Origin: an uncultured Agathobaculum sp.
GTDB taxonomy: Bacteria > Bacillota > Clostridia > Oscillospirales > Butyricicoccaceae
Reading direction: 5' to 3'
Length of the DNA: 64,000 nucleotides
Assembly (NCBI GenBank): GCA_944384725.1
Contig: CALWUJ010000002.1
Coordinates: 78,437 to 142,436 of the forward strand
Within the stretch, counting starts at the first letter, position 1, and every line of letters begins with the position of its first letter. Positions 1 to 64,000 of this stretch are shown piece after piece. The notes under the pieces were generated by a model that saw only the letters and a program-made list of their open reading frames with translations, had not been told where the DNA came from and searched no databases. The position numbers were made by a program, and so were the translations under genes.

Positions 1-299
1 CGACTGAGGCGATCTTGACCGGTTCGGGCGACGAGCGGTATGTGTTTGTGGTGGACGATTTCGGAGAAGGCGACACTGCCACGCGCGTAACAGTAGAGAC
101 TGGTTTGGTCAGCAAAACGAATACCGAGATTCTGTCCGGCCTTGCCGAGGGCGACCGCGTAGTGGTCAAGGGGCAATCCTATCTGTCGGACGGCGCGGCG
201 GTGCGCGTGGTGTCCGGCGAGGACGACGCATCCGCTGATGATACCGCGGCGGGCGTCACCGATGGCAACGCGGATGCCGCAGCGGACGGGGAGGGCTGA
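1..299 (+). CDS. RND efflux periplasmic-adaptor subunit, C-terminal fragment
   Basis: Only the C-terminal ~98 residues are inside the window; the reading frame is open from the first base and stops at 297-299. The fragment has the membrane-proximal beta-barrel and tail pattern of HlyD/AcrA-type adaptors (a segment on increasing expression of 'VETGLVSKTNTEILSGLAEGD' type, of which 'GLAEGDRVVVKG' is characteristic), followed by an Asp/Ala-rich tail. It lies 7 bp upstream of an RND pump and is surely co-transcribed with it. The adaptor would link the pump to the outside of the cytoplasmic membrane; the substrate is unknown. Confidence 0.8.
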   Translation, partial: TEAILTGSGDERYVFVVDDFGEGDTATRVTVETGLVSKTNTEILSGLAEGDRVVVKGQSYLSDGAAVRVVSGEDDASADDTAAGVTDGNADAAADGEG

Positions 300-306
300 T
301 ACCCCT

Positions 307-3300
307 ATGAGAATCGCGGAAAACTGTATCAAACACAACGTTATGACCATTCTGGCGTACATACTGGTCATTGTGTTTGGCTTTTATTGCTTTCAATTGC
401 TGCCGCTGGCGCTCATGCCGGATATGGAGTTGCCGGTGGCGATCGTCTATTCGACCTATTCGGGCGCGGGGCCGGAGGATATCGAGCAGCAGGTGACACG
501 ACCGCTTGAGTCCGCCTGCGCGGGTCTGGCGGGTTTGGAAACGCTCAGCTCGACCTCGGCGGAAAACATGTCCATGGTCATCGTGCAGTTTGCCTACGGC
601 ACCGATCTGGATGAGGCCATGACCGACATGCGCGACAAGGTCGATCAGGCCAAAGCCATGCTGCCGGAGGATGCATCCGACCCGACCGTCATGTCGATTG
701 ATATTGATTCGATGCCGGTCATCATGGTTGCGCTGCGCGGCAGCGATCTGGCAAGCCTGCAATCGCTGGCGGAAGAGGAGATCGCACCCGCGCTCGAACG
801 ACTGGACGGCGTGGCTTCGGTGGATATTTCGGGCGGCTATGAAAATGAAGTGGCGGTCAAAACCGATGCGGCGCGTTTGAAGGGTTATAATCTGACGGTC
901 AGTTCGGTGGCGCAGCAGCTGGGCGCGGACAATATGGCCGTGCCGGGCGGTGAGCTGAACAGCGGCTCGCAGACCCTGTCCGTGCGCACAGACGGCGAAT
1001 ATCAGTCGATTGACGACGTGAAAAACGCGCTGATTGCGCTGCCGGCGGGCGGCACGGTGCGCTTAAATCAAATCGCAGACGTTTCCTTGCAGCCCAAGGA
1101 CCGCGATGCGCTGGCCAAAGTCAACGGTGAGGAATGCCTGATGCTGTCGGTCAACAAGCAGTCCGGCTCGAACACGGTCGAAATTGCCAACCGTGCCAAG
1201 GCGCAGCTTGACACGTTGACCGCAAATAACGGCGCGCTGGAGTGGGATCTGGTTATGGACCAGTCCGACTACATCAACATGACGGTGGATAACGCTATGA
1301 GCAACATCTGGATGGGTGTGCTGTTCGCGGCGATCGTACTGCTGGTGTTCCTGCGCGACTTCGGTGCGACACTCGCGATTGCGATTGCGATGCCGTGCTG
1401 CATTTTGTTCACCTTCCTGCTGATGTTTGCGCTGGATATCACACTCAATATCATGTCACTGGGCGGTATTGCGCTGGGTGTCGGTATGATCGTGGATAAC
1501 TCGATCGTCGTGCTGGAAAACGTGTTCCATTATCGGGCGGACGGTTACGACCGCTGGGAGTCCTGTGTCAAGGGCACGCATGAGGTCGTGCTTTCGGTCA
1601 CAGCGTCCACGCTGACCACCATTGCCGTGTTCCTGCCGATTGGTCTGTCCGGCGGTTTGACCGGCATGATGTTCAAGGAATTCTGTATTACGATTGTAGC
1701 GCTGTTGTCCTCCTCGCTGCTGATTTCGCTGACGCTCGTGCCGCTTCTGTGCTATATCTTGCTGGATCGCGGCGGCGTGCACCGGCTATCGACCGCAGCG
1801 CCGGGCCTGCGCGAGCAGGTCATCGCGGATAAGCCCGCGATCCGGCTGTACAAAAAGATTCTCAAGTTGTTTATCACGCGCCGCTGGATCGGTATTGCGG
1901 TGACTGCGTGCATCTGCTTGGTTTCCATTGTCAGCATCGTGGCAGCAGGCGCGGAGCTGATCCCCGAGATGGATCAGGGTCAGGTGGATATTTCGGTCGG
2001 CATGCCCAGCGGCTCTACGATGGAGGAAACCGCCGCGATTCAGGATCGCATTGTCACGATCGCGGAGCAGACCGTGCCCGAAATGGATTTGATCTATTAC
2101 AGCACGGGCAGTTCGACTTCGATCATGTCCAGTGCGTCCGGGTCAAGCGTGACCCTCATGCTCAAGTCGGTCGATGAGCGTGACCGCTCTGCCGCACAGG
2201 TCGCCGCGCAGCTGCGCCGCGATTTGGCGGACATCGCGGGCTGTGAGATCACGGTGTCGGATGCCGGCATGATGGTGATGGACAGCGGCTCGGATATCAG
2301 CGTGCAGCTGTCCGGCAAGGATTACGATACGCTTACGGAAACAGCAGCCGATCTGGCGCGCAAAATCGAGGCGCTGCCGGATGCGGTCAATGTCGAATCC
2401 TCGTCAGGCGATCAGGTGCCGCGTGTGGCGATCAAGGTCAACCGCGAAAATGCGTCTCGCTTCGGGTTGACGGCCGCTTCCATCGGCACGCTGGTGCGCG
2501 GTGAGCTGACCGGCTCGGTGGCAACCACGCTGCGCATGGGCGGCGATGAATACGATGTGACGATCTCGGGCGACGAGACGCTCACGCAGGATATGGATGC
2601 GCTCAAATCCTTGCAGCTGCCCGCGCCGACCGGCGGCACGGTGCCGCTGTCCATGGTGGCGGATGTGTATACCGAGCTGTCGCCGCAGTCGATCTCGCGC
2701 ATCAACCAATATGCGACAGTCACCATCACGGGTGAGACCGAGTCGGGTGACAGCGTTGGCATCATGCAGCAGGTCAATGACCTGATCGCGAACTACGCGA
2801 TGCCTGAGGGTGTCGAGGTGGAAAACGGCGATACATCCGCTTCCAGCATCGAGGAAACGACCAAGTCGCTGATGACAGCGCTGATGGTGGCGATTTTGCT
2901 GGTTTACTTCATTCTGGCCAGCCAGTTCAACTCGTTTATGCTGCCGGTGGCCATTATGCTGATTTTGCCGATCGGCTTGCTCGGCTCGCTGCTGATGCTG
3001 TGGCCGACCGGAAACAAGGTGTCCATGGTGGCGCTGCTGGCGGTTATCATTCTTGCCGGTACGGTGGTCAACTCGTCGATCGTACTGGTGGACTATATCT
3101 TGCAGCGCCGTGAACGGGGCGAGGATAAGAATACGGCTATTCTCAACGCCTGCCCGCGCCGCGTGCGGCCCGTGCTGATGACCGCGCTGACAACCATTCT
3201 CGGCTTGGTGCCGATGGTGTTCTCGGGCGGCGAAGGCTCGGAAATGATGAAGCCGATGGGCGTGGTGATGATGACCGGCATGGTGATTTCCACGGTGGCA

Positions 3301-3426
3301 ACACTGTTTATCACACCGGTGTATTATTCGCTGACCGACGGTCTGGCTGAACGTGTGAAAAAGCACTTTCATCGCCCGAAAAAAGAACGGCATTGGCTCA
3401 AAAAGTTGAAAAAAGGCGGGGAATGA
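307..3426 (+). CDS. RND family efflux pump (AcrB/HAE1-like, SwrC-type)
   Basis: This is a 1039-residue proton-driven exporter of the RND superfamily, a full-length family member with two repeats, each made of a first membrane helix, a large extracytoplasmic porter domain and a bundle of helices. The TM4 motif reads GMIVDNSIVVLEN, with Asp397 at the position of AcrB Asp407 and Asn398 where AcrB has the second Asp, a variant common outside Proteobacteria. The second half has the matching 'VVNSSIVLVDY' segment. I chose ATG 307 (MRIAENC), right after the adaptor stop, because the upstream extension to 238 overlaps the adaptor and has no pump-like sequence. Drugs, surfactins or lipids are possible substrates; the sequence does not decide. 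Confidence 0.93.
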   Translation: MRIAENCIKHNVMTILAYILVIVFGFYCFQLLPLALMPDMELPVAIVYSTYSGAGPEDIEQQVTRPLESACAGLAGLETLSSTSAENMSMVIVQFAYGTDLDEAMTDMRDKVDQAKAMLPEDASDPTVMSIDIDSMPVIMVALRGSDLASLQSLAEEEIAPALERLDGVASVDISGGYENEVAVKTDAARLKGYNLTVSSVAQQLGADNMAVPGGELNSGSQTLSVRTDGEYQSIDDVKNALIALPAGGTVRLNQIADVSLQPKDRDALAKVNGEECLMLSVNKQSGSNTVEIANRAKAQLDTLTANNGALEWDLVMDQSDYINMTVDNAMSNIWMGVLFAAIVLLVFLRDFGATLAIAIAMPCCILFTFLLMFALDITLNIMSLGGIALGVGMIVDNSIVVLENVFHYRADGYDRWESCVKGTHEVVLSVTASTLTTIAVFLPIGLSGGLTGMMFKEFCITIVALLSSSLLISLTLVPLLCYILLDRGGVHRLSTAAPGLREQVIADKPAIRLYKKILKLFITRRWIGIAVTACICLVSIVSIVAAGAELIPEMDQGQVDISVGMPSGSTMEETAAIQDRIVTIAEQTVPEMDLIYYSTGSSTSIMSSASGSSVTLMLKSVDERDRSAAQVAAQLRRDLADIAGCEITVSDAGMMVMDSGSDISVQLSGKDYDTLTETAADLARKIEALPDAVNVESSSGDQVPRVAIKVNRENASRFGLTAASIGTLVRGELTGSVATTLRMGGDEYDVTISGDETLTQDMDALKSLQLPAPTGGTVPLSMVADVYTELSPQSISRINQYATVTITGETESGDSVGIMQQVNDLIANYAMPEGVEVENGDTSASSIEETTKSLMTALMVAILLVYFILASQFNSFMLPVAIMLILPIGLLGSLLMLWPTGNKVSMVALLAVIILAGTVVNSSIVLVDYILQRRERGEDKNTAILNACPRRVRPVLMTALTTILGLVPMVFSGGEGSEMMKPMGVVMMTGMVISTVATLFITPVYYSLTDGLAERVKKHFHRPKKERHWLKKLKKGGE

Positions 3427-3449
3427 CGAAAATTTCGCATAATTGACCG

Positions 3450-3478
3450 TTGCAATTTTGCGCCGGATACGGTATGAT
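3450..3478 (+). promoter_or_regulatory. Sigma-A type promoter for the lipoprotein gene
   Basis: TTGCAA at 3450-3455, a 17-bp spacer and TATGAT at 3473-3478. The transcript would begin with a stable hairpin, GGCGGC (3482-3487) pairing with GCCGCC (3503-3508) with an inner CGC/GCG pair. This hairpin could also help end transcription from the efflux operon, but it has no T tract. Confidence 0.5.
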
Positions 3479-3548
3479 TAAGGCGGCATCGCAGGGAGCG
3501 GTGCCGCCTGATTTGTTGAGGAAGAGAAGAGAGAGGGAGGCGGGCAGA

Positions 3549-4271
3549 ATGAAACGATCGTTTGCCATGGTGGTGCTCGGCACCCTGCTTTTATCCGGAT
3601 GCACACAGCAGACCGATGTGATGGAGCCGACGGCGGAGGAGGCGGCAAAGGTCAATCCGCAAACGCAGGCGTTGGAGGCGGCGGCACAGGCGGGGCTGCT
3701 CAGTGAGGATACAGCAGTTGGCCTGAGTGAGCAGGAGGCGCTGCAGCAGGTTGCCGGAGGCGTGGACGAGACGGAGTATGTGGTAGAAGCAACGGAGGAA
3801 ACGCTTTCCGTCGGCACAGATGCAGCGTCGGCGCGCGAATACTATGTATTTGTGGTAAGCGATGACACGGGACGCACGGTTGGCAAGGTGGCAGTGGATC
3901 GGGAAAACGGCGAAAAATACAACTACCTCGGAGACGGCGTACTGGATGATTATGCGACTTTTCCACTGTATGACGCTGAGGCCGAACAGCACAAGGGCTG
4001 GCCGGGCAGCTATGTCAGTCCGACGGGGATGACGCTGACCGTTACACAGGAGGAAGAAACCGAAATTGTGTATTGCTTTTCTGACGGTACAGAGGGCGTG
4101 GCTGTGGTCAACGGTGAGACAGCCAAATCTGCAGATGAGCAAATGAATTTCCTGCTCGCGGATGGGATCGTGACCGTCGCCGGCGGAGGGTTCACAGGGA
4201 ATTATACTGTCCTTGTGGAAAACGATGCATCGACAGAGAATCAGGACACCGCAGAAACGAAAACAGAATAA
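3549..4271 (+). CDS. Putative lipoprotein
   Basis: A 240-residue protein with a lipoprotein signal peptide: positive MKRS start, hydrophobic core and the lipobox LLLSGC, so Cys18 should be acylated and the protein anchored outside the membrane. The mature part is acidic and Ala/Glu/Thr-rich, with a central region (about residues 60-150) rich in short beta-like segments that may be a PepSY-like fold ('VGKVAVDRENGEKYNYLGD'). I do not recognise a specific family. The start at 3549 is preceded by a purine-rich GAGAGGGAGGCGGG Shine-Dalgarno region; the longer in-frame form from 3450 would begin inside the promoter. Confidence 0.75.
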   Translation: MKRSFAMVVLGTLLLSGCTQQTDVMEPTAEEAAKVNPQTQALEAAAQAGLLSEDTAVGLSEQEALQQVAGGVDETEYVVEATEETLSVGTDAASAREYYVFVVSDDTGRTVGKVAVDRENGEKYNYLGDGVLDDYATFPLYDAEAEQHKGWPGSYVSPTGMTLTVTQEEETEIVYCFSDGTEGVAVVNGETAKSADEQMNFLLADGIVTVAGGGFTGNYTVLVENDASTENQDTAETKTE

Positions 4272-4278
4272 GAAAAAT

Positions 4279-4318
4279 GCAAAGCCGCAGGACCTATGTC
4301 CTGCGGCTTTGCCATGCT
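4279..4318. terminator. Terminator between convergent genes
   Basis: A perfect 15-bp stem (4279-4293 with 4298-4312) around a 4-base loop. The T tract (TTTTTCTT) is on the minus strand side, so it mainly ends the spoIIQ-like transcript; it also lies 7 bp beyond the lipoprotein stop. Confidence 0.85.
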
Positions 4319-4325
4319 TTGCAGT

Positions 4326-5099
4326 TTATTCGACTTCGCTTTCGCCCAACAGTTCGAGCACGTCCACCGGCGTGCCTGCGCGGGCGGTTTCCACATGCAG
4401 ATGCGGACCGAGCGCCGCTTCCGCGTCGATGGTTTCCGCAATCGTGCCGATCGCTTCGCCTGCGGCAACGGCCTGTCCTTCTGCCACGCGCACATCGGTC
4501 ACGCTGCAGTAGGTCGAGGTCAGGTCGGCATCATGCGAGATCGTGACGCAGGTGCCGTATAAACCGTCTTGGATGACCTTTTGCACGGTGCCGTCGGTCA
4601 GTGCCATCACGGTTTCCCCGGCTTCTGCAGCAAAATCTGTGCCGGTGTGCACGCGCCAGTCACCAAAGGTCGGCTGGAACAGCAGTTCATCGCTGGAAAA
4701 CGGCGTGATGACTGCGCCGGAAACCGGACGCACATAAACCGGAGCAGATACCGTTTCCACCGGAGCGGGCGCGGACTCCTCGGTTTCAGCGGCTGTATCT
4801 TCGGTTTCTTCCGGCTGAGCTGCTTCGTCCTTGTCCTCATCCGTCGGCTCGGTTTCGTCTGTCTCGTCGTTCTCACCTGTGTCCTCGGACAGCACCGGCG
4901 TGTCCTCGGTCAGGTCGGGCAGTGTCTCCGCAGGTGTGACAATGGGCAGGCTGGCCTGTGTTTCATCCTCTGCGGGCGCGGTGGCGTCCGACCAGAGCAC
5001 CCACGCGGATGCCGCGATAATCAGGGCACAGACGGTCAGAATGGTGTAGAAGCCGCGGGTCGAAAGGACTGCGGTATGTTTGGAATTGTATTGTTTCAT
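4326..5099 (-). CDS. spoIIQ: SpoIIQ-like LytM (M23) endopeptidase-domain protein
   Basis: A 257-residue protein with one N-terminal membrane helix (about 17-37), a long acidic Thr/Glu/Asp linker (about 40-118) and a C-terminal M23/LytM domain (about 125-250). The zinc-binding residues are all present: H151 and D155 in HTGTD, and H233/H235 in GPHLHVE. Position directly downstream of spoIID on the same strand is the arrangement seen for SpoIIQ in clostridia, where it forms the forespore side of the engulfment channel and can cleave peptidoglycan. Unlike B. subtilis SpoIIQ the metal site is intact, so it may be an active enzyme. The gene name rests on context; another sporulation M23 protein is possible. 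Confidence 0.75.
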   Translation of the reverse strand: MKQYNSKHTAVLSTRGFYTILTVCALIIAASAWVLWSDATAPAEDETQASLPIVTPAETLPDLTEDTPVLSEDTGENDETDETEPTDEDKDEAAQPEETEDTAAETEESAPAPVETVSAPVYVRPVSGAVITPFSSDELLFQPTFGDWRVHTGTDFAAEAGETVMALTDGTVQKVIQDGLYGTCVTISHDADLTSTYCSVTDVRVAEGQAVAAGEAIGTIAETIDAEAALGPHLHVETARAGTPVDVLELLGESEVE

Positions 5100-5145
5100 A
5101 TCCCTTTACCTCCGTTTTTACCAGTATGACCGTGGAGGAAAAGGT

Positions 5146-6114
5146 TTATACATGGCCAAGCACAGTATCCGGATAATAATGCGATAAAATTTCGGTATAA
5201 TCCGCGTTCTGCTCGGCCATGTACTTTGCGCCATATTGCGACAGGCCGACGCCATGGCCATAGCCGATGGTGTGGAACGTGATGCTGTCGTCTGTGGTGG
5301 TGATCGTGAAGTTGGTCGATTGCAGGCCAAACAGTTCGCGCACGGCGGTCCCTTCCACGGTGACGCCGCCGAGCTTGATTGTGATGATCCCGCCCGCATC
5401 CGAGCGGTCAGAAGCTTTGAACCAGTCGCTTGGCGCGCCGGATACATCCGCGGAGGGAAATGCTTCCGCTACTTTTGTGCGAAACTCGTCTGCGGAGACG
5501 GTGACCGCCGCTTCATAGCCGCTGTAAGCCGTGCCGCCCGGGCTGACCACGCTTTGCAGATAGGGCACATCCTCGCCCCATACGTCGCGCGCGGCTTCGG
5601 TGCGCGGGCCACTGACGCAATGGAACACGGCTGCAATCGGCGCGCCGTCATAGGTCAGGATCTCGCCTTCCGTGTCCTGTACTGCCTGCTGTACGCGAGA
5701 CAGATCGCTGCCGGATGCAGTTTCCACTGCGATATCGCGATAAGCAGCGCAGTGATGGTAGTCATCGCAGACATCTGCTTCGGGATGCGCGGCGGGACGG
5801 CCCGATGCCATTTTATAGACCGCATAAGTACGCGCAGCGACCGCCTGCGCACGGATCGCATCAAGCGGGAAGTCATTGGGGATCTCCGCCGCCACCACAC
5901 CGGCAACATATTCCTCCAGCGGCAGCGTGGTGGGCTGGTTGTCAATCAAAATCGTGACGGTGGAGTAATCGTCGGTAAGAGCAGTTTCCGTTGCAGTCGG
6001 TGCAGAAGCGGGTGCGGTTGCGCCGGGTTCCGGCTCGCTGTCGTATAGCAAAAGCGCGGGCGCAAGATATAATGCCATCACAAGCCCACATCCGGTGAGC
6101 AGCAGTTTACGCAT
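5146..6114 (-). CDS. spoIID: Stage II sporulation protein D (peptidoglycan lytic transglycosylase)
   Basis: A 322-residue SpoIID/LytB-family protein. It has an N-terminal membrane anchor (about 4-24) and the family core LPLEEYVAGVVAAEIP with the likely catalytic Glu77, followed by DAIRAQAVAARTYA. The end is typical: GHGVGLSQYGAKYMAEQN, then HYYPDT. SpoIID removes stem-peptide-free glycan strands and drives engulfment of the forespore with SpoIIM and SpoIIP; neither is in the window. Forty-six bp separate it from the spoIIQ-like gene downstream. Confidence 0.93.
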   Translation of the reverse strand: MRKLLLTGCGLVMALYLAPALLLYDSEPEPGATAPASAPTATETALTDDYSTVTILIDNQPTTLPLEEYVAGVVAAEIPNDFPLDAIRAQAVAARTYAVYKMASGRPAAHPEADVCDDYHHCAAYRDIAVETASGSDLSRVQQAVQDTEGEILTYDGAPIAAVFHCVSGPRTEAARDVWGEDVPYLQSVVSPGGTAYSGYEAAVTVSADEFRTKVAEAFPSADVSGAPSDWFKASDRSDAGGIITIKLGGVTVEGTAVRELFGLQSTNFTITTTDDSITFHTIGYGHGVGLSQYGAKYMAEQNADYTEILSHYYPDTVLGHV

Positions 6115-6137
6115 GTCCGAAGCCTCCTCTCTCCGAT

Positions 6138-6166
6138 AGTATATGCGGGTTCAAAAATTGATAGCA
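6138..6166 (-). promoter_or_regulatory. Possible sigma-E promoter of spoIID
   Basis: On the minus strand, 24 bp upstream of the spoIID start, CATATACT (6138-6145) resembles the sigma-E -10 consensus CATACANT. TATC stands 14 bp upstream, the usual sigma-E spacing, but the -35 match is weak. Sigma-E control of spoIID is established in B. subtilis. Confidence 0.4.
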
Positions 6167-6185
6167 CACCAAATGTAGGCGGATG

Positions 6186-6214
6186 TTGACAAGGCTTCCG
6201 ATATATTGTATTAT
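6186..6214 (+). promoter_or_regulatory. Sigma-A promoter of the SOS-boxed operon
   Basis: A consensus -35 TTGACA (6186-6191), a 17-bp spacer and TATTAT (6209-6214). Such a strong promoter suggests that the operon is normally held off by a repressor; a LexA box lies just downstream. Confidence 0.8.
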
Positions 6215-6229
6215 AGAAAACAAGAAATA

Positions 6230-6243
6230 CGAACAAATGTTCG
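6230..6243 (+). promoter_or_regulatory. LexA/DinR SOS box
   Basis: CGAACAAATGTTCG is a perfect match to the Gram-positive LexA operator CGAACRNRYGTTCG and is palindromic in its outer bases. It starts 15 bp after the -10 box, so bound LexA would cover the early transcribed region and block the promoter. It precedes the first ATG of the operon by 21 bp. Confidence 0.8.
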
Positions 6244-6264
6244 AAATGAGTAAGGAGGCATGCT

Positions 6265-6501
6265 ATGCAGCTGCAAGAAATGGCAAGGGAGTACCGGTCC
6301 AACACAGCGCTTCTGGAGCTGCGATTGAAGCAATTGCAAACGGCGCGGCGCCATGCGGGGCAGAATGAGGTGCGATACCGCCTCAAACAGCGGATCAACT
6401 GTTTGCAGGCGATGATCAACGAAAACCGCAAAACGACTTTTGTGCTGGAACACTATCATGACAAAGGAGGAAATGCGCATGAAAACAGGAAGATTGTCTG
6501 A
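6265..6501 (+). CDS. Small helical protein, first gene of SOS-boxed operon
   Basis: A 78-residue basic, highly helical protein (leucine and glutamine rich: LLELRLKQLQTARR), probably a short coiled coil. It has no recognisable catalytic motif and I do not know its family. The start is well supported: AAGGAGG at 6252-6258 lies 6 bp before ATG 6265. It is the first gene after a strong promoter with a LexA box and its end overlaps the next gene by 23 bp, so the two are translated together. The last residues derive from the region that also holds the next gene's ribosome binding site. Confidence 0.7.
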   Translation: MQLQEMAREYRSNTALLELRLKQLQTARRHAGQNEVRYRLKQRINCLQAMINENRKTTFVLEHYHDKGGNAHENRKIV

Positions 6502-6796
6502 TCAGGCGGCGGATTACGCAGCGTATGAGCGGTACATGGCGGAACTGGGCGAGGATGACAGCGCATTTCGCGCCAAGTTCCGCGAGGCGTTTTTTCATGC
6601 GCTGCAAGAGCAGTTGACTGCGCGGCAATATGAAGTGCTGTGGATGAGCGAGGTGGAAGGGCTTTCGGGCAAGGAAATCGCTTACCATCTGGGCATCAGC
6701 CAGTCGGCGGTATCGCGCCATTTGGCACGGGGCAAAAAGCGGCTGCGCATTCTGCTGGCCTATAATTTGGAGCTGCGGAACAATGCGTTTGCATAA
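6479..6796 (+). CDS. Sigma-70 region 4-like HTH protein
   Basis: A 105-residue protein whose C-terminal half is a sigma region 4 helix-turn-helix: LTARQYEVLWMSEVEGLSGKEIA, then LGISQSAVSRHLARGKKRLR. It lacks a region 2, so it is either a stand-alone DNA-binding regulator of the ArpU/YvrI-like kind or a partial sigma factor that works with another subunit. ATG 6479 is preferred because GGAGG at 6466-6470 is 8 bp upstream; ATG 6473 would be too close and ATG 6458 precedes the site. The LexA box upstream suggests induction by DNA damage, as known for the sigma factor UviA of Clostridium perfringens, though no close kinship is claimed. Confidence 0.75.
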   Translation: MKTGRLSDQAADYAAYERYMAELGEDDSAFRAKFREAFFHALQEQLTARQYEVLWMSEVEGLSGKEIAYHLGISQSAVSRHLARGKKRLRILLAYNLELRNNAFA

Positions 6797-6850
6797 ACCG
6801 TCTGTTTTGCGCCGCAGACTGCGTGGAGAACAGTATACGCCATATGGGCA

Positions 6851-6889
6851 TAAAAAAAACGCCTTCGGCGGCAAAATGCTCCGAAGGCG
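6851..6889 (-). terminator. Minus-strand terminator (distal)
   Basis: CGCCTTCGG (6860-6868) pairs with CCGAAGGCG (6881-6889). Read on the minus strand it is followed by eight T residues (6852-6859). No minus-strand protein gene precedes it; it can only serve the candidate ncRNA. It may also act as a weaker plus-strand terminator for the gene ending at 6796. Confidence 0.65.
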
Positions 6890-6900
6890 CAGCGGCAGGC

Positions 6901-7009
6901 AAAAAAAGAACGCGACATCAGGCCGCGCTATTGCACCGCCCCGTCGCGTGTCTTTAGCAATAAATAAAAACGGCTTCAAGCGAAAGTTGTTCAGCTGTCC
7001 ACCGAGGAT
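6901..7009 (-). ncRNA. Candidate independently transcribed ncRNA, minus strand
   Basis: A minus-strand promoter (TTGTCC at 7040-7045, 18-bp spacer, TATAAT at 7016-7021) is followed by ~109 nt without a credible ORF. These end in a hairpin ACGCGAC (6910-6916) with GTCGCGT (6943-6949) and the T-rich run TTCTTTTTTT (6901-6910). A second terminator follows at 6851-6889, which would give a ~158-nt form. The 5' part can form CCA/TGG and other short stems. It does not carry the SRP RNA GGAA loop domain, nor could I fold a 6S-like closing stem by eye. The family is unknown. Confidence 0.45.
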
Positions 7010-7015
7010 GGTAGA

Positions 7016-7045
7016 ATTATAGCACTGCCGCAGTTCTTGGGACAA
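7016..7045 (-). promoter_or_regulatory. Minus-strand promoter of candidate ncRNA
   Basis: Consensus -10 TATAAT (7016-7021) with TTGTCC (7040-7045) 18 bp upstream, reading towards 6901. No minus-strand coding gene lies downstream before spoIID, more than 700 bp away, whose own promoter region intervenes. Confidence 0.55.
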
Positions 7046-7158
7046 GATGAAAAATCGACAAAATCTTGTTCACAATTTGTTCATAATTGTACAATTCGAC
7101 AGAATGCCTAAAGAAAAGTGCAAAAAAGAGGCGAAGTAAATAAAAAATAAGAAATTGC

Positions 7159-7187
7159 TTTACAAATTCGTGTAAGCATGGTATCAT
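7159..7187 (+). promoter_or_regulatory. rpsO promoter
   Basis: TTTACA (7159-7164), a 17-bp spacer and TATCAT (7182-7187), 126 bp before the rpsO start. Confidence 0.65.
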
Positions 7188-7194
7188 ATATTGT

Positions 7195-7312
7195 ACTTTC
7201 GCCCCGTGCTTAGCTGCCGGAATTCCGGGCATGTCCCTACCGTGCCCATTTCACCAGCCGCAGCCCAGCCTGTGGGTAAGTAAAAAATATAGTTTGAAAG
7301 GTGAAACACAAC
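7195..7312 (+). promoter_or_regulatory. rpsO 5' leader, possible S15 autoregulatory RNA
   Basis: A ~118-nt leader without an ORF, rich in short self-complementary blocks (CCGGAATTCCGG palindrome near 7217-7228, GGGCA/TGCCC, CAGCC/GGCTG-type pairings). In several bacteria S15 binds such leaders and represses its own translation; the structures differ between phyla, so this is a positional inference only. Confidence 0.35.
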
Positions 7313-7579
7313 ATGATCCGTAAGGAAGAAAAGACTGCTGTTATCGAAGCAAACCGCACCCATGCAACCGACACCGGTTCTCCGGAGGTTCAGGTAGCGA
7401 TCCTGACCGCGCGCATTCAGGAGCTGACCGAGCACCTGAAGGTTCACAAGAAGGACAACCACTCCCGCCGCGGCCTGCTCAAGATGGTTGGTCAGCGTCG
7501 TTCCATGCTGGCTTACCTGCAGAAGAAGGACATCAACCGCTATCGTGCGCTGATTGCCAAGCTCGGCATCCGTAAGTAA
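7313..7579 (+). CDS. rpsO: 30S ribosomal protein S15
   Basis: An 88-residue protein matching S15 throughout: [20 protein letters not shown] at the start, then [23 protein letters not shown] and [18 protein letters not shown], the residues that bind the 16S rRNA three-way junction. It is a primary binding protein for the 30S platform. ATG 7313 follows AAAGGTG; the in-frame ATG at 7301 has no Shine-Dalgarno site. It precedes pnp, the usual order in bacteria, with a terminator/attenuator between them. Confidence 0.97.
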
Positions 7580-7594
7580 GAAGAACAAGCAAAT

Positions 7595-7626
7595 AGGGGA
7601 GCAGTCTGCTCCCCTGTTTCTGTTTT
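7595..7626 (+). terminator. rpsO-pnp intergenic terminator or attenuator
   Basis: AGGGGAGCA (7595-7603), loop GTC, TGCTCCCCT (7607-7615), then GTTTCTGTTTTC. The T tract is interrupted, so partial read-through into pnp is likely. Confidence 0.7.
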
Positions 7627-7631
7627 CAAAA

Positions 7632-7728
7632 GGAAGGCGGCAAAACCGCTTTTTAGCAGTTGAAGCAGAGCCGGAGCCCGGTTTTCCGTGTTTGCTTCAA
7701 GTGCTAAAAAAGGGATGCGCCGCCCTCC
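7632..7728 (+). promoter_or_regulatory. Long hairpin in the pnp leader
   Basis: A two-part inverted repeat folds the whole segment. The outer arms GGAAGGCGGC (7632-7641) and GCCGCCCTCC (7719-7728) pair with one mismatch. The inner arms around 7649-7667 and 7693-7711 pair over ~18 bp with one mismatch. The hairpin ends 10 bp before the AAAAGGAGGA ribosome site of pnp. In E. coli a comparable leader hairpin is cut by RNase III and the product is degraded by PNPase itself, giving autoregulation; a similar mechanism here is inference. Confidence 0.6.
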
Positions 7729-7753
7729 GCAACACAAAAAAGGAGGAACAAAC

Positions 7754-9877
7754 ATGGCAAATATCAACCACTTTGACTTCAAAAACTACCGCGTTTTTGA
7801 AACCGAGATCGCCGGCCGCAAGCTGACCGTGGAAACCGGAAAGATGGCGCAGCTGGCCAACGGCTCGTGCCTGGTGCGCTACGGCGACACCGCTGTGCTG
7901 GTCACTGCGACCGCATCTGCCAAGCCGCGCGACGGCATCGACTTTTTCCCGCTCTCGGTTGACTTTGAGGAGCGCCTGTACGCAGTAGGCCGCATTCCGG
8001 GCAGCTTTATGCGCCGCGAGGGCCGTCCGAGTGAGAAGGCTATCCTCGCATCCCGCCAGATCGACCGCCCGATGCGTCCGCTGTTCCCGAAGGATCTGCG
8101 CAACGACGTGTCCATCGTGTGCACCGTGCTGGAAAACGATTATGATAACTCCCCTGAGGTGGTCGGCCTGCTGGGCGCGTCCATCGCGGTTTCGATTTCC
8201 GATATCCCGTTTGACTATGTGGTTGCGGGCTGCCAGGTTGGTATCGTAGACGGCAAGACCGTCATTAACCCGACTTCCGAGCAGCGCAAGGTGTCTGAGA
8301 TGGACGTTACCCTGTGCGCGACCAAGGATAAGATCGTTATGATCGAGGCGGGCGCAAACGAAGTGCCCGAGGATCAGATGTTCAATTCTCTGATGGAGGC
8401 GCACGAGGAACTCAAGAAGATCTGCGCGTTCATTCAGGGCATCAAGGACGAGATCGGCAAGCCGAAGTTCGAGTACGAGCATCACGACATCGACCACGAC
8501 CTGTTCGACAAGCTCGAGGCCGAGTGCAACGACAAGTTTGAGGTTGCCATGGACACCGACGACAAGACCGTTCGTGACGCGGGCGTGCGCGAGATCGTTG
8601 ACGCGTTCGAGGCAACGCTTTCCGATGAATACAAGGAAGAGCACGGCGCGAACCTCGCCGAGTGCGTGGACAAGCTGCAGAAGAAGATCGTGCGTCGCTG
8701 GCTGGCAAATGGCAAGCGCGTCGACGGCCGCGGCATGGAAGAAGTCCGTCCGCTGGCGGCTGAAGTGCATGTGCTGCCGCGCGTTCACGGTTCGGGTATG
8801 TTCACTCGCGGCCAGACTCAGGTGCTGACGCTCTGCACGCTGGGCACGCTGGGCGATGCACAGGAACTGGATACCATCTTTGAAGAGACCGAAAAGCGTT
8901 ATATCCATCACTACAACTTCCCGTCCTTCTCGGTCGGTGAAACCCGTCCGTCCCGCAGCCCCGGCCGTCGTGAGATCGGTCACGGTGCGCTGGCCGAGCG
9001 CGCGCTGCTGCCGGTCATTCCGCCGGTCAGCGAGTTCCCGTATGCGCTGCGTCTGGTTTCCGAGGTTATTTCTTCCAACGGTTCGACCTCGCAGGGTTCG
9101 GTCTGCGGTTCTACCCTCGCGCTGATGGATGCCGGCGTGCCGATCAAGGCACCGGTTGCAGGCATTTCCTGCGGCCTGATTACCGACGGCGGTCAGGAGA
9201 CCACCTTCACCGACATTCAGGGCGTCGAGGACTTCTACGGCGATATGGACTTCAAGGTTGCCGGCACCAAGAAGGGCATCACGGCGATTCAGGTCGATAT
9301 CAAGGTCGATGGTCTGACCCCGAACATCATCAAGCAGGCGTTTGAGAAGTGCCGCGTGGCGCGTTACGGCATTCTGGATGAGATCATGCTCAAGGCAATT
9401 CCGGAGTCCCGTGCGGACGTATCCGAGTGGGCACCCAAGATGACCACCATGCACATCCATCCGGATAAGATCCGTGAGGTCATCGGCAAGGGCGGCAGCG
9501 TGATCCAGAACATCGTGGCAGAGTCCGGTGCAAAGGTTGACATCGAGGACGACGGCACGGTTACCATCGCGGCGGTCAAGGCTTCCGACGCAGAAAAGGC
9601 GCGCAAGATGATCGAAGCGATCGTCAAGGAGCCGGAGCCGGGCGAAATCTACTACGGTAAGGTCGTGCGTCTGATGAACTTCGGCGCATTTGTCAACCTG
9701 CTGCCGGGCAAGGACGGCATGGTGCACATCTCCAAGATGGCGGATCACCGTATTGAAAAGGTTGAGGACGCTGTCAAGGAAGGCGACATGGTCTGGGTCA
9801 AGGTCATGGAGATCGACGACAAGGGCCGCGTCAACCTGTCCATGAAGGATGTCAAGGAAGAAGAGAAGGTAAAATAA
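7754..9877 (+). CDS. pnp: Polyribonucleotide nucleotidyltransferase (PNPase)
   Basis: A 707-residue, full-length PNPase, a phosphorolytic 3'-5' exoribonuclease of RNA decay. In order it has RNase PH domain 1, the all-helical linker, RNase PH domain 2 (with FSVGETRPSRSPGRREIGHG and the active-site stretch LMDAGVPIKAPVAGI), a KH domain (HPDKIREVIGKGGSVIQNI) and an S1 domain (GKVVRLMNFGAFVNLLPGKDG). I chose ATG 7754, preceded by AAAGGAGGA; the in-frame extension to 7688 lies in the leader hairpin. Confidence 0.97.
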   Translation: MANINHFDFKNYRVFETEIAGRKLTVETGKMAQLANGSCLVRYGDTAVLVTATASAKPRDGIDFFPLSVDFEERLYAVGRIPGSFMRREGRPSEKAILASRQIDRPMRPLFPKDLRNDVSIVCTVLENDYDNSPEVVGLLGASIAVSISDIPFDYVVAGCQVGIVDGKTVINPTSEQRKVSEMDVTLCATKDKIVMIEAGANEVPEDQMFNSLMEAHEELKKICAFIQGIKDEIGKPKFEYEHHDIDHDLFDKLEAECNDKFEVAMDTDDKTVRDAGVREIVDAFEATLSDEYKEEHGANLAECVDKLQKKIVRRWLANGKRVDGRGMEEVRPLAAEVHVLPRVHGSGMFTRGQTQVLTLCTLGTLGDAQELDTIFEETEKRYIHHYNFPSFSVGETRPSRSPGRREIGHGALAERALLPVIPPVSEFPYALRLVSEVISSNGSTSQGSVCGSTLALMDAGVPIKAPVAGISCGLITDGGQETTFTDIQGVEDFYGDMDFKVAGTKKGITAIQVDIKVDGLTPNIIKQAFEKCRVARYGILDEIMLKAIPESRADVSEWAPKMTTMHIHPDKIREVIGKGGSVIQNIVAESGAKVDIEDDGTVTIAAVKASDAEKARKMIEAIVKEPEPGEIYYGKVVRLMNFGAFVNLLPGKDGMVHISKMADHRIEKVEDAVKEGDMVWVKVMEIDDKGRVNLSMKDVKEEEKVK

Positions 9878-9899
9878 TCTCTTTCTGGCAAGAATAACA

Positions 9900-9937
9900 G
9901 AGGGTTTCGGCGCAATTTTTGCACCGAAACCCTTTTT
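9900..9937 (+). terminator. pnp terminator
   Basis: AGGGTTTCGGCGC (9901-9913) pairs with GCACCGAAACCC (9921-9932) around a T-rich loop, followed by TTTTTGG. Confidence 0.9.
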
Positions 9938-9940
9938 GGT

Positions 9941-9969
9941 TTGCTCGTGTGTGTCGTGTGTGTTATAAT
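9941..9969 (+). promoter_or_regulatory. Promoter of the dnaD-dnaI operon
   Basis: TTGCTC (9941-9946), a 17-bp GT-rich spacer and TATAAT (9964-9969), starting just after the pnp terminator. Confidence 0.65.
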
Positions 9970-10004
9970 AAAAAGCAATCTTATTTGGGAAAGGAAATGA
10001 ACCG

Positions 10005-10931
10005 ATGGCTCAGACCTCCGTTTCGCTGCCCGAGGGCGAACTGCGTGTTGCGCCTTGCGGCATGCTGGACAAGTTGATCGCCGCAGCGGACGGCGACGCG
10101 GCGCTGCTGTACCTCTATGTGCTGCGGCATGGCCGCGCGGATGAGACAGCCGCCATGCGCGCACTGCATTTGTCGCGTGAGCGGTACGAGCGTGCGGCAT
10201 TTACGCTCAATGGGCTGATTACGCCTGTTGCACCGCCCCAAGCGGACAGGCCCTCGGATACCCCACAGTATACGGCAGATGAACTGCGCCGTGCGCGATT
10301 GGATGACCATAAATTCGCCGGTGTGTGCGCTACGGCGGAGGGTGTGCTTGGTCGCACGCTGACCGAAGCGCAGCTACGCTGTCTGCTGACCGCATATGAC
10401 CATCTCGGCTTGTCGGCAGAGGCCATTATCGAGCTGCTCAGCTATCTGAAGGGTGAAAAAGGCGTGGTGCGGCTGGCGGATATCCGGCGGGAAGCTTATT
10501 TGTGGGCGGATATGGGCGTGGTAACAGCGCAGCAAGCGCAGCAGTATCTGGCGCATAAGGTCAACGAAAAACCGCTGAGCGAGGCGATTTACAAGGCACT
10601 TGGTGCAGACCCGGCGCAGCCGGCGCCCAAGGAGCAGCGTGTGTGCCGCTTTGCGCTCGCGCATGGCTTCCCGCCTGAGGCGATTGAATTGGCTGTCCGA
10701 CGTACGGACAAGCAGCAGGGGCACAAGAGTCTGGATTACACACTGGGTATCCTGCGCCGCTGGGATGAAGCGGGCGTACATACAGTTAGCGAGATCACGG
10801 CACTGGAGCCGGAGACACGGGCAGCGGTCGGACAAAACCCGGCGCAGCCGACCGATCCCGGCACGCTGGCCGCATGGGAACAGGACTGGGCGGCGCGTGT
10901 GCGCAGCCATCGCCGCAAAACGGAGGAATAA
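10005..10931 (+). CDS. DnaD-domain replication protein
   Basis: A 308-residue protein with an N-terminal winged-helix-like region (about 15-75) and a DnaD domain in the middle (about 110-180: LLTAYDHLGLSAEAIIELLSYL, then the aromatic YLWADMGV motif). A second, more diverged DnaD-like block follows (about 205-255). In Firmicutes DnaD and DnaB proteins help load the replicative helicase at oriC and at restart sites. The next gene, 3 bp downstream, is a DnaI/DnaC-type loader ATPase, which supports this role. It could functionally replace either DnaD or DnaB of B. subtilis; the sequence does not decide. Confidence 0.85.
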   Translation: MAQTSVSLPEGELRVAPCGMLDKLIAAADGDAALLYLYVLRHGRADETAAMRALHLSRERYERAAFTLNGLITPVAPPQADRPSDTPQYTADELRRARLDDHKFAGVCATAEGVLGRTLTEAQLRCLLTAYDHLGLSAEAIIELLSYLKGEKGVVRLADIRREAYLWADMGVVTAQQAQQYLAHKVNEKPLSEAIYKALGADPAQPAPKEQRVCRFALAHGFPPEAIELAVRRTDKQQGHKSLDYTLGILRRWDEAGVHTVSEITALEPETRAAVGQNPAQPTDPGTLAAWEQDWAARVRSHRRKTEE

Positions 10932-10934
10932 GCC

Positions 10935-11933
10935 ATGGGATACGACAGAAAACTATTGGCGGCAGCGCGGCGTGAGCTGGAGCGCGAACGCACAGCGCGC
11001 AGCGAAGCATTTGAGGCGCGTCGGCGTGAGGTGTATGCGCGGGAGCCGCGCATTCGTGCGATTGACCGCACGCTGTCGCAGACGGCAGCTTCCGTGCTGC
11101 GCGCGGCGCTCAATACGGGCGGCGATCCTGCGGCGGCGATTGAGCAGCTGCGCGGGCAGAATCTGGCTTTGCAGGCTGAGCGCGCTGAACTGCTGCGCGG
11201 CATGGGGCTGGATGCCGACTATTTGACCGAAAAACCGATGTGCGAAAAGTGCGGTGATACGGGTTATGCGGGCAGCGCGACCTGTGAATGCATCAAAACG
11301 CGGTATGCCGCGCTGCTGCGGGAGCAGTTGTCCGCGGTGCTGCCCATCCGTGACCAGAATTTTGCGCATTTTCGTATGGATTACTATTCCACCCGGCCGG
11401 ATGCGCGGCTGGGTTTGTCGCCTCGGGAGAATATGGAATACAATCTGGATGAGTGCAAAGCGTATGCCGCACAATTCGGGGCGCATTCGCCCAATCTGCT
11501 GCTCTACGGTTCGACCGGACTGGGCAAGACCTTTTTATCCTCCTGCGTGGCGAAAGCCGTGGCGGCGCGCGGCTTTTCCGTGGCGTATGACACCGCAATC
11601 AATATTGTTGCCGCATATGAGACGATCAAATTCGGCAATGGTGACGGCGAAGCCGCAGCCGAGCGTGCTGCACGGTATGAGCGGGCCGATTTGCTCATCA
11701 TCGACGATATGGGTACGGAGATGGGAACGGCGTTCACCGTGTCTGCCTTGTACAACCTCATCAATAACCGCTTGATGGCGGGACGGCCGATGATCGTCAA
11801 TACCAATCTGCCGCCCGAGGCGCTGGCGGAAAAATATTCGCCTGCCGTAGCGTCCCGTTTGCTTGGCGAGTTTGTGTCGCTGCGCTTTTTTGGGGACGAT
11901 ATCCGCCTGATGAAAAAGCAAAAGAAATTGTAA
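10935..11933 (+). CDS. Helicase-loader ATPase, DnaI/DnaC type
   Basis: A 332-residue AAA+ ATPase. The N-terminal part is a basic helical region with a Cys cluster (C103, C106, C117, C119) like the zinc-binding domain of DnaI that contacts the helicase. The C-terminal ATPase has Walker A GSTGLGKTFL (from Gly192), Walker B LLIIDDMGTE (Asp257/258) and the sensor segment IVNTNLPPEAL. It belongs with the DnaD-domain gene immediately upstream and should load the DnaB/DnaC-type replicative helicase. IstB transposition ATPases are similar, but there is no transposase beside it and the zinc domain argues for DnaI. Confidence 0.88.
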   Translation: MGYDRKLLAAARRELERERTARSEAFEARRREVYAREPRIRAIDRTLSQTAASVLRAALNTGGDPAAAIEQLRGQNLALQAERAELLRGMGLDADYLTEKPMCEKCGDTGYAGSATCECIKTRYAALLREQLSAVLPIRDQNFAHFRMDYYSTRPDARLGLSPRENMEYNLDECKAYAAQFGAHSPNLLLYGSTGLGKTFLSSCVAKAVAARGFSVAYDTAINIVAAYETIKFGNGDGEAAAERAARYERADLLIIDDMGTEMGTAFTVSALYNLINNRLMAGRPMIVNTNLPPEALAEKYSPAVASRLLGEFVSLRFFGDDIRLMKKQKKL

Positions 11934-11941
11934 ACAATTCT

Positions 11942-11995
11942 TTCACAGCACGTTCAAAGTTTATTCACATATTCCCCGACAGAATGGGGTATACT
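11942..11995 (+). promoter_or_regulatory. Promoter and response-regulator box of sRNA unit 1
   Basis: Hexamers TTCACA (11942-11947), TTCAAA (11953-11958) and TTCACA (11964-11969) are spaced exactly 11 bp apart. Exactly 20 bp separate the last from the -10 box TATACT (11990-11995). There is no independent -35 box, as at PhoB/PhoP-activated promoters. The same layout recurs at four other promoters in this window. Confidence 0.75.
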
Positions 11996-12001
11996 AAGCA
12001 T

Positions 12002-12135
12002 GTCGATAAGGGAAGCCGCAATCCCGAATCGACAGCCTACCGATCTTTTATTTCTCTTTTACCCCCCTTTATTTTGTGAAATGAGTGAAAAACCCCCGGT
12101 TCCATTTCCCCCATGGGCCGGGGGTTTTTCCTGCC
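12002..12135 (+). ncRNA. sRNA unit 1 of a tandem triple array
   Basis: Predicted ~130-nt RNA. The 5' hairpin pairs GTCGAT (12002-12007) with ATCGAC (12028-12033), with inner GGGA/TCCC (12010-12013 and 12022-12025). A single-stranded pyrimidine stretch with ACCCCCC (12061-12067) follows. The terminator stem GAAAAACCCCCGG (12087-12099) with CCGGGGGTTTTTC (12118-12130) carries an inner CCAT/ATGG pair and a loop containing TTTCCCCC. The two exposed C runs could pair with Shine-Dalgarno sequences of target mRNAs. The 5' 75 nt are nearly identical to unit 3. Transcription start is inferred from the -10 box. Confidence 0.7.
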
Positions 12136-12166
12136 TTTGGAACGGCTCGGGCAATGTCATAAACCT

Positions 12167-12220
12167 TTCAAAGTCTGTTCAAAAGCTGTTCACACTTTTC
12201 CTTCCGGGGTGCAGTATACT
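12167..12220 (+). promoter_or_regulatory. Promoter and response-regulator box of sRNA unit 2
   Basis: TTCAAA (12167-12172), TTCAAA (12178-12183) and TTCACA (12189-12194), each 11 bp apart, then exactly 20 bp to TATACT (12215-12220). The bases between the repeats differ widely from units 1 and 3 while the hexamers and spacings are kept, which indicates selection on the protein-binding site. Confidence 0.75.
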
Positions 12221-12226
12221 ATGATT

Positions 12227-12380
12227 GTCGGAAGGGAAAGACACCAGCCCAACCGATACCCCTTTTTTACATCATAATGTTTTCTTTCTTTCACCTTTTC
12301 TTTTTATCCTCTTTTTCATTTTGCATTGGCGTGCGCCCTGTTTTCCATTTCCCCCCTTTTGGAAAACAGGGCGTTTCCCA
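12227..12380 (+). ncRNA. sRNA unit 2 of a tandem triple array
   Basis: Predicted ~150-nt RNA, the most diverged of the three. Its 5' hairpin uses TCGG (12228-12231) with CCGA (12253-12256) and GGG (12234-12236) with CCC (12248-12250). Relative to units 1 and 3 the outer stem has changed on both sides so that pairing is kept. A pyrimidine-rich segment with ACCCC follows, then the stem CGCCCTGTTTTCC (12334-12346) with GGAAAACAGGGCG (12361-12373). Its loop contains TTTCCCCCC. The T tract after the stem is short. Confidence 0.65.
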
Positions 12381-12412
12381 TGTCTGTGGGAAAATTGGCA
12401 GGAAACAATTCC

Positions 12413-12466
12413 TTCACAGCATATTTATAATCTGTTCACACTTTTTCCGGCAGGATGGGGTATACT
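12413..12466 (+). promoter_or_regulatory. Promoter and response-regulator box of sRNA unit 3
   Basis: TTCACA (12413-12418), TTTATA (12424-12429) and TTCACA (12435-12440), 11 bp apart, then exactly 20 bp to TATACT (12461-12466). Confidence 0.75.
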
Positions 12467-12472
12467 AAGCAT

Positions 12473-12614
12473 GTCGATGAGGGAAGTCGCAATCCCAAGT
12501 CGACAGCCTACCGATCTTTTATTTCTCTTTTACCCCCCTTTTTCAAATCTGTGTAGTGAATGGGCAAAGCGCCGTCATCTCGTTTCCCCCGACGAGATGA
12601 CGGCGCTTTCCTGT
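12473..12614 (+). ncRNA. sRNA unit 3 of a tandem triple array
   Basis: Predicted ~140-nt RNA. The 5' hairpin pairs GTCGA (12473-12477) with TCGAC (12500-12504) and GGGA (12481-12484) with TCCC (12493-12496). The exposed TTTTACCCCCC segment (ending near 12538) is shared with unit 1. The terminator has a perfect 17-bp stem (12566-12582 with 12593-12609) with the loop TTTCCCCCGA. The stem sequence is unrelated to those of units 1 and 2, while the C-rich loop is kept. Confidence 0.7.
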
Positions 12615-12636
12615 TATGCGGCGACCGGATTGCCCC

Positions 12637-12665
12637 TTGCGCAAGGGAATACAATGCGGTATACT
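12637..12665 (+). promoter_or_regulatory. Promoter of mrp
   Basis: TTGCGC (12637-12642), a 17-bp spacer and TATACT (12660-12665). It lacks the 11-bp repeats of the three preceding promoters and looks like an ordinary sigma-A promoter. Confidence 0.6.
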
Positions 12666-12706
12666 AAAAAATAGGCAAGAAAAGATATGTTAGGAGTTGT
12701 TGTAGT

Positions 12707-13525
12707 ATGGGTTGCTCGCATAACTGCGAATCCTGCTCTGCGGGCTGCGGCGGCGAAAAAAGCCTGAAGGTCGCGGCAAATCCCGCGGCTTCGGTCAAAA
12801 AGGTGATCGGCATTGTGTCCGGCAAGGGCGGCGTGGGCAAAAGCCTGCTGACCTCGATGATGGCTGTCGGTATGACGCGCAAGGGCTATACCTGCGGCAT
12901 TCTGGATGCAGATATCACCGGCCCGTCCATTCCCAAGACCTTCGGCGTGCATGATAAGCTGGAAGGCTGCGAGGAAGGCATTCTGCCCGCGCGCAGCGAG
13001 GGCGGTGTGCAGATGATTTCGATCAATCTGGTGCTGCCGAACGAGGATGACCCGGTCATTTACCGAGGGCCGATCATCGCGGAGACGGTCAAGCAGTTCT
13101 GGTCGGATGTGGTGTGGGACGACGTGGATTTCCTGTTTGTCGATATGCCGCCCGGCACGGGCGATGTGCCGCTGACCGTGTTCCAGTCCCTGCCGGTGGA
13201 CGGCATTCTGGTCGTCACCTCGCCGCAGGATCTGGTCAGCATGATCGTGGGCAAGGCGGTCAAGATGGCGAAAATGATGAACATCCCGCTGCTCGGCGTG
13301 GTGGAGAATTACAGCTATCTGGAATGCCCGGACTGCGGCAAGCACATTTCGGTCTTTGGCGAAAGCCATGTGGATGATGTAGCGGCGGAGTACGGTCTGC
13401 CTGTGCTGGCCAAGCTGCCGCTTGATCCCAAGCTGGCCGCAGCAGTGGATGCTGGCAAAATCGAAGATGCCAAGCTGCCGGATGCGCTTAAGGATGCGCT
13501 CAAGACGGTGGAGGGCCTTCGATGA
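12707..13525 (+). CDS. mrp: Mrp/NBP35-family Fe-S cluster carrier ATPase
   Basis: A 272-residue P-loop protein of the Mrp/ApbC family, which assembles or carries Fe-S clusters. It starts with a short Cys cluster (C3, C7, C10, C14) and then has the deviant Walker A VSGKGGVGKSLL, DADITGPSIPK, the switch stretch VDMPPGTGDVPLTVFQS, and the C-terminal CPDC motif (C207, C210) that binds the bridging cluster in the dimer. A NifX-like protein overlaps its stop codon by 4 bp (ATGA), so both are made together. Confidence 0.92.
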   Translation: MGCSHNCESCSAGCGGEKSLKVAANPAASVKKVIGIVSGKGGVGKSLLTSMMAVGMTRKGYTCGILDADITGPSIPKTFGVHDKLEGCEEGILPARSEGGVQMISINLVLPNEDDPVIYRGPIIAETVKQFWSDVVWDDVDFLFVDMPPGTGDVPLTVFQSLPVDGILVVTSPQDLVSMIVGKAVKMAKMMNIPLLGVVENYSYLECPDCGKHISVFGESHVDDVAAEYGLPVLAKLPLDPKLAAAVDAGKIEDAKLPDALKDALKTVEGLR

Positions 13526-13965
13526 ACATTGGCGTAGCATATGACGGCGGGCAGATCGCGGGGAATCTGGGCGAGTGCCGCTCGTTTTTGATCGTCAGCG
13601 CGGAGGGACAGACCCCAACGGGCAAGCGGCTGGCTTCTGTGGAGGGAACCAGCACGACCGATTTGCTCAAGCTGGCGAGTATGGAAAAAGTGGACGTACT
13701 CATCTGCGGTGCGCTCGGCCTTGCCATGCGCAATGCGCTGGAGATGATCGGCGTATTGCTCGTGCCGGGCTGCGAGGGCTCGGCGGAGGAAGCGGTCGCA
13801 AAATTCCTCGTAGGCGAAAAGCAGGGCGATCCGGCGCTGCTGGAGATCGGACGGGAGGAAGACCCGGACGATCCGATGGCGTGCATGCACGACTGCGCCA
13901 AGTGCGCAGGCTGCGGCCCAATTGAAATTTTGCGGCAGATCCCGCAGGAACAGGAAGAGAACTGA
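13522..13965 (+). CDS. NifX/NifB-type FeMo-cofactor-domain protein
   Basis: A 147-residue protein of the dinitrogenase iron-molybdenum cofactor (NifX/NafY) superfamily: MNIGVAYDGGQIAGNLGECR at the start and the VLICGALGLAMRNALEMIGV core. A Cys-rich tail, CMHDCAKCAGCGP, may bind metal. No nitrogenase genes are present; such small proteins are widespread in anaerobes beside Mrp ATPases and are thought to bind metal clusters, with no defined reaction. Translationally coupled to mrp. Confidence 0.85.
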   Translation: MNIGVAYDGGQIAGNLGECRSFLIVSAEGQTPTGKRLASVEGTSTTDLLKLASMEKVDVLICGALGLAMRNALEMIGVLLVPGCEGSAEEAVAKFLVGEKQGDPALLEIGREEDPDDPMACMHDCAKCAGCGPIEILRQIPQEQEEN

Positions 13966-13975
13966 ACAATTGAAC

Positions 13976-14002
13976 GGGGCATCCGATGCGGATGCCCTTT
14001 TT
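13976..14002 (+). terminator. Terminator after the mrp operon
   Basis: GGGCATCC (13977-13984), loop GATGC, GGATGCCC (13990-13997), then TTTTT. Confidence 0.9.
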
Positions 14003-14042
14003 GATTGGGGGGATGAAACCATTTGGCGTTTTTGGAGGAAAA

Positions 14043-14753
14043 ATGAGGAAGTTAGTTTATCGGTATCTGTGGTTCACCATCGGTGTTATTATCAATGCAT
14101 TCGGTGTGGCGATCATCACAAAAGCGGCACTGGGCACCTCGCCCATTTCAAGCGTGCCATATGTGCTCAGCCTGCGTTTTACGCCTTCGCTTGGGCAGTT
14201 CACCTTTGTGTTTAACCTGTTGTTTATTGCGGTGCAGGTGGCTCTGCGCGGGCGGAAATTCCCGCCGGTCCAGTTTTTGCAAATTGTGGTCAATCTGGTG
14301 TTCAGTGCGTTTATTGATGTTGGCATGAAAGCGCTGTGGTGGTTTGAACCATCCTTTTTGCCGGTCAAGTTGGCGGCGTTGGTGTTGGGATGCGCGGTTT
14401 TGGGCTTTGGCATCAGTGTGGAGGTTGCACCGGATGCGCTGCTTGTGCCGGGCGAGGGCATTGTGGGCGCGATCACCGAACGCACGGGAAAGCGTTTCGG
14501 CTCGGTCAAGATCGTGTTCGATGTGACGCTGGTAGCGATTGCGCTCATTCTGTCTTTTTGCTTTTTCTACGGGGTCAACGGGCTTGGCTTGGGTACGGTG
14601 GTTTCCGCGCTCATCGTGGGCCGGTTTGTCAACCTGTTTAACGCCCATCTGCCGCTCATTCCGCGCATCCGTATGCTGCGCGCGGTGTCGGTGCCGCGGG
14701 AAGCGGATGCAGCTGCGGAGGGAAAATCAGTCGGGGTGGAAGAACAGGCCTGA
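14043..14753 (+). CDS. YczE/YitT-like integral membrane protein
   Basis: A 236-residue protein with five to six predicted membrane helices, resembling the YczE/YyaS/YitT group of unknown function. The N-terminal helix runs into AIITKAALGTSPISSVPYVLS, a characteristic block of this group. The loop VEVAPDALLVPGEGIVGAI is also typical. ATG 14043 is chosen because TGGAGGA lies just upstream; the longer frame from 13986 would start inside the preceding terminator. Its substrate or role cannot be inferred from the neighbours. Confidence 0.75.
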   Translation: MRKLVYRYLWFTIGVIINAFGVAIITKAALGTSPISSVPYVLSLRFTPSLGQFTFVFNLLFIAVQVALRGRKFPPVQFLQIVVNLVFSAFIDVGMKALWWFEPSFLPVKLAALVLGCAVLGFGISVEVAPDALLVPGEGIVGAITERTGKRFGSVKIVFDVTLVAIALILSFCFFYGVNGLGLGTVVSALIVGRFVNLFNAHLPLIPRIRMLRAVSVPREADAAAEGKSVGVEEQA

Positions 14754-14794
14754 GAGAAAAATGTTTGTACATCAAACGATATGAAGTGCAGTCA

Positions 14795-14828
14795 AGGGCT
14801 GTCCGCTGCGGGCGGACAGCCCTTTTGT
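14795..14828 (+). terminator. Terminator after the YczE-like gene
   Basis: AGGGCTGTCCGC (14795-14806) pairs with GCGGACAGCCCT (14812-14823), followed by TTTTG. Confidence 0.85.
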
Positions 14829-14969
14829 CAGCAAACGGTGAAAATAATCTTACGATGCAAGGAAATTTATCGAAAAATGCTGATGCTTTTTATACAGGGG
14901 TGTTGTATAATAAATCTATAACCGAAAACGGGGCGTCGCAGCCCCACGGAAACGGAAGGATTTTCTGCG

Positions 14970-16223
14970 ATGGATAAGATTACCGCCGCCCTGGTTGGCG
15001 GCCTGTTTGACGAAGGCGGTTTTTCCGCCTATGCACGTCCGGTCTTGTTCGGTACGGCAGGCGACACGGTGCGGGGCGAACTGCCCGAGGCTGTGGATGC
15101 ATGCTTCTTTGTGCACGATGATCGGGAACCTGCGCTGGCGGGTGCGGAAAGCATTGCGCTGACGGAGGGTAACCGTTTCGCGGCGCTTGGCAGCCTGCCG
15201 GAAAGCGAGCATGTGCTGGTGGTTGCCGCGCCGTTTGTGCTTGCTGAGGATGACGCGCTGACCCATCTGATCGAGACACATGTGATGACCGGTTACGGCG
15301 TGAGCGTACTGGTGGCCGAGCAGCAGGGCTTCGATGCGGAAGGACAGCCCATCCCGCGCGATACGCATTGCCTTGTCGCAATGTTCACCTATGAGATGCT
15401 GCAAAAGGCACTGGCGGCGGGCGGCGATACGCTGGATGCGCTGGTGGAAGCGGCGGTTGCCGCAGGCGCACAGAAAGGCGTTGCCGTGACCAATGAGATC
15501 GTCGAGATCTGCGACGGCGGTTCGGCTTATATCGCCTTCCGCGCGATGGTAAACCGCGTTAACTTCACGCTGATCGAAAAAGGCGTGCAGATTTTTGATC
15601 CGGCCAATACCTATATCGCGCCGGACGCTCAAATCGAAGCAGGCGCGACCATCCTGCCCGGCTGCCATATCCGTCCGGGCTGTCAGGTGGGCACGGGCGC
15701 GGTCATCGGCCCGAACTCCATTCTGGAAAAAGCGAAGATCGGCGCGGGAACGACGATCAACAATTCGCATGTGCATGAGTCCAGCATCGGCGCACACACT
15801 ACGGTTGGGCCGTTTGCTTATGTTCGCCCGCAGTGCGTGGTGGGCGACGGCTGCCGCATCGGTGACTTTGTCGAGCTGAAGAAGTCCACCATCGGCAACG
15901 GTACCAAGGTATCCCACCTGACCTATATTGGCGACGCAACCGTCGGCGAGCGGGTCAACTTCGGCTGCGGCACGGTCGTGACCAACTACGACGGCTATCA
16001 CAAGTACCACACCGACATCGGTGATGACTGCTTTATCGGCTGCAATACCAACCTGGTCGCACCGGTCAAGCTTGGCGACCGTGCGTTCACCGCAGCGGGT
16101 GCGACGATCACCAAGGACGTGCCGGCGGGCGCGCTGGCAGTGGCTCGTGCGCGTCAGACCACGCTCGAAGGCTGGAACGACCGTCGCCGCGAGGCACATG
16201 AAAAAGAGCAAAATAAAAAGTAA
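14970..16223 (+). CDS. glmU: GlmU-like glucosamine-1-phosphate N-acetyltransferase with eroded uridyltransferase domain
   Basis: A 417-residue protein. The C-terminal half (about 200-417) is a left-handed beta-helix acetyltransferase very close to GlmU, with the catalytic His region [14 protein letters not shown], then [10 protein letters not shown] and [17 protein letters not shown]. The N-terminal ~195 residues have the length and position of the pyrophosphorylase domain but lack the nucleotide-binding signature LxxGxGTxM; the start reads [19 protein letters not shown]. It therefore probably acetylates GlcN-1-P only, and UDP-GlcNAc formation would need another uridyltransferase. GlmU normally makes UDP-GlcNAc for peptidoglycan. 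It is followed by prs, a common order (glmU-prs) in Firmicutes. Confidence 0.85.
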
Positions 16224-16271
16224 ACATAGAAAAAACGGGATAAATTCTATCATTATGACGGAGGCTTACCA

Positions 16272-17231
16272 ATGATTTCTCACGGAAAAAATATCAAAAT
16301 TTTCTCCGGCAACTCTCACCCCGCACTGGCAATGCAGATTGCGTCCGCGCTCGGCCTGTCGATCGGTAAAGCGGCAATTTCCACCTTCGCGGACGGCGAA
16401 ATCTCGGTTTCGATTTCCGAGTCCGTGCGCGGTTCGGACGTATTCCTGGTACAGTCCACCTGCGGCCCGGTCAACAACAACCTGATGGAGTTGCTCATCA
16501 TGATCGACTCCTGCAAGCGTGCGTCTGCCGGCCGTATCACGGCGGTTATCCCTTATTTCGGCTATGCGCGTCAGGACCGCAAGAGCAAGGCGCGTGACCC
16601 GATCTCGGCCAAGCTGGTCGCCAACCTCATCACCGCAGCAGGTGCGGACCGCGTGCTGACCATGGACCTGCATGCGGCGCAGATTCAGGGCTTTTTCGAC
16701 ATCCCGGTGGACAATATGCTGGGCTCTTCCGTGCTGATCCCGTATATCGCGGGCAAGTTCGGTGTGGGCACGGACGATACGGTTATCGTTTCTCCCGATC
16801 TCGGCTCGGTCACCCGTGCGCGTAAGTTCACCGAAAAGCTGGACATGCCGCTTGCCATCATCGACAAGCGCCGCCCGAAGGCGAATGTATCCGAGGTTAT
16901 GAACATCATCGGTAACGTCGAGGGCAAAAAGTGCATCCTCGTGGACGACCTGATCGACACGGCAGGCACGCTGGTGCATGCGGCGGACGCGCTGGTTGAA
17001 AAGGGCGGCGCAACCGAGGTATATGCTTGCGCGACCCACGGCGTGCTGTCCGGTCCGGCGATCGAGCGCATCGAGAACAGCCCGATCAAGGAACTGGCGA
17101 TTCTGGATACCATCCCGCTGCCGAGCGAAAAGAAGCTGGACAAGATCAAGCTGCTGTCGGTAGCGCCGGTGCTTACTGAAGCGATTGCGCGCATTTACGA
17201 GGAAACTTCGGTTTCGACTCTGTTCGACTGA
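16272..17231 (+). CDS. prs: Ribose-phosphate pyrophosphokinase
   Basis: A 319-residue, full-length PRPP synthase, which makes PRPP from ribose-5-phosphate and ATP for nucleotide, His and Trp synthesis. Motifs: KIFSGNSHPALA near the start, STFADGEISVSI, YFGYARQDRK, the divalent-cation site DLHAAQIQGFF and the PRPP loop CILVDDLIDTAGTL. ATG 16272 follows GGAGGC. It lies 48 bp behind glmU and is probably in the same transcript. Confidence 0.96.
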   Translation: MISHGKNIKIFSGNSHPALAMQIASALGLSIGKAAISTFADGEISVSISESVRGSDVFLVQSTCGPVNNNLMELLIMIDSCKRASAGRITAVIPYFGYARQDRKSKARDPISAKLVANLITAAGADRVLTMDLHAAQIQGFFDIPVDNMLGSSVLIPYIAGKFGVGTDDTVIVSPDLGSVTRARKFTEKLDMPLAIIDKRRPKANVSEVMNIIGNVEGKKCILVDDLIDTAGTLVHAADALVEKGGATEVYACATHGVLSGPAIERIENSPIKELAILDTIPLPSEKKLDKIKLLSVAPVLTEAIARIYEETSVSTLFD

Positions 17232-17252
17232 AACGGATGATTGGACAATTTG

Positions 17253-17284
17253 GGGGCGGACAACAGGTGTTTGTCCGCCCCTTT
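17253..17284 (+). terminator. Terminator after prs
   Basis: GGGGCGGACAA (17253-17263) pairs with TTGTCCGCCCC (17271-17281) around a 7-base loop, then TTTG. The T tract is short, so read-through into ymdB is likely. Confidence 0.65.
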
Positions 17285-17341
17285 GCTCTATCCGGCGGAG
17301 ATGCCGGACAGGGAGAACCCAAAGAAAAGCGAGGAACAGGC

Positions 17342-18127
17342 ATGAAACTTCTCACGGTAGGCGATGTGGTCGGGGAGGCTGGCATCGACACCCTGCATGC
17401 GCTGCTGCGCCGCGTCAAACGCGCGCACAGCGTGGATTTTGTGATCGTCAATGGTGAAAACGCCGCTGGGCGCGGCATCACGCCCAAGCAGGCGGACGAT
17501 ATCTTTGCCGCAGGCGCGGATGTGGTCACGCTGGGCAACCATGCGTTTTCCAAACAGCAAATTGCCGCTTATCTGGATGAGCGGCAGGATATTCTGCGCC
17601 CGGCCAACCTTGCCCCGCAAAGCCCGGGACAGGGCTGGGGGATTTACGATGGGCCGCAGGGACTGCGGTTGCTGGTGATGAACCTGATCGGCCGGTGCGA
17701 CATGCATTACGGGCCGGATAACCCGTTTTTGTGTGCGGATAAGATTCTGCGCGAGGCGGAAGGCAAATACGATCTTGCGCTTGCGGAAATCCATGCGAAT
17801 GCGACCAGCGAAAAGCTGGCAATGGGATATTATCTCGATGGCCGCTGTGCCGCTGTCTGGGGCACACACACCCATGTCCAGACCGCGGATGAGCGCATCA
17901 ACCCCAAAGGCTCGGGCTACATCACCGATCTGGGGATGACCGGTCCGATCGTGTCCGTGCTGGGCGTGCGGGTCGAGCAGTCGATTGCCATGTTCCGCGG
18001 TGACCTGACCGAGTATTTCAAGACAGCACCGGGGGACTGCGCGCTGTCGGGTGCGGTGTTTGAGTTGGGACGAGACGGCAAATGCACTTCGGTGACCCGC
18101 GTGTGGGAGCGCTGCGCGCAGCCGTAA
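17342..18127 (+). CDS. ymdB: YmdB-family metallophosphoesterase
   Basis: A 261-residue calcineurin-like phosphoesterase of the YmdB/TIGR00282 family. B. subtilis YmdB hydrolyses 2',3'-cyclic nucleotides and affects biofilm and motility decisions. Metal-binding motifs are in place: LTVGDVVGEAG, VIVNGENAAGRG, VTLGNHAF, AEIHANATSEK and GTHTHVQTAD. ATG 17342 (MKLLTVGD) is the family start; it is preceded by GCGAGGAA. The next gene, 37 bp downstream, is another phosphoesterase of a different subfamily. Confidence 0.9.
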   Translation: MKLLTVGDVVGEAGIDTLHALLRRVKRAHSVDFVIVNGENAAGRGITPKQADDIFAAGADVVTLGNHAFSKQQIAAYLDERQDILRPANLAPQSPGQGWGIYDGPQGLRLLVMNLIGRCDMHYGPDNPFLCADKILREAEGKYDLALAEIHANATSEKLAMGYYLDGRCAAVWGTHTHVQTADERINPKGSGYITDLGMTGPIVSVLGVRVEQSIAMFRGDLTEYFKTAPGDCALSGAVFELGRDGKCTSVTRVWERCAQP

Positions 18128-18164
18128 TGATGGAAAATCCATTGGTTGGAAAGGAGGGCGGCGT

Positions 18165-19346
18165 ATGATTGCGATTTTTCTGGCTCCGGCTTATCTCTTG
18201 CTCAACGTGTATCTGGCACGCTGGGTGCTGCGCTGGACGGGCGCGTGCCATCGGTTTTGCGGCATGAAGGCATTCCGTGCGGCGTTTATTGTTGTGTATG
18301 CGCTGGTCGCGTCTGCGCCGCTGACCGGCTTTTTGATCCAGTCGCCGTATGCGCTGCGGAAGTTTTTGCGGCAGGTCGGGAATTACTGGTTCGGCTGGAT
18401 GCTGTATCTCGTGCTTGCGGTTTTGATTGTTGAAGTGGCGCTATTTGTGATACGGCGCGTGCGGGGCAAGGATTTCGAGCAGATGCAGCAAGTGCGGCGC
18501 GTGCAGGGCGGCGTGGCGCTTGCATTGGTGTGTGCGGTCAGCTTTTACGGCATGGTGCATGCCAAACAGCTGCATGTGACCGAGTATGACGTGACGCTGC
18601 AGGGTGCGGGCGAGGATATGACGGTAGCGCTGCTCGCCGACCTGCATCTGGGTTACAGCACCGAGCCGGCATATATCGAGCGGGCCGTGCAGGAGATCAA
18701 CCAAAGGCAGCCCGATCTGGTGGTGATCGCGGGCGATATTTTCGACAATGAATATGAGGCGATCCCGCAGCCTGAGCGGATTGCGGCGGCTCTGGCATCG
18801 CTTGATAGTACATACGGCACTTATGCTTGCTGGGGCAATCACGATTTGTCCGAGCCGATCTTGGCGGGGTTTACCTGGGATACAGCGGACAAGAACAAGG
18901 ATGACCCGCGTATGACGGAATTTTTGGAGACAGCCGGTGTAACACTATTGGATGATCGTGCGGTGACGCTGGAAAACGGTGTACAGCTGGTCGGGCGGCG
19001 TGATCCGGCGCGCAGCAACAAATTGGCGGAGCAGCGGCTCAGTCCGGCGCAGCTTATCGCGTCGCTCGATCAGCAGCAGCCGATTTTTGTGATCGACCAC
19101 CAGCCGAAGGAGCTGGAAGCGTTGGCACAGGCGGGCGTGGACCTCGATCTGTCCGGCCACACGCACGATGGGCAGCTGTTCCCCGGCAATCTGCTCATGC
19201 GTTTGTTGTGGGACAATGCTTGCGGCCGGGAGCAAATCGGGGATATGGTTTCGGTCGTGACCAGCGGCCTTGGCGTCTGGGGACCGGATATGCGCGTCGG
19301 TACGCGCAGCGAGGTGGTTTGCATTTCCGTGCATTTTTCGGAATAA
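18165..19346 (+). CDS. Membrane-anchored metallophosphoesterase (YkuE/YaeI-like)
   Basis: A 393-residue protein. The first ~140 residues form four to five hydrophobic helices; the rest is a calcineurin-like phosphoesterase facing outward or inward. Its metal motifs are LLADLHLGYS, IAGDIFDNE, CWGNHDLS, VIDHQPKE and LSGHTHDGQLFPGN, all complete. Relatives act on cell-surface lipids or lipid A precursors such as UDP-diacylglucosamine; the true substrate is unknown. AAGGAGGGC lies just ahead of ATG 18165. Confidence 0.85.
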   Translation: MIAIFLAPAYLLLNVYLARWVLRWTGACHRFCGMKAFRAAFIVVYALVASAPLTGFLIQSPYALRKFLRQVGNYWFGWMLYLVLAVLIVEVALFVIRRVRGKDFEQMQQVRRVQGGVALALVCAVSFYGMVHAKQLHVTEYDVTLQGAGEDMTVALLADLHLGYSTEPAYIERAVQEINQRQPDLVVIAGDIFDNEYEAIPQPERIAAALASLDSTYGTYACWGNHDLSEPILAGFTWDTADKNKDDPRMTEFLETAGVTLLDDRAVTLENGVQLVGRRDPARSNKLAEQRLSPAQLIASLDQQQPIFVIDHQPKELEALAQAGVDLDLSGHTHDGQLFPGNLLMRLLWDNACGREQIGDMVSVVTSGLGVWGPDMRVGTRSEVVCISVHFSE

Positions 19347-19452
19347 TGCACGGCGGACAAGCGTCCGTGTGGGAAAAACAGATAAAAGAAGGGGAGGCTT
19401 TTGTACATTTTGCAAGAAGTTGTATAATAACTTGCAAAAATGCGAAAATTTG

Positions 19453-19482
19453 TTGACGTGACACCCGGTTTTGCAGTATGCT
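19453..19482 (+). promoter_or_regulatory. Promoter of the DUF4914-like gene
   Basis: TTGACG (19453-19458), an 18-bp spacer and TATGCT (19477-19482). The ~110-nt leader that follows can form a stem CACACCG (19539-19545) with CGGTGTG (19572-19578) just before the ribosome site; whether this is regulatory is unknown. Confidence 0.55.
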
Positions 19483-19596
19483 ATAAATGAACAACAATTG
19501 GCCTGATTGCATCTATGATGATGAGGCCTTGCAGCAGGCACACCGAGGGGCGGCTTTGGGAAGGGCGCCGGCGGTGTGAAAGGAGGAAACAAACAG

Positions 19597-21471
19597 ATGA
19601 ACCCGTTGCTCAACAAATTCACTTTCACGGACGAGCTGAAGGATGTGCTCGAAAATTGTAAAGGCGTGTCGGTTCCGACCAGCAAGGCGGAACTGTACGA
19701 TATGGTCTTCGGTCCGGAGCATGCCGATGTGTATGACGTCGTGTTCGACGTGCCGGGTAAGGGGCCGGTCAAGGAAGCGGACGTAACACGATGCAAGAAC
19801 GGTGCATCGGTCAACTTCGTGGAGGATTATATGCGCCGCCGCGAGCCGGACTGCATGCGCATTGCGGACGATAAGCCGACTGATAAAAAGCGTTTTGCCG
19901 ATGTTTACGGCTATCCCTTTGCTGATCTGCGCCGCGAGACCATGGAATGGTTCAAGACGCAGGAACTGATCCTGATGCCCTTTAATTCGGGCGGCAATAT
20001 CTATGGCTACGGCTCTATGCTGGTCTGCCCCAAGCAGTGCGCGTTCTTCGCGTTTGCGCTGGCGCATCTGCAGGGCTTTGTCAACGCAGAGGAGAGCGAG
20101 GGCTATCAGCCGCGCGCAATCGTTTACGTTGCGCCGCCGTTCCGTCACACGCACTTTGAGGGTAAGCAGGTTGTCGTGCACAACCGTCTGGACGACTGCC
20201 ATGAGGTATTCTCTTACAACCTCTATCCCGGTCCGTCCGCGAAGAAGGGCGTTTACTCGGTGCTGCTGGATATCGGCGAGCAGGAAGGCTGGACCACCTG
20301 CCATACGTCCTGCGGTCGTCTGGTAACGCCGTATGAAAACGAAATGGTCATCATGCACGAGGGTGCGTCCGGCGGCGGCAAGAGCGAAATGCTGCAGGAC
20401 ATCGCGCGTGAGCCGGATGGTCGCGTGCTGCTCTCGAAGAATACCGTCACCGGTGAGGAAACCTATCTCAACATGGGCGCAACCTGCTCGATCGAGCCGG
20501 TGTGCGACGATATGGCGACCTGCTATCCGCAGCTGCAGAACAAGTCCGGTAAGCTGGTGCTGGTCGATGGTGAGGACGGCTGGTTCCTCCGCATGGACGG
20601 CGTGACCCACTATGGCTGTGATCCGGTGTACGAGCGCATCTGCACCGAGCCCAAGGAGCCGCTCTGCTTCTTCAACATGGAAGGCCATCCGGGTGCAACG
20701 CTGCTGATTTGGGAGCATACGCTCGATTCCACCGGCAAGCCCTGCTCCAACCCGCGCGCGATCGTGCCGCGCTGGGATGTACCGCACATCGTCAAGGAGC
20801 CGGTAGAGGTTGACGTGCGTTCGTTCGGCGTTCGCATGCCCCCCTCGACCCGCGAGAACCCGAACTACGGCATCATGGGCATGATGCACATCATCCCGCC
20901 CGCACTGGCATGGCTGTGGCGTCTGGTAGCGCCGCGCGGCTTTAACAACCCCTCGATCGTCACCGGCAACGAGCTCAAGAGCGAGGGCGTTGGCTCTTAC
21001 TGGCCGTTTGCGACCGGTCAGCGCGTCAAGCAGGCAAACCTGCTGCTCGAGCAGATTATGAACAGCCCGAACACCCGCTATGTGCTCATCCCGAACCAGC
21101 ACATCGGCGTATACAAGGTCGGCTTTGCGGCTGAGTGGATTTCCCGTGAGTATCTGGCGCGTCACGGCGGCGCGAAGATCCGCCGCGAGCATCTTGAACC
21201 GGCTCGCTGCCCGCTGCTCGGCTACGCGATGAAGGATATGACTATTGACGGTCAGCGCATCCGTTCCAAGTATCTGCGCGTCGATACGCAGGACCGTGTC
21301 GGCACGGACGGCTATGACGCAGGCGCCAAGATCCTGACCGACTTCTTCCGTAAGGAACTGGCGAAGTTTGATACGCCCGAGCTGGATCCGCGCGGCAAGC
21401 AGATTATTGACTGCTTCATGAACGGCGGCTCGCTCGCGGATTTTGAGGCGATCACCCCGACCAACCTGTAA
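19597..21471 (+). CDS. DUF4914-like P-loop protein (PEPCK/HPr-kinase-like fold)
   Basis: A 624-residue soluble protein that fits the DUF4914 family of anaerobes by size and general sequence. It contains one clear nucleotide-binding loop, HEGASGGGKSEMLQDIA, near residue 265. This resembles the GxSGxGKSE loop of HPr kinase/phosphorylase and, more distantly, PEP carboxykinase, and is followed by EPVCDDM and LVLVDGEDGWFLRMDG. A kinase or carboxykinase-like reaction is therefore plausible, but no substrate is known. AAAGGAGGA precedes ATG 19597. It is monocistronic between its own promoter and a strong terminator. Confidence 0.7.
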   Translation: MNPLLNKFTFTDELKDVLENCKGVSVPTSKAELYDMVFGPEHADVYDVVFDVPGKGPVKEADVTRCKNGASVNFVEDYMRRREPDCMRIADDKPTDKKRFADVYGYPFADLRRETMEWFKTQELILMPFNSGGNIYGYGSMLVCPKQCAFFAFALAHLQGFVNAEESEGYQPRAIVYVAPPFRHTHFEGKQVVVHNRLDDCHEVFSYNLYPGPSAKKGVYSVLLDIGEQEGWTTCHTSCGRLVTPYENEMVIMHEGASGGGKSEMLQDIAREPDGRVLLSKNTVTGEETYLNMGATCSIEPVCDDMATCYPQLQNKSGKLVLVDGEDGWFLRMDGVTHYGCDPVYERICTEPKEPLCFFNMEGHPGATLLIWEHTLDSTGKPCSNPRAIVPRWDVPHIVKEPVEVDVRSFGVRMPPSTRENPNYGIMGMMHIIPPALAWLWRLVAPRGFNNPSIVTGNELKSEGVGSYWPFATGQRVKQANLLLEQIMNSPNTRYVLIPNQHIGVYKVGFAAEWISREYLARHGGAKIRREHLEPARCPLLGYAMKDMTIDGQRIRSKYLRVDTQDRVGTDGYDAGAKILTDFFRKELAKFDTPELDPRGKQIIDCFMNGGSLADFEAITPTNL

Positions 21472-21494
21472 TCCCACGATTGAATGGAAACAAA

Positions 21495-21522
21495 AACCGC
21501 TCCCATCGGGAGCGGTTTTTTA
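21495..21522. terminator. Bidirectional terminator
   Basis: AACCGCTCCC (21495-21504), loop ATC, GGGAGCGGTT (21508-21517), with T runs on both strands (TTTTTT on plus, GGTTTTTGTTT on minus). It serves the two convergent genes. Confidence 0.9.
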
Positions 21523-21527
21523 TTGCA

Positions 21528-22217
21528 TTATGGGGCGGGAATGATGTTCTGTACGGTCAAAGTATCGCCGTTAACCGAAAAGCGTATCTCGCAGCCTGCA
21601 AACGGGAAGCCATAAACGCGATCCGGCTCGTGCTGATAGCCTGGGCGTGGGTCCTGCGCAAGAATGGAAAGCAGCGCGTCGCGCCGCCCTGTGGGCAGAC
21701 GGTCGAGCAGCTCGTCCGCGCAGCAAACTTGCAGCACGCCCTCGCGGTTTTGCAGCGCAAAGCCGCCTGTGGCATTTGGATGCGCGTCGGTGTAGGCCAG
21801 ATAGGGCTTGATGTCGAAAATCGGTGTGCCGTCCATCAGGTCCGCGCCCGAGACGTGCAGCACTGGCCCGTCCGGTGTGTGCATTTCGACGCGGTCGAGC
21901 TTGACAGAGGAAAGTCCAATTGCGTTGGGACGGAAGGGCGAGCGCGTGGCGAACACGCCCATGCGTCGGTTGCCGCCCAGCTTAGGTGGGCGCACGGTGG
22001 GTGACCAGCCGTCGCGTACGGCTTCGGAGAATTGCCAGATCAGCCAGAGATGGGAAAAGCCTTCGATGCCGCGCAGCGCGTCCGCGTTGCGGTATTCCGG
22101 TTCGAATACAATGCGTGCGGGCGCGTCAGCCAGCCCGCTTTGCCGTGGGATGCCGAATTTCGTGGGGAAATCGCTGCGGATGCGCGCGATGATATGCATG
22201 GGAACGGTTTGGGACAT
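21528..22217 (-). CDS. trmO: tRNA (N6-threonylcarbamoyladenosine(37)-N6)-methyltransferase TrmO
   Basis: A 229-residue protein of the TrmO/TsaA (YaeB) beta-barrel methyltransferase family, which methylates t6A37 of certain tRNAs using S-adenosylmethionine. Typical segments: IARIRSDFPTKFGIPRQSGL, GFSHLWLIWQF, MGVFATRSPFRPNAIGLSSV and DLMDGTPIFDIKPYLAY. The C-terminal extension (about residues 165-229) is the usual TrmO tail. The start at 22217 is preceded on the minus strand by AAAGGAAG; Met7 is a less likely alternative. Confidence 0.92.
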   Translation of the reverse strand: MSQTVPMHIIARIRSDFPTKFGIPRQSGLADAPARIVFEPEYRNADALRGIEGFSHLWLIWQFSEAVRDGWSPTVRPPKLGGNRRMGVFATRSPFRPNAIGLSSVKLDRVEMHTPDGPVLHVSGADLMDGTPIFDIKPYLAYTDAHPNATGGFALQNREGVLQVCCADELLDRLPTGRRDALLSILAQDPRPGYQHEPDRVYGFPFAGCEIRFSVNGDTLTVQNIIPAP

Positions 22218-22247
22218 AAACGATCTTCCTTTGCCATTGATGTGTCC

Positions 22248-22276
22248 AGTATAGCATGTCCGCGCGGGACACGCAA
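22248..22276 (-). promoter_or_regulatory. trmO promoter
   Basis: On the minus strand TTGCGT (22271-22276), a 17-bp spacer and TATACT (22248-22253). Its -35 box touches the response-regulator repeats of the divergent two-component operon (22277-22304), so a bound regulator might also affect trmO. Confidence 0.6.
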
Positions 22277-22330
22277 TTCTTCCCGCTTTTACAGATTGTT
22301 AATGCATTCCCTGAGGAAAAGCGGTATAAT
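22277..22330 (+). promoter_or_regulatory. Promoter and putative autoregulatory box of the two-component operon
   Basis: TTCTTC (22277-22282), TTTACA (22288-22293) and TTAATG (22299-22304) are 11 bp apart. Exactly 20 bp separate the last from the -10 TATAAT (22325-22330), the same geometry as the three sRNA promoters and htrA. The hexamers are weaker matches than at the other four sites, compensated by a consensus -10. Confidence 0.6.
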
Positions 22331-22363
22331 GAAAACATACTGATGAGAAAGCAGGGGTAGACT

Positions 22364-23044
22364 GTGGCAAAAAAGATACTCATCGTCGAAGACGAAGCAA
22401 ATATTCGCGAGCTGCTGCGCCTGTATCTGGAGCGCGAGGGCTACGCGGTGGTCGAAGCGGCAAACGGTGTGGAGGGCATCAAACTGTGGAAGTCCGAAAA
22501 GCCGGATATGCTGCTGCTGGACGTGATGATGCCGGTGATGGACGGCTGGGCGGTCTGCAAGGAGATCCGCGCAGAAAGCGATGTGCCGATCATCATGCTG
22601 ACGGCCAAGGGCGAGACTGCAGACCGTGTTTCCGGTCTGGAAATGGGTGCGGATGATTATATCGTCAAGCCGCTCGAGATGCCGGAGGTCATTGCGCGCG
22701 TGCGCGCGGTGTTCCGCCGCATGGCGCCGGATGATGCACCTGAGAAGCTGACGTTTGACAATCTGGTGATCGACAAGCAGGCGTATGATCTGGTCATCAA
22801 GGGCAAGCGCGTGGATGCGCCGCCCAAGGAGATCGAGCTGCTGTACTATCTTGCTTCCAGCCCGAACCGTGTGTTCACGCGCGCGCAGCTGCTGGACGAT
22901 GTGTGGGGGTTTGACTATTTCGGCGACACCCGTACGGTGGATGTGCATGTTAAACGCCTGCGCGAAAAGCTGGAAGGCGTTTCGGATAAATGGGAGGTCA
23001 AGACCGTTTGGGGCGTCGGCTATAAGTTCGAGACCAAGGAGTAA
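22364..23044 (+). CDS. OmpR-family response regulator
   Basis: A 226-residue regulator with an N-terminal receiver domain and a C-terminal winged helix. The receiver has acidic residues in ILIVEDEANIR, the phosphorylation site Asp53 in LLLDVMMPVMDG, and T/K of the switch in IIMLTAKGE and DDYIVKPLE. The winged helix includes LLYYLASSPNRVFTRAQLLDDVWG and RTVDVHVKRLREKLE. It starts with GTG 22364 behind a GGGG site and is followed 3 bp later by its sensor kinase. OmpR-type regulators of the PhoP, CiaR and WalR kind bind direct hexamer repeats at 11-bp spacing, as found upstream of this operon, of htrA and of the sRNA array. Confidence 0.95.
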   Translation: MAKKILIVEDEANIRELLRLYLEREGYAVVEAANGVEGIKLWKSEKPDMLLLDVMMPVMDGWAVCKEIRAESDVPIIMLTAKGETADRVSGLEMGADDYIVKPLEMPEVIARVRAVFRRMAPDDAPEKLTFDNLVIDKQAYDLVIKGKRVDAPPKEIELLYYLASSPNRVFTRAQLLDDVWGFDYFGDTRTVDVHVKRLREKLEGVSDKWEVKTVWGVGYKFETKE

Positions 23045-23047
23045 ACC

Positions 23048-24514
23048 ATGGGCAGACGCAGCTTTTTTTTCAAAAATTATGTTACGCACTTGCTGCTGAT
23101 CGTGTGTGCGTTTGCAATAGCGGGCGGCGTGTTTTATTACCAGATGGGCAACTATGCACTGCAAACCAAGCAGACCGAACTGCGCACAACCGTGCAGAGT
23201 CTGGCGGAGCAGACGCAGTTGATGCTGGGCACGGATTCCGAAGTGATTCGGGAAATTTACATGCTGTCGATCAGCACGGTGGCCAAGGAGGATGCCATCA
23301 CGGTCTATGTCACCGACCGGGACGGTGTGATCCAGATGATCGCCGGACCGGACGGAGAAGCGGCAAAGGTGTCGGGCTGGATGATCCCGCAGGAAGTGAC
23401 CGCGCAGATTCGCAAGACGGGCAGTTATGCCGAAGTCGGTCAACTGGGTGTATTGGGCGACCGATCCAGTTACACGGTGGGTACCAGCGTGCAGGGTGAC
23501 AACGGCGAGGTCAGCGCGATGGTCTTTGTCTATACGCAGGACGCGACCGCCGCAGGCGTGGTGCGCCATTCGACGCAGACGCTGGTGCTCATTCTGCTCA
23601 TTACGCTCGCGGTGGCGCTGGTGCTATCCTTTATTCTGTCGCAGCACATGACGCGTCCGCTCAAGGTGATTGCAGCGGCGGCAAAGGAGTTTGCCTCGGG
23701 CAATTTTGATGTGCGCGTGCCGGAGGATAATCGCTGCTATGAGATCGACGAACTGGCGGTATCCTTTAACAATATGGCGCGGGATCTCGACCAGCTGGAA
23801 GAACTGACGCGCGGCTTCATTTCCAACGTCAGCCATGAATTCAAAACCCCGATGACAACGATCGGTGGTTTTGTCGATGGCATGATCGACGGCACCATCC
23901 CGGTCGAGCAGCGGGATAAATACCTGCGCATCATCGCGGAGGAGACGCGACGTTTGTCCCGCATGGTCAACCGCATGCTGGATGCGGCCAAGATCCAGTC
24001 GGGCGAACTGATCTTAAACCCGGCTCCGTTTGACTTCTCCGAAATGACCAGCCAGATCATTCTGTCCTTTGAACAGAAAATCGAGAAAAAACATCTTGAG
24101 GTCGAGTGCGATCTGGATGACCGCTTGATGGTCATGGGCGATCGCGACCATCTGTATCGCGCGGTGTATAATCTGGTGGATAATGCAGTAAAATTCATCA
24201 ATGAGGGCGGCAGATTGTGCCTGCGGGCGCATCCGGAGAATAACTTCTGCGCGTTCTCTATCACCAATACCGGTATCGGTATTTCGCCCGAGGACTTGCC
24301 GCATGTGTTTGGCAGGTTCTACAAGGCGGACCGTTCGCGGTCGATGGACAAAACCGGCGCAGGACTGGGGCTGTATATTGTCAAGAATATCATCAATCTG
24401 CACGGCGGAGAGATCTCTGTGCGGTCGGACGGCGGCGAAACCGAATTCTCCTTTACGCTGCCGTTGGCGCCACAGCAGCTATCCGGCAATGCCAAAACCC
24501 CGCAACAGAAATAA
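23048..24514 (+). CDS. Membrane sensor histidine kinase
   Basis: A 488-residue kinase. Order: membrane helix 1 (about 12-30), an extracytoplasmic sensor of ~145 residues, membrane helix 2 (about 178-198), HAMP (about 200-250), HisKA with the phospho-acceptor His263 in ISNVSHEFKTPMTTI, and an ATPase domain. The latter has the N box VYNLVDNAVKF, the G1 box ITNTGIGISPEDL, the F box FGRFYKADRSRSMDKTGAGLGL, and a G2 region before HGGEISV. It pairs with the response regulator 3 bp upstream. The signal is unknown; the likely control of htrA points to cell-envelope or secretion stress. Confidence 0.95.
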   Translation: MGRRSFFFKNYVTHLLLIVCAFAIAGGVFYYQMGNYALQTKQTELRTTVQSLAEQTQLMLGTDSEVIREIYMLSISTVAKEDAITVYVTDRDGVIQMIAGPDGEAAKVSGWMIPQEVTAQIRKTGSYAEVGQLGVLGDRSSYTVGTSVQGDNGEVSAMVFVYTQDATAAGVVRHSTQTLVLILLITLAVALVLSFILSQHMTRPLKVIAAAAKEFASGNFDVRVPEDNRCYEIDELAVSFNNMARDLDQLEELTRGFISNVSHEFKTPMTTIGGFVDGMIDGTIPVEQRDKYLRIIAEETRRLSRMVNRMLDAAKIQSGELILNPAPFDFSEMTSQIILSFEQKIEKKHLEVECDLDDRLMVMGDRDHLYRAVYNLVDNAVKFINEGGRLCLRAHPENNFCAFSITNTGIGISPEDLPHVFGRFYKADRSRSMDKTGAGLGLYIVKNIINLHGGEISVRSDGGETEFSFTLPLAPQQLSGNAKTPQQK

Positions 24515-24576
24515 ACAACAGACCGTCCGTTTGCCATGCACTGCGTGCAGGGCAGCGGACGGTTTGCCTGCGCTTG

Positions 24577-24630
24577 TTCAAAAAATATTCATATTGTTTT
24601 CAACAAACCGCCACAATGACGGGTTAGAAT
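24577..24630 (+). promoter_or_regulatory. htrA promoter with response-regulator box
   Basis: TTCAAA (24577-24582), TTCATA (24588-24593) and TTCAAC (24599-24604) stand 11 bp apart, then exactly 20 bp to TAGAAT (24625-24630). This is the same three-repeat, 20-bp-gap layout as at the sRNA promoters, and lies 62 bp behind the kinase stop codon. Confidence 0.75.
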
Positions 24631-24662
24631 GAAATCACAAAATCGATAGGGAGATCAGAACA

Positions 24663-26126
24663 ATGGATGACTTTAACAATAAAAATACCAATATGACGCC
24701 GGAATCGAACGGCGATGCGCATACCGAGCCGCAGCAGCCCACGATGGAGCAACCGGCAGCAGAAACACAGTATACCGAACCGCGCACACCGTATCAGACG
24801 CCGGTGCAGCATCCGGAATATCGTCAGACGACACAGCAGTCGTATGATGGCACACCGTATACGCAGGACCCGATGGGTGCAGCGCCCCAGCCGCAGCCCC
24901 CAAAAAAGAAAAAGCATGGCAAGGCAATTGCGCTGGGTCTTGGCGGTGTTGCAGCGGCGTGCCTGCTGTTTGCAGGCGGCGCGCTGATCGGGCATATGGT
25001 GAACACGGGTGACGGCGGTGCCGTGACCGCAAACGCGCAGGCGGGCGATCTGCCCACCGTGCAGCTGAATGAGACACCCGACCTCGATCCGGATAATTAC
25101 GATGTGGTAAACGGTCTGGCGGGTGAGGAAATTTACAAAAAGGTCAGCCCGTCCATCGTTTCGGTCATTGCATCCACCGCGAGCGGAACAGGTTCCGGCT
25201 CGGGCGTTATCATGAGCGAGGATGGCTACATCATCACCAACAACCATGTGGTCGAGGGTGCGCAGAGTGTGACTGTACAGTTGAGCGACAGCACGCAGTA
25301 TGACGCCACAATCATTGGCACAGATGAGCAGACCGATCTGGCAGTACTCAAGGTCGAGCCGGAAGGCAAACTGACCGCTGCGGAATTCGGTGACTCGGAT
25401 GAGCTGCAGCCCGGCGAATACGCATATGCGATTGGCTCGCCCGGCGGTGTGCAGTTTGCCAATACGATCACCGGCGGCCGCATTTCTGCCATCAATCGTG
25501 ACGTGACCATCAACGACCGTGTCATGACCCTGATCCAGACTGACGCTTCCATCAACCCCGGCAACTCCGGTGGTGCGCTGATCAACAAGTACGGTCAGGT
25601 AGTCGGTATCACCTCTGCGAAGCTGTCCAGCAGCGGCTTTGGTGAGGCTTCGGTCGAGGGCATGGGCTTTGCCATCCCGATCAACACGGCCAAGGAGGTC
25701 GTTGACGAGTTGATTGCCAACGGCTATGTCGCAGGCCGTCCGTCCATTGGCATCACGGGCAGCAATGTGGAGTCTGCTGATGGCAGCATTGCAGGCGTTC
25801 AGGTTTACTCGATCGACTCGCGTGCCAAGGCAGCAAGCGAAGGCTTGCAGGTGGGCGATATCATCACCGCGGTCAACGGTACGCCGACCCCGACTATGGA
25901 TGACATCAACGCGATCAAGGAAGATATGAAGGCAGGCGATAAGCTGACGCTGACGGTTTACCGCATTTCGACCGGCAAGATGGTCAACCTGACTGTGACG
26001 TTGACCGATGCGCACGATCTGGAGGGTGAAGACCCGGCAGCGGAAAGCAGCCAGAACAGCCAGAGCAGTCAGTATGGCAACGGCGGTTCGCAGTACCAGA
26101 ACCCGTTCTCGTACTTTGGATGGTAA
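24663..26126 (+). CDS. htrA: HtrA/DegP-family serine protease
   Basis: A 487-residue membrane-anchored protease. It has a cytoplasmic Pro/Gln/Thr-rich N-terminus (1-80), a basic KKKKHGK stretch, one membrane helix (about 88-112), a trypsin-like domain with the triad His195 (ITNNHVVEGA), Asp225 (DEQTDLAVLK) and Ser302 (NPGNSGGAL), and one PDZ domain (about 365-450). The tail is Ser/Gln/Asn-rich. HtrA degrades misfolded exported proteins at the membrane surface. Its promoter carries the same repeat box as the two-component operon just upstream, so it is probably a main target of that system, as htrA is for CiaR and CssR in other Firmicutes. Confidence 0.95.
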   Translation: MDDFNNKNTNMTPESNGDAHTEPQQPTMEQPAAETQYTEPRTPYQTPVQHPEYRQTTQQSYDGTPYTQDPMGAAPQPQPPKKKKHGKAIALGLGGVAAACLLFAGGALIGHMVNTGDGGAVTANAQAGDLPTVQLNETPDLDPDNYDVVNGLAGEEIYKKVSPSIVSVIASTASGTGSGSGVIMSEDGYIITNNHVVEGAQSVTVQLSDSTQYDATIIGTDEQTDLAVLKVEPEGKLTAAEFGDSDELQPGEYAYAIGSPGGVQFANTITGGRISAINRDVTINDRVMTLIQTDASINPGNSGGALINKYGQVVGITSAKLSSSGFGEASVEGMGFAIPINTAKEVVDELIANGYVAGRPSIGITGSNVESADGSIAGVQVYSIDSRAKAASEGLQVGDIITAVNGTPTPTMDDINAIKEDMKAGDKLTLTVYRISTGKMVNLTVTLTDAHDLEGEDPAAESSQNSQSSQYGNGGSQYQNPFSYFGW

Positions 26127-26140
26127 AAAATACTTTGATG

Positions 26141-26168
26141 AAAAGAACCGCCATTCGGCGGTTCTTTT
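26141..26168. terminator. Bidirectional terminator after htrA
   Basis: AAAAGAACCGCC (26141-26152), loop ATTC, GGCGGTTCTTTT (26157-26168). The A/T ends serve both the plus-strand htrA and the minus-strand DUF815 gene. Confidence 0.85.
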
Positions 26169-26198
26169 CTGTTATATATGCGATTGTTGTGTAGCTGG

Positions 26199-27404
26199 TC
26201 ACTTTTCGTATTTTTCTGCCATCTGCTGACTGATGAACTGGCGCGCGGTGCGCGGGGAGCGTCCATTGCGGCGCAGTGCGAACCGTTCTGCAAGCAGATG
26301 CAGCTGATCTTCGGGCAGCGCAAGGCCGCTTTCCGCAGCAAGCTGGTCGACAATATACAGATATTCGTCCTTATCCGGTACGGAGAAGGTGATTTCCAAA
26401 CCAAATCGGTCGGACAGCGAGGTGACGGTCTCCAGACTGTCGCGCACGCGCACCTCGTCGCCCTCGCGGTCGGCAAAGCTCTCGCGGATGAGATGTCGGC
26501 GGTTGCTGGTTGCGTAAATGACCAGATTGGCAGGTTTGCCTGCAAGCCCGCCCTCAATAAACGCCTTGAGCGCGGCGAAGTTGTCGTCCTCGCGGCTAAA
26601 GGTGAGGTCGTCCAGAAAGACGATGAAGCGGAACGGCGAGCGCAGCGTTTCCGCGAAGATTCTCGGGAAGCAGGTGATATGCCGCGGCGACATTTCGATG
26701 ATCTTCAGGCCGCGCTCGGCATATTCGTTGACCACAGCCTTGACGGTCGAGGATTTACCCGTGCCCTTGTCGCCATACAGCAGGATGTTGTTGGCTTCGC
26801 GTCCGTCAAGGAACGCGCGGGTGTTTTTGAGGATCTGCTGCTTCTGCCGTTCATAGCCGGGCAGGTCACGCAGGCGGATGGCATCCGGATGCACGATCGG
26901 GGCGATCGTGCCGTCATCCTGCACGGCAAAGGCGGAGGACTGCGCAAAAAAGCCGTAGCCCTGTGCGCGGTAGTAGCTGGCCAGCGCCGCGCCGTCCCGG
27001 AAGGGCAGCGGAGACGAGGCGGGGAAGTCCGGCAGGGTCAGCAGTGCAGGGGCATTGTACCGTCCCGCCGCGGCGGACTTGAGCGCAGTGCCGTCGATGG
27101 AGAGCAGTGCGTTCAGCGCTTCGATATCGAGCGTTGCCGCATTTAGAAGCGTGGACGCAGGAGCGGCAAGCGTGTCTGTCAGGGTATTGACATCATAGTG
27201 GACAGCGTCGAGCAGCGCCTGCGATGCATCGCCGCAGGCAAATTGCACGGCGCACAGCGCGCCGTAGGCATCGGCAAAGCATTCTGCGTTTGCACCGTCC
27301 AGAAAGCCCAGCGTCTCCAAATGGGCATGCACCAGCGGATGCTGTTGCAGACCGCGCAGCACGGAAAGCGCATGCAGACGCAGGGAAAGAGCAGAAAGTT
27401 CCAT
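26199..27404 (-). CDS. DUF815 AAA+ ATPase
   Basis: A 401-residue cytoplasmic ATPase of the DUF815 family. The N-terminal ~180 residues are helical and family-specific; the ATPase follows with Walker A NILLYGDKGTGKSSTVKA, the region FRFIVFLDDLTF as Walker B and the sensor IYATSNRRHLI. Its C-terminus has the lid sequence of AAA+ proteins (NGRSPRTARQFI). Its role is not known. ATG at 27404 (MELSALSL) is preceded on the minus strand by GGAGGGAA; the reading frame stays open far upstream but that part overlaps oppositely oriented genes and is not coding. Confidence 0.85.
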   Translation of the reverse strand: MELSALSLRLHALSVLRGLQQHPLVHAHLETLGFLDGANAECFADAYGALCAVQFACGDASQALLDAVHYDVNTLTDTLAAPASTLLNAATLDIEALNALLSIDGTALKSAAAGRYNAPALLTLPDFPASSPLPFRDGAALASYYRAQGYGFFAQSSAFAVQDDGTIAPIVHPDAIRLRDLPGYERQKQQILKNTRAFLDGREANNILLYGDKGTGKSSTVKAVVNEYAERGLKIIEMSPRHITCFPRIFAETLRSPFRFIVFLDDLTFSREDDNFAALKAFIEGGLAGKPANLVIYATSNRRHLIRESFADREGDEVRVRDSLETVTSLSDRFGLEITFSVPDKDEYLYIVDQLAAESGLALPEDQLHLLAERFALRRNGRSPRTARQFISQQMAEKYEK

Positions 27405-27441
27405 GGCTGTTCCCTCCAGGGATGAATTTTTGTGCAGCATC

Positions 27442-27470
27442 AGCATAGCACACTTCGGCGTGCTTTTCAA
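27442..27470 (-). promoter_or_regulatory. Promoter of the DUF815 gene
   Basis: Minus strand: TTGAAA (27465-27470), a 17-bp spacer and TATGCT (27442-27447), 38 bp before the start codon. Confidence 0.55.
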
Positions 27471-27510
27471 CATAGCATGACAATAGCCTATGTTGGAGGG
27501 AGAGTCAGCA

Positions 27511-27750
27511 ATGAGCCAATATGCTCTTTTGATATGCCGCAGCCAGACCGAAGCGGTCGGTCTGCGGCGCCATTTGGGACAGATGGGAGTACCGGGCGAG
27601 GTGGTGCGTCCGCCGCGGCATGCGCGCACGGATTCCTGCAGTTGGGCGGTGCGCGTCAGCGCACAGCAGTCGGAGGAAGCACTCCGCCGGATGCGGCAGC
27701 TCGGTATCTCGCCTTGCCGTGTCATACCGGACGAGGGGGCGAGCGTATGA
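27511..27750 (+). CDS. DUF3343-domain protein
   Basis: A 79-residue protein of the DUF3343 family (MSQYALLICRSQTEAVGLRR, later GISPCRVIPDEG). The conserved Cys sits near the C-terminus in SPCRVIP. Such proteins are found beside PLP-dependent cysteine-desulfurase-like enzymes and are thought to carry persulfide or selenium; this is a family association, not shown here. GGAGGGAGAG precedes ATG 27511, and its stop codon overlaps the next start (ATGA), so the two are coupled. Confidence 0.8.
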   Translation: MSQYALLICRSQTEAVGLRRHLGQMGVPGEVVRPPRHARTDSCSWAVRVSAQQSEEALRRMRQLGISPCRVIPDEGASV

Positions 27751-28874
27751 TCTATTTGGATAACGCAGCGACCACGCTGCACAAGCCGCGCGCGGTGGAT
27801 GAGGCAATGCGCCGCGCGATGCATGCGGCAGCGGGCTACGCGCGCGGCGGCTATGCGGCTGCGATGCGGGCGGGGGAAACCGTGTATGCCTGCCGGGAGC
27901 AGGCAGCGGCACTCTTCGGCGTGCAGGATCCGGCGCGCGTGGTGTTCACGATGAACGCCACGCACGCGCTCAATCTGGCGATCCATGCGCTGGCGCAGCC
28001 GAAAACGCGCGTTGTGGTCAGTGGTTACGAGCACAACGCGGTCATGCGGCCGTTGGTGCTGCGCGGCATCGAGCCGGTCGTGCTGGATACGCCGCTGTGG
28101 GATGAGAAGGCGATGGTGCAGCAGGCGAAGCGGGCGTTGGAAGATGGGGCGGAGCTGTTTATCCTTAACCATGTGTCCAATGTGTTCGGCTTTGTCACAC
28201 CGTTTGAACAAATTGCCGACTTACTGGATGCGGCAGATGTGCCGCTGATTCTGGATGCATCGCAGTCTGCGGGCGTAATTGACATTGACGTGCGGCGGCA
28301 TCCGTGTCTGGCGGCGGTCTGCATGCCGGGGCACAAGGGGTTGTACGGTCCGCAGGGAACGGGTATTCTGCTCGCACTCGACGACCGGATCACGGCGCAT
28401 CCGCTGCTTGCGGGCGGCACGGGAAGCCGTTCGGAGGAGATGCAGCAGCCGGACTTCCTGCCGGACGCGCTGGAAAGCGGCACACCCAATGTGCCGGGCA
28501 TTGCGGGGCTGGCCGCAGGGCTGGCATTTGTGCGGTCGGTCGGTCCGGCGAACATCCTGGCGCACGAACAGCATTTGCTGCGCGAATTCATCCGTGCGCT
28601 GGAGCAGGAAACGCGCATCGAGTGCTATTCGCATCCCAGCCAAACCGGAGTCCTGTCTGTGCGCGTGCACGGCGCGGCCTGTGAAGCAGTGGCGGAAACC
28701 CTTGCGCGGCAGGGCATTGCCGTGCGTGCAGGGCTGCACTGTGCGCCGCTTGCGCACCGTACCGCGGGCACGGAGGACAGCGGTACGATCCGCTTTTCGC
28801 TCTCGTTTTACTCGACGGCGCACCAGCTGGAACACGCCGCCGAGCTGCTCTGTCAAACCGTAAAAAATCTGTGA
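27747..28874 (+). CDS. Cysteine desulfurase family enzyme (class V aminotransferase)
   Basis: A 375-residue PLP enzyme. It has the start MIYLDNAATTLHKP, the PLP lysine in MPGHKGLYGPQGTG and the catalytic Cys in VRAGLHCAPLAH, as in group II desulfurases. It most resembles the subfamily (TIGR01977-like) that is often linked to DUF3343 and to selenium-dependent molybdenum hydroxylases; no such hydroxylase is in the window. The reaction is presumably release of sulfur or selenium from (seleno)cysteine. The start at 27747 overlaps the DUF3343 stop. Confidence 0.88.
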   Translation: MIYLDNAATTLHKPRAVDEAMRRAMHAAAGYARGGYAAAMRAGETVYACREQAAALFGVQDPARVVFTMNATHALNLAIHALAQPKTRVVVSGYEHNAVMRPLVLRGIEPVVLDTPLWDEKAMVQQAKRALEDGAELFILNHVSNVFGFVTPFEQIADLLDAADVPLILDASQSAGVIDIDVRRHPCLAAVCMPGHKGLYGPQGTGILLALDDRITAHPLLAGGTGSRSEEMQQPDFLPDALESGTPNVPGIAGLAAGLAFVRSVGPANILAHEQHLLREFIRALEQETRIECYSHPSQTGVLSVRVHGAACEAVAETLARQGIAVRAGLHCAPLAHRTAGTEDSGTIRFSLSFYSTAHQLEHAAELLCQTVKNL

Positions 28875-28973
28875 ATACGCTATACAGGGGACGGGATTTG
28901 TGGTAGTATAAATAAGGAAAAAATCTGCCTTTCGCACAAAGAAAGGCTGTGAATTTACAGGACAGGTGGCTTT

Positions 28974-29873
28974 ATGGAGGCTTTTCAAAACATTTTCATT
29001 CCGCCCCTTCAGAATTTCGACCTGCTTTCGTCGCTCAAGAGCGGGGTTGCATCTTTGCAGACCGCGGGGCCGACGGACGTGGTCGATATTCTGATTGTAG
29101 CCTACATCATCTACCGTATGATGAAGCTGCTCAAGGACACCAGCGCGGCACGGCTGGCCAAGGGTATCCTTGTGCTGGCGCTGGTGATGCTGCTGGCAAG
29201 TTGGTTCGGGCTGACATCGATTTCTTATATCCTGCGCACGGCGGTATACTATGCGCCGTTTGTGCTGGTCATCATTTTCCAGCCGGAGCTGCGCCGTTTG
29301 CTCGAACAGCTGGGCAAGGGCAACCTGAGCCGGTTGTTGGTGCCGTCGGATGACCCCGATGAAATTGAAGCGGCGATCAACGCAACGGTTTCGGCCTGTG
29401 CGGATATGTCCAAGACCAAGACCGGTGTGCTGATCGTGTTCGAGCGAAAGGAGCGTTTGGGAGAGATCGCCGCAACCGGCACGCAGCTGGACGCTGACCC
29501 GTCGCCGGAGCTGCTCAAGAATATCTTTTTCAAAAACAGCCCGCTGCATGACGGCGCGCTGATTATGCGCGCGGGTAAGATCTATGCGGCCGGCTGTGTT
29601 TTGCCGCTTTCGGGCAGCCAGACCCTGTCGCGTGATCTGGGCACGCGGCACCGCGCCGCGGTCGGCATGAGCGAATCGTCCGACAGCGTGCTGGTCGTCG
29701 TGTCCGAGGAAACGGGCGCGATCTCGGTCGCCATCGGCGGCATGCTCAAACGGCATCTGTCGCCTGAAGTGCTCAAAAAAGTGCTTGAATCCGAATTGCT
29801 GGAGCCGGAAAAACCGGATAAACGCCGCATTTCTTCCCTTCGGAACATCTGGAAGGGAGGTGCGGGCAAGTGA
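28974..29873 (+). CDS. cdaA: Diadenylate cyclase CdaA
   Basis: A 299-residue membrane enzyme that makes c-di-AMP from two ATP. Three N-terminal membrane helices (about 36-55, 62-80, 88-104) precede a DAC domain whose active-site motifs are DGA (193-195) and RHR (225-227, in LGTRHRAAVGMSE). c-di-AMP controls potassium and osmolyte uptake and wall homeostasis. The next gene, cdaR, overlaps it by 4 bp. The usual third member glmM is not adjacent. Confidence 0.95.
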   Translation: MEAFQNIFIPPLQNFDLLSSLKSGVASLQTAGPTDVVDILIVAYIIYRMMKLLKDTSAARLAKGILVLALVMLLASWFGLTSISYILRTAVYYAPFVLVIIFQPELRRLLEQLGKGNLSRLLVPSDDPDEIEAAINATVSACADMSKTKTGVLIVFERKERLGEIAATGTQLDADPSPELLKNIFFKNSPLHDGALIMRAGKIYAAGCVLPLSGSQTLSRDLGTRHRAAVGMSESSDSVLVVVSEETGAISVAIGGMLKRHLSPEVLKKVLESELLEPEKPDKRRISSLRNIWKGGAGK

Positions 29874-31234
29874 AGCAGTTCATGAAAAAGCATGATATCT
29901 GGCTGCGCCTGCTGTCGCTTTTGCTCGCATTTGTTTTGTGGATCGTGGTGCGTGACATTGAAAACCCGAGCAAGCAGACGATCATCCGCGATGTAGAAGT
30001 CAAGCTGAGCGGTACGGAACAGCTGATGAACAACTACGGCCTTTCGGTGATCGAGTATACCAGCACGATCGACGTAGAGGTCGAAGGCCCGAACAACGAG
30101 ATCACGGACAGCACATTCCGCAAGAAGGTCAGCGCAACCATTGACGTTTCGGATATTACGGATGGCACTGGTGAATACGCGCTGACGCCGCAGATCACCA
30201 CCGGCAGTTATAATGTCGATTCGGTGAGCACTGAGCCGGCAACGGTGCGCGTGCTGGTGGATAAGGTGACGACCGCAAGCGTTCCGGTTCGTGTGGAAAC
30301 AACGGGAACCGTGGCGGATGGCAGCCGTGCTGGCACGCCAGAGCCGACTACGACCAAGGAGGTCACGATCTCCGGACCGGAAGCGGAATTGCAGGAAGTG
30401 GCTTATGCATACGGTACGATCGACGTGACCGGCAAGTCCTCCACTTTCACCGGAGACTGCGGTATCGCATTGTATAACGATGCGGGTGAACCGATCACCG
30501 GCACGCATGTAACGTGCCAGACCGACACGATCACGGTGCGCGTGCCGATCTATCCGGTGGAAAGCGTACCGCTGACAGTGACGTTGACCGATGGTGAGAC
30601 ACTCAAGGAAGAACAGGTGAATGTCAGCATCAATCCGTCTTCGATCACGCTTATCGGCGACCAGAAGACACTGGCCGGTATCACAGAGATTAATCTCGGC
30701 ACCATTGCTTTGGATGATGCGCGCACCGGTGTTCCGGTGGAGATGGAGATCCCGCTGCCGGAAGGCGTGCGTCTGGACAGTGGCCAGCCCTCGACCGCAG
30801 AGGTGACGATCAGCGTCAAGGAGCAGGAAAGCGTTTCCACCCGTAAGGTGCAGGTGACCAAATTCGTGCCGACTGACACCGCGCAGGAGCAGACCCCGTA
30901 TTCAGTCAGCGTGCTGACCGAGTCGGTTGAGATCGAACTGCGCGGCAGCGAAAGCGCGCTGGAGCAGGTGGATGTGAACAGCCTGTCGATTGGCTTGACC
31001 TTTGATTCGGTATCGCTTGGTTTGGGCAAACATAAGGTCAAGGGTCAGGTGGCTGCGACTGGATTGCCCGCCGGCGTGACGCTGGTTGGCAGCGACGCAG
31101 AGGTTGAAATCGAAATCACCGGACCGGGCGGCGAGGAAGCGGTAACGCCGCCGGATGAAAATGATTCGACGCAGGAAGGCGAGACAGTGGATACCGGCGC
31201 TGCGCCGCCGGAGGAAGGCGGAGACGGCACATGA
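29870..31234 (+). CDS. cdaR: YbbR-domain protein CdaR
   Basis: A 454-residue protein with one N-terminal membrane helix (DIWLRLLSLLLAFVLWIVV) and several extracytoplasmic YbbR repeats (about 55-400), ending in an acidic Glu/Thr/Pro tail. It regulates CdaA in B. subtilis and Listeria. It starts with GTG 29870 overlapping the cdaA stop (GTGA), behind a strong GGAAGGGAGG site. Direct coupling to CdaA makes the assignment firm. Confidence 0.9.
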   Translation: MKQFMKKHDIWLRLLSLLLAFVLWIVVRDIENPSKQTIIRDVEVKLSGTEQLMNNYGLSVIEYTSTIDVEVEGPNNEITDSTFRKKVSATIDVSDITDGTGEYALTPQITTGSYNVDSVSTEPATVRVLVDKVTTASVPVRVETTGTVADGSRAGTPEPTTTKEVTISGPEAELQEVAYAYGTIDVTGKSSTFTGDCGIALYNDAGEPITGTHVTCQTDTITVRVPIYPVESVPLTVTLTDGETLKEEQVNVSINPSSITLIGDQKTLAGITEINLGTIALDDARTGVPVEMEIPLPEGVRLDSGQPSTAEVTISVKEQESVSTRKVQVTKFVPTDTAQEQTPYSVSVLTESVEIELRGSESALEQVDVNSLSIGLTFDSVSLGLGKHKVKGQVAATGLPAGVTLVGSDAEVEIEITGPGGEEAVTPPDENDSTQEGETVDTGAAPPEEGGDGT

Positions 31235-32817
31235 GTTTGATGGTGAGTAATATCCGTCTGCCGTTTGACGTGCCGGAGGAACAGGCGCTGGCCGAGGCAA
31301 GAAAGTTGACCGGCCTTATGTCGAATGATACACAGGCCGCTCTTTACCGCGTCAGCATTGACGCACGGCGCGGCAAAATCTTTCGCGTCTATTCCGTGCG
31401 TCTGGATGCGCCCGTGGACGAAAAGGCATTTGCAGAAAAACTGCAAATGCCCTTCGTGCGTTATAAACCGGATGAAAAAGCCATAGTGCCCTGCGGCAGC
31501 AAGCGGCTGGAACATCGTCCGGTCGTGGTCGGGCTGGGGCCTGCGGGCCTGTTTGCTGCGTACACGCTGGCAAAACACGGTTATGCGCCGCTTGTTTTGG
31601 AACGTGGCGGCGACTTGGATGCGCGCGATCGCGCGGTAGAGGCTTTCTGGAACAGCGGCACGCTGGACACGGAGAGTAACATCCAGTTTGGCGAAGGCGG
31701 CGCGGGCGCGTATTCGGATGGCAAGCTGACCACGCGCATTGGCGACCCGCTGTGCGACACCGTGTTGGAAACGCTGGCGGCGCACGGCGCACCGTCGGAT
31801 ATTGTCAAAAAGGCCAAGCCCCATGTGGGCACAGACATCCTGAAAAACGTTGTGCGCGCTATGCGGCGTGAGATCATCCGAAACGGCGGCGAAGTGCGGT
31901 TTGGCACGCGACTGACCGGCGTTTCGGTCAAAAACGGCGTGCTGCGCGGCGTGCAGGCGGACGGTGACGACATCGCCTGCGAGCGGGCGGTGCTGGCGAT
32001 TGGACATTCGGCGCGCGATACCTTTGATGCGCTGCATCAAAATGGGGTATACTTTGAACCGAAGGCTTTTTCGGTCGGTGTACGCATTGAGCATCTGCAA
32101 ACCGAGATCGACCGTGCGCTGTACGGCAAATATGCGGGACACCCGCTGCTGCCACCTGCGGAATACAATCTGTCCCGCCGTGAGGGCGGACGAGCCTGTT
32201 ATTCGTTCTGCATGTGTCCGGGCGGTGTGGTCGTGGCGGCGCAGAGCGAGGAAAATACTGTCGTCACCAATGGTATGAGCTATCACGCGCGCGACGGCAA
32301 AAACGCCAATGCTGCGCTGGCGGTATCGGTGGACCCGGCGGACTTTGACGACGGCACGCCATTTGGCGGCGTGGCCTTGCAGCGGCGCATTGAGCGCGCG
32401 GCGTTCGCGCAAACCGGTTCGTACCGCGCGCCCTGTCAGCGCGTGGGCGATTTTCTGGCGGGGCGGCCAAGCACGCGCGCGGGCACGGTGCAGCCAAGCT
32501 ACCCAATAGGCGTGCAGTTCGGGGAAGCGGCGGCATGCCTGCCGGACTTTGCGCAGGGCATGCTGCGGGACAGCCTGCCGTATTTCGGCCGGAAAATTCG
32601 CGGCTTTGACGCGGCTGATGCGCTGCTGACCGGGCCGGAGACCCGCACATCGTCTCCGGTGCGCATGAAGCGCGGAGAGGATTTGTTTGGTCTGGGCTGT
32701 GAGGGTGTGATTCCCTGCGGCGAAGGCGCGGGCTACGCGGGCGGCATCATGTCTGCGGCGGTGGACGGTATCCGGGCTGCGCATCGCATTATGGAGGAAT
32801 ACGCGCCGTTTGCGTGA
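31231..32817 (+). CDS. FAD-dependent dehydrogenase, COG2509 family
   Basis: A 528-residue flavoprotein. An N-terminal ~85-residue domain (VSNIRLPFDVPEEQALAEA) precedes a Rossmann FAD site RPVVVGLGPAGLFAAYTLA and the segment SNIQFGEGGAGAYSDGKLTT that is typical of this uncharacterised family. The C-terminus has GEGAGYAGGIMSAAVDGIRAA. Its substrate is unknown. It overlaps the cdaR stop (ATGA), which is unusual because glmM is the more common neighbour at this place. Confidence 0.85.
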   Translation: MSLMVSNIRLPFDVPEEQALAEARKLTGLMSNDTQAALYRVSIDARRGKIFRVYSVRLDAPVDEKAFAEKLQMPFVRYKPDEKAIVPCGSKRLEHRPVVVGLGPAGLFAAYTLAKHGYAPLVLERGGDLDARDRAVEAFWNSGTLDTESNIQFGEGGAGAYSDGKLTTRIGDPLCDTVLETLAAHGAPSDIVKKAKPHVGTDILKNVVRAMRREIIRNGGEVRFGTRLTGVSVKNGVLRGVQADGDDIACERAVLAIGHSARDTFDALHQNGVYFEPKAFSVGVRIEHLQTEIDRALYGKYAGHPLLPPAEYNLSRREGGRACYSFCMCPGGVVVAAQSEENTVVTNGMSYHARDGKNANAALAVSVDPADFDDGTPFGGVALQRRIERAAFAQTGSYRAPCQRVGDFLAGRPSTRAGTVQPSYPIGVQFGEAAACLPDFAQGMLRDSLPYFGRKIRGFDAADALLTGPETRTSSPVRMKRGEDLFGLGCEGVIPCGEGAGYAGGIMSAAVDGIRAAHRIMEEYAPFA

Positions 32818-32859
32818 TGCGCGGTGCGAAATGCAATACAGAGAAATGGAGCGATCAAA

Positions 32860-33273
32860 GTGACCCAGCAGGGAACGATCAAAAAGATACTGCCCGGCGG
32901 CATGGCGGAAATCGAAGTGACCCGCCGCTCGGCTTGCGGGCATGACTGCGCCAAATGCGGCGGCTGCGGCGGATTGGAGACGCAGACGCTGTATGTCACC
33001 GCGCGCAACCGCGCGGAGGCGCAGGTGGGAGAGCGCGTGCTGATCGAGGGCGAAACCGGACAGGTGCTCGGGTATGCCGGACTGGTGTATTTGCTGCCGG
33101 TGGTGCTGTTTTTCATCGGTTACGGCGCGGGCAGCGTGCTGCAAAAGGGCGCGGGTGTGTCCGCGCTGTGCGGCGGCGTGCTGTTTGCTGCGGGCATCGT
33201 GGCGGCGATCCTGTTCAGCCGCGAGATGAAGCGGAAGAATAGTGTTCCGTTTGAAATCACAAAAAAGCTCTGA
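32860..33273 (+). CDS. RseC-like (SoxR-reducing system) membrane protein
   Basis: A 137-residue protein with an N-terminal domain bearing a Cys cluster (RRSACGHDCAKCGGCGG) and two membrane helices (about 75-95 and 100-120). This is the plan of RseC, linked to the Rnf/Rsx electron-transfer complex and redox control. GTG 32860 (MTQQGTIKKI) is preferred because GGAG lies 8 bp upstream; GTG 32824 gives 12 more residues without similarity to the family. Probably in the cdaA operon. Confidence 0.8.
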   Translation: MTQQGTIKKILPGGMAEIEVTRRSACGHDCAKCGGCGGLETQTLYVTARNRAEAQVGERVLIEGETGQVLGYAGLVYLLPVVLFFIGYGAGSVLQKGAGVSALCGGVLFAAGIVAAILFSREMKRKNSVPFEITKKL

Positions 33274-33312
33274 ATTTTTTGTGAATTTTTACTGATTTTG
33301 TGCCGTTTGCCC

Positions 33313-33341
33313 TTGTGCTATTGGAAAAAGTTCGGTACAAT
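33313..33341 (+). promoter_or_regulatory. Promoter upstream of the DUF5685 gene
   Basis: TTGTGC (33313-33318), a 17-bp spacer and TACAAT (33336-33341), 50 bp before the start codon. Confidence 0.55.
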
Positions 33342-33391
33342 AGGTTGAATACGCAAGGCCGTGCGAAAACACGGCGGGAAAGGGTTGTGAA

Positions 33392-34276
33392 ATGTTTGGC
33401 TTTATCCGTCCGGTGAAGCCCGAGCTGCGGGTCAAAGAAGCGGACCGGTTCCAGCAGGTTTATTGCGGGCTGTGTCATGCCATCCGCGCACGGTATGGCC
33501 GGTTTTATACCCTGTTCCTGAGTTATGATATGACATTCTTCGCACTCGTGATGGGCTGCGGGGAGGAACAAACTGCGCCGCCGTGCCGCAAACGGTGCGA
33601 CGCGCATCCGGTGACGCGCCGCGCGTGCGCCGTGCCGGACGAGGCGCTGGAGCTGGCGGCGGACGTGAGCGTACTGCTCACTTATCACAAATTCCGCGAC
33701 AGTCTGGCCGATGAAAAAGGGCCGAAACGCGCATTGGCGTGGCTGCTGTGCCATCTGGGACGGCGCGGCTACGAACGCGCGCGGGCACGCCTGCCCGAGG
33801 CAGACCGCGAAATGGTGCAATCGCTTGCCGATTTGCAGCAGCTCGAACGGGAAAAATGCGATTCGATGGACCGCGCGGCGGACGCTTCCGCACGGCTGAC
33901 TGCTGCGGCAGTGCCGCACACCGGGGACGCGCGTGAGCGTGTGCTGCGGCAGATGTTTTACCACGTCGGACGGTGGATCTATTTGCTGGACGCCGCACAG
34001 GACGTGGCAGAAGATCTGGAACAGGACAATTACAATCCGGTGGCGCTGCGCTACGGGCTGCGCACGCCGGACCTGACAGAGATACGACAACCGCTTGAGC
34101 GCACGCTGGAGCGGTCGCTCGCCGATATCTGCATGGCATATGACCTGCTGGATATCGGGCGGGACGCGGACTTGATCCGCAATATTATTTTTCTGGGTAT
34201 GCCGCTGGTGACGAAACAAGTGCTGGACGGGACGTACCAAACGAACGGAGGATGGGGCAAACATGGATCCCTATAA
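33392..34276 (+). CDS. DUF5685-family protein
   Basis: A 294-residue helical protein of the DUF5685 group, common in Clostridia. It opens with MFGFIRPVKPELRVKEAD and has a Cys pair in YCGLCHAIRARYG plus CRKRCDAHP, suggesting metal binding, and an acidic DAAQDVAEDLEQDNYNPV segment. The function is unknown. It overlaps the J-domain gene downstream by 14 bp, a pairing that suggests a shared role in folding or assembly. Confidence 0.8.
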   Translation: MFGFIRPVKPELRVKEADRFQQVYCGLCHAIRARYGRFYTLFLSYDMTFFALVMGCGEEQTAPPCRKRCDAHPVTRRACAVPDEALELAADVSVLLTYHKFRDSLADEKGPKRALAWLLCHLGRRGYERARARLPEADREMVQSLADLQQLEREKCDSMDRAADASARLTAAAVPHTGDARERVLRQMFYHVGRWIYLLDAAQDVAEDLEQDNYNPVALRYGLRTPDLTEIRQPLERTLERSLADICMAYDLLDIGRDADLIRNIIFLGMPLVTKQVLDGTYQTNGGWGKHGSL

Positions 34277-34883
34277 GGTGCTCGGCGTTACGCCGCAGAC
34301 AAGCGACGACGACGTCAAACGCGCTTACCGCGAGCTGGCGCGAAAGTATCATCCAGACAACTATATTAACAATCCGCTTGCCGATCTGGCAGAGGCCCGC
34401 ATGAAGGAAATCAACGAGGCCTACGACATGATTATGAACGAGCGCGCGGGCAAAACCTCGTCCGGCGCATCGGGCGGACAGCAGTACAGCGGCGGGCAGT
34501 ATAGCGGCAGCCAGCAGCAGCGCGCTTATTCGGGCGCAAACGCTTCGCTGTATAGCCAAGTGCGCCAGGCGATCAATCAGGGTAATCTGGGCATGGCAGA
34601 GGCGCTGTTGCAGCGTGCCAGCGGCCGCGATGCTGAGTGGTTTTATCTGATGGGCACGGTGTATTACCGCAAGGGCTGGTATGACGAGGCGGCGCGCGCT
34701 TATACGCAGGCCTGCCAGATGGACCCGTCCAATATGGAGTACCGCACGGCGCTCAACAATCTGAACATGTCGGGCGGCTACGGCGGCTATCGCCCCATGC
34801 AGGAGGCCAGTCTGTGCGACTTCTGTGTGCAGCTGGCGGTGTGCAACTGCTGCCTGAATGCCTGCTGCAATGCGGGATGCTGA
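34263..34883 (+). CDS. J-domain protein with Cys-rich tail
   Basis: A 206-residue protein. It begins with a J domain (1-65: MDPYKVLGVTPQTSDDDVKRA, with the DnaK-stimulating HPD in KYHPDNY), then a Gly/Ser/Gln linker, a short TPR-like helical pair (YRKGWYDEAARAYTQACQMDPSN) and a Cys-rich C-terminus (CDFCVQLAVCNCCLNACCNAGC spans more residues than quoted pairs CxxC). It is not a full DnaJ: the zinc domain and C-terminal substrate domains are absent. It probably recruits DnaK to a specific client, perhaps the DUF5685 protein upstream. Confidence 0.85.
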   Translation: MDPYKVLGVTPQTSDDDVKRAYRELARKYHPDNYINNPLADLAEARMKEINEAYDMIMNERAGKTSSGASGGQQYSGGQYSGSQQQRAYSGANASLYSQVRQAINQGNLGMAEALLQRASGRDAEWFYLMGTVYYRKGWYDEAARAYTQACQMDPSNMEYRTALNNLNMSGGYGGYRPMQEASLCDFCVQLAVCNCCLNACCNAGC

Positions 34884-34884
34884 T

Positions 34885-35388
34885 ATGAATACGAAGGAGA
34901 TCGCGCGCGGCGGCCTGCTGACCGCAGCCGCCGTGGCGCTGTTGTATATTGGCGGGACGGTCACCTATATCGGTCCGGCAGCCTGTCTGGTGGCAGGCGT
35001 TACCTCGGCTGTACCGCTTTTGCGGCGCGCACGGCTAAAGACCGCAGTGACACTGTATCTGGCGGTGTCCATTCTGTCTGCGCTGCTGGTGCCGCGCAAG
35101 ATTGAGGTAGCGGCCTATATCCTGTTTTGTGGCTTGTACCCGATTGTGAAATTCTGTGTGGAATGTTATGTGCCGCGCCGGAGACAGATGGATTTAAAGC
35201 TGGCATATTTCAATATCATGTTGGTGATCGCGGCTGCGCTTGCGATTTTCGTTTTCCTGCCACAGTTCTCTTTGAGCGGTTTTCGGCTCTTGGTGGTATG
35301 GGTTGCTGCCAATATTGTGTTTGTTATCTATGATGTGGCGTTGTCACGGTTGATCGCGTTGCTGCGCAGAAGCCTGCCGCTCGATTGA
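34885..35388 (+). CDS. Small integral membrane protein of unknown function
   Basis: A 167-residue protein with four to five membrane helices (LLTAAAVALLYIGGTVTYIG, VTLYLAVSILSALLV, AAYILFCGLYPIVKF, IMLVIAAALAIFVFL, LLVVWVAANIVFVIY). I do not recognise a family; the size and pattern recall S-component-like or DUF2232-like proteins. ATG 34885 lies 1 bp after the stop of the J-domain gene and is preceded by a purine-poor region, so translation coupling is likely. The in-frame start at 34858 would overlap the upstream Cys-rich tail. Confidence 0.65.
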   Translation: MNTKEIARGGLLTAAAVALLYIGGTVTYIGPAACLVAGVTSAVPLLRRARLKTAVTLYLAVSILSALLVPRKIEVAAYILFCGLYPIVKFCVECYVPRRRQMDLKLAYFNIMLVIAAALAIFVFLPQFSLSGFRLLVVWVAANIVFVIYDVALSRLIALLRRSLPLD

Positions 35389-35404
35389 AAAGGGGAAAAG
35401 CAAT

Positions 35405-36280
35405 ATGAAAAGTATGACCGGTTATGGCCGTGCGAAAGAAGAACGGGACGGTAAGACCCTCACAGTTGAACTGCGCGCCGTCAACCACCGCTATCTGGAC
35501 TGCACGGTGAAAGCACCGCGGCAATATGGTTTTTTGGATGATGCGGTCAAAAAGGCTGCGGCCGCCCGCATTGCGCGCGGCAAGGTGGAGGTTTTCGTCG
35601 GCGTGGAGGTCGAAGAGGGCGGCGACGTTGCCGTTACAGTCAACCACCAGCTGGCAAAGCGGTATCTGGAGGCGCTGCACGATTTGAGCGAGACTTACGG
35701 CCTGCGCGACGATGTGACCGTCACGACACTGTCCAAGCTGCCGGATGTGCTCGGTTCGGAGCGCATCGAGCAGGATGCCGAAGCCATGACCCGCGATGTG
35801 CTTGCAGTGTTTGACAAGGCGTGCGACGGGTTCGACCAGATGCGTCTGCGCGAGGGCGAAAAGCTCGCTGAGGATGTGCGCAGCCGCTGTGCAGCGATTG
35901 AACGCATGGTCGGTGAGGTCGAGACACGCTCGCCCGAGCGAGTCAAGGAGTACCGTGAAAAGCTGCTGACCCGTATGAAGGAAGTGCTGGCCGATACCAG
36001 CATCGACGAGACACGCATCCTGACCGAAGCGGCAATCTATGCCGATAAGACTGCGGTCGATGAGGAAACCGTGCGTCTGCGCAGCCATTTGCATCAGATG
36101 GACGGCATGCTGCAAGAAACGCAGCCGATCGGCCGTAAATTGGATTTTCTGGTGCAGGAGATGAACCGCGAAGCCAACACCATCGGTTCCAAGGCGAACG
36201 ACGTGGCAATGGCGCGCATCGTGGTGGATATCAAGAGCGAGATCGAGAAGATCCGCGAGCAGATTCAGAATATCGAATAA
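35405..36280 (+). CDS. yicC: YicC-family endoribonuclease
   Basis: A 291-residue protein of the YicC/YloC family: MKSMTGYGRAKEERDGKTLT at the start, VELRAVNHRYLDCTVK, and the C-terminal DUF1732 part with GRKLDFLVQEMNREANTIGSKAND. YicC-type proteins are RNases acting on small RNAs and mRNAs. It heads the conserved Firmicutes series yicC-remA-gmk-rpoZ-coaBC-priA. Confidence 0.93.
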   Translation: MKSMTGYGRAKEERDGKTLTVELRAVNHRYLDCTVKAPRQYGFLDDAVKKAAAARIARGKVEVFVGVEVEEGGDVAVTVNHQLAKRYLEALHDLSETYGLRDDVTVTTLSKLPDVLGSERIEQDAEAMTRDVLAVFDKACDGFDQMRLREGEKLAEDVRSRCAAIERMVGEVETRSPERVKEYREKLLTRMKEVLADTSIDETRILTEAAIYADKTAVDEETVRLRSHLHQMDGMLQETQPIGRKLDFLVQEMNREANTIGSKANDVAMARIVVDIKSEIEKIREQIQNIE

Positions 36281-36301
36281 ATAGCAAAGGGGGCGGCACG
36301 G

Positions 36302-36565
36302 GTGAAACTCATCAATATCGGGTTTGGCAATATGGTGGCCTCATCGCGGCTGATCGCAATCGTCAGTCCGGAGTCCGCGCCGGTCAAGCGCACCGTGCAG
36401 GAGGCGCGTGACCGAGGCATGGTGATCGACGGCACCTATGGCCGCCGCACCCGCGCCGTATTGATTATGGACAGCGACCATGTGGTGCTGAGTGCTTTGC
36501 AGCCGGAAACAGTGGCGGCACGTTTTGCCGGCGATGCGGAGGAAGGAGAGAGCGAAGATGCGTAA
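36302..36565 (+). CDS. remA: RemA/DUF370 regulatory protein
   Basis: An 87-residue protein matching Rem[21 protein letters not shown], then PIKR-like [31 protein letters not shown]. In B. subtilis RemA is a ring-forming DNA-binding activator of matrix and osmoprotection genes. It starts with GTG 36302 behind AGGGGGCGG, and its 3' end overlaps gmk by 8 bp. Confidence 0.92.
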
Positions 36566-37118
36566 AGGAACCTTATATGTATTCACCGGGCCATCGGGCG
36601 CAGGCAAAGGCACGCTGCTCTCGCGCTTGCAGGAGCAGGACGACCGCCTGTTCTACTCGATTTCCGCGACCACACGCGCGCCGCGCCCGGGGGAGACTGA
36701 CGGCGTGCAGTATTACTTCCTCTCCAAGGCGGAATTTGAGGAAAAAATTGCGGAGCATGCGTTTTTGGAGTATGCATGCTATGTGGAGAATTATTATGGC
36801 ACACTCGAAGCACCGGTCAACGAAAAGCTGGAGCAAGGCTTTGACGTGGTGCTGGAGATCGAGGTGCAGGGCGCGATGCAGGTGCATGAGAAGCGTCCGG
36901 ATGCCGTGATGGTGTTCATCGCGCCACCATCGTTTGAGGAACTGGCCGCGCGCCTGCGTGGACGCGGCACCGAGGACGAGGAAAAGGTGCTCAAGCGGCT
37001 GGAAACCGCCAAAGAAGAACTCAAACAGCAGGATCGGTTCGATTATGTGATCGTCAATGACGAGCTGGACCGGGCGGTGGAAGAACTCAAAGACATTCTG
37101 GCAAAACGCCGTACATAA
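36558..37118 (+). CDS. gmk: Guanylate kinase
   Basis: A 186-residue enzyme that phosphorylates GMP to GDP. P-loop [14 protein letters not shown], then [20 protein letters not shown] (GMP site) and [10 protein letters not shown] are all present. The lid [20 protein letters not shown] follows. ATG 36558 (MRKGTLYVF) is preceded by GGAGGAAGGAG within remA. The longer frame from 36492 lies inside remA. Confidence 0.95.
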
Positions 37119-37174
37119 CGGCGCAGTTCTTTTCATAAATAATACAAAGGGTAATATAAGGAGATTGGATTACT

Positions 37175-37567
37175 ATGCTGAAACCTTCGATGCAGGAATT
37201 GATGAAACGTGTGGGCAACCGTTATCTGCTGGTTAATCTGGCGGCGCAGCGCGCTCGCGACATTGCCGATCAGGCAGAGGAAACCGGCGAGCAGCTGCCG
37301 GATAAGGCGGTAAAGCTGGCGCTTGACGAGATTGCGGCGGGCACTGTTGTCTATCGTCCGGGCCCGCGCACCGAGCCGGTGATCGTGCAGAACAATGCGA
37401 TTGCAGCGGCGATGGTCGATGTGGATGATTCCATTGATCTGGATGACGAGGATGATACCGTATCTGATGAGGATGCTGTCGACGAGCAGGAGGATGAAGA
37501 GCGCCGTCTCGACGAGTTCGAAGATGACGAGCTGGACGACGGTGACGTGCCGGAGGAGGACCGCTAA
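37175..37567 (+). CDS. rpoZ: RNA polymerase omega subunit
   Basis: A 130-residue omega subunit. The conserved part is residues 1-60 (MLKPSMQELMKRVGNRYLLV, QRARDIADQA, KAVKLALDEIAAGTVVY). A long acidic tail (about 85-130) of Asp/Glu repeats extends it well beyond the usual ~70 residues, as in several clostridia. Omega helps fold and stabilise beta-prime. It lies between gmk and coaBC, the standard order. Confidence 0.9.
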   Translation: MLKPSMQELMKRVGNRYLLVNLAAQRARDIADQAEETGEQLPDKAVKLALDEIAAGTVVYRPGPRTEPVIVQNNAIAAAMVDVDDSIDLDDEDDTVSDEDAVDEQEDEERRLDEFEDDELDDGDVPEEDR

Positions 37568-37570
37568 GCC

Positions 37571-38770
37571 ATGCATCTGGCAGGGAAAACCGTGGTGCTG
37601 TGCGTGACAGGCGGTATCGCGGCCTATAAAGCCGCCGATCTGACCAGCAAGCTGCGGCAGGCGGGGGCAAGCGTGCGCGTGCTGATGACCGAATCGGCCA
37701 CGCAGTTCATTTCTCCGATCACGTTTGAAACGCTGTCGGGATACCGTACGGTGGTGGACACCTTCGACCGCAATTTCGCGTGGGAGGTGGAACATATCTC
37801 GCTGGCGAAAGCTGCGGATGCGTTCGTGATTGCGCCGGCAACTGCGAATATCATTGCCAAAGCGGCACATGGCATCGCGGATGATATGGTGTCGACGACG
37901 CTGCTGGCGACCAAAGTGCCGGTGGTGATTGCGCCCGCGATGAATACCGGTATGTACGATAATCCGGTGACACAGCAAAACCTTGATACCTTGCGTGAGC
38001 GCGGTTTTCACATCATCGACCCGGCGGCAGGACACCTCGCCTGCGGGGATTCGGGACGCGGCAAGCTGCCGGACACGCCGACGTTGCTGCACGGTATCGA
38101 GCAGGCGCTGACAAAGCAGGATCTGAAAGGCTTGCGCGTGCTGGTCACTGCCGGCCCGACGCAGGAGGCGCTTGATCCGGTGCGTTTCCTGTCCAACCAT
38201 TCGACCGGAAAGATGGGCTACGCCATTGCGGCACGCGCGGCCATGCGCGGCGCGGAGGTGACACTGGTCTCCGGTCCGACCGCGCTGGCAACACCACTCG
38301 GCGTGCAGCGTGTGGATATTGTCTCTGCGCGCGATATGCATGATGCAGTGATTTCCCGCGCAGATACGCAGGATATCATCATCAAAGCTGCTGCGGTGGG
38401 TGATTACCGTCCCGCGCAGACGGCGGATGAAAAGATGAAAAAGAGCGATGACGATTTGAGCGTCGCGCTGGTGCGCAATCCGGATATTTTGGCCGAACTG
38501 GGACAAAAGAAACGTTCAGGGCAGCAGCTTTGCGGCTTTGCAATGGAGACGCAGAACCTTTTGGAGAACGCAGCAGACAAGCTGCGCCGCAAAAACTGCG
38601 ATATGCTGGTTGCAAATTCCTTGCGCGACAAGGGCGCAGGCTTCGGCACAGACACCAACGCTGTTACCTTGCTGTTTGCGGACGGGACGCGCGAAACCCC
38701 GCCGCTCATGCCCAAAGAGGACGTGGCGGACGTCATTTTCGACCGTCTGCTGGCCATGCGGGCAAACTAA
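37571..38770 (+). CDS. coaBC: Bifunctional phosphopantothenoylcysteine decarboxylase/synthetase
   Basis: A 399-residue fusion. The N-terminal CoaC flavoprotein decarboxylase domain (about 1-185) has VTGGIAAYKAADLTSKLRQ, the active-site His in EHISLAKAADA, and PAMNTGMYDNPVTQQN. The C-terminal CoaB synthetase (about 190-399) has TAGPTQEALDPVRFLSNHST and KAAAVGDYRP. It makes 4'-phosphopantetheine for coenzyme A. It starts 3 bp after rpoZ. Confidence 0.95.
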   Translation: MHLAGKTVVLCVTGGIAAYKAADLTSKLRQAGASVRVLMTESATQFISPITFETLSGYRTVVDTFDRNFAWEVEHISLAKAADAFVIAPATANIIAKAAHGIADDMVSTTLLATKVPVVIAPAMNTGMYDNPVTQQNLDTLRERGFHIIDPAAGHLACGDSGRGKLPDTPTLLHGIEQALTKQDLKGLRVLVTAGPTQEALDPVRFLSNHSTGKMGYAIAARAAMRGAEVTLVSGPTALATPLGVQRVDIVSARDMHDAVISRADTQDIIIKAAAVGDYRPAQTADEKMKKSDDDLSVALVRNPDILAELGQKKRSGQQLCGFAMETQNLLENAADKLRRKNCDMLVANSLRDKGAGFGTDTNAVTLLFADGTRETPPLMPKEDVADVIFDRLLAMRAN

Positions 38771-38796
38771 ACTGGAAAGAGAAAGGAGTATAGCGG

Positions 38797-41250
38797 TTGA
38801 CGGAACAGATTTGTGCGGTTGCCGTGGATGCGGCGACCTACGCCATCGACAAGCTGTACTCTTACCGTGTGCCGGACGAGCTGCGGGAACAGGTGCTGAT
38901 CGGCACCCGTGTTCTCGTGCCGTTCGGCTTTGGCAATAAACGGGCGGAAGCGGTCGTGCTCGCGTTCCGGGAGGACGCGGGCGGGATGAAGCTCAAGCCC
39001 ATTATTGAGGTGCTGGACGACACGCCCATTTTGACCGCGCAGCAGCTCAAACTCGCCGCATGGATGCGGGAGCGGCTGTACTGCACGTTTTTCGACTGTG
39101 TGCGTGTCATGCTGCCCGCGGGATTATGGTTCAAGCGAAACGAGACATATACATTGTCGCCCGATGCCGACCTTGCCGCGCTGCGGCAGCGGGAGGGCGA
39201 CGAGGGGCGCGTGCTTTCTCTGTTCGACCAGCCGGGACAGACGCTTGCAGTGTCCGACATTCGGCAGCGACTGGGCGGCAAAAGCGTTACCCGTGTGCTG
39301 GATGCGCTGACAGGCGAGGGTGTGCTGATTTATCACAGCAATACCGTGCAGAAATCGGGCGATAAGACCGAGAAAATGCTCGCACTCGATATGGAAACGG
39401 ACGAGGCGATGGCGCGCATCGGCCGCCGCAGTCCGGCACGGCTGGATGTGGTTTCCGTCCTTGCGGACGGCGGCTGGATGAGCCAGAAAGAGCTGGTGTA
39501 CATGACGGGCGTGACCGACGCAGCGCTGCGCGACATGGTCAAAAAAGGCATGCTGCGCGCACGGCAGGAGGAACGCCTGCGCACACCGGATTTTTCCGAG
39601 GTGCCGCCTGCACCGCAGCCGGTACTCAGTGCGCAGCAGCAACAGGCGTATGACGGCCTTGCCGCATTGATGGACGAGGATGCGCCGCGTGCGGCGCTGC
39701 TGTTTGGCGTGACCGGCAGCGGCAAAACACAGGTGTATCTCAAACTGATTGCGCACGCGCTTGAGCAGGGCAAAAGCGCAATCGTGCTTGTGCCTGAGAT
39801 TGGACTGACGCCGCAGGTCATGCGGCAGTTCGCCGCGCAGTTCGGTGACAAGGTTGCTGTATTGCACTCGGCACTGTCCGCTGGCGAGCGGTATGACAGC
39901 TTCAAAAAGATCAAATCCGGCCGCGCGCGCGTCGTGATCGGCACGCGTTCGGCAGTGTTTGCGCCGGTTGAGCGTCTCGGGGTGCTCATCCTCGACGAGG
40001 AACAGGACGGCGCATATAAATCCGAGCAGTCCCCGCGCTATCACGCGCGCGACGTAGCGAAATACCGCGCCGCACACGAAGGTGCACTGCTCGTGCTCGG
40101 CTCTGCGACCCCATCGGTCGAGACATATTATGGAGCAAAACAGGGCAAATATCCGGTGTTTTCGCTCACCGAGCGGTTTATGGGAACCAGCCTGCCGGAG
40201 GTGCAGATTGCAGATTTGCGCGGACAGGCGCGCGAAGGGCGCAGCGGCGTGATCGGTCAGCAGCTCGAAAGTGAGCTGATCGACACACTGAACCGCGGCA
40301 AACAGGCGATTTTGTTTCTCAACCGGCGTGGCAACAGCCGTGTGATCGGCTGTGCGCTGTGCGGCTGGGTGCCGGAATGTCCGTCATGCTCCACCAGTAT
40401 GACCTATCATTCCGCGTCCGGCCGCGCTATGTGCCACTATTGCGGGGCATCGGTTAAAATCACAGGCACCTGCCCGATTTGCGGCGGGACGAGCCTGTTT
40501 ACCGAAACACCCGGCACGCAGAAGGTCGAACAGGAACTGCATGAGAAATTTCCGTCTGCGCGTGTTTTACGCATGGACGCGGACACCATGACCACCAAGG
40601 GCGCGCACGAAAAGCTGCTGACGCAGTTTGCCAAAGGCGGTGCGGATATCCTGCTGGGTACCCAGATGGTGACCAAAGGGCTGGATTTCGAAAATGTCAC
40701 GCTCGTCGGCGTGCTGGACGCAGACCAAAGCCTGTACGCGCAGGACTACCGCGCGCGGGAGCGCACGTTTTCGCTCATCACGCAGGTGGTCGGGCGCGCA
40801 GGGCGACGGTTCGATACAGGCAAAGCGATCATTCAGACATACAGCCCGTCGCATCCGGTCATCCTGACCGCCGCGCGTCAGGACTACGAAGCGTTTTATG
40901 AGCGTGAGATGGAGACAAGGCAGGCGCTGCAATGTCCGCCCGTCTGTGACCTGACTGTGCTGACTGCGGTGGGCGAGGTCGAGCAGCAGGTGCTGGCAAG
41001 TCTGCTTTCCCTCAAAAACCGCCTGCAAAGCCTGATGGAAGGACAGTATGCGGATGTGAAAGCGCCCGTGCTCGGCCCTGCGGCGGCGCAGGTGGTCAAG
41101 GTCATGGGACGATACCGCTATCACCTGACCATGCGTGCGCAAAACACCGCGCGCTGGCGCGCATTGGTCGCCGGAGTCATGCGGGAGTTTTTGCGGGACA
41201 GCAAAAACCGTGGTGTGACCGTGTTTGCGGACGAAAATCCCGACCTATAA
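38797..41250 (+). CDS. priA: Primosomal helicase PriA
   Basis: An 817-residue replication-restart helicase. Order: 3'-DNA-binding domain (about 1-105), winged helix, helicase with Walker A FGVTGSGKTQVYL and DEEQDGAYKSEQSPRYHARD, a zinc-binding insert with paired CxxC (CALCGWVPECPSC, CHYCGA, CPICGG), and the C-terminal helicase lobe with GTQMVTKGLDFENVTLVGVL. It starts at TTG 38797 behind GAAAGGAG; no ATG is available near the start. Confidence 0.95.
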   Translation: MTEQICAVAVDAATYAIDKLYSYRVPDELREQVLIGTRVLVPFGFGNKRAEAVVLAFREDAGGMKLKPIIEVLDDTPILTAQQLKLAAWMRERLYCTFFDCVRVMLPAGLWFKRNETYTLSPDADLAALRQREGDEGRVLSLFDQPGQTLAVSDIRQRLGGKSVTRVLDALTGEGVLIYHSNTVQKSGDKTEKMLALDMETDEAMARIGRRSPARLDVVSVLADGGWMSQKELVYMTGVTDAALRDMVKKGMLRARQEERLRTPDFSEVPPAPQPVLSAQQQQAYDGLAALMDEDAPRAALLFGVTGSGKTQVYLKLIAHALEQGKSAIVLVPEIGLTPQVMRQFAAQFGDKVAVLHSALSAGERYDSFKKIKSGRARVVIGTRSAVFAPVERLGVLILDEEQDGAYKSEQSPRYHARDVAKYRAAHEGALLVLGSATPSVETYYGAKQGKYPVFSLTERFMGTSLPEVQIADLRGQAREGRSGVIGQQLESELIDTLNRGKQAILFLNRRGNSRVIGCALCGWVPECPSCSTSMTYHSASGRAMCHYCGASVKITGTCPICGGTSLFTETPGTQKVEQELHEKFPSARVLRMDADTMTTKGAHEKLLTQFAKGGADILLGTQMVTKGLDFENVTLVGVLDADQSLYAQDYRARERTFSLITQVVGRAGRRFDTGKAIIQTYSPSHPVILTAARQDYEAFYEREMETRQALQCPPVCDLTVLTAVGEVEQQVLASLLSLKNRLQSLMEGQYADVKAPVLGPAAAQVVKVMGRYRYHLTMRAQNTARWRALVAGVMREFLRDSKNRGVTVFADENPDL

Positions 41251-41267
41251 GGCGCGGAGGATGGAAT

Positions 41268-41870
41268 ATGGAAGGACAATTTGTGATCCGGCGGGCGGCG
41301 GCAGAGGACGCGGCTGCGCTGCTGGAAATATACCAGCCGTACATTACGGATACGGTCATTACATTTGAATATGATGTACCGACGGTAGACGAATTTGCTG
41401 CGCGCATCACGGATACGCTTACGGATTTTCCGTATTTGGTATGCGAGTGGGACGGAAAACCAGTCGGTTACGCTTACGCGCACCACATTCGTGAGCGCGC
41501 GGCGTATGATTGGGCGGTGGAGCTGTCGATTTATCTTTCACCCATGGCACAGGGGAAAGGTGTGGGCACAGCGCTGTATCAGTGCCTGATCGACTTGCTG
41601 GAGATACAGAACATACGCATTTTGTATGGCTGCGTCACACTGCCGAATGAAAAAAGCCGCCGTCTGCACGAAAAGCTGGGCTTTGTGCTCACGGGCGTGT
41701 GGCACGGCTCAGGTTGGAAGTTCGAGCGCTGGCACGACGTAGGTTGGTTTGAAAAGCGTTTGGGCGAGGATGGGCCGGCACAGCCGGTTGTGCTGTTTCC
41801 GGCGCTTGACGAGGAGAAAATACAGGAATGTTTGTGCCGATATACGGCAATGCTGAAGATGGAGGACTGA
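41268..41870 (+). CDS. GNAT-family N-acetyltransferase
   Basis: A 200-residue GNAT enzyme resembling phosphinothricin/methionine-sulfoximine acetyltransferases: RRAAAEDAAALLEIYQPYI at the start, IYLSPMAQGKGVGTALYQCL as the acetyl-CoA loop, and HEKLGFVLTGVWHGSGWKF at the end. The substrate is probably a small amine or amino-acid analogue. It sits between priA and def, where other Firmicutes usually have no gene, and appears to be an insertion into the conserved series. The last ~30 residues have no counterpart in the family. Confidence 0.85.
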   Translation: MEGQFVIRRAAAEDAAALLEIYQPYITDTVITFEYDVPTVDEFAARITDTLTDFPYLVCEWDGKPVGYAYAHHIRERAAYDWAVELSIYLSPMAQGKGVGTALYQCLIDLLEIQNIRILYGCVTLPNEKSRRLHEKLGFVLTGVWHGSGWKFERWHDVGWFEKRLGEDGPAQPVVLFPALDEEKIQECLCRYTAMLKMED

Positions 41871-41876
41871 ACTGAC

Positions 41877-42377
41877 ATGGCACTTCGTAAAATCTTGACA
41901 GAGGGTGATGAGCAACTGCTCAAGCACAGCCGCAAGGTGGAAAAATTCGACGCGCGTTTGCATACACTGCTCGACGATATGCGCGAGACACTGGAAAATT
42001 CGGGCGGCGTTGGTCTTGCTGCGCCGCAGGTCGGCATTCTGCGCCGCGTGGTTGTGCTGCTCGACGTGAACACTGAGCCGGAAGAGATGGTCGAGCTGGT
42101 CAACCCGGAGGTGATCGAGACGCGCGGTGCGGAGCGCGTGGTCGAGGGCTGCCTGTCTGTGCCGGGCGTGTATGGGTATGTCACCCGTCCGACTTGGGCG
42201 AAGATTCGCGCGCAGGACCGCGACGGCAACTGGTTCGAGCGCGAGGGCGAGGGAATTGTGGCGCAGTGCTTCTGCCACGAAACCGAGCATCTCGACGGCC
42301 ACCTGTTCACCGAAAAGGTGGAAGAATATGTCGACCCGGAGGACTTGCAGCAGGACGATGAGGGCGATGCGGAATGA
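41877..42377 (+). CDS. def: Peptide deformylase
   Basis: A 166-residue metalloenzyme that removes the formyl group from nascent proteins. All three motifs are present: GVGLAAPQVG, EGCLSVPG and the metal-binding HETEH in CFCHETEHLDGHLF. Its stop overlaps the start of fmt by 4 bp (ATGA). The last ~15 residues are acidic. Confidence 0.96.
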   Translation: MALRKILTEGDEQLLKHSRKVEKFDARLHTLLDDMRETLENSGGVGLAAPQVGILRRVVVLLDVNTEPEEMVELVNPEVIETRGAERVVEGCLSVPGVYGYVTRPTWAKIRAQDRDGNWFEREGEGIVAQCFCHETEHLDGHLFTEKVEEYVDPEDLQQDDEGDAE

Positions 42378-43306
42378 AAATCGTATTCATGGGCACGCCG
42401 GATTTCGCCGTGCCGAGCTTGCAGGCGCTCCTCGATGCGGGGCATGAGGTGTGCGCGGTTTACACCCAGCCCGACAAGCCGCAGGGCCGTAAGCAGATTT
42501 TGACCGCGCCGCCGGTGAAAACGCTGGCGCTCGAGCATAATATCCCGGTTTATCAGCCGCAGACCCTCAAAAACGAGGAGGAACAGGCGCAGCTGCGTGC
42601 GCTTGCGCCTGAGGTCATCATTGTTGTGGCGTATGGCAAGCTGCTGCCGAAGGCGGTGCTGGACATTCCACCGCGCGGCTGCATCAACGTTCACGGTTCG
42701 CTGCTGCCGCGCTGGCGCGGCGCGGCACCGATCCAGTGGTCGGTGATCGCGGGTGATGAAAAAGCAGGCGTGACGACTATGCAGATGGCCGAGGGGCTGG
42801 ACACGGGCGACATGTTGCTCACCTATGAAACCGAAGTCGGCGCACGGGAGACCGCGGGCGAGCTGTTTGACCGGCTCGCGCAGGCGGGCGCGGAACTTCT
42901 GGTGCGCACACTCGTCGAACTCGACAGCATTACCCCAATACCGCAGGACGACAGTCAGAGCTGCTATGCGTACATGCTGGATAAGCAGATGGCAGTGATC
43001 GACTGGACGAAGTCCGCGCACGAGATCGACTGCCTGATCCGCGGGCTGAACCCGTGGCCGGTGGCGCTGACCACGCTGGATGGAGCGCGGCTTAAGGTCT
43101 ATGCGGCGCAGCCGGTGGACGGCAAGGGCAAGCCGGGCGAGGTGCTGGTGAGCGACGCGAAAAAGGGGCTGATTGTGGCGTGCGGCGCGGGGGCGCTTGC
43201 ACTCGAAGAGATTCAACTGGTCGGCGGCAAACGCATGAAGAGCGCGGATTTTCTGCGCGGCCATGCGGTGGAGAAAGCAACCGTTTTGGGTGAATCAAAG
43301 GAGTAA
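42374..43306 (+). CDS. fmt: Methionyl-tRNA formyltransferase
   Basis: A 310-residue enzyme that formylates initiator Met-tRNA. It has MKIVFMGTPDFAVPSLQALL at the start, the catalytic stretch CINVHGSLLPRWRGAAPIQW and MQMAEGLDTGDML, and a C-terminal tRNA-binding domain. It is coupled to def. Confidence 0.96.
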   Translation: MKIVFMGTPDFAVPSLQALLDAGHEVCAVYTQPDKPQGRKQILTAPPVKTLALEHNIPVYQPQTLKNEEEQAQLRALAPEVIIVVAYGKLLPKAVLDIPPRGCINVHGSLLPRWRGAAPIQWSVIAGDEKAGVTTMQMAEGLDTGDMLLTYETEVGARETAGELFDRLAQAGAELLVRTLVELDSITPIPQDDSQSCYAYMLDKQMAVIDWTKSAHEIDCLIRGLNPWPVALTTLDGARLKVYAAQPVDGKGKPGEVLVSDAKKGLIVACGAGALALEEIQLVGGKRMKSADFLRGHAVEKATVLGESKE

Positions 43307-43309
43307 ACT

Positions 43310-44017
43310 ATGCCTTATTTTGGTTATTACGGCATTGACATGTATTATATCGTGCTGGTGGTTCCGTGCATTATTCTGGCGTTCTGGGCGCAGAGCAAGG
43401 TCAAAAGCACATTTGGTAAATACTCGCAGGTGTTCAATCGTCGCGGCATGAGCGGCGCACAGGCTGCAGAGGCTGTGCTGCGGGCAAATGGTGTGAACGG
43501 CGTGCGCATTGAGCGCGTGTCCGGCCGTTTGACCGACCATTTCGACCCGCGCAGCAATGTGATCCGGCTGTCGGACGCTGTTTATGACTCGACCTCGGTC
43601 GCGTCGGTCGGCGTGGCGGCGCACGAGGCAGGACATGCCGTGCAGCATGCGGTCGGTTATTTCCCGATCCGGCTGCGTTCGGCCATCATCCCGCTGACGC
43701 AGTTCGGCTCCATGGCGGCGTTCCCGCTGATTCTGGCAGGTATTTTCCTCAATTCCGAGGCGTTTATCAACATCGGTATTCTGGCGTTCGCGCTGTCGAC
43801 CCTGTTTCAGTTGGTGACGCTGCCGGTCGAGTTGGATGCGTCACGCCGCGCGCTGGCGGCTATCCGTGAACGCAATCTGCTCTATGAAGACGAATATCCG
43901 ATGGCGAAAAAAACACTGACCGCCGCCGCGATGACCTATGTGGCCGCGCTGGCGTTATCGCTCGCGCAGCTTTTGCGACTGCTGCTGATTTTTGGAGGAC
44001 GGAGAAACGATGACTGA
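43310..44017 (+). CDS. YugP-like zinc metallopeptidase, membrane
   Basis: A 235-residue membrane protein with the zinc site HEAGH in GVAAHEAGHAVQHAVGY. An N-terminal helix (YYIVLVVPCIILAFW) and three further hydrophobic segments place it in the YugP/DUF2268-like neutral zinc metallopeptidase group. Its substrate is unknown. It lies in the fmt-rsmB interval, its usual place in Clostridia, and overlaps rsmB by 8 bp. Confidence 0.87.
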   Translation: MPYFGYYGIDMYYIVLVVPCIILAFWAQSKVKSTFGKYSQVFNRRGMSGAQAAEAVLRANGVNGVRIERVSGRLTDHFDPRSNVIRLSDAVYDSTSVASVGVAAHEAGHAVQHAVGYFPIRLRSAIIPLTQFGSMAAFPLILAGIFLNSEAFINIGILAFALSTLFQLVTLPVELDASRRALAAIRERNLLYEDEYPMAKKTLTAAAMTYVAALALSLAQLLRLLLIFGGRRNDD

Positions 44018-45362
44018 CAAACGCCCGCGCACGGCGCGCGAAGCCGCAGCCTTTGCGCTGTTTGCGATGGAGGAGGACGGCGCGTGGTCGGACGGCGCGC
44101 TGCATCAGTGCCTTGCCCGCGCTGCGCTTGAAAGCCGTGACGCGGCGCTGGCTTCCCGGCTGGTATACGGCACGGTGCAGAACGAAATGCTGCTTGACTG
44201 GTATCTGCGGCACTTTTCGAGCGTGCGGCTCAAGAAAATCGCACCGCGCGTGCGTATTTGTCTGCGTATGGGACTGTATCAGCTGATTTTGATGGATAAA
44301 ATCCCGCCGCACGCCGCAGTTGCGGAGACGGTGGAACTGGTGCGGCGGTACTGCCGCGCGGACGGGCGTACGGTTTCGTTTGCGAACGCCGTGCTGCGGC
44401 ATGCGGCGGACGCGGTACAGAACGGCAGCCTACCCGTGCTCGACTGCCCGGACAAGGAAAGCTACTACGCGCTGCGGTACAGCCACCCGGAATGGCTGGT
44501 GCGGCTGTGGTCCGAGCAGTTCGGTCAGAAAATGGCCGAAAAGCTGTGTCAGGCGGACAACGCGGACACGCCGGTGTCCGTGCGGGTCAATCTGTTGAAG
44601 ACCACGACCGAGGCTGCGCGCGCTGCGCTCGAAAACGCGGGGATGACCGTGCAGGTGCATCCGGCATTCGACGATATTCTGCTCTGCACCGGCGGGGACG
44701 CGGCGGTAACGCCTGCATTTCAGGCGGGTGAGATCACCGTGCAGGACGCGGCGAGCGCGCTCGCGGCTGCGGTGGCCGACCCCAAACCGGGCGACACGGT
44801 GCTGGACTGCTGCGCGGCGCCCGGCGGTAAGAGCTTTGCCATGGCCGGACGCATGCAGGGGCGCGGCAGCGTGACCTCGTGCGACATTTACGAACATAAG
44901 CTGAACCGCATTCGCGAGGGCGCGCAGCGGTTGGGACTTTCGAACATCCAGACCGCTTTGCAGGATGCTTCCGCCCCGCGAGACGAGTGGAAAGGCATGG
45001 CAGACGTGGTGCTGTGCGACGTGCCCTGTTCGGGACTGGGCATCATCCGCAAAAAGCCCGAAATTCGTTATAAAGATCCGACGGAACTCGAAAATCTGCC
45101 CGCTTTGCAGGCGAAGATCCTGCAAAACTGCGCGCAGTACGTCAAAGACGGCGGCACGCTGGTCTATTCGACCTGTACGATCTTGCAGCGCGAGAATGAG
45201 GACATTGTCCGCGCATTTCTGGCCGCAAACCCCGATTTTGAGGCTGTGCCGTGGGAGCATAATGTATGCGGTTCGCGCGAGGACGGCATGGTGACGCTCC
45301 TGCCGCCTGTACATCAGACCGACGGCTTTTTTATCGCTAAACTAAGGAAGAAGAACACATGA
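44010..45362 (+). CDS. rsmB: 16S rRNA (cytosine(967)-C5)-methyltransferase
   Basis: A 450-residue enzyme. A NusB-like RNA-binding domain (about 1-135) precedes a SAM-dependent methyltransferase with VLDCCAAPGGKSFAMAGRM, DVPCSGLGIIRKKPEI and the catalytic Cys in YSTCTILQRENE. ATG 44010 follows GGAGGACGGAG. The adjacent rlmN overlaps its stop (ATGA). Confidence 0.95.
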   Translation: MTDKRPRTAREAAAFALFAMEEDGAWSDGALHQCLARAALESRDAALASRLVYGTVQNEMLLDWYLRHFSSVRLKKIAPRVRICLRMGLYQLILMDKIPPHAAVAETVELVRRYCRADGRTVSFANAVLRHAADAVQNGSLPVLDCPDKESYYALRYSHPEWLVRLWSEQFGQKMAEKLCQADNADTPVSVRVNLLKTTTEAARAALENAGMTVQVHPAFDDILLCTGGDAAVTPAFQAGEITVQDAASALAAAVADPKPGDTVLDCCAAPGGKSFAMAGRMQGRGSVTSCDIYEHKLNRIREGAQRLGLSNIQTALQDASAPRDEWKGMADVVLCDVPCSGLGIIRKKPEIRYKDPTELENLPALQAKILQNCAQYVKDGGTLVYSTCTILQRENEDIVRAFLAANPDFEAVPWEHNVCGSREDGMVTLLPPVHQTDGFFIAKLRKKNT

Positions 45363-46393
45363 CAGAGATCAAGTCCCTGACAATCGAAGAACTCAAGGCG
45401 GAACTTGCCCAGATGGGTGAAAAGCCCTTCCGCGCGGGACAGATCTTCAAATGGCTCCACCAAGGGGTAGAGTCCTTTGAAGAGATGTCCAACCTGTCCA
45501 AAGACCTGCGCGCGCGTCTCGCCGAGCGGTTTATTCTGACCGTGCCGCAGGTGGCGCGCAAGCAGGTTAGCCAAGTGGACGGCACGGTGAAATACTTGTG
45601 GCGGCTGCGGGACGGCGACTGCGTTGAGTCAGTACTCATGCACTACGAACACGGCGTGTCGGTCTGCGTATCCACGCAGGTGGGCTGTCGGATGGGGTGC
45701 AAGTTCTGCGCATCCGGCTTAAATGGCCTGAAACGCCACCTGTCCGCGGGGGAAATCCTTGACGAAGTTCTGTTTATGCAAAAGGACAGCGGTGAGACGG
45801 TTTCCAACATCGTGCTGATGGGAACGGGTGAGCCGCTTGACAACTATGACAACGTGCTCAAATTCCTCCATCTGGTCAGCTGCCCGGAGGGTGTGAACAT
45901 CGGACAGCGGCATATTTCCTTGTCAACAAGCGGAATTGCTGATAAAATAGAGAAGTTAGCTGGAGAAAAATTGCAGATCACTCTGTCGGTGTCCCTGCAT
46001 GCGCCGGATGACGAAACGCGCTCATCCATTATGCCGGTAAACGACGCCTATCCGGTCGATCGGCTGATGCGCGCCTGTCGGTATTATTTTGACACGACCG
46101 GGCGACGCATTTCCTATGAGTACATGATGGCGCGCGATAAGACCGACCGCCCGTGGCAGGCGGAAAAGCTGTCTTCGCTCCTGCGTGGCAGACCCGCGCA
46201 TGTGAATCTCATTCCGCTCAACGAGGTGGCGGAAAGCCCGCTGCGGCCTTCGCGGCCGGAAGCGGTTCGACGTTTTCAACAGGCGCTCGAGAAGCGCGGC
46301 GTGACTGCAACTGTGCGCCGGCGGCTCGGCCCGGATATTGATGCGGCCTGTGGCCAGCTGCGTCGCAGAGAACTGCAAAAACAGCAGAATTAA
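45359..46393 (+). CDS. rlmN: Dual-specificity 23S rRNA/tRNA adenine-C2 methyltransferase RlmN
   Basis: A 344-residue radical-SAM enzyme that methylates A2503 of 23S rRNA and A37 of some tRNAs. The cluster motif is CxxxCxxC in VGCRMGCKFCASG; GTGEPLDNYDNV and the LSTSGI block follow, and the methyl-carrying Cys is expected near the C-terminus (IDAACGQLRR). Coupled to rsmB by 4 bp. Confidence 0.96.
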   Translation: MTEIKSLTIEELKAELAQMGEKPFRAGQIFKWLHQGVESFEEMSNLSKDLRARLAERFILTVPQVARKQVSQVDGTVKYLWRLRDGDCVESVLMHYEHGVSVCVSTQVGCRMGCKFCASGLNGLKRHLSAGEILDEVLFMQKDSGETVSNIVLMGTGEPLDNYDNVLKFLHLVSCPEGVNIGQRHISLSTSGIADKIEKLAGEKLQITLSVSLHAPDDETRSSIMPVNDAYPVDRLMRACRYYFDTTGRRISYEYMMARDKTDRPWQAEKLSSLLRGRPAHVNLIPLNEVAESPLRPSRPEAVRRFQQALEKRGVTATVRRRLGPDIDAACGQLRRRELQKQQN

Positions 46394-46462
46394 AGCCGGT
46401 TTCACCGAAACCGGATACCCGAATGGGAGATATCATCCTTACAAGACACTGGAGGTGTTCCT

Positions 46463-47215
46463 ATGGAATGGTTTGGCTTGACGGACAGAGGCCGTGTGCG
46501 CCCGACCAATCAGGATATCTATCAAATTGAAGCGCGGGAGGAGAACGATACCGCGCTGCTCGTCGTGTGTGACGGCATGGGCGGTGCAAACGCGGGCAAT
46601 GTAGCCAGCCGTTTTGCCGCGCAGTCGTTTGTGGAGTATGCGCGCGGCATGCTGGACCGTGAACTGGACGCTGCAAAGCGGCAGGCGCTGCTGACGCATG
46701 CGCTCGTACAGGCGAACGACACGGTGTTTTCGCTTGCCGGACGGCAGCCTGAATTCCGCGGTATGGGCACGACACTGGTTGCAGCACTTGTACAGGGCGA
46801 TCAGGTGACCGTGCTGAACGTTGGAGACAGCCGCGCCTACTTATTCGACGGCTCGTGCCTGCACCAGCTGACCGAGGATCACTCCTATGTCGAGGAGATG
46901 CGCCGACAGGGTCGCATCACCGAGGCGGACGCTCGCACCCATCCGCAAAAGAATCTGATCACCCGCGCGGTCGGTGTCGAGCCGGATGTGGACGGCGATC
47001 TGTTTGAAGCACGGCTCGCGCCGGGCGAGATGCTGCTGCTGTGTTCGGACGGCCTGACCGGCATGGTGGAGGATGAGAAAATCGCGCAGACATTGAAAGA
47101 TGCCAAAACGCTCGCACTGGCGGGCGATGCGCTGCTGACCCTTGCGCTGGAGGGCGGCGGCCGCGATAATATCACGGTTGCGCTGTTCACCCGCGGCGCG
47201 GAAGAGGAGGCGTAA
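46463..47215 (+). CDS. prpC: PP2C-type protein phosphatase (PrpC/Stp)
   Basis: A 250-residue metal-dependent Ser/Thr phosphatase. Metal-binding motifs are DRGRVRPTNQD, LVVCDGMGGANAG, LNVGDSRAYLFDG and LCSDGLTGMV, ending with GGRDNITVAL. It reverses phosphorylation by the PASTA kinase encoded 6 bp downstream. GGAGGTG precedes ATG 46463. A stable CCGGTTTC/GAAACCGG hairpin lies upstream (46396-46414). Confidence 0.95.
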   Translation: MEWFGLTDRGRVRPTNQDIYQIEAREENDTALLVVCDGMGGANAGNVASRFAAQSFVEYARGMLDRELDAAKRQALLTHALVQANDTVFSLAGRQPEFRGMGTTLVAALVQGDQVTVLNVGDSRAYLFDGSCLHQLTEDHSYVEEMRRQGRITEADARTHPQKNLITRAVGVEPDVDGDLFEARLAPGEMLLLCSDGLTGMVEDEKIAQTLKDAKTLALAGDALLTLALEGGGRDNITVALFTRGAEEEA

Positions 47216-47221
47216 CCCCCT

Positions 47222-49282
47222 ATGGATAAATATATCGGCAAACTGCTCGGCGGCCGGTATGAGATCATCGACGTGGTCGGCGTTGGCGGCATGGCGGTCG
47301 TTTATCGCGCGCGTGATGTGGTGCTCAACCGTTATGTCGCTGTGAAGATTCTCAAGGACGAATATGCCAAGGATCCGGATATCCGCAAGCGGTTCTCGAT
47401 CGAGTCGCAGGCGGTCGCCAAACTCAGCCATCACAATATCGTTTCCGTATTCGATGTCGGCAGCGAGAAGGGTACGGACTATATTGTCATGGAATTGATC
47501 GAGGGCATTACCCTCAAAGAATATTTGCAGAAAAAGGGGCACTTGGGCTGGCAAGAGTCCGTGTTCTTTGCGGAACAGATCTGCCGGGCACTCATCCACG
47601 CGCATTCCCGCGGCATCATCCATCAGGATATCAAGCCACAGAACGTCATTATCCTGCGCGACGGCACCGCTAAGCTGACCGACTTCGGCATCGCGTCCTT
47701 TGCCACCACGCAGGAGACCCGCGTGGTGCAGGAGGCCATCGGTTCGGTGCATTATATCTCGCCTGAACAGGCCAAGGGCTCCAAGATCGACTACCGGACG
47801 GACATTTACTCGCTGGGCGTCGTGATGTACGAAATGCTCACGGGCAAGCTGCCGTTTGAGGGTGAAACTGCCTTACAGGTCGTGATGCAGCACCTCAACG
47901 CTGTGCCGCTTGCGCCGAGCGAACTCATGCCCGGCATCCCCAAGGGGCTGGATGAGGTAGTCATGCATGCCATGTGCGCCAATATCGGCAGACGCTATGC
48001 CTCGGCGGAAGCGCTGTACGCCGATTTGGAGCAGCTCAAGAATGATGCGCATACACGCTTCGGCTATGCCTATACCGATGACGAGACGGGCGAAACGCAG
48101 GTGATCGGCCGCGATGTGCAGCGAGCCGCGCGGCGCACGGCTGCGCAGGAACAGGCGGCGCACGCGGCGGCGCAGCGGCGTGAGACAGCCACAGCCGTAC
48201 GCGAGCCGGAGGGCTTTTTTGACCGTTTGGCCGAGCGGCCGGGACTGGCTGCGGGCATTGCCGTGGCGGTCGTGGCGGTGATCGCGTTGGTGGTGGTAGG
48301 CTTGTTGATGGCAACGGGCGGCAGCGGAGAAGAAAAACTCACGGTACCGTCGCTGGTCGGTCAAACGTTTGATGATGTGATAGCCGATTCCAGCTATACC
48401 TCTCAGTTTACGATCGAAGAAGCAGCAGAGCGGAAGGAATCCAACCGGCCGGTCGGTGAGATCTTGGAGCAAGACCCCGAACCGGGCACAAAGGTGACCA
48501 AGGGTACGATCATCACGCTGACCGTTTCTGCAGGCGGCGATAATGTCAGCGACACCTATAAGATCATCGATTTCAAGGGCCGTACGCTGGAATATGCGCA
48601 GGCTATGCTGGACGAGCATGATGTGAGCTATCAGACGCAGGAGGAATACAGCGACGAGGTCGAAGCGGGTAAGATCACCCGCACCGATCCTGCGGCTGGA
48701 CAGGAGTTGGAAAAGGGTGCGACGCTGACCATTTATCTCAGCAAGGGCAAGGAGAACAAGAAAGCTTCCGTGCCCGACCTGTACGGACTGTCGCAGAGTG
48801 CGGCAGAGAAGGCGCTGACGGATAAGGGGCTGGTGCTCGGCTCAGTCGATCAGGTGGAAAGCTCCGCTTCGGTCGGTACGGTCGTCTGGCAGTCGGTGAG
48901 CAAGGGAAGCGAGGTCAACGAGGGCACGGCAGTCAACATCCAGATCTCCAAGGGCAAGAGCGAGCAGCCGTCCACACCGGATACTTCGGATGAAGACAAC
49001 AAGCCGGAGACCGGCGGCGAGAGCGGCGGCAGCGGCAGCGGCGGCGATACGCAGGAGCCGACCACGCCGACTACCGGCTCGGCAACCATTCCGGTGGTTT
49101 TGCCGGATAATACGGATATGGCGCATGTCGTCATTTCGGTGGACGGCGTGGTGCAGTACGACGAGACGCATGAGACCAGTCTGGGCAGCATTTCTGTGCC
49201 GCTGACCAGCACGCCCGGACAGCATGAGGTCACGGTCAGCGTAGATGGTGCATCCAGCTCGCAGACCTACACGTTCAGCTGA
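47222..49282 (+). CDS. prkC: PASTA-domain Ser/Thr protein kinase (PrkC/Stk)
   Basis: A 686-residue membrane kinase. Kinase domain (about 10-270) with GVGGMAVVYRARD, the Lys in VAVKILKDE, catalytic loop IIHQDIKPQN, and KLTDFGIA. One membrane helix lies near 342-363, followed by three PASTA domains (about 375-575) that bind muropeptides, a Ser/Gly/Thr-rich linker and a beta-rich C-terminal domain. The catalytic loop reads HQD instead of the HRD that is usual in PrkC, making this formally a non-RD kinase; the catalytic Asp is retained. It should control wall synthesis, growth or germination together with prpC. Confidence 0.95.
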   Translation: MDKYIGKLLGGRYEIIDVVGVGGMAVVYRARDVVLNRYVAVKILKDEYAKDPDIRKRFSIESQAVAKLSHHNIVSVFDVGSEKGTDYIVMELIEGITLKEYLQKKGHLGWQESVFFAEQICRALIHAHSRGIIHQDIKPQNVIILRDGTAKLTDFGIASFATTQETRVVQEAIGSVHYISPEQAKGSKIDYRTDIYSLGVVMYEMLTGKLPFEGETALQVVMQHLNAVPLAPSELMPGIPKGLDEVVMHAMCANIGRRYASAEALYADLEQLKNDAHTRFGYAYTDDETGETQVIGRDVQRAARRTAAQEQAAHAAAQRRETATAVREPEGFFDRLAERPGLAAGIAVAVVAVIALVVVGLLMATGGSGEEKLTVPSLVGQTFDDVIADSSYTSQFTIEEAAERKESNRPVGEILEQDPEPGTKVTKGTIITLTVSAGGDNVSDTYKIIDFKGRTLEYAQAMLDEHDVSYQTQEEYSDEVEAGKITRTDPAAGQELEKGATLTIYLSKGKENKKASVPDLYGLSQSAAEKALTDKGLVLGSVDQVESSASVGTVVWQSVSKGSEVNEGTAVNIQISKGKSEQPSTPDTSDEDNKPETGGESGGSGSGGDTQEPTTPTTGSATIPVVLPDNTDMAHVVISVDGVVQYDETHETSLGSISVPLTSTPGQHEVTVSVDGASSSQTYTFS

Positions 49283-49298
49283 TGGAAGGGGCGAAAGT

Positions 49299-50198
49299 TT
49301 GATCGAAGGGATCATTCTCAAGGGCATCGGCGGGTTCTACTATGTGGACACCGCCGAGGGCCTGATCGAGTGCAAGGCGCGCGGACGTTTTCGGAAAACC
49401 GTGGGCAAGCCCATCGTGGGCGACCGCGTGACACTCGAAATTCAGCCGGAGGACGGCACGGGCTATTTGCTTGATATTGCGCCGCGAAAAAACAGTCTGG
49501 TACGGCCTGCGGTGGCAAATCTCGATCTGTTGGTTGCGGTCGCGTCGGCAGCACCACCTGTCACCGACCCGTTTCTGATCGACAAGGTGACCGCTATTGC
49601 GGTGCATAAGGAGATCGGCGCGCTGGTGGTTATCAATAAGACAGACGAAAATCCGGGCGACGCGCTGTTTGAGGCTTACCAGAAAAGCGGTATTGACGTG
49701 CTGCGCGTCAGCGCATTGACCGGAGAAGGCATTGACGAGCTCAAAGCCCGTCTGCGCGGCCGCGTGGCGGCGTTTGCAGGCAACTCGGGCGTGGGCAAGT
49801 CGAGCGTACTAAACCGTATCGACCCGCAGTTCGGCGCGGCGGTTGGCGCGATCTCAGACCGCATCGGCCGCGGCAAGCACACGACGCGCCATGTTGAGCT
49901 GCATCCGATCGAGGGCGGCGGCTACATCGCGGACACGCCGGGCTTTTCCTCGTTTGAGACCGAGCAGATGGAACTGGTGCTGGCAGAGGATCTGCAATAT
50001 GCGTTCCCGGAGTTTGCGCCCTATCTGGGGCAGTGCAAGTTTACTGGTTGTGCGCACGTCAAGGAAAAAGGCTGCGCGGTGCTGGCGGCGGTTGAGACGG
50101 GAGAAATTGCCCGCAGCCGTCACGAAAGTTATGTCAAGCTGTATGATAGCGTAAAGGATTTGAAGCAATGGGAGATTTCCAAGGGCGGCACGCGCTGA
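49299..50198 (+). CDS. rsgA: Ribosome small-subunit GTPase RsgA
   Basis: A 299-residue circularly permuted GTPase of 30S maturation. An OB domain (about 1-65) precedes the G motifs in permuted order: VINKTDENPGDA, then AGNSGVGKSSVLN, and DTPGFSS. The C-terminal zinc finger has C, H and C ligands in CKFTGCAHVKEKGCAV. TTG 49299 (MIEGIILKG) is chosen because it gives the usual length and lies behind GGAAGGGGCG. It overlaps thiN by 31 bp. Confidence 0.93.
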   Translation: MIEGIILKGIGGFYYVDTAEGLIECKARGRFRKTVGKPIVGDRVTLEIQPEDGTGYLLDIAPRKNSLVRPAVANLDLLVAVASAAPPVTDPFLIDKVTAIAVHKEIGALVVINKTDENPGDALFEAYQKSGIDVLRVSALTGEGIDELKARLRGRVAAFAGNSGVGKSSVLNRIDPQFGAAVGAISDRIGRGKHTTRHVELHPIEGGGYIADTPGFSSFETEQMELVLAEDLQYAFPEFAPYLGQCKFTGCAHVKEKGCAVLAAVETGEIARSRHESYVKLYDSVKDLKQWEISKGGTR

Positions 50199-50830
50199 TT
50201 TTCGCGGCCGCGCCCGAAACCGAATACGGCTACATTCGCGCGTTTCTGGACGAGCATCCGGACGCGCTGATTGCCTGCGCGGACGGCGGGCTGCGCCATG
50301 CGCGTGCGCTTGGATTGCATCCGGATTTCATGATTTCGGACTGCGATTCTATGCCCGAGGTGGAGGGGACGGAGATCATCCGCCTGAAGCCCGAAAAGGA
50401 TGATACGGACACGCAGGGCTGCTTGCGCGAGGTGTTCCGTCGCGGCTGCACCGAGGCAACGCTCGTTTGCGCAACCGGCGGGCGCATCGACCACATGCTG
50501 GCGAACCTGTCGCTTTTGGAAGAGGCGCACGATCTGGGCGGGCATCTGACCGTGCTTGATCGGCAAAACCGCATCGTTTTGCATGAGGGCGGCTGTCGGA
50601 AATTCAAAATACCGGCAGCGTACCGCTATTTCTCCATCGTGCCGCTGGATGCTGTCCTGCACGGCGTGACGATCGAAAATGCAAAATACCCGCTGCATGA
50701 CGCAACAGTCACGCGCGCAGGCATGGTTACGATTTCCAACGAGGCCGCGGAAAATGCGACTGTTACGGTCGAAATACAGGACGGGCGTGCGCTCGTCGTC
50801 TTTTCGCGCGATTTGACCACCGCTTTGTGA
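50168..50830 (+). CDS. thiN: Thiamine pyrophosphokinase
   Basis: A 220-residue enzyme converting thiamine to thiamine diphosphate. Typical stretches are IACADGGLRHARALGLHPDF, ISDCDSMP, the EKDDTDTQGCLREV active site and GGRIDHMLANLSLLEEA. The usual gene between rsgA and thiN, rpe, is absent. The terminator at 50843-50869 closes the long operon. Confidence 0.93.
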   Translation: MGDFQGRHALIFAAAPETEYGYIRAFLDEHPDALIACADGGLRHARALGLHPDFMISDCDSMPEVEGTEIIRLKPEKDDTDTQGCLREVFRRGCTEATLVCATGGRIDHMLANLSLLEEAHDLGGHLTVLDRQNRIVLHEGGCRKFKIPAAYRYFSIVPLDAVLHGVTIENAKYPLHDATVTRAGMVTISNEAAENATVTVEIQDGRALVVFSRDLTTAL

Positions 50831-50842
50831 AAGTTCCACACC

Positions 50843-50870
50843 AAAACCGCCCAAAACCGGCGGTTTTTTC
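50843..50870 (+). terminator. Terminator after thiN
   Basis: AAAACCGCC (50843-50851) pairs with GGCGGTTTT (50859-50867), followed by TT and a T-rich stretch. It ends the gene series that starts at yicC. Confidence 0.88.
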
Positions 50871-50904
50871 TATTCTTCTATTTTGCAGTTTTGCAGGCGC
50901 AGAC

Positions 50905-50933
50905 TTGCAAAAATAAACCGGCAGGCATATAAT
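50905..50933 (+). promoter_or_regulatory. Promoter of the aminotransferase gene
   Basis: TTGCAA (50905-50910), a 17-bp spacer and TATAAT (50928-50933), 35 bp before the start codon. Confidence 0.7.
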
Positions 50934-50968
50934 AAAATCATAGAGAGACGAAAAGGGAGTGCTGAGCA

Positions 50969-52168
50969 GTGGCATTGAAACCGATTTCCAGAATCGCAGC
51001 GGGGGTACAGGCATCGACGACGCTTGTCATTGACTCGCTGTTCAAGCAGATGAAGGCCGAGGGCAAGGATGTAGTCGGCTTTGGCGCGGGCGAGCCGGAT
51101 TTCCCGACCCCTGAGCACATCAAGCAGGCAGGCATTGAGGCAATTGAGAACAACCTGACCCGCTATACGCCGGCCGCAGGTCTGATGCAGCTGCGTGAGG
51201 CGGCGTGCTACCGTCTGAAAACCGATTTTGGCCTGGAATATGAGCCGAAGCAGATTGTCGTGGCTTCGGGTGCAAAGCACTCGGTCTATATTGCGCTGAT
51301 GACGCTGTGCAATCCGGGCGATGAGGTCGTCATCGCTGCGCCCTACTGGGTCAGCTATTCGGAAATGGTGCAGCAGGCGGGCGCGGTGCCGGTGATCGTC
51401 ACCGCTGAAGAGGAGCAGGACTTTAAGATCTCGGCCGCCCAGCTGGAAGCCGCGATCACGGACAAAACCAAGGTGTTCATGCTCAACTCTCCCTGCAATC
51501 CGACCGGTATGGTGTATACGCGCGAAGAACTGGAGGCGATTGCAGAGGTTTGCTGCCGTCATAACATCTATGTCATTGCGGATGAGATTTACTGCAATCT
51601 GGTGTATGACGATATTGAGTTTGTCTCCTTTGCCTCGCTGAATGAGGATGTCAAGAACCGCACCATCATCGTCAACGGCGTGTCCAAAAGCTATGCCATG
51701 ACTGGCTGGCGTATCGGTTACAGCGCTTCCAACCCGGAGCTTGCCAAGGTGATGAGCAACTACCTGAGCCACTCGACTTCGGCGCCCTCCACGATTTCGC
51801 AGCATGCGGCGATCGTTGCGCTCAAGGGCCCGCAGGAGGATATGCAGGTGATGAAGAAAGCGTTCGAGGCACGCCGCGATCATCTGGTTGAGCGCATGAA
51901 CCGCATCGAAGGCGTTTCCTGCATCAAGCCGCAGGGCGCGTTCTATGTTATGATGAACATGAAGAACTTCCTCGGCAAGCAGATGTACGGCAAAACGATC
52001 GAGAGCGCGGAGGACTTCGCGCAGCTGTTCCTTGAAAAGGGACTGGTGGCAACTGTACCGTGTACCGCGTTTGCCGCACCGGGCTTTGTGCGATGGAGCT
52101 ACGCGACTTCGCTGGCCGAGATCGACAAGGGTCTTGACCGGCTGGAGGAGTTCATCAAGAACGCATAA
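50969..52168 (+). CDS. Class I aminotransferase (aspartate aminotransferase-like)
   Basis: A 399-residue PLP enzyme of the AspB/AspC type. It has FGAGEPDFPTPEHI, NSPCNPTGMVY, VIADEIYCNLVYD, and the PLP lysine in NGVSKSYAMTGWRIGY. Aspartate with 2-oxoglutarate is the most likely reaction, but other amino acids are possible. It starts at GTG 50969 behind AAAGGGAG. Confidence 0.9.
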   Translation: MALKPISRIAAGVQASTTLVIDSLFKQMKAEGKDVVGFGAGEPDFPTPEHIKQAGIEAIENNLTRYTPAAGLMQLREAACYRLKTDFGLEYEPKQIVVASGAKHSVYIALMTLCNPGDEVVIAAPYWVSYSEMVQQAGAVPVIVTAEEEQDFKISAAQLEAAITDKTKVFMLNSPCNPTGMVYTREELEAIAEVCCRHNIYVIADEIYCNLVYDDIEFVSFASLNEDVKNRTIIVNGVSKSYAMTGWRIGYSASNPELAKVMSNYLSHSTSAPSTISQHAAIVALKGPQEDMQVMKKAFEARRDHLVERMNRIEGVSCIKPQGAFYVMMNMKNFLGKQMYGKTIESAEDFAQLFLEKGLVATVPCTAFAAPGFVRWSYATSLAEIDKGLDRLEEFIKNA

Positions 52169-52180
52169 AGAGCAAGTATA

Positions 52181-52209
52181 GAAAAAGACGGGCAAAGCCC
52201 GTCTTTTTT
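52181..52209. terminator. Bidirectional terminator
   Basis: AAGACGGGC (52185-52193), loop AAA, GCCCGTCTT (52197-52205), with TTTT on the plus strand and a TTTTTC run on the minus strand. It serves the aminotransferase and the convergent GNAT gene. Confidence 0.88.
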
Positions 52210-52225
52210 GTTGTGTGTTTGAGGT

Positions 52226-52873
52226 TCAAAATGCGCCGAGCTGCATCAGCGGCAGCAGCAGCCGATATTCGGTGAAATCTCCGCAGGTATGCACCTGCTT
52301 GAGCTGAAAACCGAAGTGCAAATACATCCTCACATTCTCACGCTTGAAGGTTTCCAAAATCACGGCTGGATATCCCTGTGAAAGCGCGTGCTCTATCGCA
52401 CCTTCCAGCAGATCGCGGGCGACACCCGTACCGCGATAGGGTTTATCCACGGCAAACTGCGCAATATAATAGGGGCGGCCGCAGTAGCGCCGATACCAGC
52501 GCGTGCTGTGTACATTCATCACTGGGCGGCTGTTGCGCATGATCTGCGTCAGCAGCGGGCGCGGGATGTCGTTCAGTTCTCTGCCGTGCCGCAGCGCATA
52601 GAAAAATTGTCCGAGCGGACCGAAGTGCGCCAGACGCTGCGCATCTATGCCTGCAATCATGCCAGCGGGGCTGCCATCCGGACTGTCGCAGACAAAGACA
52701 TCGCCGTGGGAGAAAAAATAGCCCTGCCCCAGACCGAGCACGGTCGGACCGATTTTTCGGGCGGTTTCCGGGTCAATACCGGAAAATTGCTGCTGCAATT
52801 CGGCCTGATCGTAAAATTGGTCAAACATCAGCGCGGCCAGCGCCGCACGTTCCTCGCGCTTTGCTCTGCGCAT
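52226..52873 (-). CDS. GNAT-family N-acetyltransferase
   Basis: A 215-residue GNAT enzyme. The acetyl-CoA-binding loop is in QFAVDKPYRGTGVARDLLEG, followed by GYPAVILETFKRENVRMYLHFGF. The N-terminal half is family-variable, so no substrate can be named. Its own promoter lies upstream on the minus strand. Confidence 0.82.
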   Translation of the reverse strand: MRRAKREERAALAALMFDQFYDQAELQQQFSGIDPETARKIGPTVLGLGQGYFFSHGDVFVCDSPDGSPAGMIAGIDAQRLAHFGPLGQFFYALRHGRELNDIPRPLLTQIMRNSRPVMNVHSTRWYRRYCGRPYYIAQFAVDKPYRGTGVARDLLEGAIEHALSQGYPAVILETFKRENVRMYLHFGFQLKQVHTCGDFTEYRLLLPLMQLGAF

Positions 52874-52904
52874 GTCACATCCCTCCCGTTTGCTTGTTAT
52901 CCTG

Positions 52905-52934
52905 ATGATAGCATGCCCTTTGCCTGCCCGTCAA
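52905..52934 (-). promoter_or_regulatory. Promoter of the minus-strand GNAT gene
   Basis: Minus strand: TTGACG (52929-52934), an 18-bp spacer and TATCAT (52905-52910), 31 bp before the start. Confidence 0.6.
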
Positions 52935-53129
52935 GCGGCAGGGTACGGCGGCGTGTCAAATACGCGGGGCAGGGCGGGCAATTCTTTGTTTATTGTTACA
53001 ATATGTGCGCGAAACAGGGCGATTTGGCTTGAAATAAACCGTATGGAGTGTTAAACTAAACAAGATGTATAATTGTCTGCCCGTTTGCTGTTGCAATCAA
53101 AAAAAGACAGAGTTGAAAGGACGACTGAC

Positions 53130-54560
53130 ATGAATAACGTGTATGAAAGCCCGCTGTCCTCGCGCTATGCTTCGGAAGAGATGCTGTATGTGTTCTCCTC
53201 GGATATGAAGTTCTCTACCTGGCGCCGTCTGTGGGTGTCGCTTGCCAAGGCGGAGATGGCACTCGGTCTGCCCATCACGCAGGAGCAGGTCGATGAGATG
53301 GAAGCCCACTTGACCGACATCGACTATGATACCGCGCGCGCCCGTGAGAAGGAAGTCCGCCATGACGTTATGGCGCATGTGTACACCTTCGGCAAGGCGG
53401 CACCGAAGGCGGCAGGTATCATCCATCTGGGGGCAACGAGCGCGTATGTCGGCGATAACACCGATATCATCCAGATTCGCGAGGGGTTGCTGCTGGTGCG
53501 CAAAAAGCTCGCGGTTGTGCTCGACAAGCTGGCGCGTTTTGCCGATGCGCACAAGGCGCAGCCGACGCTCGGCTTTACACACTTCCAGCCCGCGCAGCTG
53601 ACGACGGTTGGTAAGCGCGCGACGCTCTGGATGAACGAGCTGCTGATGGATTTGAATGAAGTTGAGTTCCGCATCGAAAACCTGCGCATGCTTGGCTCGA
53701 AGGGCACGACCGGCACGCAGGCGTCGTTCATGGAGCTGTTTGACGGTGACGAAGCCAAGGTCAAGGAGCTGGAAAAGCGCATTGCGGACGATTTCGGCTT
53801 CGCGGGCGTGGTTCCGGTGTCCGGCCAGACCTATTCGCGCAAGATCGACGCGCAGACGCTCGCAACCCTCGCCGGTATTGCGGAGTCTGCGTCCAAGTTT
53901 GCTACCGACCTGCGCTTGCTCCAGCACCTTAAGGAGATCGAAGAGCCGTTTGAAAAGCATCAGATCGGCTCGTCCGCGATGCCGTACAAGCGCAACCCGA
54001 TGCGTTCCGAGCGCATCTGCGCGCTGGCGCGTTACGTCATCTGCGACAGCCTGAACCCGGCATTCACTTCCGCGACCCAGTGGTTCGAGCGCACGCTTGA
54101 CGACTCGGCCAACAAGCGTATCTCTGTGCCGGAGGCATTCCTCGCAGTCGATGCGATCCTTAATATTATGATTAATGTGGTTTCCGGTCTTGTCGTTTAC
54201 CCCAAGGTGATCGAGGCGCGTGTGATGAGTGAGCTGCCCTTCATGGCGACCGAAAACATCATGATGGACGCGGTCAAGCGCGGCGGCAACCGTCAGGAGC
54301 TGCATGAGCGCATCCGTGAGCACTCGATGGCGGCAGGCAAGCGGATTAAGGAAGAAGGTCTGGACAACGACCTGATCGACCGCATCGCAGCCGACCCGAT
54401 GTTCGGCATGACGCGCGAGCAGATTTTGGAGCATCTGGACCCGGCGGCATATATTGGCCGCTGCCCGTCTCAGGTGGACGAGTTCATCAGCGAATGTGTC
54501 CGTCCGGCGATCGCGCCCTATCTGGAGGGAGAAGAGGTCACAGTGGAGATCAACCTGTAA
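53130..54560 (+). CDS. purB: Adenylosuccinate lyase
   Basis: A 476-residue enzyme of the fumarase/aspartase superfamily, acting twice in purine synthesis (SAICAR and adenylosuccinate cleavage). It has YESPLSSRYASEEMLYVFS at the start, GATSAYVGDNTDI, FTHFQPAQLTTVGKR and the signature GSSAMPYKRNPMRSE. ATG 53130 follows GAAAGGACG; an upstream in-frame start at 53073 has no family similarity. A promoter TTGAAA-17 bp-TAAACT lies at about 53031-53059. Confidence 0.95.
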   Translation: MNNVYESPLSSRYASEEMLYVFSSDMKFSTWRRLWVSLAKAEMALGLPITQEQVDEMEAHLTDIDYDTARAREKEVRHDVMAHVYTFGKAAPKAAGIIHLGATSAYVGDNTDIIQIREGLLLVRKKLAVVLDKLARFADAHKAQPTLGFTHFQPAQLTTVGKRATLWMNELLMDLNEVEFRIENLRMLGSKGTTGTQASFMELFDGDEAKVKELEKRIADDFGFAGVVPVSGQTYSRKIDAQTLATLAGIAESASKFATDLRLLQHLKEIEEPFEKHQIGSSAMPYKRNPMRSERICALARYVICDSLNPAFTSATQWFERTLDDSANKRISVPEAFLAVDAILNIMINVVSGLVVYPKVIEARVMSELPFMATENIMMDAVKRGGNRQELHERIREHSMAAGKRIKEEGLDNDLIDRIAADPMFGMTREQILEHLDPAAYIGRCPSQVDEFISECVRPAIAPYLEGEEVTVEINL

Positions 54561-54577
54561 GCGTGCGGCGCGCAAGG

Positions 54578-54606
54578 TTGACTTTTAAGTGGTTTCGCAG
54601 TATACT
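54578..54606 (+). promoter_or_regulatory. secDF promoter
   Basis: TTGACT (54578-54583), a 17-bp spacer and TATACT (54601-54606), starting 18 bp after the purB stop. Confidence 0.75.
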
Positions 54607-54642
54607 ACTTAGCTGTGTAAGAAAACGAAGGAGGCAGAAACA

Positions 54643-57027
54643 TTGAAGAAAAGTGTGATTTCCTTCATTGCGGTGATCCTGCTGATCATTTTCCTGGGCG
54701 TTACCGCAGTGACAGGTGTGTATATTCCGGGGGGCTGGACGATGCCGTTCCGGGATACGGCGGCATCGGATACCACGGATACAACGGGTACTGCCGCAGA
54801 TACGGATGCGGCGGATAATACCGCAGACGATACGACAACCCAAACCACGGATGACACCGCGGCGGACACCACCGACAATGCGGCGGATACATCCAATCAA
54901 ACCGCGGCTGCATCCCTCAAGGCGATCATCCCGAGCGTGATGGATACCGAGAACGGCATCCGTCTGGGTCTGGATCTGGTGGGCGGTTCGCGTATTGTTT
55001 ACGAAGCGCAGATCCCGGAAGGCTACGATATGTCCAATCTGGCCGACGATATGAACTCGGTGCAGAAGGTCATTCGTCAGCGTCTGACTGATAAGGGCTT
55101 TACCGAAGCGACCGTCACCCTGACCGGCGACAACCGCGTGACAGTAGAAATTCCGCAGATCACCAATCCGGAAGAGGCAGTACAGACGCTCGGCACAACC
55201 GCGCAGCTGATCTTCGCGGATGCAGACGGCAAGGAGTGGCTGACCGGCGAGGATATCGCCAAGGCTTCTTATGGCTATGGCCGTCCGACTGGTACGGAAG
55301 TGGCTGACGTGCATTATGTACAGGTACAGTTTACCAACGAAGGCCGTCAGAAGTTTGCTGAGGCGACTGCATCGGTATCTGCTCGTACGGACGGTACCAA
55401 CCAGCTGTTTATTCTCATGGATGACCAGATCATCTCCTATCCGTCGGTCAGCGAGAAGATCGACAATGATAGCTGTGTGATTTCCGGCAGCTTTACGCGC
55501 GAGAGCGCGCAGGAACTGGCTGACCTGATCAACGCTGGTCAGATTCCGTTCTCGCTGACGCAGGTGGAACTGCGTTCGGTTGGCCCGCAGCTGGGCGCGG
55601 ACGCAATGCGTACTTCGCTCATCGCAGGTGCGATCGGCGTGCTGCTGGTTTGCCTGTTCATGCTGATTGTTTACCGCGTCCCGGGTCTGGTTGCCTGCAT
55701 GGCGTTGGGCTTCTATATTGTCATTGAAGCACTGATCTTCAGCCTGATCCGTGTCAACCTGTCTTTGCCGGGTATCGCGGGTATCATCTTGTCCATCGGT
55801 ATGGCGGTTGATGCGAACGTCGTTATCTTCGAGCGCATTAAGGAAGAACTGCGCGCGGGCAAGACGGTCAAGAGCGCGATCGAATCTGGCTTCAAGCGTG
55901 CGTTCACCGCAATTCTGGACTCCAATATCACCACGCTGATTGCAGCGGCGGTTCTGTTCTTCCTTGGTACGGGTACGATCGTCGGCTTTGCGACCACGCT
56001 CGGCATCGGCGTTATCGTTTCCATGTTCACGGCGCTGACCGTGACCCACTTCCTGCTCAACCGCATGGTGGATTTCCGCATCCGCAGCCCCAAGGCGTAT
56101 GGCCTGAACGACCACGCGCTTCGTCCGCGTTTTGCGGTTCTGAAGAACTTCAAGATCTTCGGCGGCATCTCGATCCTGCTGGTTCTGACCGGTCTGGTTT
56201 CTCTTATCCTGCTGCCGTTCGGCCAGAACTTCTTCAACCTGAGCATTGACTTTGCAGGCGGCACCGAGATGGAGTTTGCCATGCATCAGACGGTTGACCA
56301 GAACCTCCAGACTGAGGTCGGCAACCTGTTTGAAGAAGTGACCGGCATGGAGGCTTCCTCCGTCACTTCCTCGGGCGATAACAACGAGAATGTGCTGATC
56401 CGTTCGACCTCGATCGACTCGGAGAAGCGCGAGGCTGTTATCGAAAAGATGACCGAGACCTATAATCTGACCGAGGACGATATCTACAACAACAACGACG
56501 TTTCCGCGTCGGTTGGTTCCGACTTGCAGCGCGCTGCTTTCCTGTGCGCAATTGTTGCAATCGTGCTGATGCTGATTTATATCACCATCCGCTTCGAGCT
56601 GACCAGCGGTCTGGCGGCGGTCATCTGCTTGGTACACGACCTGCTGATTATGCTGTCGGTTTATGTCTGGCTGCAAATTCCGCTGGACACCAATTTCATC
56701 GCCGCAGCGCTGACCATCTTCGGTTATTCGATTAACGCGTCGATCATCGTATTCGACTGCGTGCGTGAAAATCTGCGCACTGCGCGCAAGGAGCCGTTTG
56801 AGGCGGTGGCAGAGCGCTGCGTATGGCAGACCATGGGTCGTACGATCAATACCTCGCTGACCACGCTGTTCACGGTTGGTATGATCTTTATTCTGGGCGT
56901 GCCATCGCTTAAGCAGTTTACGCTGCCGCTGATCGTCGGTATTCTGGCGGGCGCTTGGTCGTCTGTCATGCTGTCTACCAGCTTGTGGGGCTTTTTCCGC
57001 AAGAAGTTCCGCAAAAAGCGCGTCTGA
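54643..57027 (+). CDS. secDF: Fused protein translocase SecDF
   Basis: A 794-residue fusion of SecD (about 1-465) and SecF (about 475-794), which use the proton gradient to help Sec export. SecD has LGLDLVGGSRIVYEAQIPE and SIGMAVDANVVIFERIKEEL; SecF has IDFAGGTEMEFAM and TIFGYSINASIIVFDCVREN. After the first membrane helix there is an unusual ~50-residue stretch (about 42-90) made almost only of Thr, Asp and Ala, which faces outside. TTG 54643 is the start, 8 bp after AAGGAGG. Confidence 0.95.
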   Translation: MKKSVISFIAVILLIIFLGVTAVTGVYIPGGWTMPFRDTAASDTTDTTGTAADTDAADNTADDTTTQTTDDTAADTTDNAADTSNQTAAASLKAIIPSVMDTENGIRLGLDLVGGSRIVYEAQIPEGYDMSNLADDMNSVQKVIRQRLTDKGFTEATVTLTGDNRVTVEIPQITNPEEAVQTLGTTAQLIFADADGKEWLTGEDIAKASYGYGRPTGTEVADVHYVQVQFTNEGRQKFAEATASVSARTDGTNQLFILMDDQIISYPSVSEKIDNDSCVISGSFTRESAQELADLINAGQIPFSLTQVELRSVGPQLGADAMRTSLIAGAIGVLLVCLFMLIVYRVPGLVACMALGFYIVIEALIFSLIRVNLSLPGIAGIILSIGMAVDANVVIFERIKEELRAGKTVKSAIESGFKRAFTAILDSNITTLIAAAVLFFLGTGTIVGFATTLGIGVIVSMFTALTVTHFLLNRMVDFRIRSPKAYGLNDHALRPRFAVLKNFKIFGGISILLVLTGLVSLILLPFGQNFFNLSIDFAGGTEMEFAMHQTVDQNLQTEVGNLFEEVTGMEASSVTSSGDNNENVLIRSTSIDSEKREAVIEKMTETYNLTEDDIYNNNDVSASVGSDLQRAAFLCAIVAIVLMLIYITIRFELTSGLAAVICLVHDLLIMLSVYVWLQIPLDTNFIAAALTIFGYSINASIIVFDCVRENLRTARKEPFEAVAERCVWQTMGRTINTSLTTLFTVGMIFILGVPSLKQFTLPLIVGILAGAWSSVMLSTSLWGFFRKKFRKKRV

Positions 57028-57040
57028 TTGTGATGCAAAA

Positions 57041-57068
57041 AAAGGCCGGGCAATATGCCCGGCCTTTT
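57041..57068 (+). terminator. secDF terminator
   Basis: AAGGCCGGGC (57042-57051), loop AATAT, GCCCGGCCTTTT (57057-57068). Confidence 0.88.
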
Positions 57069-57143
57069 GATAATTCCTCTGCTGGCACAGAAGAGGAAAG
57101 ATAATGCAAGCTGTTCACTGTAGAGCAAGAAAGGAGAAATGCC

Positions 57144-57935
57144 ATGCGCATCGGAATGTCAACCGCGTGTTTTTATCCGCAGCCGCTGGAAGAGGCTCTG
57201 CCGATCATCGCTGGGCTGGGCGTGCGCGCGATTGAGATATTCTTCAATACGGAAAGTGAGTTTCAGCCCCGGTTTTATGAAGCACTGGGTGCGCAGGCGC
57301 GCAGTCTGGGGCTGGATGTGGTATCTGTGCATCCATATACCTCGCTGATGGAAGGTATGCTGCTGTTTTCCGACTATGCGCGCCGCACCGAGGATGGACT
57401 GATACAGTATCAGCGGTATTTCGAGTGTGCAGCGGCGCTTGGCGCACGGTTTTTGACCTTCCACGGCGAACGCAACATGGGCCAGCAGGACGATCCGGCG
57501 CGATGGGAACGCAAGTGCGCGGTGTACCGGCGGCTATGTGAGATCGGTGCAGCTTGCGGGATCACGCTGGCGCAGGAGAATGTGGCATGGTGCCGCTCAC
57601 GCGACCCGGCATTTGTGCATGCGCTGTACCGGGATGTGCCGGAGCTGCGGTATACGCTGGACATCAAGCAGGCATACCGGGCGGGACAAAGCTGGAAAGC
57701 CTTTCTGGACGCAATGGGAGAACGGCTGGTCAACGTGCATATCAACGATTTTTCCGCCGAGCAAAGCTGTCTGATGCCCGGTGAAGGCATGATGGATTAT
57801 GCCGACTTCTTTTCGCGGCTGCGCACGAAAGGGTATGATGGTCATACCATCATTGAGGTATATCGGACCAACTTTGATGCGCCGGAGGAACTGGGGGGCG
57901 CAGTGCGCACGCTGAGCCGGTTTGCCTCGTTGTAA
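57144..57935 (+). CDS. Sugar phosphate isomerase/epimerase-like TIM-barrel protein
   Basis: A 263-residue protein of the AP-endonuclease-2/xylose-isomerase-like TIM-barrel superfamily. It begins MRIGMSTACFYPQPLEEALP and has metal-ligand-type segments LTFHGERN, LAQENVAW, LDIKQAYRAG, VNVHINDFS and IIEVYRTN. The substrate is unknown; it stands alone between secDF and nrdR. AAAGGAGAAA precedes ATG 57144. Confidence 0.82.
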   Translation: MRIGMSTACFYPQPLEEALPIIAGLGVRAIEIFFNTESEFQPRFYEALGAQARSLGLDVVSVHPYTSLMEGMLLFSDYARRTEDGLIQYQRYFECAAALGARFLTFHGERNMGQQDDPARWERKCAVYRRLCEIGAACGITLAQENVAWCRSRDPAFVHALYRDVPELRYTLDIKQAYRAGQSWKAFLDAMGERLVNVHINDFSAEQSCLMPGEGMMDYADFFSRLRTKGYDGHTIIEVYRTNFDAPEELGGAVRTLSRFASL

Positions 57936-57971
57936 GCCGGGAAAAGTAGGACGCAGATTTAGGTGTGCTGA

Positions 57972-58001
57972 TTGACTTTATACCACAAGCGGTGGTATAA
58001 T
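57972..58001 (+). promoter_or_regulatory. nrdR promoter with an internal palindrome
   Basis: TTGACT (57972-57977), an 18-bp spacer and TATAAT (57996-58001). The spacer and -10 box hold a perfect 9-bp inverted repeat, TTATACCAC (57978-57986) with GTGGTATAA (57992-58000), loop AAGCG. Placed between -35 and -10 it would be an ideal repressor operator; it does not match the NrdR-box consensus. Confidence 0.65.
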
Positions 58002-58047
58002 AAGAAAAAATACAGAGCAGTATACTGTTTTGCAAGGGGGAGACGCA

Positions 58048-58503
58048 ATGAAATGTCCGTTTTGTGGGTTTGATGACAGCAAGGTGGTCGATTCCCGACC
58101 GACTGATGAGGGAACGAGCATCCGCCGCCGCAGAGAATGTCTGAAATGTTTCAAGCGTTTTACCACCTATGAGACCGTGGAGCGGATGCCGCTGATGCTG
58201 GTCAAGCGCGATGGCACACGGCAGGCCTATGACCGGCAAAAGCTGCTGGGCGGCCTGATGAAAGCGTGTGAAAAGCGCCCGGTGTCGCTCATTCAATTGG
58301 AACAAATCGTGGACAATGTCGAGCAGCGCGTTTTCGGCTCGCTGGAAACCGAGGTATCCAGCAAGGTGATTGGGGAACTGGTGATGGAGCAGCTGCGTAA
58401 GGTTGATGAGGTGGCGTATGTCCGCTTCGCATCCGTCTATCGACAGTTTAAGGATATCAATACCTTTATGGAGGAACTGAATACTCTGCTCAAGGATAAG
58501 TGA
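58048..58503 (+). CDS. nrdR: Transcriptional repressor NrdR
   Basis: A 151-residue repressor of ribonucleotide-reductase genes. The N-terminal zinc ribbon ([20 protein letters not shown] and [15 protein letters not shown]) precedes an ATP-cone (about 48-138) that senses ATP/dATP. ATG 58048 follows AAGGGGGAG; Met1 at 58030 would add six residues absent in the family. Confidence 0.95.
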
Positions 58504-58567
58504 TTTTGATACCCCCTCATTCAAAATCGCCCAACCCCCTCACATAAAATCGACAGAATAACGTCAC

Positions 58568-58609
58568 AGAGATCTAAGGCATAAAAGTGCTTTGGGTCTC
58601 TTTTTTTTA
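58568..58609 (+). terminator. nrdR terminator
   Basis: AGAGATC (58568-58574) with GGTCTCT (58595-58601), and inner AAGGCA/TGCTTT pairing around a TAAAAG loop, followed by eight T. It marks host chromosome; the transposon must begin to its right. Confidence 0.8.
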
Positions 58610-58627
58610 TCTCAAAATAGAGGGCTT

Positions 58628-58780
58628 GAGCCGGATTTTGAGCCGGAATGCGGGTATATGCAGAGCCTGATACCGAGGAAAGCGGGCTTGGTTTTAGCCT
58701 GTTTTGCGTGAGAAAATGGGCGAAAATTTGGGGAGGGGATAACACAGAGGCTAAAAATAAATACAATTATTCCGAGTTTT
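58628..58780. other. Non-coding stretch between nrdR terminator and transposon
   Basis: No ORF of quality. It holds a 12-bp-period direct repeat GAGCCGGA (58628-58635 and 58640-58647). It also holds the first copy of CAATTATTCCGAG (58764-58776), which recurs at 58918-58930 inside the first transposon gene. The composition is already more AT-rich than the host genes. Confidence 0.4.
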
Positions 58781-58911
58781 TGTCATAAAATGCGCTTCGT
58801 CAAAACGACAAAATATTTCTTCGGCTCATGAAAACACTCTGAAAATCCGGTGGAATGGGTGAAACCTCAATAATCTGCAACAAATTCAAGCACAGATAGT
58901 TACTTGGATAT

Positions 58912-59409
58912 TTGGGGCAATTATTCCGAGAATTTGATTACAAAGTACAAAATCTCCGATTAATTCACCGCAGCACACAGTTAATTGATGGGAGGCTGAA
59001 ACGATTGAGGAAATTTGGTGTTAAATCAAGAGACATCTCTTTTTACAGCAAAAAGAACCAAGACATCATCCGTGTCCATTGCCGTTCAGCACGAAAATAT
59101 GGCGAAAAGTTGGAAACAGATTTGTCAGTGAAGACATATCTGGTAAACCATCGGTTAGACAGTGCTTTCATGTCCCGCATTGACCATGTTGACATTAGAA
59201 AAGAGTATTTCACACAAGATTGGAGTACGGATTTTGTTGTGACAATGCAAGAAGGAAGTGTTTTGGTTTGTGAGTTGGCCACCATGAAAGAACTGCAGTC
59301 CCGGGCTTCCATTGAAAAACTGGAATTGTCCCGGCGCTATTGGATGCTAAAAGGCTGTGATTCGTGGAAAATAATCATCGTGCAGGAAGGTGGGGCGGAT
59401 GTTTGTTGA
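58912..59409 (+). CDS. TnsA-like endonuclease-fold protein
   Basis: A 165-residue protein resembling the TnsA nuclease domain in layout: IIRVHCRSARKYGEKLETD (Glu region), a central strand with STDFVVTMQEG (Asp107), then VCELATMKEL and a helix with LELSRRYWMLKG. In TnsA the third motif is (Q/E)-x-K; here it is E121-L122-A123, so the catalytic Lys appears to be missing unless Lys126 takes its place. TnsA cuts the 5' ends to allow cut-and-paste transposition. The start is uncertain: TTG 58912 is the only likely codon, and the frame is closed by a stop at 58897. Its end overlaps the transposase gene. Confidence 0.55.
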   Translation: MGQLFREFDYKVQNLRLIHRSTQLIDGRLKRLRKFGVKSRDISFYSKKNQDIIRVHCRSARKYGEKLETDLSVKTYLVNHRLDSAFMSRIDHVDIRKEYFTQDWSTDFVVTMQEGSVLVCELATMKELQSRASIEKLELSRRYWMLKGCDSWKIIIVQEGGADVC

Positions 59410-61189
59410 GTATGGTGCAGCCCGTTACCGGTTGCTGCTGCAATGCGAGGAAGGCGCTTGGATGATCAACTGTGATCACCCTACTACACCAGTTTTTATT
59501 TCATCTATAGAATTTGATAAGTGCGTCCGTATCGAGGCGCCAGATTTTTTTACCTTTGAAACGGATAAAAAACATCAGTTGAGTAAAGCGGTATTAAACC
59601 GCATAGAACTCATCCGTCCTTTGCTTCACGATGAACGGTATATTGTGGATAAGCATCTCAGAAGGGACAAAATCATAGAAATTGCCCAACAGAAGCATAC
59701 GACAGAAAGACGGATTTTGTCGCTCTATTGCAAGTACTTGGCACGGGGCAGTTTGCAGCCCATTTCCAAGCCAAAGTCGGTAAGCCGCAATACGCCAAAT
59801 CGGATATTTGACGCAGCGATTGAAAAGTATTATTTTTCTGCCGCAAGGCATTCTCTGAAAAGCGCCTATGATTGTATGCTACTCGAGCATTTTACCGATG
59901 CTTCGGGAAAACTGATCGATCATCCGTCATGGAAGAGCTTTGAAAACTACTATTACCGGAATGGGTATCACAGGAAAAGTAATCGAGCAATCGCACGGGA
60001 TGGCCTATCCAACTATCAACGAAACCACAGGCAGCTGGGCGGATCGGCAGTCATGTGGAAACACCGCATTGGAAGCTATCAGATGGATGCAACACAGGCA
60101 GACATCTATTTGGTATCCAGTTTTGACCGTTCGTTAATCATCGGTCGTCCCTATATTTATTTGGCGGTGGATACAGTGACGGAACTCATTGCAGGTATTT
60201 ACGTTGGTTTAGAGTCGGGAGAGACGGCGGTGATGGCGTGTCTTGCCAATGCGGCAGCAGACAAAGTTGCTTACTGTGCCGCATATGGCATTGAGATTGA
60301 TGCCATGCAGTGGCCATCGAGGGGGGTACCGACAGAGATTATTACTGATAAGGGACGGGAATTTGAAGGGAAGCAGATCGATGCCATTTGCGCACGCTAT
60401 GGTATGGAACGTGAGAGCCTGCCACCGTTCCGCCCTGATCAGAAAGGGCTGGTGGAAAAGAGCTTTGATTTATTGCAAAACCGGTACAAGTCTCTGTTGC
60501 GGGGCAAAGGCGTGATTGAGCCGGACGCACAGGAACGCTGGGCGGTTGATTACCGCAGCCAAGCGGCATTAACGCTTGAGATGTATACCCAATTAGTGAT
60601 TCGAATCGTGCTTTATCTAAACGGGAGACCGCTGAAAAATTATCCAGCAACCAGTGAAATGCTCAGAGAGCACATTGCGCTAACGCCGATTGGCATTTGG
60701 CATTGGTTATGCGGCCGTGGCTGTTCTGCGCTTTTGCAAGTAGATCAGCAAGAGGTATACTGTATGTCGCTGCCCCGAAAGGAAGCCAAGGTGACAAGGC
60801 ACGGCATCGTATGTAATGGTTTCACCTATATCAATCCAGACCTCCGACGTTTGCTGGAGAAGATGTATGGGAAGAAGATGGCGGTCGCATACGACCCTCA
60901 AAATATCTCCCAAGCTTACCTGATATATGAGAATGCATATATCCCTCTCATGCTGGCTCCAGCCTTTTCCTGCTGCAATGGCTTTAACCGAATGGAGGGC
61001 CAGCAATATTTACAAGCAAAAAAGTCGGAAGTCAAAAATTTGAATGAGCAGGATGTTCAGGCACGGGTAGATTTGCTCAAGCAGACGGATGAAATCATCC
61101 GGCAAGCGGAATGCCCATACGTACAGCATAAGCAGACTTCCGATGACATTGCAGCAAACCGGGAAATAGAAAGGCGGAAGTTGACATGA
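59399..61189 (+). CDS. tniA: DDE transposase, TnsB/TniA family
   Basis: A 596-residue transposase. Helix-turn-helix regions (about 85-210) precede an RNase H-fold core with Asp230 (SYQMDATQAD), Asp317 (IITDKGREF) and Glu353 (GLVEKSFDLL); the 35-residue D-E distance is the classical DDE spacing. A Mu-type C-terminal beta-barrel follows (about 440-520), then a tail likely to bind the ATPase. It joins the 3' ends to target DNA. ATG 59399 with AGGAAGG 8 bp upstream is preferred over GTG 59390. It overlaps the ATPase gene by 4 bp. Confidence 0.92.
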   Translation: MFVEYGAARYRLLLQCEEGAWMINCDHPTTPVFISSIEFDKCVRIEAPDFFTFETDKKHQLSKAVLNRIELIRPLLHDERYIVDKHLRRDKIIEIAQQKHTTERRILSLYCKYLARGSLQPISKPKSVSRNTPNRIFDAAIEKYYFSAARHSLKSAYDCMLLEHFTDASGKLIDHPSWKSFENYYYRNGYHRKSNRAIARDGLSNYQRNHRQLGGSAVMWKHRIGSYQMDATQADIYLVSSFDRSLIIGRPYIYLAVDTVTELIAGIYVGLESGETAVMACLANAAADKVAYCAAYGIEIDAMQWPSRGVPTEIITDKGREFEGKQIDAICARYGMERESLPPFRPDQKGLVEKSFDLLQNRYKSLLRGKGVIEPDAQERWAVDYRSQAALTLEMYTQLVIRIVLYLNGRPLKNYPATSEMLREHIALTPIGIWHWLCGRGCSALLQVDQQEVYCMSLPRKEAKVTRHGIVCNGFTYINPDLRRLLEKMYGKKMAVAYDPQNISQAYLIYENAYIPLMLAPAFSCCNGFNRMEGQQYLQAKKSEVKNLNEQDVQARVDLLKQTDEIIRQAECPYVQHKQTSDDIAANREIERRKLT

Positions 61190-62442
61190 GTGTAAACCAC
61201 ATGGATAATCCGTTTTTGGAAGCCGTACCAGTACAGATGGACAGGCAAGTTTTCTTTCAACGCATATATGGCCGCCCTGTTATCCCCAAAGGGGTGTCAC
61301 AGGCTAATGTACAAGAACGGCAGCAATGGTTATCCCATTTGACGGAATTGTTTATCCCTATGGAGTATCATTATGCCATTTATGATGTTTTACTGCGTGC
61401 AATCCGTACAACGTATACAACAAAAACCATGACAGATTCCATCCGTCAAATGCAGGCCGCACGACAAGGGAGCCTATCCGGTTTTGCCACACAGGCACAG
61501 AGTGGGGCCCTGTTGGGTGTGCCGGGTATTGGGAAAACTTCTGCAATACGGCGTTGCCTGTCACTCCTGCCGCAAAGCATTGCACACAGCGAATACAGAG
61601 GAAAACCTTTTTACAAAACGCAGATCTTGTACCTTTTTGTCGAATGCCCCGCAGATTGCTCGATTAAAGCGCTGGCATACAACATCGTTGCAGCAGTTGA
61701 CCGGGCAATTGGATCAGAGTATTTTTCTATTGCAGTACGCCAAAGCAGGCTTTCCGCCAGTGCGCTGATTACGCAGGTAAAGATCATCTGCCTCAATCAC
61801 GGTATCGGTCTGATTGTGGTCGACGAGTTACAGAATGTGATTGCAACTGCCGAAAAAAATAAACAGGTCAGGCCGCTTGTTCGCTTTCTGGTAGAACTGG
61901 TGAACGACACCTGCACCAGCCTATATTTTGTTGGTACTTCTGAAGCAGACCAACTATTCAGCCAACATGAACATTTAAAACGGCGGACACGGGGACTGCG
62001 GCTGCTCCCCCTCAAACCTGATGCAACCTATCGGGCGTTCCTGCAACAGGTATGGCAATATCAGTTGCTACCGCAAAAAATGGATTTATCCGATGCGGTG
62101 GCCAACCGGATTTATGATTATTCTGGAGGAATCCCTTCTTACATCATTCAGATTTTTCAAGAAGCACAGGCACAAGCACTCATACAGGATAAAAATGCTA
62201 TGGACGAAAAAGATATTCGGCAGGCCGTTGACTTGTTATCCCTTTGTGTGCCAAAACGGTATATCTCTGGAACCTCCCTTTCGGATTTTTCTATTCCAGT
62301 CTTGGATGAGCAGGCTAAAGAAGTACCAAGTGAAGATGCTATCGTGAATCGACAGTATGCCACTCCACGGGGGGCGCAAAGCCAAAAAACGCCAATCGGA
62401 GGACTTGCTGGTGTTATGGAAACAAGCGGGGCAGATAAATGA
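61186..62442 (+). CDS. tniB: AAA+ transposition ATPase, TnsC/TniB family
   Basis: A 418-residue ATPase that recruits the transposase to target DNA and mediates target immunity in this group. Walker A GVPGIGKTSAI (from Gly111) and Walker B IGLIVVDELQNV (Asp213-Glu214) are intact; the sensor is LYFVGTSEAD. The last ~60 residues are Gln/Ser/Pro-rich. It starts at ATG 61186 overlapping the transposase stop. Confidence 0.92.
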   Translation: MSVNHMDNPFLEAVPVQMDRQVFFQRIYGRPVIPKGVSQANVQERQQWLSHLTELFIPMEYHYAIYDVLLRAIRTTYTTKTMTDSIRQMQAARQGSLSGFATQAQSGALLGVPGIGKTSAIRRCLSLLPQSIAHSEYRGKPFYKTQILYLFVECPADCSIKALAYNIVAAVDRAIGSEYFSIAVRQSRLSASALITQVKIICLNHGIGLIVVDELQNVIATAEKNKQVRPLVRFLVELVNDTCTSLYFVGTSEADQLFSQHEHLKRRTRGLRLLPLKPDATYRAFLQQVWQYQLLPQKMDLSDAVANRIYDYSGGIPSYIIQIFQEAQAQALIQDKNAMDEKDIRQAVDLLSLCVPKRYISGTSLSDFSIPVLDEQAKEVPSEDAIVNRQYATPRGAQSQKTPIGGLAGVMETSGADK

Positions 62443-62490
62443 TTTTTGCAGCGTCCTAATCGATCGTGGTGTAGCCGAGAGGTTGTTAAC

Positions 62491-63729
62491 ATGATTGGTT
62501 TTTTCCCAACACTATATCCTGATGAACTCTGGTATAGCGCAATTGCACGTTTTTATATCCATTCAGGTATTGCCTATTGGTCCGATGCGTTGGCGTTATT
62601 ATTTCCAAATCACACCTCATATCCCAAGGTGGGCGATCTTATGCCAAATGAAACAATGCATCAAATTGTAAAGCAGCTTCCATACGATGTGTTGAATTTA
62701 CGAATGCTCGCCTTGGGACACTCGCTATTTTCTTTTCGAATGCGGTTTATTCCGCTCAAGCAAAAGAAACGTTATCTGGAGCAATTTTGCGCAGGAGAAA
62801 ACATACAACCAGCGTTGCTGTCCCTTACCAAAAAGCTGCAAGAACATCCATTGAGGTATTGTCCACTTTGCGTGCAAGAAGACCGGGATCGGTTTGGAGA
62901 AGCATTTTGGCATACGGAGCATCAAATTTGGTTGATGCCGCTTTGCGCAAAACACTTGTGCCGTTTGCAGTCAGCGGATCAGAAAAACTCCATGCCGTTG
63001 AGCCGACAGTTGGTTCAAATTCCTCTCCGCACATCCAATGTATCGAGTGAAACACATGTGTGGGAGCGAGAATTGACTTTCTTGCTGCATCAATGGTATC
63101 AGATGCCTTTTGAACAGGAAGCTAACACGCAAACCTTTAATTTGAGTAGGGCCATTGAAAACGCTGGGCTGTTGCTATCCGGTAATGTAAACCGAAGGTC
63201 ATGGGATACAGATGCCTTATATGACCGATTGACAAAGCAGTTTGGGTCCACGACGGTGAAAGAAGTATTTGGGGAACGGATTACAGCCGCACACGCCAGA
63301 CGGCTTAGAAAAATGGAGATCGCAACACCGGAAGAATACGCTTTATTATCTATCCTTCTGCATATGAAGCCGGAAGCATTGTTTGAGGATGAACCAATAC
63401 CGCTTTCCATTTTTGAGAAAATGAAAACCTTATCTACGTCCGGACGGATTCTGACCAAGGCTGCTATTGCAGAGGAGTTGCAGATTCATCCAGAACAGGT
63501 CGGGGCTTATGCAAAACGATTTTCTATACAGCCATTTTGGGTGCAAAGTGGATGCTCGAAACCAAAGGCTGAGAGGAAGCATTACACAGTAACCATACAT
63601 TTATCGAATGAGGAAAAGGCGTTGGTAGATGAATATCTTGCAGATCAAAATATACGGGCCTACAGCCATATGCTTCGATATTGTATGCAAAAAGAACTGC
63701 TCCACTGGCAGAATGAAAAGGGACGCTAA
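62491..63729 (+). CDS. tniQ: TniQ/TnsD-family target-selection protein
   Basis: A 412-residue protein. The N-terminal TniQ domain has MIGFFPTLYPDELWYSAIAR and a zinc-finger region with CPLC and later PLCAKH (RYCPLCVQEDRDRFGEAFWH). The middle and C-terminal parts (about 190-412) include helix-turn-helix-like stretches similar to TnsD. Length is between short TniQ (as in CRISPR-linked Tn7-like elements) and full TnsD, so it may itself recognise a DNA site. ATG 62491 is the typical family start; the upstream extension to 62446 has none of the family features. Confidence 0.88.
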   Translation: MIGFFPTLYPDELWYSAIARFYIHSGIAYWSDALALLFPNHTSYPKVGDLMPNETMHQIVKQLPYDVLNLRMLALGHSLFSFRMRFIPLKQKKRYLEQFCAGENIQPALLSLTKKLQEHPLRYCPLCVQEDRDRFGEAFWHTEHQIWLMPLCAKHLCRLQSADQKNSMPLSRQLVQIPLRTSNVSSETHVWERELTFLLHQWYQMPFEQEANTQTFNLSRAIENAGLLLSGNVNRRSWDTDALYDRLTKQFGSTTVKEVFGERITAAHARRLRKMEIATPEEYALLSILLHMKPEALFEDEPIPLSIFEKMKTLSTSGRILTKAAIAEELQIHPEQVGAYAKRFSIQPFWVQSGCSKPKAERKHYTVTIHLSNEEKALVDEYLADQNIRAYSHMLRYCMQKELLHWQNEKGR

Positions 63730-63761
63730 ATGATGATTGACAAAGGAGGACTGCTATTGAA

Positions 63762-64000
63762 ATGACAGCTTCCAATGGGTTACAGCCAAAAGTCGTAATA
63801 CACGGTTATGCAAGGTGTTCCACAAATGAAATGCGTCAAGATATTGACCGGCAAGTGCGGGAGTTGAAATCGGCTGGAGCGCAGAAAATCTGGCTTGAAT
63901 ATGAGCATGGTGATTCTGTTACTAAGGTATACCGTCCAGCGCGGCTCTCCAGTTTGGTGCCGTCTACAAAGACTGTACGATGGTCTGTCTCACCCATAGC
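63762..64000 (+). CDS. tniR: Serine recombinase (TniR-type resolvase), N-terminal fragment
   Basis: The first 79 codons are in the window. The start matches serine resolvases: VIHGYARCSTNEMRQDIDRQ with the catalytic Ser, then VRELKSAGAQKIWLEYEHGD. AAAGGAGG lies 14 bp before ATG 63762. After about residue 54 the frame (VYRPARLSSLV...) no longer looks like the expected 'GDTI..LE.SRLSRS' region, whereas another frame from 63944 reads ALQFGAVYKDCTMVCLTHS, which is closer. A frameshift or a simple divergence cannot be told apart because the window ends. In Tn5053-type elements TniR resolves cointegrates. Confidence 0.75.
   Translation, partial: MTASNGLQPKVVIHGYARCSTNEMRQDIDRQVRELKSAGAQKIWLEYEHGDSVTKVYRPARLSSLVPSTKTVRWSVSPI

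Follow-up and report, generated by a model that had tools for sequence, protein, structure and literature searches.

The window analysed here, a stretch of 64,000 nucleotides on contig C2 of genome G000 (an uncultured Agathobaculum sp.; assembly of 1.94 Mb, 78% complete), contains three head-to-tail units at 11942-12614, between a helicase-loader ORF (10935-11933) and mrp (12707-13525), which represent a real and apparently undescribed sRNA family for which the comparative support is strong. The anatomy of the units, their conservation and covariation, and a promoter geometry common to them and htrA are established in the following sections. As judged from sequence comparison, the units are quite probably independently transcribed sRNA genes (~130-154 nt) that are activated by the two-component system linked to htrA and that probably block ribosome-binding sites.

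Anatomy of the Locus

Each unit is composed of a promoter, a 5' hairpin, an open pyrimidine-rich linker, and a strong terminator with a C-rich loop. The features are as follows, where R1 is a covariance model built from 25 units.

11942..11969, + strand: putative activator boxes of unit 1, TTCACA-N5-TTCAAA-N5-TTCACA, invariant in the ten genomes compared
11990..11995, + strand: -10 element of unit 1, TATACT, 20 bp after the last box
12002..12130, + strand: predicted transcript of sRNA 1 (fold; R1 match at 12000-12130, 141.7 bits, the unit being among the 25 used to build R1)
12002..12033, + strand: 5' hairpin of sRNA 1, loop AGCCGCAA (fold; covariation)
12062..12067, + strand: linker C-run of sRNA 1 (CCCC invariant in 25 sequences of six genera)
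12087..12130, + strand: terminator of sRNA 1, with TTTCCCCC at 12105-12112
12167..12194, + strand: putative activator boxes of unit 2, TTCAAA-N5-TTCAAA-N5-TTCACA (ten-genome comparison)
12215..12220, + strand: -10 element of unit 2, TATACT, 20 bp after the last box
12227..12380, + strand: predicted transcript of sRNA 2, divergent type (fold; R1 match at 12225-12377, 38.2 bits, the unit lying outside the alignment of R1)
12227..12257, + strand: 5' hairpin of sRNA 2 (fold)
12327..12380, + strand: terminator of sRNA 2, with TTTCCCCCC at 12348-12356
12413..12440, + strand: putative activator boxes of unit 3, TTCACA-N5-TTTATA-N5-TTCACA, 16/18 positions invariant
12461..12466, + strand: -10 element of unit 3, TATACT, 20 bp after the last box
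12473..12610, + strand: predicted transcript of sRNA 3 (fold; R1 match at 12471-12610, 141.3 bits, the unit being among the 25 used to build R1)
12473..12504, + strand: 5' hairpin of sRNA 3 (fold)
12533..12538, + strand: linker C-run of sRNA 3
12566..12609, + strand: terminator of sRNA 3, with TTTCCCCC at 12583-12590

The predicted 5' ends (12002, 12227, and 12473) lie 7 nt past the last base of TATACT. Units 1, 2, and 3 fold with -47.5, -39.0, and -54.5 kcal/mol, respectively, into the 5' hairpin, a mostly open linker, and the strong terminator, and TTTCCCCC is present in the loop of all three terminators. The loop of the 5' hairpin is AGCCGCAA, a conserved loop that holds no C-run within the genus, and the UCCC found in this hairpin sits in its paired 3' strand, not in the loop. 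Unit 2 is divergent; it follows the same plan and carries CCCC directly 3' of the hairpin (12259-12262), and the ACCCCCC linker run of units 1 and 3 is absent from it.

An earlier sequence-only reading of the window had placed three tandem units with hairpin and terminator at the correct coordinates and had also recognized the C-rich sequence common to all terminator loops. The single-stranded C run that it assigned to every unit holds for units 1 and 3, and unit 2 has CCCC only. The promoter that it gave to each unit has its -10 element, but a standard -35 element is absent; what was overlooked is a three-box promoter shared with htrA, and with it the link to the htrA two-component system. 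A three-box pattern precedes each sRNA, with upstream direct repeats in place of the -35 element, and a sigma-70 scan found no standard -35/-10 promoter (0 vs 1.2 expected). A terminator scan recovered one of the three terminators.

Conservation and Covariation in the Genus

The array was matched by BLAST in 25/25 genomes of the genus (Agathobaculum in the GTDB sense), and R1 gave 2-5 matches per genome, likewise in 25/25. Cultured relatives with the array include A. butyriciproducens DSM 100391 and A. desmolans ATCC 43058. A scan of named genomes returned 28 stretches; four of them, in Pseudomonadales, Bacteroides faecis, Ruminococcus flavefaciens, and Burkholderiaceae, were taken as chance matches. 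Constraint along the array was read from a ten-genome comparison (the window genome plus the nine next-best matching ones), which is independent of any selection of units by their boxes. The boxes are invariant at 52/54 positions and the -10 elements at 18/18, followed by the linkers at 161/183 (49/53, 55/69, and 57/61 in units 1-3), the hairpins at 75/95 (26/32, 25/31, 24/32), and the terminators at 103/142 (34/44, 33/54, 36/44). The spacers between boxes and -10 element are invariant at 18/60 positions and those between units at 18/68 (15/36 and 3/32). The 20-bp spacer is fixed in length and largely free in sequence, as expected for activator-polymerase geometry.

From the genus loci, 78 distinct units were gathered, the criteria being a -10-like hexamer and a minimum of 12/18 matches in the boxes, so that their box conservation is partly by construction; the last box is TTCACA in 66, TTCATA in 10, and of another form in 2. 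Linker CCC is present in 66 of the 77 units folded and is predicted to be unpaired with a mean probability of 0.89 (above 0.8 in 58/66), and the loop carries CCC in 51 of the 60 terminators found by script. One complete genome has four promoter copies scattered across 4.5 kb (L070, G005:C1:3385269-3389751), with gaps of ~2.4 and ~1.6 kb in which other genes may lie; the array is compact in many other genus genomes.

Base pairing was assessed in a MAFFT alignment (A2) of 25 selected type-A copies that was made blind to structure. Pairing occurs in 91.7% of cells, compared with 79.4 after shuffling, and the covariation score is 0.475 versus 0.242 shuffled (0/500 shuffles reach the score), with at most 0.138 for slid partners. 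Most of this covariation comes from the terminator (13/15 pairs), and the hairpin supplies three pairs. The covarying hairpins of the sequence-only reading had been drawn from three units, which alone are thin evidence; among relatives the pairing does covary, and the compensatory changes in related genomes that it had set as a test are seen as two-sided changes at 16/24 pairs.

Relatives beyond the Genus

The search with a covariance model that the sequence-only reading had proposed was carried out with R1, and relatives were found in 52/87 genomes and 6/15 genera of the family, which we take to be Butyricicoccaceae. By genus, with g1 as the genus of the window, the counts are 25/25 in g1, 4/6 in g2, 12/12 in g3, 7/7 in g4, 2/2 in g5, and 2/2 in g7; outside the genus there are 1-2 matches per genome. 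A promoter-matrix score of at least 12 (the matrix is described in the next section) occurs within 100 nt upstream in 17/20 non-genus loci read, and the boxes are weak at the other three, all in g3 (9.1, 8.1, and 5.8). In 8/12 loci with neighbours listed, the sRNA follows a helicase-loader-like ORF, mostly before an SbcD-like ORF (identity by eye), and the remaining 4/12 are in other places or masked. Because the helicase-loader neighbourhood is kept outside the genus, the sRNA locus is old, and it was amplified within the genus. Dispersed extra sRNA-like genes with the same promoter were also seen at other family loci (L235 in G045 and L234 in G051), the L235 copy having several C-runs.

In an alignment of 25 chosen sequences from six genera, 10 columns are invariant, including the linker CCCC, which makes up 4 of the 10, and the TGT of TTTTGTGAA after it. 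The 5' hairpin differs among genera, and several genera are without C's in the terminator loop. Since CCCC is invariant across the six genera and both hairpin and loop C's vary, the linker C-run is the likely functional core as far as sequence comparison can tell. The C-rich terminator loops that the sequence-only reading emphasized are mainly a trait of this genus.

At up to 1 mismatch, the promoter pattern occurs in 26/394 genomes of the order; the 351 genomes outside the family account for 4 of these. Behind it, RNA-like sequence and a terminator follow in G271 (L237, G271:C1:1348450) and G250 (L229, G250:C9:2612), and the G271 hairpin shares GCCGCA with the loop in the genus of the window. 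In another family of the order, the pattern with 1 mismatch stands before a gene that we take to be Hsp20-like (L239, G104:C33:64305), and in G372, also outside the family, it is followed by a small ORF. At up to 3 mismatches, the pattern is found in at least 57/87 family genomes and at least 9/15 genera, versus 6 matches for the reversed control, and sRNAs stand at some of these places only. In at least 12/25 genus genomes there is a form like TTTACA-N5-TTCAAA-N5-TACAAA-N20-TATAGT (up to 3 mismatches, forms vary), which in three loci (L063 at G000:C40:210-263, L064, and L065) precedes a 664-aa ORF that is presumably gyrase-B/topoisomerase-IV-like; this place may belong to the regulon as well, or it may simply be a conserved promoter of the ordinary kind.

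A second model, R2, built from six genera, matched 39/394 order genomes, 7 of them outside the family; these seven matches and a second match in the family genome G049 were read. G403, which belongs to a different family of the order, has a convincing tandem pair of C-rich RNAs (L301, G403:C5:93821-94197, minus strand); their features are two hairpins with C loops, CCCCC in an open stretch, and a terminator whose loop is rich in C, preceded by two boxes, a degenerate third, and then 20 bp to TATACT. Of the seven weak places, five (L302, L303, L306, L307, and L310, in G406, G293, G160, G210, and G049) are antisense to a gene start that bears a Shine-Dalgarno-like motif, a tally taken without a control count, as would be seen if the linker looked like a ribosome-binding site in antisense. 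The matches in G280 and G379 are not antisense to such a start and were set aside as uncertain or chance.

Promoter Geometry and the Link to htrA

The promoter geometry consists of three 11-bp-phased boxes, TTCACA-N5-TTCAMA-N5-TTCACA, followed by exactly 20 bp to the -10 element. At up to 1 mismatch, the three-box pattern has 78 matches in the 25 genus genomes, 75 at the array and one at an htrA promoter (G023), and the reversed pattern has 6. When the window was scanned with a matrix built from the 78 sRNA promoters, including its own three, those three scored 33.4, 32.5, and 28.7 bits, followed by a site at 24577 with 17.6 bits and, out-of-register readings of these promoters aside, by 6.8 for the next elsewhere. 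The site at 24577 is the htrA promoter, and htrA (24663-26126) lies directly behind genes for a response regulator and a kinase.

22364..23044, + strand: OmpR-type response regulator, proposed activator (PF00072, PF00486)
23048..24514, + strand: sensor histidine kinase (HAMP, HisKA, HATPase_c)
24577..24604, + strand: htrA promoter boxes TTCAAA-N5-TTCATA-N5-TTCAAC (fourth-best matrix site, 17.6 bits; geometry conserved)
24625..24630, + strand: htrA -10 element TAGAAT, 20 bp after the last box
24663..26126, + strand: HtrA/Do-type serine protease, proposed co-regulated gene (Trypsin_2 and PDZ)

The response regulator is below the cut-off of each of the best 25 of 105 NCBIfam models. The htrA promoter was scored at 40 loci (23 of the genus and 17 other) by the best site for the first two boxes, with a distance to TANAAT of 14-26 allowed; 9 were unscorable, 7 without a kinase motif in the locus and 2 without a site. 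In all 31 scorable promoters (20 in g1, 4 in g2, 4 in g4, and 3 in g3), which are related and not independent, the distance from boxes to -10 element is 20, the same box geometry as in the sRNA promoters. The third htrA box is degenerate, and the sRNA matrix gives low scores to the g2-g4 htrA promoters despite the kept geometry.

HtrA matches of at least 360 bits are found in 23/25 g1 genomes, in the sampled g2, g3, g4, and g7 genomes, and in 1/2 g5 genomes, the other g5 match being truncated where its contig stops; the R1-negative genera, as sampled, have only weaker matches, up to 280 bits (30/62 non-g1 genomes were sampled). G004 (96% complete) and G017 (80%) have the sRNAs, and an HtrA match at E 1e-50 was not found in them.

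Weak R2 matches lie just downstream of htrA in G060 (g8, E 2e-4; 1/4 genomes sampled) and G078 (g13, E 9e-4; 1/3 sampled). In the g8 genomes G060, G056, and G061, box-like hexamers, a common C-rich stretch with ATCCCCCTTACAAA, and a terminator stand just after the htrA stop. Of the four C-rich RNA candidates beside htrA, G061 has the sole clear promoter, TTCACA-N5-TTCACA-N5-TACACA-N20-TATTAT; in G060 and G056 a 20-bp reading is possible, and other distances from boxes to -10 element score equally or better; the weak match in G078 reads TTCAAG-N5-TTCATG-N5-GCAACA-N20-TATAGT. In g8, the kinase-adjacent htrA (L260, L261, L265) and the sRNA-adjacent htrA (L308, L311, L312) are different copies.

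Proposed Mode of Action

We infer the regulator from adjacency and promoter geometry: a response regulator, the best candidate being the one whose gene lies with that of the kinase just upstream of htrA (22364-24514), would bind the three boxes and recruit RNA polymerase to a -10 element without a standard -35 element, such that htrA and the sRNAs would be switched on together. The signal is presumably envelope or secretion stress. In each RNA, the 5' hairpin would serve as protection, the open linker would in most cases display the conserved C-run, and the terminator loop would, within this genus, usually offer a second C-run. The C-runs would pair with G-rich ribosome-binding sites and lower the translation of targets, which are probably secreted or surface proteins, and HtrA would clear the misfolded ones.

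The independence of the small-RNA genes, as proposed in the sequence-only reading, is well supported by the comparative data. Action in trans is supported by context because some relatives are without a co-directional next ORF downstream; in L165, L172, and L235 the next ORF is convergent or oppositely directed (longest-ORF calls). That C-rich parts act against Shine-Dalgarno regions, as the same reading held, is plausible, the linker C-run being kept more widely than any other part. The target prediction that it had also suggested was run on the 51 ORFs of the window. The linkers bind start regions with -23.0 kcal/mol versus -19.1 for random 60-mers, but reversed linkers (-22.5) are as good as the true ones, and the preference for start regions is therefore one of composition only. 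No specificity was found among these ORFs, and a pairing of the linker with the htrA leader, seen by eye, was not upheld (htrA ranks 41/51). Hfq is encoded in 19/25 genus genomes (14/15 of the near-complete ones), so a chaperone is available in those; it was not found in the 78% complete genome of the window.

Comparison with Known Systems

No known sRNA family of Rfam 15 was matched: at gathering score nothing was found in the window or in 5 loci, and the single match in 17 loci is a tRNA. LhrC, for which Rfam presumably holds a model, is absent among the Rfam matches up to E 5 in 11900-12710. 6C RNA, an actinobacterial RNA with hairpin loops rich in C, scores 22.2 bits in the window versus a gathering score of 47 (RF01066). 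RsaE/RoxS (RF01820) reaches 17.1 bits versus 79; it is a Gram-positive sRNA whose UCCC motif binds targets (PMC4132741).

The plan of the family is that of LhrC and the streptococcal csRNAs, namely, several copies under predicted control of a two-component system that would also govern htrA, with unpaired segments that are C-rich or complementary to the SD. The statement of the sequence-only reading that no named family has exactly such a plan was thus too strong. The two-component system LisRK is described as mandatory for LhrC1-5 of Listeria monocytogenes (PMC4132741) and is implicated in htrA transcription too (PMC11236296). Like LhrC, the window sRNAs occur in several copies and have C-rich motifs both in the linker and in the loop of the terminator; LhrC carries the motif also in its 5' stem-loop, whereas the 5' loop in the genus of the window, AGCCGCAA, has no C-run, and the host class differs. 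According to the 2014 paper, no LisR consensus had been identified (PMC4132741), unlike the three 11-bp-phased boxes here. LhrC does without Hfq for its effect on lapB (PMC4132741).

For the csRNAs of Streptococcus, it is reported that CiaR binds 11-bp-phased TTTAAG-N5-TTTAAG at the sRNA promoters and controls htrA, and that the RNAs typically have two stem-loops and an unpaired region complementary to the SD (PMC3091779, PMC8317062); S. sanguinis is reported to have two in tandem (PMC8186281). The csRNA search rule given there is two TTTAAG boxes and 10 bp to the -10 element, in contrast to three TTCACA-like boxes and 20 bp in the window, and the csRNA boxes TTTAAG-N5-TTTAAG were not found upstream of the -10 elements of the window units. 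The csRNA linker also differs from that of the window units, and the csRNA unpaired regions are complementary to AUG as well. By the tests made, the window units fall in neither the LhrC nor the csRNA family, with no Rfam match and with other boxes, spacing, and conserved sequences. Among the matches listed in a search of open-licence literature, seen in part, no report of such an sRNA in Agathobaculum, Butyricicoccus, or Oscillospirales was found.

In the sigma-E response of E. coli, an envelope-stress regulator induces an HtrA-type protease, DegP, and sRNAs together. That system differs from the present family in using a sigma factor, in its Gram-negative envelope, and in its unrelated RNAs.

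Alternative Explanations

The TTCACA-N5 repeats resemble Pho boxes, and the known sites of PhoP/PhoB are also 11-bp-phased direct repeats, so the same sRNA genes might be driven by the phosphate regulator and act as phosphate-starvation sRNAs. The regulator linked to htrA indeed has its best score against the PhoB model, below the cut-off (240.7 of 296.2 bits). A phosphate regulon is nevertheless quite improbable: a PstS-type match over the cut-off occurs in 1/25 genus genomes, compared with 25/25 for the sRNAs; among 30 fetched loci, the six with PstS-like full matches have no site above 5.1 bits, compared with 28.7-33.4 for the sRNA promoters; and the box geometry is found at htrA, not at the PstS-like loci. 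The PstS search and the scan of the six loci gave no sites, and this candidate was dropped. As a separate observation, matches to the phosphate-binding model TIGR02136 are split into two pieces whose order is swapped (model 163-294 ahead of 34-157) at G000:C2:15679-16437 and in many genus genomes, as in a permuted or different binding protein.

What the RNAs do has three further readings. They might titrate an RNA-binding protein or another RNA as sponges instead of pairing with ribosome-binding sites, which would fit the conserved unpaired C-runs, the tandem copies, and the presence of Hfq in most genus genomes; the LhrC paper itself considers protein binding possible (PMC4132741). This seems unlikely, given that the CsrA-type motif GGA is found just 1, 3, and 1 times in units 1, 2, and 3 and does not recur as a loop motif, and that UCCC is assumed to be the hallmark of sRNAs of low-GC bacteria that act by blocking the initiation of translation (PMC4132741). 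A cis-acting role, as attenuators or leaders of the downstream gene, has very little to recommend it: the units do precede mrp on the same strand and are closed by terminators, but each has its own promoter and terminator, the gene that follows the relatives in other genera is a different one (SbcD-like, by eye), and some relatives lack a next ORF in the same direction, and a cis leader of mrp was rejected on this context. That the units encode short conserved peptides can scarcely be entertained: units 1 and 3 lie inside ORFs (12000-12224 and 12225-12674), but the pairing covaries and the frame is not conserved (anchor distance modulo 3 of 29/17/10 in 56 units), and coding was rejected on the latter count. 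The preferred reading is still that of trans-acting sRNA genes activated by the htrA-linked two-component system.

Biological Meaning

A wider reading, which we put forward tentatively and hold at somewhat below even chances, is that an HtrA-linked two-component system together with C-rich, ribosome-site-blocking sRNAs may form a recurrent envelope-stress module of Gram-positive bacteria, a counterpart of the sigma-E/DegP/sRNA response of E. coli. It is known from Streptococcus with CiaR and from Listeria with LisR, and it would recur in Clostridia with an RNA family of their own, with sRNA genes beside htrA in further genera and the family reaching as far as G403. For gut butyrate producers, the window locus would provide an sRNA family whose likely regulator and likely stress signal can be named, and they would be the third lineage to tie an HtrA two-component system to multicopy C-rich sRNAs. 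It would then become testable whether Gram-positive bacteria have a general solution in which misfolded exported proteins are degraded and their synthesis is halted at the same time.
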